Shown here in pieces: positions 1 to 28,298 of a stretch of DNA of 28,298 bases. A model generated the notes under the pieces. That model was not told the origin of the DNA, ran no database searches, and saw nothing but the letters and a program-made list of their open reading frames with translations. Origin of the DNA: a virus. Positions within the stretch are counted from its first letter, which is position 1. Each line of letters opens with the position of its first letter. The DNA lies in the IMG/VR virus record IMGVR_UViG_3300021959_000293, positions 1 through 28,298 of that record. One strand, given 5' to 3'. Made by a program: the position numbers and the translations under genes.

Positions 1-62
1 GGTAATTCGGACCACGAAAAGATTTTAGTGATAGAACGCTTATAGGGGGGTTGTGGAATAAT

Positions 63-527
63 ATGTCAACAATAGCCGAAGTCGCGCAACATTTGAACAC
101 AAGTCAGCAAGCATTGTCGAAATTAATCGATGATGGCGTCATTGATAAGCAACCACGCGGCAAATATGACATTGATGAAGTCCGGTCGCAGTATATCAAA
201 CATTTCAGGGCGATTGCATCAGGTCGTGCAGCGGCCGGCGATCTTGATTTGGGGGCAGAACGTGCAAGGTTGGCGAAAGAACAAGCTGATGCGAAGGAAA
301 TGGAAAACGCGGTTGAACGTGGTGAACTGGTTTATATTGAAGCGGTGGCGAAGGAATTCGAAGAACAACTATTGAAGGCGAAGACGAAGTTGCTGGCGAT
401 CCCATCGAAGATTGCCGCCGAAGTTCACGCATGTGCAAATGTGAAAGAAGCGAAGGAACTGATTGAGATTAACCTAACGGACGCGCTGAATGAATTGGTC
501 GGATACGGTAAACGAACAACAGATTGA
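63..527 (+). CDS. Terminase small subunit, Nu1-like
   Basis: This is the DNA-recognition subunit of the packaging motor. It would bind the packaging start site and recruit the large subunit. The N-terminus (STIAEVAQHLNTSQQALSKL) reads as a helix-turn-helix that selects a site, followed by a Lys/Glu-rich helical stretch (about residues 60-120) of the kind used for oligomerisation. At 154 residues it is close to lambda Nu1-type proteins. The ATG at 63 is chosen over a TTG at 51 because the HTH begins directly after it; a G-run lies at 44-50. Its end overlaps the large-subunit gene by 38 bases. Family assignment rests on the HTH plus position; no search was done. Confidence 0.8.
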   Translation: MSTIAEVAQHLNTSQQALSKLIDDGVIDKQPRGKYDIDEVRSQYIKHFRAIASGRAAAGDLDLGAERARLAKEQADAKEMENAVERGELVYIEAVAKEFEEQLLKAKTKLLAIPSKIAAEVHACANVKEAKELIEINLTDALNELVGYGKRTTD

Positions 528-2337
528 TAAGTTGCGACGACGGCTTCGGAACGTGATGTCATCAGCGATGGCACCACCGCCGAAGTTGACCGTTTCAGAA
601 TGGGCGGACACTTTCCGTCAATTGTCGTCGGAAAGTTCGGCGGAAGCTGGCCGTTGGTCAACAGCACGGGCGGAATATCAACGCGGCATGATGGATGCAG
701 TCAGTGATCCAGACATTGAAACGGTTGTTCTGATGACGGCCGCGCAAATTGGCAAGACCGAACTGATCAACAATGTCGTCGGTTATCACATCCACCAAAA
801 TCCCGCACCGATGCTTGTGGTGCAGCCGACCCTTGAAATGGCGCAAACGTGGTCGAAAGACAGATTGGCACCGGCCATCAGGGACACACCGGCATTGTCG
901 GAAAAGATAAAAGACCCAAGGTCACGCGATAGTGGGAACACAACGCTTCACAAGGTGTTCGCTGGCGGACATGTCACGGCTTGCGGTGCAAATTCACCTT
1001 CATCTTTGGCGTCACGGCCTTGTCGCATCATTCTTTGTGACGAAGTTGACCGTTATCCTATATCAGCGGGAACCGAAGGCGACCCCGTTAGTCTGGCGAA
1101 AAAGCGTTCGGCGACGTTCTGGAACCGAAAGATCATTTTAGTTTCGACGCCGACTGAAAAGAACGCAAGCCGGATCGAAGCGGCCTATCAGGAAAGCGAT
1201 CAAAGGAAATATTTCGTCAAATGCAAAGATTGCGGCGAAGATCAGGATTTGAAGTGGGCGCAAGTCGTTTTCACTGATCGTGATCCGAATACAGCCGAAT
1301 ATTCATGCGAACATTGTGGTTCATTGTGGTCGGACGCTGATCGATGGCGGTCAATACGCGCTGGAGAATGGCGAAGCACGTCGGAAGGTGATGGCAAGAC
1401 CGCAGGATTTCATTTGTCTGGCCTTTATTCCCCTTGGACACCGCTTTCGGATATTGTCCGCGATTTCTTGCAGTCAAAGAATGATCCGATGCGGCTTCGA
1501 ACATGGATAAACACGACCTTGGGTGAAACCTTCGAAGAACAAGGCGAAGGCGTCGACGATTATGAACTATATGACCGGCGTGAAGATTGGGGCGATGAAC
1601 TTCCTGAAGATGTTTTATTGCTGACATGCGGTGTCGACGTTCAGGATGACCGGTTTGCGTTGGAAATCGTTGGTTGGACACGAACCGAAGCGTCTTATTC
1701 GTTGGATTATCGGGAAATATATGGCGATCCGTCGACCGCGCAATTGTGGATGGATTTGGACGAAGTGATCAATCAGACTTTCACGCACCCGACGCGCGGT
1801 GAAATGGCAATTCGGGCGACTTGCATCGACAGTGGCGGCCACTTTACGCAAGCCGTTTATAATTACGTCAAAAATCGGGCTGGAAAGCGTGTCTTTGCCA
1901 TCAAAGGTGTTGGCGGCGAAGGAAAGCCGATCATCGGACGTCCATCGAAGAACAACATCGGAAAGATTAATTTGTTCCCCGTTGGGACCGATACGGCGAA
2001 AGAATTGGTTTATGCACGACTTAAAGTGACCGATGAAATGGACGGATATTGCCATTTCCCGCATGATCGATCCGAAGAATATTTCCGGATGTTGACGGCG
2101 GAAAAGAAGGTCGTTCGATACTTCAAAGGCCGTCCAAGACGGGAATGGGTTAAGGTCAGAACGCGCAACGAAGCGTTGGATTGCCGCGTATATGCGACCG
2201 CTGCATTGTCACTTTTAAACATAAATATGGAAGCGATTGCAAAAAAGGCACAAAATAGTGTATCATCGCAACAAACAAAGCATGTCCGGCGTCCCTCAAT
2301 CCCGCGTCGGAATTCGTTCGTTCACGGGTATAGGTAA
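490..2337 (+). CDS. Terminase large subunit, lambda gpA family
   Basis: This is the ATPase and nuclease that pumps DNA into the prohead and cuts the concatemer. A Walker A-like motif, TAAQIGKTE, places the lysine at residue 89. A Walker B motif, RIILCDEVD, has D184/E185. A CxxC...CxxC cluster (CKDCG, CEHCG) sits near residues 245-280. The start of the nuclease domain shows as CGVDVQDDRFALEIVGW. The length (615 residues) is normal for gpA-type terminases, which cut at cos sites in lambda. The gene overlaps the small subunit, the usual order. The Walker A differs slightly from the classical GxxxxGKT form, as is common in gpA proteins. Function is secure; cos packaging is inferred from the family. 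Confidence 0.95.
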   Translation: MNWSDTVNEQQIDKLRRRLRNVMSSAMAPPPKLTVSEWADTFRQLSSESSAEAGRWSTARAEYQRGMMDAVSDPDIETVVLMTAAQIGKTELINNVVGYHIHQNPAPMLVVQPTLEMAQTWSKDRLAPAIRDTPALSEKIKDPRSRDSGNTTLHKVFAGGHVTACGANSPSSLASRPCRIILCDEVDRYPISAGTEGDPVSLAKKRSATFWNRKIILVSTPTEKNASRIEAAYQESDQRKYFVKCKDCGEDQDLKWAQVVFTDRDPNTAEYSCEHCGSLWSDADRWRSIRAGEWRSTSEGDGKTAGFHLSGLYSPWTPLSDIVRDFLQSKNDPMRLRTWINTTLGETFEEQGEGVDDYELYDRREDWGDELPEDVLLLTCGVDVQDDRFALEIVGWTRTEASYSLDYREIYGDPSTAQLWMDLDEVINQTFTHPTRGEMAIRATCIDSGGHFTQAVYNYVKNRAGKRVFAIKGVGGEGKPIIGRPSKNNIGKINLFPVGTDTAKELVYARLKVTDEMDGYCHFPHDRSEEYFRMLTAEKKVVRYFKGRPRREWVKVRTRNEALDCRVYATAALSLLNINMEAIAKKAQNSVSSQQTKHVRRPSIPRRNSFVHGYR

Positions 2338-2340
2338 ATT

Positions 2341-2928
2341 ATGGCAAACTTATTTGACGCGACAAATGCACCCGAAGGCGAACCGACGGAAATCGTTGTT
2401 GGCGATTTTATCCAGTGGAAAAAGGAAAACATTGCGCAAGATTATCCGACCGCGACACATTCCGCTGAATATGTTGCGCGAATAACGGGCGGCGGTTCGA
2501 ATGAAATCAAGCTGGCGGCGACTGAAAGCAATGGATATTATTTATTCACTGTCGACAGTACGACATCAGCGGATTTTGCGGTTGGTCGTTATCACTGGCA
2601 ACTTGAAATCACACAAACATCATCTGGGAACCGTCTGGTTGTCGAACGCGGTGAATTTGAAGCGATCCCCGATCTTGACGTAAATGCATCTGATCCCAGA
2701 AATCACGCTGAAATAATGCTGGCAAAGATCGAAACGATCTTGGAAGGCAAGGCGGACAGTGACGTCGGTTCGTATTCAATAGCTGGCCGGTCATTAACAA
2801 AACTTTCGTTCGATGAACTGATGGTCGCGCGTGACCGATATAAAAGCGAAGTCACAAAACACCGTCGCGAAGAATTGATCAAACGCGGAAAAGCAAGTTC
2901 GAACACGATAAAAGTAAGGTTTGGCTAA
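2341..2928 (+). CDS. gpW-like head-tail joining protein with extra N-terminal domain
   Basis: The C-terminal 75 residues or so (HAEIMLAKIETILEGKA..., GRSLTKLSFDELMVARDRY, ending in IKVRF) look like a gpW-type joiner that fills the portal exit after packaging. The first 115 residues are beta-rich (IVVGDFIQW, YYLFTVDS, YHWQLEIT) and suggest an Ig-like domain. Lambda gpW itself has only 68 residues, so this 195-residue form would be a fusion. Its place between terminase and portal matches lambda W. It starts 3 bases after the terminase stop and ends directly before the portal ATG. The gpW call comes from motif memory and position and is moderate. Confidence 0.6.
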   Translation: MANLFDATNAPEGEPTEIVVGDFIQWKKENIAQDYPTATHSAEYVARITGGGSNEIKLAATESNGYYLFTVDSTTSADFAVGRYHWQLEITQTSSGNRLVVERGEFEAIPDLDVNASDPRNHAEIMLAKIETILEGKADSDVGSYSIAGRSLTKLSFDELMVARDRYKSEVTKHRREELIKRGKASSNTIKVRFG

Positions 2929-4434
2929 ATGGGCATTTTAGACATATTCAAACGCACAAAGGCAAAACCACGTCGTCGGAATTATGCCGCTGCAAGTACC
3001 GGACGGTTATTTGCTGATTTTGCGGGATCGAACCGAAGCGCGGACAGTGAAGTTCGATGGGCATTGCGCCAAGTTCGCAATCGATCACGCGATTTGGAGC
3101 GAAACAACGAATATTTCCGCCGATATTTGCAGTTGTTGCGGGTGAATGTTGTCGGTGAAGGCGGTTTTAAACTGCAATTGAAGGGTCGAAACCCTGATGG
3201 ATCACTTGATCGTGCCGGAAATAACATCATCGAAGGCGCATGGAATGAATTTTCGCGCATGGGTGGACCGACTGTCGACGGCAAAATGTCGATGGTTGAT
3301 GCCTTAAATCACGTCATCACCGGCGTTGCGCGTGATGGTGAAGTGTTTGCGCTGATCGTAAAAGGTCAGTTTTTGCGTCATGGGATCGCATTGCAGTTCA
3401 TCGAACCTGATCGCATCGATGAAGAAAAGAACGAAAAGTTGCCGAACGGGAATGATGTCAGAATGGGCGTCGAACTGGACGCGACGACACGTCGTCCGGT
3501 CGCTTATCACATGCTGACATATCACACCGGTGATTATGACTACACGACATTTTCGAAGGCGGAAAAATACCGTCGAATTCCAGCCGACCAGATGATGCAC
3601 ATCTATCGTCCCGAACGTGCTGGTCAGACGCGCGGGATGCCATGGTCGTCGGCGGCCATCACGTCTTTGAAGATGCTTCACGGTTATCGTGAAGCCGAAT
3701 TGATTGCAGCAAGAACCGGCGCGGCGAAGATGGGTTTCTTCACTTCACCCGCTGGCGATGGGTTCACCGCCGACGGGTTTGATGATGCGGACAATTCTGT
3801 CCCGATCTATGACGCCGAAGCGGGAACCTTCCACCAGCTTCCCGCCGGTGTCGACTTTAAAGCGTTTGATCCCTCCCACCCTACAAGCGCATTTGCCGAC
3901 TTCGAAAAATCCATCCTTCGCGGGATAGCTGGTGGATTGGGTGTTTCCTACACATCTTTGGCGAACGATCTTGAAGGCACAAGTTATTCATCTATTCGCC
4001 AAGGCGCACTTGAAGAACGTGATTTTTATCGGACACTTCACAGGTTCGTGATCGATCACTTTGTCGATCCGCTTTTCCGCACATGGTTCGATCATGTCAT
4101 GGACAACAACTTCATCCCGATCAGCGGTCAAGGCAAGTTCGAAAAGTTCACCAATGGAATGATGTGGCGCGGCCGTGGTTTCCAGTGGGTCGATCCACTG
4201 AAGGAAATGAATGCGGCGGTTGTTGGTTTGCAGAACGGCATTCTTTCGCACACTGACATTGCGGCGAACTACGGTCGGGACGCCGAAGAAACGTTTGCGC
4301 AGATCGAACGCGATAAGGAAATGGCCGAACAATTTGGACTGAAAACCGCATATGAACCTTTCGGTGATAAGGTTCCCGTGCAACCTATGGTTCAGCCTGG
4401 GACTTCAGAAATTCAACCATTAGGTGAAGAATAA
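2929..4434 (+). CDS. Portal protein, lambda gpB family
   Basis: The portal forms the dodecameric ring at the unique capsid vertex through which DNA enters and leaves. The 501-residue protein begins with a basic segment (FKRTKAKPRRRNYAAA), followed by the family-typical RWALRQVRNRSRDLERNNEYFRR-type helix. Further family hallmarks are QFIEPDRID, IPADQMMHIYRPERAGQTRG and YREAELIAARTGAAKMGF. The last 60 residues are acidic and proline-rich. The start abuts the upstream gene and the TAA stop overlaps the next ATG (TAATG), so portal and capsid genes are probably translationally coupled. It was recognised confidently from the conserved blocks. Confidence 0.93.
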   Translation: MGILDIFKRTKAKPRRRNYAAASTGRLFADFAGSNRSADSEVRWALRQVRNRSRDLERNNEYFRRYLQLLRVNVVGEGGFKLQLKGRNPDGSLDRAGNNIIEGAWNEFSRMGGPTVDGKMSMVDALNHVITGVARDGEVFALIVKGQFLRHGIALQFIEPDRIDEEKNEKLPNGNDVRMGVELDATTRRPVAYHMLTYHTGDYDYTTFSKAEKYRRIPADQMMHIYRPERAGQTRGMPWSSAAITSLKMLHGYREAELIAARTGAAKMGFFTSPAGDGFTADGFDDADNSVPIYDAEAGTFHQLPAGVDFKAFDPSHPTSAFADFEKSILRGIAGGLGVSYTSLANDLEGTSYSSIRQGALEERDFYRTLHRFVIDHFVDPLFRTWFDHVMDNNFIPISGQGKFEKFTNGMMWRGRGFQWVDPLKEMNAAVVGLQNGILSHTDIAANYGRDAEETFAQIERDKEMAEQFGLKTAYEPFGDKVPVQPMVQPGTSEIQPLGEE

Positions 4435-6974
4435 TGCCGTATAAACCCACCAAATCGATGAAAGATGCGGCCGCGCGTGGCCTTCGATGGCGTGAAGAAT
4501 ACGGTCGTGGCGGGACTGAAGTCGGTGTTGCACGGGCGCGTGACATTGTGAATGGAAAGAATTTGAGTGAAAGCACCGTCAAGCGGATGTTTTCGTTCTT
4601 TAGTCGTCACAAGGTCAACAATGACAAACATTATTCGGCCAAGGAAAGTGACGGCGGACCAACAGCACATCGTATCGCTTGGGACTTGTGGGGCGGGTCG
4701 AACGGTTACACATGGTCGAAGAATATTGTCGAAAAATTAGACGCTGATGGCGGTGAAAGGTCGGAACCTATGCAAAACGATGAAAAATCTGATATTATGC
4801 CCGAAGAAAGGGTTGAAGACATGGAAAACGAAGTTCGCGCAGAACCAGACGAATTGAGCGTTGGCGATTGGGTCAGTTGGAATTCCAGCGGCGGCGAAGC
4901 ATACGGTCAAATTGAAAGCATCGAACGCGATGGCACAATTGACGTTCCAGATGCGGATGTCACCGTTTCGGGTGACGAAGATGATCCAGCGGCATTGATC
5001 GAAGTATATCGCGAAGGTGATGACGGATGGGAAGCATCCGGCGTCATGGTTGCGCACAAGTTTTCGACGCTGACCAAGGAAGCGCGTCGGGGATATAAAG
5101 ACAAAGACGAACGTCACATTGTCGATATTCAGGAAAACGAAAGCGAAATCATCATCACATACGCGAAGCATGATGAAGGTGAAGGTTCCGAAGAACGTTT
5201 CGACCGCGAAAAAATGGACTTTCGTGCAATGGCCGAAGTCGAAAGCGCGATTGACGAAGAAAAACGCACCGCAAACATGGTTGTTTCGACTGAAGAACCA
5301 GTTGATCGCAGTTTCGGCGCAGAAATATTGGATCACAGTCCGGAAAGCATCGATCTTTCGTTTGCTAAGTCTGGACGGATGCCATTCCTATTGGATCACG
5401 ACCCAAAACAACAAATTGGTGTCGTCGAAGATGTTCGCCTTGATGGTTTGTCGCGTAAGTTACGCGCAAAAGTCCGTTTCGGAAAAAACGGCTTGGCCAA
5501 AGAAGCGTTCGAAGATGTTGTTGATGGAATACGCAGCAACATCAGTGTTGGCTATCAAGTCAACAAAATGGACAAAGAAGGCGCGGATAGCTACCGTGTC
5601 AAATCTTGGTTCCCAATGGAAATCAGCTTAGTTTCAATACCTGCCGACAGGAAAGCCGGAATAGGTCGAAGCGCGTCTGAGAACCTTCAAACTCAACCTG
5701 CAATTCCTAAACAAGAAAGGAAAAATGAGATGTCAGAAGAAAATCAAATCGACATCGACGCGGTGAAGGCTGACGCAGCCCGTACCGCAGCGAAAGAAAC
5801 CGCTGAAATGTATCGCTTGGCGGCAAAGCACAATGTTCGCGATATTGCTGACCAATTCGTCGGCGAAGGTCGTTCATTGAACGAATTCCGTGGTGAACTA
5901 TTAAACCACATCGGAAACAAGCCAATCGACAACGATGCTGAAGCGGGTCTATCGAAGCAAGAAACACGTCGTTATTCTGTGATGAACGTGGTTCGCGCAC
6001 TAGCAAACCCAGCGGATCGCGCAGCGCAAAAAGCGGCGGCATTCGAACTTGAAGCGTCTTATGAAGCGGCACGCGCAGCCGGTCGCGAAGCACAAGGCGT
6101 CATGGTTCCAGCCGAAGTGTTGCGGAACTGGAAAGTTCGTGATCTGAACACATCAGACGACAGCGCAGTGATCGGGGAAGATTTCCGCGCGGGTGATTTC
6201 GTTGACGTTCTTCGCAACGCATCATCTGTCATGGCGGCTGGTGCTACAATGTTGAACGGTCTTTCCGGCGACGTAAAAATCCCGAAAAAGACAGCGGCGT
6301 CATCTGCCGGCTGGATCGCAACAGAAGGCGGCGCGTCATCTGAAAGCGAACCAACAGTTGGTCAGATCACAATGTCACCGAAGGTTGTCGGACATCACAC
6401 AGACATCACACGTCTAATGATGCAACAATCATCAATCGACGTTGAAGCAATGGTCCGCAACGACATTGCAGCGGGTATTGCGCAAGCAATCGACCTTGGT
6501 GCATTGGCGGGTTCTGGTTCTTCAGGTCAACCAACAGGTGTTTCAAACACATCAGGCATCAACGCACCGACATCTTTTGCGGCGGCGAACCCAACTTTCG
6601 CTGAAGTTGTTGCGATGGAAACAGCGGTTGCGGAAGACAACGCACTTGGCCAAAATATGGCCTACATCCTACCGGCATCTATGTATGGCGCACTTAAAAC
6701 CACTGCAAAAGACAGCGGTTCAGGGATGTTCGTTGTTGAACCAGATGGTCGCATCAACGGCTACAACGCAATCGTATCAAACCAAGTTACAGCGGGCGAC
6801 CTATACTTCGGCGCATTCGAAAACTTGTTGATCGGTATGTGGGGCGGCCTTGACCTAGTTGTTGACCCTTACACCAACAGCACAAGCGGCACAGTTCGCG
6901 TTGTGGGCTTACAGACAGTCGACGTGGCAGTTCGTCACGCGGTTGCGTTCGCTTACAACAACGACGGCGTATAA
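4434..6974 (+). CDS. Fused prohead protease / scaffold / major capsid protein
   Basis: This single 846-residue frame holds several head functions. Residues 1-100 (LRWREEYGRGGTEVGVARAR, RIAWDLWGG) form a domain I have seen in phage structural proteins but cannot name. Residues 142-214 (VGDWVSWNSSGGEAYGQIESI) look like a DUF2945/TUDOR-like domain. Residues 270-410 resemble an HK97-type serine protease with candidate triad His322 (LLDHDP), Ser371 (SNISVGYQV) and Glu396 (PMEISLVSIPAD). Residues 433-540 are helical and charged, like a scaffold or delta domain. The rest is an HK97-fold capsid protein (GWIATEGGASSESEPTVGQI, ADRAAQK). An in-frame ATG at 5730 with its own ribosome site could also yield a 414-residue scaffold-capsid product. 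Domain order is clear; processing sites are inferred. Confidence 0.88.
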   Translation: MPYKPTKSMKDAAARGLRWREEYGRGGTEVGVARARDIVNGKNLSESTVKRMFSFFSRHKVNNDKHYSAKESDGGPTAHRIAWDLWGGSNGYTWSKNIVEKLDADGGERSEPMQNDEKSDIMPEERVEDMENEVRAEPDELSVGDWVSWNSSGGEAYGQIESIERDGTIDVPDADVTVSGDEDDPAALIEVYREGDDGWEASGVMVAHKFSTLTKEARRGYKDKDERHIVDIQENESEIIITYAKHDEGEGSEERFDREKMDFRAMAEVESAIDEEKRTANMVVSTEEPVDRSFGAEILDHSPESIDLSFAKSGRMPFLLDHDPKQQIGVVEDVRLDGLSRKLRAKVRFGKNGLAKEAFEDVVDGIRSNISVGYQVNKMDKEGADSYRVKSWFPMEISLVSIPADRKAGIGRSASENLQTQPAIPKQERKNEMSEENQIDIDAVKADAARTAAKETAEMYRLAAKHNVRDIADQFVGEGRSLNEFRGELLNHIGNKPIDNDAEAGLSKQETRRYSVMNVVRALANPADRAAQKAAAFELEASYEAARAAGREAQGVMVPAEVLRNWKVRDLNTSDDSAVIGEDFRAGDFVDVLRNASSVMAAGATMLNGLSGDVKIPKKTAASSAGWIATEGGASSESEPTVGQITMSPKVVGHHTDITRLMMQQSSIDVEAMVRNDIAAGIAQAIDLGALAGSGSSGQPTGVSNTSGINAPTSFAAANPTFAEVVAMETAVAEDNALGQNMAYILPASMYGALKTTAKDSGSGMFVVEPDGRINGYNAIVSNQVTAGDLYFGAFENLLIGMWGGLDLVVDPYTNSTSGTVRVVGLQTVDVAVRHAVAFAYNNDGV
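5713..5732 (+). promoter_or_regulatory. Internal ribosome binding site and in-frame ATG for the capsid part
   Basis: An AAGAAAGG purine stretch at 5713-5720 lies 9 bases before an ATG at 5730 that is in frame with the protease-capsid gene (residue 433, MSEENQID). This is one of the best Shine-Dalgarno matches in the head region and falls exactly at the protease/scaffold boundary. It suggests separate, more abundant synthesis of scaffold-capsid protein, comparable to the in-frame Nu3 start inside lambda gene C. Confidence 0.6.
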
Positions 6975-6982
6975 AAACAACG

Positions 6983-7003
6983 GGTGGGGCGGTTCGCCCC
7001 ACC
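6983..7003 (+). terminator. Perfect hairpin after the capsid gene
   Basis: GGTGGGGCG and CGCCCCACC form a perfect 9-bp stem around a 3-base loop, 8 bases after the capsid stop. No U-run follows, so it is not a standard intrinsic terminator. It may act as a partial attenuator or as a barrier protecting the 3' end of the capsid message. The ribosome site of the next gene (TTGGAGGG) follows shortly after. Confidence 0.55.
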
Positions 7004-7024
7004 TTCACCTTTGGAGGGAATGAA

Positions 7025-7237
7025 ATGAAATATTTGATCTTGAAGTCTTGTGTCGCAGCCGGTGCAAAGCGGAATGTTGGTGACGTCGTTGATCTTGGGG
7101 CAGACGAAGCAAAAAGTCTTGTTGCCATGGGTCGCGTTGATGTTGCACCGGCTCCGAAACCAGAACCAAAGGTCGAAGCGGTTAAGAAACCAACAAACCG
7201 CGCAGTCAAACCCACGTCATCAAGGGCGAAGAAATGA
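7025..7237 (+). CDS. Small head-region protein, function unknown
   Basis: This 70-residue protein has a compact N-terminal half (KYLILKSCVAAGAKRNVGD, VVDLGADEAKSLVAMGRVD). A disordered, lysine- and proline-rich tail (PAPKPEPKVEAVKKP, ending SSRAKK) follows. The N-terminal fold of this type is common in small proteins between capsid and connector genes, where lambda carries FI. It has a good ribosome site (GGAGGG at 7014-7019) and its stop overlaps the next ATG (ATGA). The basic tail could touch DNA or acidic capsid surfaces, but that is a guess. I do not recognise a specific family. Confidence 0.75.
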   Translation: MKYLILKSCVAAGAKRNVGDVVDLGADEAKSLVAMGRVDVAPAPKPEPKVEAVKKPTNRAVKPTSSRAKK

Positions 7238-7398
7238 AGATCAAGTTGTTGAAAACGGCGCGTTGGGGAACGGAAAAGGGTCGCAAGGGTTCAACATATG
7301 AAGTCGAAGATCGGATCGGTCTGAAGCTGATTAATCGCGGATATGCTGAAGAATATGTCGAAGGTTCTGAAGCTGAAAAAGAAGACGAAGGTGAATAA
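7234..7398 (+). CDS. Small acidic-tailed protein, function unknown
   Basis: This 54-residue protein begins MKIKLLKTARWGTEKGRKGS and continues YEVEDRIGLKLINRGYAEEY before an acidic tail (EGSEAEKEDEGE). The 'G..y.V.d.ig..Li..G.Ae' layout is the same small fold as in the gene before it (G..vdlg..ea..Lva.G.vd). The two neighbours may therefore be divergent duplicates with opposite tail charges, one basic and one acidic. It overlaps the upstream stop by ATGA, and its own TAA touches the next ATG. The reading frame is well packed between its neighbours, so it is probably real although very short. Confidence 0.7.
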   Translation: MKIKLLKTARWGTEKGRKGSTYEVEDRIGLKLINRGYAEEYVEGSEAEKEDEGE

Positions 7399-7713
7399 AT
7401 GGCACTTCCATTCGCTGATGATTTGACCGCAATACTTGATGTGGACGAATTCGCTTCAAGTGTTTCATATCGTAGAAAAGACGGATTGGGCGATACATCG
7501 ATCACCGGTATCTTCGACAATGAAACGGTTCCGGTCGATGCCGGTGGCATTGCAGCGGTTCATCAGGAGCAACCACGGTTCACATGCAAGACAAGTGATG
7601 TTGCAAACATCGCTGAAGATGATTTTATTGTCGTCAACAGTGTCGATTATCGTGTTGTCGCTTGGTTGCACGACGGGACCGGCGTCACAACAATTCAATT
7701 GGAAAAGCAATAG
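7399..7713 (+). CDS. Head-tail attachment protein, gpFII-like
   Basis: This 104-residue beta-rich protein lies where lambda FII sits, just before the tail terminator gene. Conserved-looking features are SITGIFDNETVPVDAGG, a central FTCKTSDVANIAEDD segment and a C-terminal VNSVDYRVVAWLHDGTGVTTIQLEK. This layout matches the Phage_attach/FII-type connector fold that forms the head-side joint for the tail. It follows the upstream TAA directly and abuts the next gene. The assignment rests on layout, size and position. Confidence 0.72.
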   Translation: MALPFADDLTAILDVDEFASSVSYRRKDGLGDTSITGIFDNETVPVDAGGIAAVHQEQPRFTCKTSDVANIAEDDFIVVNSVDYRVVAWLHDGTGVTTIQLEKQ

Positions 7714-8157
7714 ATGGCACACGTTAGAAAGCAAATTCGGGATCGTGTGGCATCGACATTAAAGTCAAATGTCAGTTTGGTGCAGCGTCGTGTTTACACA
7801 ACGCGCGTTCACCCACTGAACGACACAAATTTACCGGCGATTAGCGTTTACACCGGATCGGAAGCAAGTGAACGGATGAACGCCGGTGAAACGGACATGA
7901 TCAGGGAATTATCGCTTGATGTGGATATTTATGTTCGCGAAACAAGCAAATTCGATGATGATGTGGACGCGATAGCGGTCCAAGTTGAAGAAGCAATGGC
8001 GAACGATTTCACGATCAATGGCCTTGCGAAGTTCAGCACACTAACATCGACCGAAATCCAATTTGACGGTGACGCGGACCAAATTCTTGGCATCGCAAAG
8101 CTGACATATTCGGTTCGATATGTTACAGCTATAAAAGACGTAGAAACAGCCAAATAA
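7714..8157 (+). CDS. Tail terminator, gpU-like
   Basis: This 147-residue protein starts HVRKQIRDRVASTLKS and continues with a RVHPLNDTNLPAISVYTGSE-type segment. That is the pattern of lambda gpU-like proteins, an N-terminal helix followed by 'lPaisVy'. Alternating beta strands (LSLDVDIYVRE, GIAKLTYSVRYV) follow. Such proteins cap the growing tail tube and stop its polymerisation. Position between the FII-like and tube genes agrees. A GGAG ribosome site for the next gene lies just after its stop. Confidence 0.75.
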   Translation: MAHVRKQIRDRVASTLKSNVSLVQRRVYTTRVHPLNDTNLPAISVYTGSEASERMNAGETDMIRELSLDVDIYVRETSKFDDDVDAIAVQVEEAMANDFTINGLAKFSTLTSTEIQFDGDADQILGIAKLTYSVRYVTAIKDVETAK

Positions 8158-8169
8158 GGAGTTCCCAAA

Positions 8170-8574
8170 ATGGCGACACACACAGGAAGTGAAGGAACCG
8201 TTAAAGTCGGCACGGCTGGTTCTGACACATTAATCGCTGAAATTCGTTCATTCAGCATCGAAGAAACGGCCGACACACTTGAAACAACAAGCATGGGCGA
8301 CACTTCCCGCACATATTCACCATCATTGAAAAACTTCACTGGTTCGGTTGATGTGTTTTGGGACGAAACTGACACAGGTGGTCAGGGCGCGTTGACCGTA
8401 GGTGCAGAAGTTACCATCAACTTCTACCCTGAAGGCGCAACATCCGGCGACACTTATTATGGCGGGTCTGCCATTGTGACAGGTCGCACAATCAATTCAT
8501 CATTCGACGGGTTGGTTGAGGCGTCTTTGACACTTCAGGGTTCCGGCGCATTGACGGAAACAACGGTATCATAA
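8170..8574 (+). CDS. Major tail tube protein
   Basis: This 134-residue protein forms the stacked rings of the tail tube. It shows the usual tube signature: a short N-terminal arm (ATHTGSEGTVKVG), then IAEIRSFSIEETADTLETTS. The central core (FTGSVDVFWDETDTGGQGAL, VTINFYPEG) is followed by a C-terminal strand ending in VEASLTLQGSGALTET. Only a single basic tube domain is present, with no added Ig-like domain. It lies between the terminator and chaperone genes, has a clear GGAG ribosome site, and is followed one base later by the chaperone ATG. Confidence 0.85.
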   Translation: MATHTGSEGTVKVGTAGSDTLIAEIRSFSIEETADTLETTSMGDTSRTYSPSLKNFTGSVDVFWDETDTGGQGALTVGAEVTINFYPEGATSGDTYYGGSAIVTGRTINSSFDGLVEASLTLQGSGALTETTVS

Positions 8575-8575
8575 C

Positions 8576-8920
8576 ATGTCATTAGCGAAACGCATTGCAG
8601 CAAAACGGGCGGAACAAGAACGGGGTTTTCTGGATGTTGAAGAATGGGGCGAAGGGGACACACCGCTTCGCCTATACTTCACAACGGTTTCAGCGCGTGA
8701 CATGGAGCAAATCCAACGTAAACACAAGGATTTCATAAACAACCCAACAATGTCGGCCATGATCGACATGATTATCAGAAAGTGTGAAACGGATGATGGT
8801 GAAAAAGCGTTCACACTTGAAGATAAATCAATCTTGATGGGGGAACCATTAAACCTGATCGCAAAAGTATTTGGTGCGGTCTTGGAAAGTGTTACTATTG
8901 AGGAACACGAAAAAAACTAA
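8576..8920 (+). CDS. Tail assembly chaperone, short (G-like) product
   Basis: This is the 114-residue product made when ribosomes read through to the zero-frame stop at 8918. It begins with a basic segment (SLAKRIAAKRAEQERGF) and contains TPLRLYFTTVSARDMEQIQRKH-type sequence and PLNLIAKVFGAVLES, as in gpG-type proteins that coat the tape measure before tube growth. Its last codons lie within a canonical slippery heptamer, so a share of ribosomes would make the longer GT product. Its place between tube and tape measure is diagnostic. Confidence 0.82.
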   Translation: MSLAKRIAAKRAEQERGFLDVEEWGEGDTPLRLYFTTVSARDMEQIQRKHKDFINNPTMSAMIDMIIRKCETDDGEKAFTLEDKSILMGEPLNLIAKVFGAVLESVTIEEHEKN

Positions 8921-9072
8921 GGGGCGACCCGTTTCGGTATAACCTGATTGCATTGGCCGAATTGCTTGGAAAAACCATTGGTGAAATTGAGCAAATCAGT
9001 CTTTCAGAATACAATGAATGGGTCGCATACTTTGCTATAAAGTCGGAGAAAGACAAAAATGGCGGCGACTGA
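8576..9072 (+). CDS. Tail assembly chaperone, frameshifted (GT-like) product
   Basis: A -1 slip at 8917 joins the 114-codon G frame to 51 further codons ending at TGA 9070-9072, giving 165 residues. The added part reads LRGDPFRYNLIALAELLGKT followed by IGEIEQISLSEYNEWVAYFA. The helical 'W.aYf' end is typical of the T part that contacts the tape measure. No start codon or ribosome site belongs to this second frame, so frameshifting is the natural way to express it. It overlaps the tape-measure start by 14 bases. The slip is deduced from sequence only. Confidence 0.85.
8911..8917 (+). other. Programmed -1 frameshift site, A AAA AAC
   Basis: In the zero frame the codons are GAA AAA AAC TAA, so the heptamer A AAA AAC is in the correct phase for tandem slippage. 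The stop codon immediately after it would help pausing. The -1 frame is open for 51 codons. I did not identify a convincing downstream pseudoknot. Confidence 0.85.
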
Positions 9073-10456
9073 TCTAACAATTCGAATGAATGCCGTCGGC
9101 AATGCGGTTCCTGAAATGAAAAAGGTTCAGGCGCAGCTTGGCAATCTTGATCAGACAATTATCAAATCCACCGCGAACATGAACCGGCATGTTCGCGGTA
9201 TGCAAAGCATTGGCAAAGCCAACAAGAACATGACCCGCAACTTGGGCATGGCATCATTGCAGTTCCAAGATATGGCGGTTCAAGCATCCATGGGAACGGA
9301 TGCATTGCGGATTATGACCATGCAAGCACCACAACTTGCATCGATCTTTGGCCCGAAGGGAATGATCTTGGGTGCGCTGATTGCGGTCGGTGGTGCCATT
9401 GCAATGATGGGCGATAAGACGACAAAGATGTCGTTTGACTTCAAGCGTTTTGGGCAAGACATTGGCCCAGCACTTGAGCCGTTCAAAAAGGCATGGGAAG
9501 GTGTTAAATATACATTCAACCTAGTTAAAGAAGCGATGATTTCAGGTGTGAACTTAATCATCAATGCGTTCCAGTACATGGTTGCCATTTTTTCCGCTAT
9601 TCCCGAAAGTTTCAGGCGATTTGTTGACGCAGCATTAGGCCACTGGTTTATATTCAAGCAAAGTATTATTGCCGGTGCCTATGATGCGCGGGCAGCTATA
9701 CAAGATATGCTTGATTTCTTTTCCATGTCTGGCCCGAAGGAAGGGTTCTTGGGCTTCATGGATGATGAAACAGGTCATACAGCGGCAGAAAATTTGCGTT
9801 TTCTGGCAAAGGTCGCAAGAAACCAAGCAGCTTTAGTTGAAGATCAAATGGAAAAAGCTGGCGCACCTGTAGATGCATTTTCGGAAAAGCTGGCCAACAT
9901 TAAGCTGATTGATTTAAGAGATTATTTCAAACGGGTAAAAGAAGAAGCCGAAAAAACAGGTGCGGCAGTTACAACCGTTGCAGACATGATCGGTGACAAG
10001 TTTGGTGATGCCTTTATGTCTATGGTTGACGGCACCATGAAAGCGAAGGATGCATTCCGCACAATGGCGGCGGAAATAATCAAGGAATTGTTCCGCATTT
10101 TTGTCGTTAAAAAGATCACTGGCATGATTTCGGGCGCATTGACGTCTTCATTCCCATCACTAGGAACACCCATGAAGGCCATCGGGGGACCCGTACAGCG
10201 CGGGAAGCCATATATCGTGGGTGAACGTGGGCCGGAACTGTTTGTTCCATCACGCACCGGTTCCATTGTGTCAAACGACAAGATTTCAGGCGGTGAAAGT
10301 GTTGTCGTTCAGCAAACAATTAATATTTCGACCGGTGTTCAGCAAACCGTTCGAAATGAAATCAGAAACATGTTGCCGATGATTTCGGAAAGCGCGAAAG
10401 GCGCGGTTCTGGATGCGAAAAGACGCGGCGGAAGTTATGGAAGGGCGTTCGCATAA
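9059..10456 (+). CDS. Tail tape measure protein
   Basis: This 465-residue protein sets tail length and is ejected ahead of the DNA. The N-terminal region is helical (MKKVQAQLGNLDQTIIKS). The 'FQDMAVQASMGTDALRIMTM' and 'QLASIFGPKGMILGALIAVG' segments are tape-measure hallmarks, the latter a hydrophobic stretch near residues 95-118. The C-terminus carries the typical GGPVQRGKPYIVGERGPELF followed by VPSRTGSIVSND. Using the rough rule of 0.15 nm per residue, the tail would be about 70 nm, which is short for a siphovirus. It begins inside the end of the GT frame and its stop overlaps the next ATG. Confidence 0.92.
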   Translation: MAATDLTIRMNAVGNAVPEMKKVQAQLGNLDQTIIKSTANMNRHVRGMQSIGKANKNMTRNLGMASLQFQDMAVQASMGTDALRIMTMQAPQLASIFGPKGMILGALIAVGGAIAMMGDKTTKMSFDFKRFGQDIGPALEPFKKAWEGVKYTFNLVKEAMISGVNLIINAFQYMVAIFSAIPESFRRFVDAALGHWFIFKQSIIAGAYDARAAIQDMLDFFSMSGPKEGFLGFMDDETGHTAAENLRFLAKVARNQAALVEDQMEKAGAPVDAFSEKLANIKLIDLRDYFKRVKEEAEKTGAAVTTVADMIGDKFGDAFMSMVDGTMKAKDAFRTMAAEIIKELFRIFVVKKITGMISGALTSSFPSLGTPMKAIGGPVQRGKPYIVGERGPELFVPSRTGSIVSNDKISGGESVVVQQTINISTGVQQTVRNEIRNMLPMISESAKGAVLDAKRRGGSYGRAFA

Positions 10457-11061
10457 TGGCCATCACTTACCCTTTATCTTTCCCGTCACACACTGGCGTT
10501 CGATCAATCGAAATCAGGGCGCGGAATGCGGTCGCTATTTCGCGCAGTCCGTTCACATATGACCAACAGGTTCACGCATATTCCGGCCAATGTTGGGAAG
10601 CTGATGTTTCCCTTCCACCGATGAAAGCATCGGATGCGGAACAATGGATCGCGTTCTTGATGTCATTGCGTGGCCAGTTCGGAACGTTCACAATGGGTGA
10701 CACCTTGAACACGTCCCTTCGGGGAACTGCATCATCAGTCACGGTGACGGCGGCAGCCGGAGACAGTTCGCTTGATGTTAATGTTCCAAACGGCGAAACA
10801 CTGAAGGCCGGCGATTGGATACAGCTTGGATCGGGTTCGTCCGCGACGCTTCACAAGGTTCTTCAAGACTACACCGGAACCGGTTCGTTGGAGACTGACA
10901 GTTTGGAAGTATGGCCGGCGGTCAGGGTCGCGCATTCCGCAACTTCGGCAGTGACATCGAACACGGTCGGAAATTGGCGTTTAAACGTCAATGAAACGGT
11001 CTGGAACATCAATGAAGCGTCGGTTTATGGACTTACCTTCGGATGCGTTGAGGCGATATAG
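10456..11061 (+). CDS. Distal tail / minor tail protein
   Basis: This 201-residue protein begins with a beta-rich ITYPLSFPSHTGVRSIEIRA segment and contains WEADVSLPPMKASDAEQWIA, then FLMSLRGQFGTFTMGD. This is the pattern of distal tail proteins that form a ring at the tube end, as seen in DUF2460/GTA-like and roseophage minor tail proteins. The second half (SLDVNVPNGETLKAGDWIQL) looks like a small beta barrel inserted before the C-terminal strands. It follows the tape measure with a 1-base overlap and precedes the hub gene. The family is recognised at the level of layout, not by a search. Confidence 0.72.
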   Translation: MAITYPLSFPSHTGVRSIEIRARNAVAISRSPFTYDQQVHAYSGQCWEADVSLPPMKASDAEQWIAFLMSLRGQFGTFTMGDTLNTSLRGTASSVTVTAAAGDSSLDVNVPNGETLKAGDWIQLGSGSSATLHKVLQDYTGTGSLETDSLEVWPAVRVAHSATSAVTSNTVGNWRLNVNETVWNINEASVYGLTFGCVEAI

Positions 11062-11655
11062 ATGTCAAGAATTGTTCCATCCGCACTTGTCACCGCGCTT
11101 GGGAACGCGCAGATCGAACCGTTCTTTGCAATCGAAATGATTTTCGACACGCGAACAATCACGTTCAATGGCGAAAGCATCGACGTCGGTCCGTTACGCT
11201 TATGGTCTGGGATGTATGATAAGACGATCAACGTCCAAGGTTCGGACCAAACGTTCACGGGAACGGGTGGTTTATTGTCTATTGGCGGCCTTGAAGAAAC
11301 GGGTGATTTATCCGCGAAATCCGTCACGCTAACACTTTCAGGAATTCCGTCGACAATTATATCGTTAGCATTGCAAGAACCATATCAACGACGCGCTTGT
11401 CGAATTTATTTCGGCGTTGAAAGTGTTTCGGATGTGGTTGAAATCTTCACCGGCAAAATGAACACAATGCGCATTCTTGACAGTGAAGACGCCGCAACGA
11501 TTGAATTGACCGTTGAAAGTAAGTTGGTCGAACTAGAAAGATCGTCAAATTGGAGATACAACGACGAAAACCATCAATCGCGCAATTCTGGTGACAGCTT
11601 CTTTTCATATGTGCAAAGCATTCAGGACGCACAAATTCCATGGGGTCGAAAGTAA
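11062..11655 (+). CDS. Tail hub-like minor tail protein (DUF2163-like)
   Basis: This 197-residue beta-rich protein starts with SRIVPSALVTALGNAQIEPF and FAIEMIFDTRTI. It contains LRLWSGMYDKTINVQG and a repeated pattern of polar strands (VTLTLSGIPSTIISLALQE, IFTGKMNTMRILDSED). Such proteins follow the distal tail protein in GTA- and roseophage-like tails and help form the hub that holds the tip protein. It abuts the gene before and overlaps the next one by 16 bases, so the three are probably coupled. Specific role is inferred from order. Confidence 0.65.
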   Translation: MSRIVPSALVTALGNAQIEPFFAIEMIFDTRTITFNGESIDVGPLRLWSGMYDKTINVQGSDQTFTGTGGLLSIGGLEETGDLSAKSVTLTLSGIPSTIISLALQEPYQRRACRIYFGVESVSDVVEIFTGKMNTMRILDSEDAATIELTVESKLVELERSSNWRYNDENHQSRNSGDSFFSYVQSIQDAQIPWGRK

Positions 11656-12056
11656 ATCTAAATAAATTCATCGAACATGTCAGTTCACACCCGTTTGAAT
11701 GGGGTCGGCATGATTGTTTGACTTTCACCAATGGTGCATTTGAAGCGTATTGGGGCGAACCTTATGCAAAAGATTGGATTGATGGATATATGGTCGAAGG
11801 CCGACCGCCGACCGCAAGGGAACTAAGGAAAACGTTCAAATATAGCACAGTAGAAGCGGCACTTGATGATCGTTTGCATCGATGCGAACCCACTAAATTT
11901 GGCGCACTGGTGACGACAAAAGAAAATCAAAGATGGGTGACAGGTGTCGCTTTGGGCATATCAATCGGTTCGCGGTGTATTTTCTTGAATAAACAAGGTA
12001 TGATCGCAATCAACGCAATCGACACAAACGGCGCATGGGTTCCACATGAAGAATGA
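11640..12056 (+). CDS. DUF6950-like tail protein, putative cysteine peptidase
   Basis: This 138-residue protein has FEWGRHDCLTF (Cys26) near its start, which resembles the active-site cysteine region of NlpC/P60-like tail peptidases and DUF6950 proteins. A GVALGISIGSRCIFLNKQG segment follows. Proteins with this motif sit just before the tip protein in many alphaproteobacterial phages and GTAs and may cut peptidoglycan during entry. The later catalytic His is not certain: candidates lie in the C-terminal 25 residues, such as VPHEE. It overlaps both neighbours (16 and 11 bases). Activity is inferred. Confidence 0.6.
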   Translation: MGSKVNLNKFIEHVSSHPFEWGRHDCLTFTNGAFEAYWGEPYAKDWIDGYMVEGRPPTARELRKTFKYSTVEAALDDRLHRCEPTKFGALVTTKENQRWVTGVALGISIGSRCIFLNKQGMIAINAIDTNGAWVPHEE

Positions 12057-14727
12057 CATTCCCTTTAATGTTCTAAGAAATCCCAATTCATGGGATAATG
12101 TTCCGCGCGATCCGATTTCGGTGGCGATTGCGACGGCCGTGACGGGTGCAACATCTGGGATTGCGTATTGGGCCGTTTATGCGGTTTCCACGATTGCCAT
12201 TTCAGCGGTTACAAGTTCGGTTTTAAGCGCATTATCACCAAAGCCGGAATTCCCTAGTAGTGAGGTAAATACTTCGCAAGGTTTATTGGTGAATGGGCGT
12301 GGCGCAGCGCAGCCCCAAGACTTTGTTTACGGTGAAGTCAGAAAAGGCGGAACAATCACGTTCATTGAAAGCACCGGAAGCAATAACCGGATATTACATC
12401 AAATAATTGTTCTTGCTGGCCATGAAATTGAAGATGTTGTCGATATATACTTCAACGATGAAATCGTCACAATGTCGAACGAAAATGTCACTACATCACC
12501 TTACAGTGGATATGCAAAGGTTTATGCCCATCTTGGCGACCAAACATCGGCGACAAGCACCTTTGACAATTCGACACAATCTTTGGCCACCACGCTTCAC
12601 GCAGAAACAAGCGCGACATCTGGCTTTGTCGGAAAGGGCATCGCTTATCTATATTGTCGTTTTATTTATAACCAAGACGCATTTGCGAACGGAATTCCTA
12701 CTGTTACAGCGCGAATAAAAGGAAAGAAGATTGTCACAACGTCAAGCGGGACAGAACAATCGTCGGCCTATACGAATAATGCGGCTTGGTGCATTCGTGA
12801 TTATTTGACTTCGGTTTATGGCTTGGATGATGATGCGATTGATTATTCCACATTTGAAGCAGCGGCGGACATATGTGACGATCATTTAGATGGAACATCA
12901 ATTGATCAATACACAATCAACGGTGTCATTCGAAGTGATCAATCGCATGGTCAGGTTCTTCAACAGATGATGACAGCTTGCGGTGGAACGCTTTATTGGG
13001 GCGGTGGTTCATGGCGTCTATATGTTGGGAATTTCGTCACACCTACAAAAACGCTGACACTTGCCGACTTTAGGGGTCCGATTTCCTTAGATACTAGGGT
13101 TTCAATGCGGGACAACTTCAACACGGTTCGCGGGACATATATCGACGCAAGTGATGATGGCGATTTTATTACGGCGGATTATCCATCGCAAACAAGTTCG
13201 GCCTTCCTAACCGAAGATAATAACATTGAAACGGTTTTAGATTTGCCACTGCCATTCACCACCAATGAAAAAGCAGCGCAAAGATTAGCAAAACAAATGC
13301 TTTATAGAAGCCGTGAACAAATGACCATTCAAGCCGACTTTGGGATGAATGCATTCAATATCGAAGTTGGGGATTTTATAAAACTACAGAATGCAAGGTA
13401 TGGATGGGGTTCTGGTGATGAAAAGACTTTCGAATGCGTTGGATGGCGACTTCAGGCCGATCAAGATAGTGGTGAATTAAAGGTCAATTTGACGCTTCGC
13501 GAAAGTTCATCAGCGGCGTTTGGTTGGACCGACGCAGATGCGCAAACAATTGTTCGCAATAATTCAACGCTTCCCAAATATTATGAAGTTCCGGCGATTG
13601 GTCTGGAAATATCGCAAGAATATCGGGTTGTGAATGAAAACGTCACAAACGCGATTGTGATCGATGTGACTTGTGACAATGCACCGGAAATCGATTATGT
13701 CATTGTTAAATATAAGAAAACATCCGACACCAACTTCAAATCTCTGGGCCAAGGCTTGCTATTAGATGGAAATTCTTATGTTGCAAGGTTTGAAGTTAAT
13801 GACATTGAAACACCGCAATTAGGTGAAACGGCGATTAACTACACAATTTCAGCGACACCGGTGAATGGCCTTGGTTTCAAGGGAACAACGGTGACAACGA
13901 CATTCAATGTCACCGCCGACACGACCGCACCATCTGCACCGGCGTCATTGTCGCATTTTCTTTCTGGCGGAACAACATTCTTCACATGGCCGGCCGTGTC
14001 CGACTTGGATTTGTCGCATTATAAACTTTATTACACATCGAACACATCCCACACGTTCCCAAACAATAAAGCATCGATGGACGTAAAAGTCGCAAAGATT
14101 GCAAGACCAGCGACATCGATCACATGGGGCGCACTTTCTGGAAAGTGGTTTGTTTCAGCGGTCGATAAAACCGGCAACGAAAGTACGACGGCGGCCACAA
14201 CTACAATTTCGGCGTCGGAATTGCCGTCGTTGAACACATCAGATACAGACACAGAACACACTGCATTCGATGGGGATAAGACTGATAACATCACTGATAC
14301 CGGTTCAGCGATACATTTGACCAGTTATTCATCATCGGGTTCAGATGGCGTTTATGAATTCTACCACGACGGCGATGGATATATGGACGCGGGAACGTCA
14401 AGAACGATCCGTTTGTCATATGTTTCCACCTATACACGCAAACACGCAAACGCGGTCAGTGGTGAAGTGAACTGGGATGACATTCCCAACAATTGGGACA
14501 GTTGGCCATCGAATTGGGATGATTGGACTGATGAAACCCTTGATTATGGCGACATTGACGTTCAGGTTCAGGCCGCATCATCAACCGACAATGTGACGTA
14601 TTCAGATTACATTGACGCAAGTGGTGAAATCGTGGGACAATACGTCAAATTCCGCGCGGTTTTGTCCAACAGTGGGGCAAACGTCACGCCGCTGATCACC
14701 GCGCTTTCGGCAACTTTGGAGTATTAA
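12046..14727 (+). CDS. Tail tip / central fibre protein, gpJ-like
   Basis: This 893-residue protein forms the tail tip that probably contacts the host. A hydrophobic, Ala/Thr-rich N-terminal stretch (residues 20-60) precedes the conserved tip core (QDFVYGEVRKGGTITFIEST, IIVLAGHEIEDVVDIYFNDE). A mid-section follows with GGTLYWGGGSWRLYVGNFV and AQRLAKQMLYRSREQMTIQA, typical of gpJ-like proteins. Residues 600-720 look like a fibronectin-III domain (TTAPSAPASLSHFLSGG). The end (WDDIPNNWDSWPSNWDDWTD, then ITALSATLEY) is a C-terminal type I associate with alphaproteobacterial phage tip proteins. It starts within the end of the preceding gene. Confidence 0.88.
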   Translation: MKNDIPFNVLRNPNSWDNVPRDPISVAIATAVTGATSGIAYWAVYAVSTIAISAVTSSVLSALSPKPEFPSSEVNTSQGLLVNGRGAAQPQDFVYGEVRKGGTITFIESTGSNNRILHQIIVLAGHEIEDVVDIYFNDEIVTMSNENVTTSPYSGYAKVYAHLGDQTSATSTFDNSTQSLATTLHAETSATSGFVGKGIAYLYCRFIYNQDAFANGIPTVTARIKGKKIVTTSSGTEQSSAYTNNAAWCIRDYLTSVYGLDDDAIDYSTFEAAADICDDHLDGTSIDQYTINGVIRSDQSHGQVLQQMMTACGGTLYWGGGSWRLYVGNFVTPTKTLTLADFRGPISLDTRVSMRDNFNTVRGTYIDASDDGDFITADYPSQTSSAFLTEDNNIETVLDLPLPFTTNEKAAQRLAKQMLYRSREQMTIQADFGMNAFNIEVGDFIKLQNARYGWGSGDEKTFECVGWRLQADQDSGELKVNLTLRESSSAAFGWTDADAQTIVRNNSTLPKYYEVPAIGLEISQEYRVVNENVTNAIVIDVTCDNAPEIDYVIVKYKKTSDTNFKSLGQGLLLDGNSYVARFEVNDIETPQLGETAINYTISATPVNGLGFKGTTVTTTFNVTADTTAPSAPASLSHFLSGGTTFFTWPAVSDLDLSHYKLYYTSNTSHTFPNNKASMDVKVAKIARPATSITWGALSGKWFVSAVDKTGNESTTAATTTISASELPSLNTSDTDTEHTAFDGDKTDNITDTGSAIHLTSYSSSGSDGVYEFYHDGDGYMDAGTSRTIRLSYVSTYTRKHANAVSGEVNWDDIPNNWDSWPSNWDDWTDETLDYGDIDVQVQAASSTDNVTYSDYIDASGEIVGQYVKFRAVLSNSGANVTPLITALSATLEY

Positions 14728-14729
14728 GA

Positions 14730-15374
14730 ATGTCACAACACGATTTTTCAATCGCAAACCAGACGGCCGCGAATGCAAGGTCGGACATAAACAACGCGCT
14801 TCAGGCATTGGCATCACTTAGTTCGGGTGCGACCGCACCGTCGACGACATATGCAAATCAACTTTGGTATGACACCGCAAACAATCAAATCAAGATGCGC
14901 AACGAAGCGAATAGTGATTGGATCGTTCTTGGGACGGTTGGCACCACATTTGAAGTCACTGGCGGAATTCCAGCCGGCGCGGTTCAATCGTTCGCAATGA
15001 ATACAGCACCGACCGGATGGTTGGACTGTGATGGAAGCGCAGTTTCGCGCACAACTTATTCAACCTTATACACAGCAATCGGGACGACTTTCGGGGCTGG
15101 CGACGGTTCGACGACCTTCAACGTTCCTGATTTGCGCGGGGAATTCATCCGTGGTTGGGATGACGGCCGTGGCGTCGATAGTGGCCGGACATTTGGTTCG
15201 GCACAGGCGGATGAATTGAAAAGTCACCGACATTCAATCGCCTTTGCGGGTAATGGTTGGGATGCTTACACTGGCCTAAATCAAGGGACGGGTGTCACTG
15301 ACTACACAGATTATACCGGCGGGGATGAAACAAGACCGCGAAACATCGCGCTTCTTTACTGCATCAAGACATAA
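14730..15374 (+). CDS. Tail collar-domain fibre protein
   Basis: This 214-residue protein combines an N-terminal tail-attachment helix (ANARSDINNALQALASLSSG) and a short YANQLWYDTANNQIKMRNE module common on phage fibres. A collar domain (PF07484 type) at residues 85-165 is recognised by GWLDCDGSAVSRTTYSTLYT, GDGSTTFNVPDLRGEFIRGW and a C-terminal LKSHRHS. The protein ends in RPRNIALLYCIKT, the standard end of collar-domain fibres. It starts 2 bases after the tip gene and is followed by a 71-base gap. Confidence 0.85.
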   Translation: MSQHDFSIANQTAANARSDINNALQALASLSSGATAPSTTYANQLWYDTANNQIKMRNEANSDWIVLGTVGTTFEVTGGIPAGAVQSFAMNTAPTGWLDCDGSAVSRTTYSTLYTAIGTTFGAGDGSTTFNVPDLRGEFIRGWDDGRGVDSGRTFGSAQADELKSHRHSIAFAGNGWDAYTGLNQGTGVTDYTDYTGGDETRPRNIALLYCIKT

Positions 15375-15445
15375 ATCAAGGCACTTTCGCAAAAGATCGT
15401 TTTCGTCTATAGTGTCAACATAAACGTTTATTGGAGAAATCTAAA

Positions 15446-15817
15446 ATGGCAACATTAAACGACCGCGTTTTTGACAACGGGCTAACGGTATTAGATACCG
15501 AAGCGAACCGGATCGACGTGACGTCACAGGAAGCGACGACATACGCTGAAGCAACATCGACTTACACTTTGGGCAATTCGACATCCTTATCCATTGGCGC
15601 ACCAGCCGACCGGACAGGTGGCGGCCGTAAAGTGACAGTTGCGGCGATCACAGACGGATCAATCAGCGGGACAGGCACAGCGACACATTATGCGATTGTG
15701 GACACATCAAATTCACGTTTGTTGGCGACAGGTTCGTTGACCGCTTCACAGTCGGTCACATCTGGGAACACATTCACACTGGCGACATTCGACATCGGTA
15801 TTCCTGATCCTTCTTAA
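15446..15817 (+). CDS. Small virion protein, roseophage-type
   Basis: This 123-residue protein reads ATLNDRVFDNGLTVLDTEAN, then ATTYAEATSTYTLGNSTSLS, and ends as a beta-rich domain (HYAIVDTSNSRLLATGSLTA). I recognise this 'DR..DNGL.vLDTEAnrI' opening from structural regions of alphaproteobacterial phages, where its exact role is not known. The ATG at 15446 is chosen over an upstream TTG because a GGAG sequence lies 9 bases before it. It probably sits in the tail tip or fibre base together with the following gene. Confidence 0.72.
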   Translation: MATLNDRVFDNGLTVLDTEANRIDVTSQEATTYAEATSTYTLGNSTSLSIGAPADRTGGGRKVTVAAITDGSISGTGTATHYAIVDTSNSRLLATGSLTASQSVTSGNTFTLATFDIGIPDPS

Positions 15818-15839
15818 ACTTTAACAAGGGGGTTCACAG

Positions 15840-16493
15840 ATGGCACTTGTCGTCGCTGATCGCGTAAAAGAAACGACTACAACAACCGGAACCGGAACAT
15901 ATACGTTGGCCGGTGCGGTTGACGGCTTTCAAACGTTTGGCGCAATAGGGGATGGAAACACGACCTATTATGCTTGTTCTGATGGGACTGACTACGAAGT
16001 CGGTATCGGAACATATACCGCAAGCGGGACCACGCTTGCGCGGACAACGATCATTGAAAGTTCGAATTCAGATGCGGCCGTCAATTGGTCGGCGGGTTCG
16101 AAGCAAGTCTTTTGCACCTTACCAGCGGACAAGGCGATTTTTGCCGATAGTTCCGGCATTGTTGCCAAGCCGATCAGACTAGAACAGCAATCATTAACCG
16201 CAAGCGGTGGCACATTGACCATCGACCTTTCGGCAGCCAACAACTTCAAGATCACTATGACGGCGGCCACCACCTTCGCGTTCACGAACAAAGACGCGGG
16301 ACGGGGCGGAAACATTGTGATCGTTGAAAATGCAACCGGCGGATACAGCTTCACATTGCCGGCGGAATGTAAAACACCGGTCAACGGGGCGTCGATTGTT
16401 CAGTCGACAGGTGCGAACGAAGTGAGTATTCTTTCATATTATGTGGTCGACAGTTCAAACATATTGGTCAACTATCTTGGTGACTTTGCGTAA
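15840..16493 (+). CDS. Virion structural protein with GTGTYTLAGA module
   Basis: This 217-residue beta-rich protein begins ALVVADRVKETTTTTGTGTY and TLAGAVDGFQTFGAIGDGNT and continues with YEVGIGTYTASGTTLARTTI, a module widespread in marine and alphaproteobacterial phages next to fibre genes. The second half (GTLTIDLSAANNFKITMTAA) ends with SSNILVNYLGDFA, a common fibre-side end. It may serve as an adaptor to which fibres attach. A ribosome site for the next gene (AAGGGGG) directly follows its stop. Confidence 0.75.
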   Translation: MALVVADRVKETTTTTGTGTYTLAGAVDGFQTFGAIGDGNTTYYACSDGTDYEVGIGTYTASGTTLARTTIIESSNSDAAVNWSAGSKQVFCTLPADKAIFADSSGIVAKPIRLEQQSLTASGGTLTIDLSAANNFKITMTAATTFAFTNKDAGRGGNIVIVENATGGYSFTLPAECKTPVNGASIVQSTGANEVSILSYYVVDSSNILVNYLGDFA

Positions 16494-16504
16494 AGGGGGC
16501 CGCG

Positions 16505-17896
16505 ATGCAACAGATCGGGTTCCAAGAAAAGAAGGAATGGTCGACTTCGGTTTCGACCAATCGTTCAACCACAACGACGTTCAACACGTCACGCAGTACC
16601 ACAACCACGTTCAACACAAGCCGTTCAACGTCACAGTCGACGACAACGACTTATTCAACGTCGCATTCGACCACGACTACGTTTTCGACTTCACGGTCAA
16701 CAACCACGACGTACAACACAAGCCGTAGCACGACGACAACTTACAACACGTCGCGCAGCACGTCGCATTCGACGACGACAACTTACAACACGTCACGAAG
16801 TACGACCACGACTTACAACACGTCACGAAGTACGACGACGACTTACCAGACGTCACACACAACGTCGCATTCAACGACGACCACGTTTTCGACCAGCAAG
16901 TCGACAACCACGACTTTCAGCACGTCGCACAGTACGACCACGACGTTCGCGACTAGCCATTCGACGACCACGACGTTCACGACAACGTTCAACACGTCCC
17001 ACAGCACAACCACGACGTATTCGACCAGCAAGTCGACCACGACAACATTTAACACGTCGCATAGCACCACAACGACGTTCAACACGTCACACAGTACAAC
17101 CACGACCTTCACAACGACGTTCAACACGACCCGTTCGACTTCAACCAGCCGGTCGACGACAACAACGTTTAACACGTCTTTCCAGAATTACGTTGCGACC
17201 GATTATATGGCGGTCAATTATGTGGTGAACACTTCACAATCGACTTCACGTTCGACCACAACGACGTTCAACACAACAACAACGTTCAGCACGTCGCGCA
17301 GCACAAGCCGTTCGACGACAACGACATATTCAACAAGTAAGTCGACGACCACGACGTATTCAACCAGCCGGTCGACCACAACGACGTTCAACACGTCGCA
17401 CAGCACAACGACGACTTACAACACATCACGCAGCACAACACGAAGCACAACCACGACTTACAACACGTCACGATCAACGACGACGACTTACAACACGTCA
17501 CGGTCGACCACGACAACCTTCAACACGTCGCGCAGTACAACCACGACGTACACGACGTATTATAACACGTCGCATAGTACGACGACGACGTTCGCGACCA
17601 GCCATTCGACAACGACAACGTTCGCGACAAGTCACACGACAACCACGACGTACACGACGACGTTCAGCACGTCCCACAGCACGACCACGACGTTCAGCAC
17701 GTCCCACAGTACAACAACGACGTTCAACACGACGCGATCAACGACGACGACTTACAACACGTCACACAGTACGACCACGACGTTCACAACGACGTTCAGC
17801 ACGTCATCGACCTTCACGACGACGTTCAGCACGACGCGAAGCACAACGACAACCTTCAACACGTTAAGGACGACCAGTTTTTACAATCCAGCATAA
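16505..17896 (+). CDS. Ser/Thr decapeptide-repeat protein
   Basis: This 463-residue protein is almost wholly built from ten-residue units of the form [FY]-[NSA]-T-S-[RHK]-S-T-T-T-T. More than 30 STTTT blocks are present. Only the first 20 residues (MQQIGFQEKKEWSTSVSTNR), a short break near residues 226-247 (NYVATDYMAVNYVVN) and the end (RTTSFYNPA) differ. Each unit has one aromatic and one basic residue at fixed places; acidic residues are virtually absent. Thr codons vary freely between units, so the pattern appears selected at protein level. It has a strong ribosome site and lies between fibre-adaptor and putative glycosyltransferase genes. A fibrous beta-solenoid is plausible; function is unknown. 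Confidence 0.85.
   Translation: MQQIGFQEKKEWSTSVSTNRSTTTTFNTSRSTTTTFNTSRSTSQSTTTTYSTSHSTTTTFSTSRSTTTTYNTSRSTTTTYNTSRSTSHSTTTTYNTSRSTTTTYNTSRSTTTTYQTSHTTSHSTTTTFSTSKSTTTTFSTSHSTTTTFATSHSTTTTFTTTFNTSHSTTTTYSTSKSTTTTFNTSHSTTTTFNTSHSTTTTFTTTFNTTRSTSTSRSTTTTFNTSFQNYVATDYMAVNYVVNTSQSTSRSTTTTFNTTTTFSTSRSTSRSTTTTYSTSKSTTTTYSTSRSTTTTFNTSHSTTTTYNTSRSTTRSTTTTYNTSRSTTTTYNTSRSTTTTFNTSRSTTTTYTTYYNTSHSTTTTFATSHSTTTTFATSHTTTTTYTTTFSTSHSTTTTFSTSHSTTTTFNTTRSTTTTYNTSHSTTTTFTTTFSTSSTFTTTFSTTRSTTTTFNTLRTTSFYNPA
16551..17870 (+). repeat. Degenerate 30-bp coding repeats
   Basis: Tandem repeats of about 30 bases underlie the decapeptide protein. Copies differ mostly in third codon positions (ACA, ACG, ACC, ACT for Thr; TTC or TAC for the aromatic), and some units are shortened or fused (such as TTTTFTTTFNT). 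One non-repetitive break lies near 17180-17245. Confidence 0.85.
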
Positions 17897-17910
17897 AGGG
17901 GAACATTAGG

Positions 17911-18801
17911 GTGGAAATGTTTAACCGTAAAAGCATCAAGGAACGCATTGGCGACATCGAAAAGTCGTCGTCATTGCATCACCTTAAAGAATGCGAACGA
18001 TACTTCCTGAAACTAGCGAAGAAATACCGGATCGAACACGCATATGATGTCGTGGCGAACGAATTAACATATTTCAAAACGATCCAATACACTGAATGGG
18101 CGCATTGTTTTTCGATGAACCCATTGCAGCAAGAATTGCGGGTCGCGCAGATGGAACACGCTTATATTTCGTCAGACGTCGATAAATATGATTTTATGGG
18201 ATACTTACGCGATAAGGCGGTCAAAGGGGCGTCGAATAAATACAAGCACATCAAACAGCATGTCATCGAACCGCGTGATCATCTGATTGTTCCGGTGGGG
18301 TCGAATAAGTTGAAAGACACGATTTGTCTGAACAAGTTGTGTTATTTGCGGGACAAATACGACGGCAATGTCTGGTTCAAACCGCATCCGTTGACGACCC
18401 ATGCATTGGTCGGCGAACTTCGGGATATTCTTGGCGACATGGTTCTTGATCGTGATGTCGATATGTATTCGCTGATGATTAACGCGGAAACGATCCACAC
18501 AAGTCACATGTCGGAAAGTTGTGTTTATGCGGTCGCGCTGGGGAAGGAAATTGACCCAATCGATGTTTATAATCGGGTTCATGAAGGGTCGTTCTATCAC
18601 ATCAATCGCATGATGTTTTTGGCGTCCGATCCACATGCAACCATGCAATCTTGCTTGAATGGGGTCGAATGTGGTATCGTCAACCCAGAAATCCAAGATG
18701 ATTGGCAAAGCCGAATGGACCAATATTTCGAATATATTTTCGACCAGCGCGAAAAGCGCAAGGGTCACTATGTTTCGACCGTGAAGGGGTATGATTACTA
18801 A
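17911..18801 (+). CDS. Putative KpsS-like glycosyltransferase or polysaccharide-related protein
   Basis: This 296-residue protein resembles the C-terminal half of capsule synthesis (KpsC/KpsS-type, GT-B fold) proteins. VWFKPHP (K157-P160) matches the usual 'v.vKpHP' motif. HTSHMSESCVYAVALGKE (from about residue 198) matches the 'sS...eAl..GkpV' nucleotide-sugar site. A helical N-terminal part (IEKSSSLHHLKECERYFLKL) replaces the normal first domain, so it may be shortened. A GTG start at 17911 fits the AAGGGGA sequence 8 bases before it; an ATG at 17917 is an alternative. The stop overlaps the next ATG. It could modify fibres or host surface sugar; this is inferred. Confidence 0.5.
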   Translation: MEMFNRKSIKERIGDIEKSSSLHHLKECERYFLKLAKKYRIEHAYDVVANELTYFKTIQYTEWAHCFSMNPLQQELRVAQMEHAYISSDVDKYDFMGYLRDKAVKGASNKYKHIKQHVIEPRDHLIVPVGSNKLKDTICLNKLCYLRDKYDGNVWFKPHPLTTHALVGELRDILGDMVLDRDVDMYSLMINAETIHTSHMSESCVYAVALGKEIDPIDVYNRVHEGSFYHINRMMFLASDPHATMQSCLNGVECGIVNPEIQDDWQSRMDQYFEYIFDQREKRKGHYVSTVKGYDY

Positions 18802-19022
18802 TGGCTACAAATGGCGTCACAACAAGATCAAGTAAAGGTTCCGCGCTTTCACACACTGAAATGGACGACAATCTTTTGTGTTTGTTTAAAGAAAACCTTT
18901 TGAATGTAACTAGCAACTACACAATCCGCAATGGTTACAATGCTATGTCGGCAGGGCCAATCACGATCAACAACGGTGTAACTGTAACAGTTGGGGCGGG
19001 TGAAACATGGACGGTGGTATAA
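18801..19022 (+). CDS. Fibre-associated short protein with SAGPITI motif
   Basis: This 73-residue protein begins ATNGVTTRSSKGSALSHTEM, the 'LTHaEMD.N' opening common on marine phage fibres. It ends GYNAMSAGPITINNGVTVTV followed by GAGETWTVV, a widespread short beta-prism-like end of marine phage fibres. It would therefore be a minimal fibre: an attachment part joined to a single tip motif. Its start overlaps the previous stop (TAATG) and its own stop overlaps the next gene in the same way. This gene opens the AT-richer cassette. Confidence 0.72.
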   Translation: MATNGVTTRSSKGSALSHTEMDDNLLCLFKENLLNVTSNYTIRNGYNAMSAGPITINNGVTVTVGAGETWTVV

Positions 19023-19237
19023 TGCACGACATGTTAATTTCATCAGACACAGGTTTAACATATGGAAACATAGTTATTACGCCTAGTGAACTTGCAAAGC
19101 GCATAGTTGGAATAGATATTGTTAACGGTTTACTGGAAATCGAAGGTGTTAAATTCGTCAACAGAAATGACCGACAATACATTTTAGATCAGGATGGCAC
19201 ACGACACCAACTTGAAGACTTAATGGAGGCGGCATAA
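19022..19237 (+). CDS. Small fibre-cassette protein, function unknown
   Basis: This 71-residue protein reads HDMLISSDTGLTYGNIVITP, SELAKRIVGIDIVNGLLEIE and RQYILDQDGTRHQLEDLMEA. It looks like a small folded beta-alpha protein rather than a fibre. It starts by TAATG overlap with the previous gene and overlaps the next ATG by one base, so it is clearly part of the same translational chain. It may be a chaperone or clip for the neighbouring fibre. I do not recognise its family. Confidence 0.65.
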   Translation: MHDMLISSDTGLTYGNIVITPSELAKRIVGIDIVNGLLEIEGVKFVNRNDRQYILDQDGTRHQLEDLMEAA

Positions 19238-19812
19238 TGGCTAGTATAATCAGCGGCGACGACAACTTTGATAGCGCAAGTGTCGGTGGTTCTTGGAAGT
19301 TGGACAGCTCAACAACAATATCTTCAACGGTATCAGCGGTCAGTGGAATTGTAATACCTTCAAGTGGCGGCATGTGCATGGTCACTTTGGAAGGTATGAA
19401 TTACGGGCTATCTAGTACCTATTTCAATGCTATGATTAGGCTTTCTACAAATTCAGGTTCATCTTATTATAGTTCAAGCGGTAATTATAAAAGATATGAT
19501 GGTACTAATAGGGACGGTCTAGTTTATAGAGAAAGCACTAGGGCCAACACCAGTGGCTACCTTGGTTATTCAGCAATATTACTTCAAGGATTGCCTTCAG
19601 GAGAGAAATTATGGGCATCTTGGATGTGGGGCCTTCAGTTTAGACAAAGTACCACTAATGCGCCGAAAGATTATTTTGAAACTACAAACTATTACAGGGG
19701 TTATTGGTTTGATGCTACAACAGACAGGCCGGATAGACTGCAAATTACAGCTAATTTTAGCAACGCATTCACAGGCGGCACTATTCGTGTCTACAAGTAC
19801 CTAGCAGGGTAA
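19237..19812 (+). CDS. Fibre-like protein, DNFDS type (first copy)
   Basis: This 191-residue protein starts ASIISGDDNFDSASVGGSWK and is rich in Ser, Thr, Gly, Asn and Tyr, with few charged residues, as in receptor-binding fibre tips. Aromatic strands (NAMIRLSTNSGSSYYSSSGN, NYYRGYWFDATTDRPDRLQI) suggest a jelly-roll-like binding domain. Its opening is shared with the gene at 20107, and it is followed by a gp38-like chaperone gene, so it forms the first of two fibre plus chaperone pairs. Codon use is more AT-rich than in the tail genes. Confidence 0.65.
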   Translation: MASIISGDDNFDSASVGGSWKLDSSTTISSTVSAVSGIVIPSSGGMCMVTLEGMNYGLSSTYFNAMIRLSTNSGSSYYSSSGNYKRYDGTNRDGLVYRESTRANTSGYLGYSAILLQGLPSGEKLWASWMWGLQFRQSTTNAPKDYFETTNYYRGYWFDATTDRPDRLQITANFSNAFTGGTIRVYKYLAG

Positions 19813-19816
19813 TGAA

Positions 19817-20095
19817 ATGACAACATACTACAAACTTGAAAATGGTAGAAAAGTAGAAATGACACCATCAGAAGCAGCGCAACTAGAAACAGACATGGCT
19901 AATCGTTTGGGCTATGTAGAAGAATTTATGCGCACACAGCGTAACGCTATTTTAGCGGAAAGTGATTGGATGGCATCATCAGATCGAACAATGACCCAAG
20001 CTGAGATGGACTATCGTCAGGCTTTGCGTGACATAACCACACACGCTAATTGGCCTGAATTGAATGATGAAGATTGGCCCACTAAACCAGAATAG
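19817..20095 (+). CDS. Tail fibre assembly chaperone, gp38-like (first copy)
   Basis: This 92-residue protein contains RNAILAESDWMASSDRTM, then MDYRQALRDITTHANWPE and a final EDWPTKPE. These match the phage tail-assembly chaperone type (PF16778-like) that carries 'R...L..sDW', 'YR.aLRdi' and 'WP.kP'. Such proteins help trimerise or attach the neighbouring fibre. It lies 4 bases after its presumed partner fibre. A second copy of the same C-terminal pattern is present at 20379. Confidence 0.75.
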   Translation: MTTYYKLENGRKVEMTPSEAAQLETDMANRLGYVEEFMRTQRNAILAESDWMASSDRTMTQAEMDYRQALRDITTHANWPELNDEDWPTKPE

Positions 20096-20106
20096 GAATT
20101 AATAAT

Positions 20107-20379
20107 ATGGCAACGGTATTGCGTGGTAATGACAACTTTGATAGTGCCAACCCTGCTCCAACGGCAGGTGGAGCTGTTGGCACTTATGCGTTGTGTAGAA
20201 ATGATAGCGGGTCAACACGAACTATTGGACAATCTGAAAGCGCAAGTAATCTTTATTACTTATCGTTTGCATACAATGGCTTTTATATTGATACATCAAA
20301 TCGCCCTTCTGGAACGTGGCGCGTAATGAGTTACAGTTATCCATCTAATCAAGGTACTGTCCTTTTAAGGATTTCATAA
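20107..20379 (+). CDS. Short fibre-like protein, DNFDS type (second copy)
   Basis: This 90-residue protein opens ATVLRGNDNFDSANPAPTAG, like the gene at 19237, but the binding part is much shorter (YYLSFAYNGFYIDTSNRPSG, ending VLLRIS). It may be a naturally small fibre or the remains of a longer one. The shared opening extends to DNA: 14 bases (GACAACTTTGATAG) are identical in both copies. It overlaps the next chaperone gene by one base, making the second fibre plus chaperone pair. Confidence 0.6.
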   Translation: MATVLRGNDNFDSANPAPTAGGAVGTYALCRNDSGSTRTIGQSESASNLYYLSFAYNGFYIDTSNRPSGTWRVMSYSYPSNQGTVLLRIS

Positions 20380-20792
20380 TGGCTGAGTACAGAAACATAG
20401 AATATAGAAATGCAAAGTTTGTAACACCAGACAATCTTTGTGTTGATTGTGAAATCAATCATCCAGAATACGGTTGGATACCATACCTTTTAGACCCAAC
20501 TGATACTGATATGACGATTGATAACACTGAGCTAAAAGCCTCAATGGATCAAAATGGAGATATTGCAGCTTTCAATCAGCAAGAATACGATGACAAGACC
20601 GCTAGTTTGGTTCGTTTTCAGCGTGATAATATCTTGCAAATGGAAGTAGATCCTGTTGTATCCAATGCTTTGCGTTGGGCTGATATGACAACAGAAGAAC
20701 AGAATGCTTGGTCAGCATACCGCACAGCTTTGCTGGACATCACAGATCAAGCAGGGTTTCCGCATAACGTAACGTGGCCTACTAAACCATAA
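20379..20792 (+). CDS. Tail fibre assembly chaperone, gp38-like (second copy)
   Basis: This 137-residue protein has a different N-terminal part (EYRNAKFVTPDNLCVDCEIN, WIPYLLDPTDTDM) that resembles DUF4376-type fibre-side proteins. The C-terminal half has the chaperone pattern again: RFQRDNILQMEVDPVVSNAL, WSAYRTALLDITDQAGFP and VTWPTKP. The first copy ends similarly (WPTKPE). Both copies also share nearly identical DNA at their ends (TGGCCYACTAAACCA). It probably serves the short fibre before it or the adhesin after it. Confidence 0.72.
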   Translation: MAEYRNIEYRNAKFVTPDNLCVDCEINHPEYGWIPYLLDPTDTDMTIDNTELKASMDQNGDIAAFNQQEYDDKTASLVRFQRDNILQMEVDPVVSNALRWADMTTEEQNAWSAYRTALLDITDQAGFPHNVTWPTKP

Positions 20793-20801
20793 GATTAAAA
20801 A

Positions 20802-21803
20802 ATGCCAAATATAGCGATAGGAAATAGTGCAAGTTGGAATGGCAACACAACCAATGCTGCAGGAATTGCTGCAACTCTTGGTTCAAATTATGCATCTGCT
20901 TCTTCTGGGGCACTGACTTTAAAAAGTGGTGTATCTATTAATAATTCTAATAGCAGTGATCCTTTTGTATCTCTAAAAGGAACAAGGCTAGAAATGACAG
21001 GTGGGGCAACTATTTCAAGTAATACGCAAGGCCCATATACCGTTGATAGTTCACAAAGTGGTTTGTTCGGTACAACGATCACAATAAATTCTGGAGTTTT
21101 TGTCTGGTCTGATGATGTGGATGATCCCGCTCTGCTTATTACCATTCCATGCACTATTGATAACTACGGTAAGATCATAGGAAAAGGCGGCATCGGTGCT
21201 AACAACGGCGGTGGTGCTGCAATTAATGGATACACAGGTGGTGGTCAAACAGGTGGAGATGCCATCAAGATTAACAGCGGCGTTTCAGGCGTAACCGTTA
21301 TCAACAGATCAGGCGCGTACATCGCTGGCGGTGGTGGCGGTGGTGGTTCATCATATGGTGGCGGTGGCGGTGGAGGCGCAGGCGGCGGCAACGGCGGCAA
21401 TGGCGGCCCTTATCGCACATATGCCGTTGGTGGTTCTGGCGGTGGTCTTAATGCATCAGGCGGTGCGGGTGGCACTGGCGGTGACGGTTATGGTGCTTCT
21501 GGCGGTGGTGCAGGCGGTGGTGGTGGCCGTCTATATTCCCCACCTGTTCATATCTACGCTGGCGCAGGCGGCGGTCGCATATTGCCTGGGTCAGGCGGTG
21601 CTGGCGGATACTACCCTTATGCGGGTTCTGCGGGTGGTGCTGGTGGCTCAGGTGGTAGCGCAGGAGGCTATGGTTCTTGTGGCGGTGGTGGCGGCTGGGG
21701 CGCATCTGGTGGCAATTCAGGTGGTTCGGGCGGCAAAGCCGTTAACGACAGCGGTGTTAGCTACACCTTATCTAACAGTGGGACTGTTTATGGTGGGACC
21801 TAA
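20802..21803 (+). CDS. Glycine-rich adhesin-like fibre protein
   Basis: Residues 1-170 of this 333-residue protein are a Ser/Asn/Gly-rich beta region (PNIAIGNSASWNGNTTNAAG, GTTITINSGVFVW, NYGKIIGKGG). Residues about 174-312 are dominated by runs of glycine broken by short Tyr/Ser/Arg-bearing loops (GGAGGYYPYAGSAGG, GGRLYSPPVHIYAGAGG). The end (SYTLSNSGTVYGGT) is again a beta strand. The glycine-rich part resembles T2/S16 gp38-type adhesins, whose polyglycine-II core presents variable loops to the receptor. It lies at the end of the fibre cassette. Receptor binding is inferred. Confidence 0.72.
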   Translation: MPNIAIGNSASWNGNTTNAAGIAATLGSNYASASSGALTLKSGVSINNSNSSDPFVSLKGTRLEMTGGATISSNTQGPYTVDSSQSGLFGTTITINSGVFVWSDDVDDPALLITIPCTIDNYGKIIGKGGIGANNGGGAAINGYTGGGQTGGDAIKINSGVSGVTVINRSGAYIAGGGGGGGSSYGGGGGGGAGGGNGGNGGPYRTYAVGGSGGGLNASGGAGGTGGDGYGASGGGAGGGGGRLYSPPVHIYAGAGGGRILPGSGGAGGYYPYAGSAGGAGGSGGSAGGYGSCGGGGGWGASGGNSGGSGGKAVNDSGVSYTLSNSGTVYGGT

Positions 21804-22273
21804 TGGCTACTAAATTCATATATAGAAATTGGGTCGTTGATACAGAAGCTGAAGCGCAAGCAAAGCTATCTGAGACTAAAACTAGATTGGACAACAACCC
21901 CACAGATTGGTGCATGGTCAAGTACGTTGAACCTGTGGATGATGGTGCATTAACTGTTATTGCGGGTGATCTAACAGATGAACAAATACTAAATCCTGAC
22001 AATACGAAAACATACATATTCTATGCTAAATGGACAGGAGAAAACTTCTTTCCTTTAACAAGTGCCGAACTGACAGAAAAAGTATTTGAGTATCGTCGCG
22101 GTTATGTAATTGCAGAAAACCTATCTGTAATAAAAAGTTATGAAGAGCGTGAATGGACAACAGCTGACCTAGAAGCAGTCAAGCCACCAGAGAACGGCAC
22201 CGTTCCAACTGAACATGTCGAAATGCAGTATACAGACGTTCAACCAAATGAAGATATGTCAGGATATATTTGA
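21803..22273 (+). CDS. Fibre-cassette protein, function unknown
   Basis: This 156-residue protein begins ATKFIYRNWVVDTEAEAQAK, followed by a helical segment and a DDGALTVIAGDLTDEQILNP stretch. Later parts are mixed (YIFYAKWTGENFFPLTSAEL, YRRGYVIAENLSVIKSYEER). The small, acidic and soluble character, and its overlap (TAATG) with the adhesin gene, fit a chaperone or accessory protein for that adhesin, like the paired chaperones before it. It ends 6 bases from the convergent methyltransferase gene. No family is recognised. Confidence 0.6.
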   Translation: MATKFIYRNWVVDTEAEAQAKLSETKTRLDNNPTDWCMVKYVEPVDDGALTVIAGDLTDEQILNPDNTKTYIFYAKWTGENFFPLTSAELTEKVFEYRRGYVIAENLSVIKSYEEREWTTADLEAVKPPENGTVPTEHVEMQYTDVQPNEDMSGYI

Positions 22274-22279
22274 TATTTC

Positions 22280-22783
22280 CTAAACCTTAACCTTCATCGT
22301 CAATCCGCGATCCGTTCCGACATAAGAAAACTTATAGCCACGTTCTTCGAAGCGTGACATCCACCATGACGGGGTTCGAATTGTCAAATGAAGGTTTGAA
22401 CCGTCGTCGAATGTTTCAAGTGACGGGGCGCAGCAAATAGACACATAGATCATCTTGGTGGCGTAGTAATACAGCCAATCGATTGTTTGATCGACAAACA
22501 TGGGTTCGACGTGTTCCATGACATCACAACAAACAACCATGTCGAACTTTCCGACAGGCAATTTGTTCTTTCCTTCGATGCCGGCGTCATATTCAGTGAC
22601 GTCGAATTCATGCCCGACTTTATTCTTTAACGCGCCGAAACCACACCCAAAGTCTAAAATTGTCGAACATTCGTTGTCTTTCGCAATGCACTTGATTTCA
22701 AATGCTTTGCCTTCGACGGCACCACCCCAGCGGTGTGTTCTGTGATATTCGGTGATTTTGCGTTGATATGCTTCAGAAATCAT
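22280..22783 (-). CDS. SAM-dependent methyltransferase (class I), inverted
   Basis: This 167-residue protein has the class I methyltransferase pattern: motif I ILDFGCGFG (residues 42-50), a following acidic strand end DVTEYDAG (D66), and KFDMVVCCDVMEHVEP (D87, E90, H91). The 'D.meHv.' form is typical of small-molecule, lipid or sugar methylases rather than DNA methylases; no DPPY or Cys-PCQ motif is present. It is the only minus-strand gene within the late region and lies directly after the fibre cassette. Substrate is unknown; fibre or surface glycan methylation is one possibility. Confidence 0.8.
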   Translation of the reverse strand: MISEAYQRKITEYHRTHRWGGAVEGKAFEIKCIAKDNECSTILDFGCGFGALKNKVGHEFDVTEYDAGIEGKNKLPVGKFDMVVCCDVMEHVEPMFVDQTIDWLYYYATKMIYVSICCAPSLETFDDGSNLHLTIRTPSWWMSRFEERGYKFSYVGTDRGLTMKVKV

Positions 22784-22853
22784 GTGGACTTTGTTTTTCT
22801 TGCGGTTTCAGGTAGAATTGCGACAATGATGTCGATCAGTGGAAAAATAGTCA

Positions 22854-24005
22854 ATGTTTAGCTTGCATTCATTCGCGGCCGCAGCTTTTGCCGATGCTGG
22901 GGTTGAAAACTTCGAACTTGGTGCGAATGCAATCACCACTGGTTCACCGGATGTGGCATCGGTCACACTAAGTCACATTTACAATCTTGCCGGCGATGAC
23001 GTCACGACAGGATCACCGTCGCTGGGTCAACCTACAGTCGCACAAGAACATGATCTTGGCGGCAATGGGTTCGACACTGGTTCGGTCGATATTCCGACAA
23101 CAGGCATCAATCAAGAACACGCGCTTGTTGGGAACGGTGTCACCACTGGCACACCGGACATTGATACATTGCCGATGTCTGAAGAAGAAACGTTCAACAC
23201 ATCTAATTTGTTGACTTATTCAGCGATTGTTGATCAGGCGGCGTTGACGCAAGAACATGATCTTGATGCAAATGACGTGACAACCGGTGCGCCATCTGTA
23301 CCACAGACAAGCCTAATCGAAACCGTTCCTTTGTTTGCATCGGCTATCACAACAGGAACGCCGACAATTGGCACATCTGACATCGGACAGGAACACGGGT
23401 TTGCGGCCGATGCTATCACAACCGGTCAACCGGATTTGGACACTTGCACAATGTCCGAAGACGAAAGTTTCGCAACCGGCGAATTGGCGACGGGCGCAGC
23501 GGACGTCGGATCGGCCGCGATCACCCAAGAACATGACCTTTCCGGCGATGACATCACAACCGGTGCAGTCGTTATTGATCTGACGTCGATCACGCAAGAT
23601 CACGCCATCAGTGGCGACACAATAACCACAGGCACACCGTCGGTCGCATCCACATCAATCACCCAAGTTCACATTATAGTTGGCAGCGCGATCACAACAG
23701 GCGCACCGGCGAACGATAACGCCGCACTGACGCAAGAACACGATCTGAATGGTGACACACTGGAAACAGGCGTTCCGGTGCTGGATGGCGCGGAATTCGC
23801 CCAGATACACGTTTTATCAGGGGAAACAATAACCACCGGCGCACCATCGATCCCAATATTGATATTCGATCCAGCATTCGCGCGGACGGTAAATGTGGGC
23901 GACTTGTCACAGAACGTCGTTGTGGTCGGGGAACACAACTTTGCAACATTAACAACTTTTGGTATAAATAGTGTATCAATAGACGCATCCAATGAGGTCG
24001 CATAG
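22854..24005 (+). CDS. 23-residue repeat protein, probable virion fibre or tip
   Basis: After a 26-residue start (FSLHSFAAAAFADAGVENFE), this 383-residue protein has 13 consecutive 23-residue units and one partial unit. The pattern is [IVL]-x-T-G-x-P-x-[IVL]-x(5)-[IL]-x-Q-E-H-x-[LI]-x-G-x-x. There are no insertions between units. The last 40 residues (FDPAFARTVNVGDLSQNVVV, LTTFGINSVSIDASNEVA) form a different end. The repeats would suit stacked beta hairpins in an elongated fibre. It is followed directly by an Ig-like protein gene. The start ATG is the first after the divergent spacer; the ribosome site is weak. Confidence 0.8.
   Translation: MFSLHSFAAAAFADAGVENFELGANAITTGSPDVASVTLSHIYNLAGDDVTTGSPSLGQPTVAQEHDLGGNGFDTGSVDIPTTGINQEHALVGNGVTTGTPDIDTLPMSEEETFNTSNLLTYSAIVDQAALTQEHDLDANDVTTGAPSVPQTSLIETVPLFASAITTGTPTIGTSDIGQEHGFAADAITTGQPDLDTCTMSEDESFATGELATGAADVGSAAITQEHDLSGDDITTGAVVIDLTSITQDHAISGDTITTGTPSVASTSITQVHIIVGSAITTGAPANDNAALTQEHDLNGDTLETGVPVLDGAEFAQIHVLSGETITTGAPSIPILIFDPAFARTVNVGDLSQNVVVVGEHNFATLTTFGINSVSIDASNEVA
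22932..23828 (+). repeat. Thirteen tandem 69-bp coding repeats
   Basis: The repeats have an exact 69-base period for 13 units (897 bases) and continue partly after 23829. A higher order is also visible: units 4-5 (PDIDTLPMSEEETFN) resemble units 8-9 (PDLDTCTMSEDESFA), four units apart. This suggests block duplication of 276 bases on top of single-unit growth. Confidence 0.8.
23941..23968 (+). promoter_or_regulatory. Candidate sigma-70 promoter before the lysis region
   Basis: TTGCAA (23941-23946) and TATAAA (23963-23968) are separated by 16 bases, and a TGG precedes the -10 box in the extended form. It falls in the last codons of the repeat protein and would drive the Ig-like and lysis genes. 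It is predicted by eye only. Confidence 0.4.
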
Positions 24006-24329
24006 ATGAAATTTTACATAAAACAGAATGACACCGCACCAATACTGGCGGCGACTTTGAAAGATGCTGATGAAAATGCGGTTGATCTTGATGGCACTTC
24101 GGTTCGATTTCATATGCGGGAAGTTGGCGGGACGACTTCGAAAGTTGATGCAGCGGCCACATTGGTCGATGCGAATGCGGGACAAGTTAAATATACTTGG
24201 TCCGCTGATGACACTGACACGATTGGTTCGTATCAGGCGGAATTCGAAGTCACTTACGCTGACAGTCGGATCGAAACGTTTCCGAATAATGGATATATCC
24301 GCGTCGAAATCATCGACGATATTGCATGA
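24006..24329 (+). CDS. Ig-like virion protein, BppU N-terminal type
   Basis: This 107-residue protein starts KFYIKQNDTAPILAATLKDA and continues with VDLDGTSVRFHMREVGGTTS and TIGSYQAEFEVTYADSRIET. The 'kqnDtaP.l...L.d..g..vdL.g..V.f.m' pattern is typical of the Ig-like domain at the N-terminus of baseplate upper proteins and of free-standing phage proteins of the same type. It ends PNNGYIRVEIIDDIA. It probably decorates the tail tip or links fibres. It follows the repeat protein directly and opens the segment driven by the candidate promoter. Confidence 0.6.
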   Translation: MKFYIKQNDTAPILAATLKDADENAVDLDGTSVRFHMREVGGTTSKVDAAATLVDANAGQVKYTWSADDTDTIGSYQAEFEVTYADSRIETFPNNGYIRVEIIDDIA

Positions 24330-24339
24330 GGTTGGACAG

Positions 24340-24531
24340 TTGGCACGATCAGTTCAGGAAGCACATAATCGGATTGACCAGATGGAACCACGTCTGACCC
24401 GTGTTGAAACCCAAGTCGAAGAACGGTGGCGTGAAACGATCATCCGGATCAAACGTATCGAACACATCATGATCGCAACGGCGGCGGCAATCATTGGTTT
24501 ACTTGTGACCGTGTTGACGAAAATGGGATGA
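24340..24531 (+). CDS. XhlA-like coiled-coil membrane protein
   Basis: This 63-residue protein has a charged helical N-terminal part with heptads (EAHNRIDQMEPRLTRVETQV, EERWRETIIRIKRIEHIM) and one C-terminal membrane segment (IATAAAIIGLLVTVLTKMG). This is the XhlA/haemolysin-type layout found beside holins. I chose the TTG at 24340 because GAGG lies 8 bases upstream and no in-frame ATG fits; a second TTG at 24322 is possible. It lies 1 base before the next gene. It would take part in membrane permeabilisation, which is inferred from type and position. Confidence 0.6.
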   Translation: MARSVQEAHNRIDQMEPRLTRVETQVEERWRETIIRIKRIEHIMIATAAAIIGLLVTVLTKMG

Positions 24532-24532
24532 C

Positions 24533-25006
24533 ATGATTGATCCGATAACAGCGGCGGGATTAGCAACATCCGCGTTTAATGCGATTAAACACGGGATTTC
24601 CGTCGGTCGTGATCTTCAAGACATGGGTGGCCAACTTGCCCAATGGGGCAAAGCGGTTTCTGACTTCAATTATGGCGAAGAAAAAGCGAAAAACCCGCCT
24701 TGGTATACATTCAAAGGATCAGATAGCGAAACCGCGCTGATGATATGGAATGAACGGCGCAAGCTGGATGAAATGCGGAAAACCATCAAGGATCATATTT
24801 CTTTCGTTTATGGTCCATCAGCTTGGGATGAAGTTTTGGCGATTGAGGCCAAGATGCGAAAGCAGCGGAAAGATGAACTTTATCGCAAAGAAGAATTGAA
24901 GCGACAAATCATCGAATGGGTTGCTGGGATTATTTTGGCGGCGTCCGGCGTTGCTATTATGGCGGCGGTCATTTGGTTGGTCGGCAGAAACAAAGGTCAC
25001 TGGTGA
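24533..25006 (+). CDS. Tail-anchored membrane protein of the lysis region
   Basis: This 157-residue protein begins with a Gly/Ala-rich amphipathic segment (DPITAAGLATSAFNAIKHGI). It has a polar middle (GEEKAKNPPWYTFKGSDSET) and a long charged helix (EAKMRKQRKDELYRKEELKR), and ends in one membrane segment (WVAGIILAASGVAIMAAVIW) with a short basic tail. I know similar proteins from marine phage lysis or late regions but no defined function. The helix plus single anchor could act like a spanin part or an anti-holin. It overlaps the next gene by one base. Confidence 0.65.
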   Translation: MIDPITAAGLATSAFNAIKHGISVGRDLQDMGGQLAQWGKAVSDFNYGEEKAKNPPWYTFKGSDSETALMIWNERRKLDEMRKTIKDHISFVYGPSAWDEVLAIEAKMRKQRKDELYRKEELKRQIIEWVAGIILAASGVAIMAAVIWLVGRNKGHW

Positions 25007-25182
25007 TGCTTTATGTTCTTATATTCATCCAATACATTCCATCGGCTTCCCTGAAATATTATCAGATCGGTCCGACGTATTCGACCTATGAGCAATGCGA
25101 AGACGAACGCAGAAAAGCGCGTGAAGGTTTAATCGTTCACAACAGTCAGACGGTTGTTTGCCTTGAAGTTGCTGGAAAATAG
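25006..25182 (+). CDS. Small exported or membrane protein with two cysteines
   Basis: This 58-residue protein starts with a hydrophobic segment (LYVLIFIQYIPSAS) that could be a signal peptide or short anchor. A small domain follows with two cysteines (TYSTYEQCEDERRKAREGL, NSQTVVCLEVAGK). Such two-Cys small domains are common in periplasmic proteins of alphaproteobacterial phages. The start overlaps the previous stop (TGATG). No lipobox is present, so it is not a typical outer-membrane spanin. Confidence 0.6.
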   Translation: MLYVLIFIQYIPSASLKYYQIGPTYSTYEQCEDERRKAREGLIVHNSQTVVCLEVAGK

Positions 25183-25318
25183 GCTGGGCCAGTGGGTTGT
25201 TTTGACGCACGAAGGAAAAGTCGCTATTATCACGACAAACAAACGGGTTGCCGAAAGGTTTGTCGATGAACAAAGAAAATTACGATCTAAACGGAAACGG
25301 GACAATCGATCAGGATGA
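25169..25318 (+). CDS. Candidate 49-residue basic protein (non-ATG start)
   Basis: A frame beginning with TTG at 25169 reads ENRLGQWVVLTHEGKVAIIT, then TNKRVAERFVDEQRKLRS and a basic end (KRKRDNRSG). It overlaps both neighbours (14 bases with the previous gene, 53 with the next) but fills an otherwise empty gap of 83 bases. The sequence looks protein-like, with a beta hairpin and then a basic helix. No strong ribosome site is seen; TTG at 25163 is another option. Confidence is low to moderate. Confidence 0.35.
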   Translation: MLENRLGQWVVLTHEGKVAIITTNKRVAERFVDEQRKLRSKRKRDNRSG

Positions 25319-25574
25319 ACGCGAAATCATGCTGGAAGATCGTCGTCGTCGGATGGAAGACGAAGACCACAAACGCGATGCTCAATTAAAGATGACTTGG
25401 TTCGCATTGTCCGGAATGCTGGGCTATCCGTTCTTGATTGTTATCGCGTCTTATCTTGGCCTTGAAGTTGCCGCCGATTTACTTGCGGACATTGCGGCGG
25501 TTTATGTTGTGGCGGTGTCCGGTGTGACGGCCGCATATTTTGGATTTTCTGCAATGGGGGGAACTAAGAAATGA
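25266..25574 (+). CDS. EF-hand loop membrane protein, holin-like
   Basis: This 102-residue protein has a full EF-hand-type calcium loop at residues 7-18, DLNGNGTIDQDE: D7, N9, N11, Gly12, I14, D15 and E18 fit the consensus. A highly charged helix follows (REIMLEDRRRRMEDEDHKRD), then two membrane segments (WFALSGMLGYPFLIVIASYL; LADIAAVYVVAVSGVTAAYF). I chose ATG 25266 because AAAGG lies 7 bases upstream; a TTG at 25248 is less likely. It precedes the 3-TM holin and overlaps it by ATGA. A holin, anti-holin or regulator role is inferred. Confidence 0.7.
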   Translation: MNKENYDLNGNGTIDQDEREIMLEDRRRRMEDEDHKRDAQLKMTWFALSGMLGYPFLIVIASYLGLEVAADLLADIAAVYVVAVSGVTAAYFGFSAMGGTKK

Positions 25575-25951
25575 AACTTCTATCATCACTGATCGAACCG
25601 GTCACTGGCATCATCGATAAGGTTGTCGCTGATAAAGATCAGGCGGCAAAGTTGGCGCATGAAATCGCAACGATGTCGGAAAAACACGCGCAGCAAGCAT
25701 TGCTGGCACAATTGGAAATCAACAAGGCCGAAGCGTCATCGGGATCGGTGTTCAAAGGCGGTTGGCGGCCGGCCGTTGGTTGGGTGTGTGCGCTGGGGTT
25801 CGCGGTGAACTTCCTTGTGTCACCAATTGCCGCCGGTTTCGGTGTCGCTATTCCACAAGCTGACACATCGGTCATGATGCCGGTGTTGATGGGCATGTTG
25901 GGACTTGGCGGCTTACGCAGCTTCGAAAAGGTGAAAAAGGTATCATCATGA
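25571..25951 (+). CDS. Holin, GTA 3-TM type
   Basis: This 126-residue protein has an amphipathic N-terminal helix (LSSLIEPVTGIIDKVVADKD) and then GGWRPAVGWVCALGFAVNFL. A second hydrophobic stretch around VSPIAAGFGVAI and a final TSVMMPVLMGMLGLGGLRSF follow, ending EKVKKV. This matches the GTA_holin_3TM type known from gene transfer agents and many alphaproteobacterial phages. It would open the inner membrane for the endolysin encoded next, whose ATG overlaps its stop (ATGA). It was recognised with good confidence from the conserved 'GGWRP.vGW' and 'GLGG.RS.EK.K' motifs. Confidence 0.88.
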   Translation: MKLLSSLIEPVTGIIDKVVADKDQAAKLAHEIATMSEKHAQQALLAQLEINKAEASSGSVFKGGWRPAVGWVCALGFAVNFLVSPIAAGFGVAIPQADTSVMMPVLMGMLGLGGLRSFEKVKKVSS

Positions 25952-26406
25952 GTGAATTCAAACTAAGCCGTCGCAGTCTTGACCGTCTGGAAGGTGTCGA
26001 CGAAGAATTGGTCGCGGTCGTAAAATATGCCATCACATGTTCGAAGATCGACTTCGGCGTGGTGCAAGGTTTAAGAACCGTTTCACAACAAAAGGAACTG
26101 GTTGCGAAGGGTGCATCCCAAACCATGAAATCGAAGCATCTGGACGGCCTTGCGGTCGATTTAATGTGTTTCATAAATGGCCGCGCAAGCTGGGAATTGA
26201 ACCTTTATGATGAAGTCGCTGATGCCATGAAGGAAGGCGCGAACGTTGTCGGGTGTCGCATCCGCTGGGGCGCAGCTTGGCACATCGACAATATTGGCGA
26301 TTGGGACGGAACGTCCGAAGACGCGATGAACGCTTATGTCGACCTTAGACGTTCGCAGGGCCGCCGACCCTTCATTGACGGTCCACATTTTGAAAAGATG
26401 GTCTAA
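25948..26406 (+). CDS. Endolysin, M15-type L-alanyl-D-glutamate peptidase
   Basis: This 152-residue peptidase would cut the peptide part of peptidoglycan. The zinc-binding motif SKHLDGLAVDL gives H64 and D71, and the C-terminal part has RWGAAW followed by DGPHFE with H147, as in M15C/VanY-like phage enzymes. The FGVVQGLRTVSQQKELVAKG segment is also typical of the family. No signal peptide is present, so release depends on the holin just before it. Its last 35 bases overlap convergently with the minus-strand gene at 26372. Confidence 0.92.
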   Translation: MSEFKLSRRSLDRLEGVDEELVAVVKYAITCSKIDFGVVQGLRTVSQQKELVAKGASQTMKSKHLDGLAVDLMCFINGRASWELNLYDEVADAMKEGANVVGCRIRWGAAWHIDNIGDWDGTSEDAMNAYVDLRRSQGRRPFIDGPHFEKMV

Positions 26407-26608
26407 GCACCGGCCGAATTGACTTCGACAGAACGCCGGTGTCCAAGCACCACATGTCAACATCACCATCCGCGAAAAAGTATTTGTCCATGTCTTCATT
26501 GTCGCGGATGGCGATCTGACACGCTTCACGGCTGGGAAGGATCAAATAGGTGTCGATGTTCCGTCCGGCGATTTGATAATTTATAAACAGGGCAGTGAAG
26601 AATTCCAT
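26372..26608 (-). CDS. Small protein, function unknown
   Basis: This 78-residue protein begins EFFTALFINYQIAGRNIDTY and contains LPSREACQIAIRDNEDMDKY and DVDMWCLDTGVLSKSIRPVL. An AGAAAGG ribosome site lies 8 bases before its ATG, which supports it as real. The layout (beta strand, helix after 'SREAC', then 'WCL.tg') resembles small phage proteins of unknown role. It is last in the minus-strand cluster and overlaps the endolysin gene tail to tail, so transcripts from both sides may interfere. Confidence 0.65.
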   Translation of the reverse strand: MEFFTALFINYQIAGRNIDTYLILPSREACQIAIRDNEDMDKYFFADGDVDMWCLDTGVLSKSIRPVLRPSFQNVDRQ

Positions 26609-26641
26609 TGCGTGACCTTTCTGGTTTGGTAAAAAGGTTCT

Positions 26642-26745
26642 TGGGGGACGACACGTTTCACATCAGAACAAAACATGCCACGGGAATGGTCTAGTGCGTT
26701 TTGACGTGTTGCCTTGCTATAGCCCGACACTTAGCGCGTCCCCCA
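26642..26745. repeat. Spaced perfect inverted repeat in the intergenic region
   Basis: TGGGGGACG (26642-26650) and CGTCCCCCA (26737-26745) are perfect inverted copies 86 bases apart. A shorter pair (ACACGT and ACGTGT) lies inside. The repeat fills nearly the whole 142-base gap between two minus-strand genes. It could be a pair of operator sites or a long stem; no clear promoter was found with it. Confidence 0.45.
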
Positions 26746-26750
26746 CGATT

Positions 26751-27116
26751 TCATTTCAGGTTATGGCGTTTGATGGCCATGGTGATGGTTGACCGCGCTT
26801 TCCCAAGCTGGTTGGCTATTTCGGCTTGGCTCAACCCGCGCTTCAATCCGCGTTCGATCTTTTCGATCAAGTCTTTGTTGCGAATTTCCTTGCCTGTTTT
26901 TGACCGGCTAGGACGGCCACCAAGCAATGCGTTCCGCTGGCTGGCCTTCAATGCTTCCCACGATTGATTGCCCATTTTCTTTCGCATGGTTTCTTGTTCC
27001 TTTTTGCAAACCTGATGCATGATCGGAAGCACAGTCAACCAAGACGTTTCATTCACCGGCACGTCGGCCGGCCATTTAAACTTTTCAATGTCAAACTGGT
27101 GAACCTGTGACGTCAT
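26751..27116 (-). CDS. HTH DNA-binding protein
   Basis: The C-terminal third of this 121-residue protein (IEKIERGLKRGLSQAEIANQ, LGKARSTITMAIKRHNLK) is a resolvase/Hin-type helix-turn-helix. The N-terminal part (QFDIEKFKWPADVPVNETSW, LTVLPIMHQVCKKEQETM) is unrelated to known regulators as far as I can tell. The middle (NALLGGRPSRSKTGKEIR) resembles linkers of phage DNA-binding proteins. AGGAAGGG lies 8 bases before its ATG. It may regulate early or late transcription, and the inverted repeat next to its 3' end is a candidate target. Confidence 0.7.
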   Translation of the reverse strand: MTSQVHQFDIEKFKWPADVPVNETSWLTVLPIMHQVCKKEQETMRKKMGNQSWEALKASQRNALLGGRPSRSKTGKEIRNKDLIEKIERGLKRGLSQAEIANQLGKARSTITMAIKRHNLK

Positions 27117-27270
27117 GATTTTTCCCTTCCTGTTTTTTTGTATTGATTATGTGCTGGGCAACAAGGCGGATTTCTTCGACTTCCCGCTTTTGCTGGTTGG
27201 GGTTCGCTTGATGTGCCGCGCACAGTCGAACGATCCGCTTCAGGTATTCAATCAGTTGTCTTTCTGTCAT
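27091..27270 (-). CDS. Small helical protein, function unknown
   Basis: This 59-residue protein reads TERQLIEYLKRIVRLCAAHQ, then NPNQQKREVEEIRLVAQHII and a polar end. It is nearly all helical and charged, as for many small phage early proteins. The ATG at 27270 is preferred because GAGG lies 6 bases before it; a longer form from 27333 lacks a better site. It overlaps the HTH gene by 26 bases and the upstream gene by 23 bases. Confidence 0.6.
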   Translation of the reverse strand: MTERQLIEYLKRIVRLCAAHQANPNQQKREVEEIRLVAQHIINTKKQEGKNHDVTGSPV

Positions 27271-27442
27271 GTTGAACCTCAATAATATACAACGATTTGT
27301 TTCCACTGCCCGAACACCATGTGCATTTTTCATGCATTGTTATCAGTCTGTCGTTCCGGTCGTATTCTGTGACTTTCTGCCACCCTGATCCGAAACATTG
27401 CCGACATGGTGTCGTTGTGTCTTCGAAATTACTATCTGTCAT
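27248..27442 (-). CDS. Small DnaJ-type zinc-finger protein
   Basis: This 64-residue protein has two CxxCxGxG units, CRQCFGSGW near residue 13 and CTWCSGSGN near residue 42. They are joined by a short linker (EYDRNDRLITMHEK), as in the cysteine-rich region of DnaJ. It would bind one zinc ion. The ATG at 27442 gives the shortest overlap (11 bases) with the gene upstream; an ATG at 27472 is an alternative. Stand-alone proteins of this type are common in phages, and their role is unknown. Confidence 0.65.
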   Translation of the reverse strand: MTDSNFEDTTTPCRQCFGSGWQKVTEYDRNDRLITMHEKCTWCSGSGNKSLYIIEVQHDRKTTD

Positions 27443-27635
27443 GGGTGACGTCCAGATCAGCGGTCTTTTCATCGACCATTATATCCGCAAGTTCCCACCC
27501 AGACGGCATTGCAGCATTCCGCCGGACCGCTGGGATGTGGATAAACGAACCCTTTGGTGAAGGAAAGCCGGTCACGCGATAATGATGGCCGTCGTGCCAA
27601 ATGTCGACATTCATTTTAAGTTCACGATATTTCAT
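27432..27635 (-). CDS. Small beta-rich protein, function unknown
   Basis: This 67-residue protein reads KYRELKMNVDIWHDGHHYRV, then TGFPSPKGSFIHIPAVRRNA and ends WELADIMVDEKTADLDVTHD. It looks like a small folded beta domain. The ATG at 27635 overlaps the upstream stop (ATGA), a usual coupling sign, and is preferred over 27644. No family is recognised. Confidence 0.55.
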   Translation of the reverse strand: MKYRELKMNVDIWHDGHHYRVTGFPSPKGSFIHIPAVRRNAAMPSGWELADIMVDEKTADLDVTHDR

Positions 27636-28298
27636 GACTTCCATTCCCGCATCAATTTTGTCGTGATGTGCTTCGCCTTTTTGCGGAAACTGTCATATAT
27701 TCTGACATTCGTTCTGCGTTTGTCGTCTATGTTCAAAAACAGAAACATCCCACGCATAAAGAATTCATTATTTAATGAACGTCCGTCTTGTTTAGGAAAC
27801 CCATAATCAAATTGCTGATAAATATCTTTCATCAGCGGCGTGAAGTTTTCGACATTCAAAGAACCTAAGTCAAGGAATGCTTTGGCGCATTCTTCGGGAT
27901 CAACCAAACCAGAACCGGCCGCAATGCAAAAGGACGCGCGAAATGGCATAGATTTGAAATTGCGATGTTTTGGTTTGATCACTTCATGGGCGATTTTTGC
28001 GTTCGTCATTAAAGGTGTGTTCAAATATTCCTCAATGTCCGCTGGGGTTGGTTTTTGAACATTCATGCAGCGCAGCAAATATTGTATCGGTCCACAGATC
28101 GAACTATGCAATCCGGTTATGTCCGAATTTGATCGATTTGCACCCTGATCCAAGTATCTAAACACGCTATCATTTTTGACCGTCGCAACCTGAAACCGGA
28201 CAACCTTGTTTGCCATGATCAACGCAAGCAATCGGTGTTGTCCGTCCAACAAAATGCCATCTATTGTGAATACAATTGGTTGCGGTGTTTCATTACTC
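27632..28298 (-). CDS. DGQHR/ParB-like domain protein, 5' end outside the window
   Basis: The frame stays open to the end of the window, so the start lies beyond it; at least 221 codons are visible. IVFTIDGILLDGQHRLLALI carries the DGQHR motif of ParB-like nuclease domains, followed by VVRFQVATVKNDSVFRYLDQ. The rest is helical (FLDLGSLNVENFTPLMKDIY, RTNVRIYDSFRKKAKHITTK). Such phage proteins are thought to act on DNA, though functions differ widely. Its stop overlaps the next gene. It heads the visible part of the minus-strand cluster. Confidence 0.78.
   Translation of the reverse strand, partial: SNETPQPIVFTIDGILLDGQHRLLALIMANKVVRFQVATVKNDSVFRYLDQGANRSNSDITGLHSSICGPIQYLLRCMNVQKPTPADIEEYLNTPLMTNAKIAHEVIKPKHRNFKSMPFRASFCIAAGSGLVDPEECAKAFLDLGSLNVENFTPLMKDIYQQFDYGFPKQDGRSLNNEFFMRGMFLFLNIDDKRRTNVRIYDSFRKKAKHITTKLMREWKS

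What the first reader, a model, noticed from the sequence alone, without database searches (positions are those of the whole stretch)
16505..17896. 463-residue protein of Ser/Thr decapeptides with fixed aromatic and basic residues
More than 30 units of [FY]-[NSA]-T-S-[RHK]-S-T-T-T-T make up nearly the whole protein. Thr codons vary, so selection appears to hold the amino-acid pattern. The regular aromatic plus positive charge could form a stacked, charged ladder on one face of a solenoid, able to bind anionic polysaccharide or DNA. The R/H/K changes between units look like a tunable position.
Basis: partly seen in the sequence, partly recalled or inferred. Interest (0 to 1): 0.75.

Follow-up and report, generated by a model that had tools for sequence, protein, structure and literature searches.

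The report
Phage threonine-repeat fibre with sugar-transferase partner
A marine bacterial virus carries a protein built almost wholly of threonine-rich repeats, and in about a hundred related viral loci this gene sits beside a gene for a CMP-sugar-transferase-like enzyme, so the pair is probably a previously undescribed system for making a sugar-coated virus fibre.

Summary
The ORF (16505-17896, 463 aa, 68% Ser+Thr) is real and under purifying selection (dN/dS about 0.07-0.16). Strict decapeptides number 27, not over 30. The true unit is smaller: a tetrad [FYW/RKH]-x-T-x plus dyad spacers T-x. Across 66 relatives aromatic and basic residues keep even spacing (88% and 93%, against 45-47% in control proteins). 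All 23 testable loci found with the repeat have this partner, and all 77 testable loci found with the partner have the repeat. Cultured Caulobacter and Vibrio phages (including KVP40) carry the pair. The partner's predicted fold is nearest to CMP-Kdo transferases KpsC, WbbB and KrkA, and it has the (K/R)xHP CMP-sugar motif in 52 of 52 sequences. Neighbours often include methyltransferases and glycosyltransferases; one contig has a KdsA/KdsB sugar-synthesis island between the pair and the tail-sheath gene. Best reading: a tail-fibre-associated surface protein, O-glycosylated on its fixed threonines by its own transferase from a CMP-ulosonate such as CMP-Kdo. Glycosylation is inferred, not shown. 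AlphaFold gives no confident fold for the repeat (pLDDT 40), so the solenoid is unsupported.

The parts
15840..16493 (+). Upstream tail-fibre gene, 217 aa, whose C-terminal domain ends ...ILVNYLGDFA; first gene of the recurrent triad
   Evidence: PHROG tail-fibre hits (weak, best E 0.00066). In 27 of 34 testable loci (32 of 34 by eye) the gene before the repeat gene ends with the same [NS]Y[VIL]G[DN]F motif.
16505..17896 (+). Thr/Ser/aromatic/basic repeat protein, 463 aa
   Evidence: homologs
16505..16564 (+). Conserved N-terminal cap, M-x2-3-GF-x5-[WF]-x-T (MQQIGFQEKKEWSTSVSTNR)
   Evidence: same start in L003, L004, L005, L006, L007, L009, L016, L022, L027, L039
17180..17227 (+). Conserved non-repeat insert FQNYVATDYMAVNYVV (residues 226-241)
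   Evidence: kept in L004, L013, L019, L020, L026, L027, L031, L033, L039, L042
17858..17893 (+). Conserved C-terminal end NTLRTTSFYNPA
   Evidence...TSFY ends in L004, L006, L007, L014, L027, L033, L035, L039, L042
17911..18801 (+). Partner: GT-B, CMP-sugar-transferase-like protein, 296 aa (phrog_26179, function unknown)
   Evidence: AlphaFold2 pLDDT 84.9; nearest solved folds KpsC, WbbB, KrkA, Z about 9-10; (K/R)xHP motif in 52 of 52
18379..18390 (+). KPHP = (K/R)xHP motif, residues 157-160 of the partner
   Evidence: sequence; K, H and second P in 52 of 52 dereplicated partners; motif role from PMC12887879
22280..22783 (-). Possible accessory gene: SAM methyltransferase-like, 167 aa
   Evidence: PF13489 E 1.1e-5, just under its curated cut-off; methyltransferases recur beside the pair elsewhere. 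Its link to the pair in this window is inference.

Best explanation
The repeat protein and the next gene form a two-gene system. The repeat protein is a tail-fibre-associated surface protein: an extended chain of [aromatic or basic]-x-Thr-x tetrads that displays fixed threonines at regular, even spacing. The partner is a cytoplasmic GT-B transferase that takes a CMP-activated ulosonic sugar, most likely CMP-Kdo from the Gram-negative host or in some phages from phage-encoded kds genes, and O-glycosylates the repeat on threonine before the protein is built into the virion. Neighbouring methyltransferases, glycosyltransferases and sugar-synthesis genes then elaborate the glycan. The product would be a stiff, sugar-coated fibre or shield, with the aromatic/basic positions free to change. 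Shown here: the repeat pattern and its register, purifying selection, near-obligate linkage, the partner's predicted fold and CMP-sugar motif, the glycan-gene neighbourhood and the fibre-gene neighbour. Inferred: that the repeat is the acceptor, that threonine is the linkage residue, that the donor is CMP-Kdo, and that the protein is in the virion.
For: Linkage: 23 of 23 testable repeat-found loci carry the partner and 77 of 77 testable partner-found loci carry the repeat; only 1 of 174 other ORFs of at least 150 aa nearby is Ser/Thr-rich. Spread: Autographiviridae podophages of Caulobacter, phage Cr30, Straboviridae such as KVP40 and QD01, and the window's lineage. The nearest relatives by terminase, Roseobacter phages CRP-811/821/406/831, lack both genes. 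Enzyme: the top 13 aligned folds are all CMP-Kdo transferases, Z 8.7-10.1 over 209-225 residues, and a polysialyltransferase follows at Z 8.4; the (K/R)xHP motif shared by sialyltransferases and Kdo transferases (PMC12887879) is in 52 of 52, as are E202 and D46. Context: methyltransferases, GT29-like, GT8-like and GT4-type transferases and a cupin beside the pair; on L149 the order is repeat, partner, DUF4422, aminotransferase, RmlD-like, two GT92-like, radical SAM, KdsA, KdsB-methyltransferase fusion, tail sheath; KdsB is also on two other pair-bearing records and a KdsD-like protein on one. Threonine is the fixed residue: 217 of 218 kept from window to L031; Thr at -2/+2 of basic residues 84/88% and of aromatics 84/81% in 66 relatives.
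Against: No biochemical or mass data. The partner matches no Pfam family at cut-off, finds no relative among solved structures by sequence, and lacks the QxxxD nucleophile of retaining Kdo transferases, having GSN there. KdsB is on only 3 of 30 tested pair-bearing records, NeuB on none, and most viral KdsB loci lack the pair within 10 kb. Stenotrophomonas phage DLP_6 has the partner but no repeat was found beside it. Many loci are close relatives, so the linkage counts are not independent.
Confidence: 0.6

Rival explanations
1. One reading: an unglycosylated beta-solenoid with a ladder of aromatic and basic residues that binds anionic polysaccharide or DNA. The partner gene is then incidental or acts elsewhere.
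For: Aromatic and basic residues share one register; the protein is strongly basic with 3 acidic residues; weak strand prediction.
Against: No confident fold (pLDDT 40). The basic position can become Q, N or T while Thr is fixed, the reverse of what a charge ladder predicts. It leaves the linkage to a transferase unexplained.
Confidence: 0.12
2. The partner glycosylates a host surface glycan (receptor masking or superinfection exclusion), not the repeat; the two travel together because both deal with the same receptor.
For: Kdo transferases normally act on host envelope glycans; the pair sits after tail-fibre genes, where receptor functions cluster.
Against: The linkage survives across very different phages and hosts, which suggests a direct enzyme-substrate relation; the accessory genes sit in the structural region, up to the tail sheath in L149.
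Confidence: 0.13
3. The partner is a catalytically dead, GT-derived assembly factor that folds or polymerises the repeat chains into a fibre.
For: Fibre chaperones often sit next to fibre genes (own knowledge); the QxxxD nucleophile of Kdo transferases is absent.
Against: The CMP-sugar site signature, KPHP and the downstream Glu, is invariant, and glycan-synthesis genes accompany the pair.
Confidence: 0.07
4. The repeat is a multi-chain extended beta needle whose alternating Thr/aromatic/basic face packs inside, as in some phage fibre tips; any glycans are secondary. Parts of this can be true together with the best explanation.
For: Strict even spacing, 88-93% against 45-47% in controls, is what alternating in/out beta strands need; a monomer prediction would miss a multi-chain fold.
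Against: No structural match; aromatic-aromatic parity is lost in the Caulobacter members; buried Thr would not be sugar acceptors.
Confidence: 0.2

Closest known systems
AIDA-I/Aah and TibA/TibC autotransporter adhesins with adjacent heptosyltransferase (own knowledge)
   Same: Repetitive surface protein encoded next to its own O-glycosyltransferase, with a sugar donor borrowed from LPS core synthesis
   Different: Bacterial autotransporters with about 19-residue repeats and ADP-heptose; here a phage protein with 4-residue tetrads and a CMP-sugar-type transferase; no sequence relation tested
Serine-rich repeat glycoproteins of Gram-positive bacteria with dedicated GtfA/GtfB (own knowledge)
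   Same: Very long Ser/Thr repeats with a cognate glycosyltransferase encoded beside them
   Different: Cell-wall adhesins with accessory secretion and UDP-GlcNAc type transferases; the cultured hosts here are all Gram-negative
CMP-Kdo transferases KpsC (GT107), WbbB (GT99) and KrkA (GT140)
   Same: Closest folds to the partner (Z about 9-10) and shared (K/R)xHP CMP-binding motif
   Different: The partner is shorter (296 aa), lacks QxxxD, and is only about 10-14% identical; the known enzymes act on glycolipids or polysaccharides
Bacterial polysialyltransferase (5wc6, 5wcn)
   Same: GT-B, CMP-sugar, HP motif; C-terminal domain superposes (Z 8.4, about 3 A); one alignment member hits PF07388 at E 0.025
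   Different: Only about 125 residues align; no family-level hit
Mycobacteriophage virion glycosylation (own knowledge; no paper on it was read here)
   Same: Phage-encoded transferase modifying virion proteins
   Different: Different phages, hosts and enzymes; no dedicated threonine-repeat acceptor

Membership tests
Retaining beta-Kdo transferases (GT99/GT107/GT140) | GT-B fold like KpsC/WbbB/KrkA | tested here: met
   Top 13 VIA-align rows, Z 8.7-10.1 over 209-225 residues. Z near 8 can be common, so this is moderate support.
Retaining beta-Kdo transferases (GT99/GT107/GT140) | (K/R)xHP CMP-binding motif | tested here: met
   KPHP; K, H and second P in 52 of 52; motif per PMC12887879
Retaining beta-Kdo transferases (GT99/GT107/GT140) | QxxxD motif with the nucleophilic Asp | tested here: not met
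   The strand before the HP motif carries G-[ST]-N in 52 of 52, not QxxxD, so it is not filed as a member. Position judged by sequence order, not by superposed coordinates.
Retaining beta-Kdo transferases (GT99/GT107/GT140) | Transfers Kdo from CMP-Kdo | not testable with these tools
   Needs an assay; kdsA/kdsB/kdsD-like genes on some pair-bearing phages are indirect support
Capsule_synth PF05159 | Pfam match above cut-off | tested here: not met
   No match in the window record or in the scans of partner sequences
Polysialyltransferase PF07388 | Pfam match above cut-off | tested here: not met
   Best E 0.025 in 1 of 14 members
Tail-fibre protein (repeat gene) | Gene position in the tail-fibre block | tested here: met
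   After collar/fibre genes in the window and after fibre genes in related loci
Tail-fibre protein (repeat gene) | Present in the virion | not testable with these tools
   No virion proteomics of a cassette phage was identified in the literature search
Beta-solenoid protein (repeat gene) | Predicted or solved solenoid fold | tested here: inconclusive
   pLDDT 40, pTM 0.32; a monomer prediction of a low-complexity repeat cannot exclude it

The most novel reading that the evidence does not exclude
A phage-borne, self-contained protein O-glycosylation system: a threonine tetrad-repeat acceptor with its own CMP-ulosonate transferase puts Kdo (or a related acidic sugar) directly on threonine, and the fixed basic residues two positions away pair with the sugar carboxylates, so the virus wears a charge-matched glycan sheath made of the same sugar as its host's LPS core, possibly as mimicry or shielding. 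Direct Kdo-threonine linkage would be new as far as I know.
Probability: 0.3. Interest if true: 0.88.

Novelty: new variant of a known kind. Interest (0 to 1): 0.72.

Why it matters
Several hundred viral contigs encode the partner (394 hits), and every testable one of the 80 examined carries the repeat, yet neither protein has a functional annotation and the repeat gene is sometimes missed altogether: it is unannotated in Vibrio phages F86, D479 and D484. If the pair works as proposed, it is a portable glycosylation module for phage fibres, found in several unrelated kinds of tailed phage and almost absent from bacterial genomes (1 locus from 84,980 species by a motif-limited scan). It would bear on host recognition, shielding of virions and the use of host LPS precursors, and it is testable at once in harmless laboratory pairs.

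Tried and rejected
Pfam and PHROGs on the repeat: nothing (except KVP40.0254 = phrog_30374, unknown function). tblastn of the repeat against phages: no match, most likely because the low-complexity filter masks it. AlphaFold2 of the repeat with 7 relatives: pLDDT 40, and its Foldseek search gave only chance-level matches. Solved-structure sequence search with the partner alignment: nothing. Capsule_synth relatives fetched from the class of the one MAG with the partner were weak and were not used. KdsB as a specific marker of the pair was rejected: 107 viral contigs encode a KdsB relative, and of the KdsB loci examined only one contig had the pair within the flanks; cyanophage S-SCSM2R and two other KdsB-bearing records gave no partner match. 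NeuB: none of 30 records. Literature searches for the repeat motif and for a phage threonine-repeat/Kdo link found nothing in the open-access library. Apparent exceptions to linkage were resolved: L049 was a wrong-frame choice (same contig as L031), L073 has the repeat four genes upstream, and L066, L067 and L123 end at the contig edge.

Full report
OBSERVATION. The ORF 16505-17896 is open and encodes 463 aa. It holds 218 Thr and 97 Ser. Lag-10 identity is 0.59 against 0.28 in shuffles, maximum 0.33. Strict decapeptides number 27. Third codon positions differ far more between copies than first and second (37% against 65% identical), and dN/dS against L042 and L031 is 0.073 and 0.161, so the protein pattern is selected. 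These dN/dS values rest on pairwise alignment of repeats, which may favour matching copies. Relative to L042 the window lacks two blocks of exactly 44 residues.

UNIT AND REGISTER. In 66 dereplicated relatives aromatic-aromatic spacings are even in 3992 of 4549 cases (88%), basic-basic in 93% and aromatic-basic in 91%; in ordinary proteins of the same loci the even fraction is 45% and 47%. Preferred spacings are 10, 4, 14, 6, 8 and 18. Thr sits two residues either side of aromatics (84/81%) and of basic residues (84/88%). The simplest description is tetrads [FYW or RKH]-x-T-x joined by dyads T-x; 10 = 4+4+2, 14 = 4+4+4+2. Vibrio phages KVP40, QD01 and F86 use mostly tetrads. The Caulobacter members are looser: Lullwater, DCM and Cr30 lose aromatic parity.

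WHAT VARIES. Window and L031 have partner proteins 99% identical, yet their repeats differ in a directed way: Thr 217 of 218 and Phe 30 of 30 kept, His 15 of 16 replaced by R/Q/N/K, Tyr 13 of 21 replaced by Phe. The threonines are the constant; the aromatic and basic positions are adjustable.

THE PARTNER. The next gene, 17911-18801, has phrog_26179, function unknown, as its only strong family match. Starting from the repeat, 29 viral loci were found; a partner HMM finds the partner in 23, and in the other 6 the stretch ends first. Starting from the partner, 394 viral hits were found and the best 80 kept: 75 have the repeat upstream, L049 and L073 do on inspection, and 3 end at the contig edge. 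Only 1 of 174 other ORFs of at least 150 aa nearby is Ser/Thr-rich. These loci include near-identical contigs, so the effective sample is smaller; 100 partner sequences dereplicate to 52. Separate lineages include the window's group, Autographiviridae (Lullwater, DCM, Quill), Cr30, and Straboviridae KVP40 and QD01. In Vibrio F86, D479 and D484 the repeat ORF is present but not annotated. Roseobacter phages CRP-811, -821, -406 and -831, nearest by terminase (76-77%), lack both. One locus from 84,980 bacterial and archaeal species has the partner, in a MAG, by a motif-limited scan.

WHAT THE PARTNER IS. AlphaFold2 gives pLDDT 84.9. The best aligned folds are KpsC, WbbB and KrkA, all CMP-Kdo transferases (Z 10.1 down to 8.7), with a polysialyltransferase a little lower (Z 8.4). 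Invariant in 52 of 52: G14, D46, K110, Y111, G130, N132, K157, H159, P160, T162, E202, G255. K157-P160 is the (K/R)xHP motif that binds CMP in sialyltransferases and Kdo transferases (PMC12887879). The QxxxD nucleophile of retaining Kdo transferases (PMC12887879, PMC10148158) is not seen; GSN stands in that strand. An inverting, sialyltransferase-like mechanism with D46 as a possible base is my inference. It works like a CMP-ulosonate transferase; it is not filed as a GT99, GT107 or GT140 member.

CONTEXT. In 27 of 34 testable loci (32 by eye) the gene before the repeat is a fibre gene ending in the same motif as window 15840-16493. Genes between or after the pair include SAM methyltransferases, GT29-like, GT8-like and GT4-type transferases and a cupin. 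On contig IMGVR_UViG_3300013111_000114 (L149) the order is repeat, partner, DUF4422, DegT aminotransferase, RmlD-like, two GT92-like enzymes with a SPASM protein between, radical SAM, KdsA, KdsB fused to a methyltransferase, tail sheath. KdsB is on 3 of 30 pair-bearing records and a KdsD-like protein on one. But most viral KdsB loci lack the pair within 10 kb, so this is support, not proof, for CMP-Kdo.

FOLD OF THE REPEAT. AlphaFold2 on the window protein with 7 relatives gives pLDDT 40 and pTM 0.32. This neither supports a solenoid nor excludes an ordered oligomer or a glycosylated extended chain.

CONCLUSION. The best-supported explanation is a fibre-associated protein O-glycosylated by its neighbouring CMP-sugar transferase. 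Steps shown: pattern, selection, linkage, partner fold and motif, neighbourhood. Steps inferred: acceptor identity, linkage residue, donor, virion location. The principle of a repeat protein with its own adjacent glycosyltransferase is known in bacteria (AIDA-I/Aah, serine-rich repeat proteins; own knowledge); this phage pair appears undescribed, with the limit that only open-access papers could be searched.

Noticed in passing
L005:3796-7428, L016:1539-4985, L018, L022, L094: The first of two tandem repeat proteins ends in a Hint/intein-like domain (ECIVEGTLVHI ... ILTHN); Pfam hits are below cut-off.
   Followed up: partly
L149:9055-10332: KdsB (CMP-Kdo synthetase) fused to a SAM methyltransferase domain in a phage, next to KdsA.
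   Followed up: partly
L136, L137, L138 (Vibrio phages F86, D479, D484): Repeat ORFs upstream of the partner are not annotated in the public records.
   Followed up: yes
window 16505-17896 against L031:4331-5983: Wholesale His to R/Q/N/K and Tyr to Phe change between phages with 99% identical partners; cause unknown.
   Followed up: partly
L127:1821-2699 (Stenotrophomonas phage DLP_6): Partner homolog with no Ser/Thr repeat beside it; the upstream ORF ends in what looks by eye like a Hint-type sequence.
   Followed up: no
window 22854-24005: 383-aa protein of imperfect repeats of the type ITTGxPxI...QEHDL, no family match above cut-off.
   Followed up: no
window 20802-21803: 333-aa protein with a long glycine-rich stretch, no clear family match.
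   Followed up: no
window 4434-6974: 846-aa ORF that looks like a protease-capsid fusion; the gene in the matching position is annotated major capsid protein in the CRP phages.
   Followed up: no
L007:3403-5790, L003:2194-7350, L008:1380-2084: Different folded-looking segments are inserted in or attached to the repeat, as if it were a stalk for other domains; no Pfam match.
   Followed up: partly
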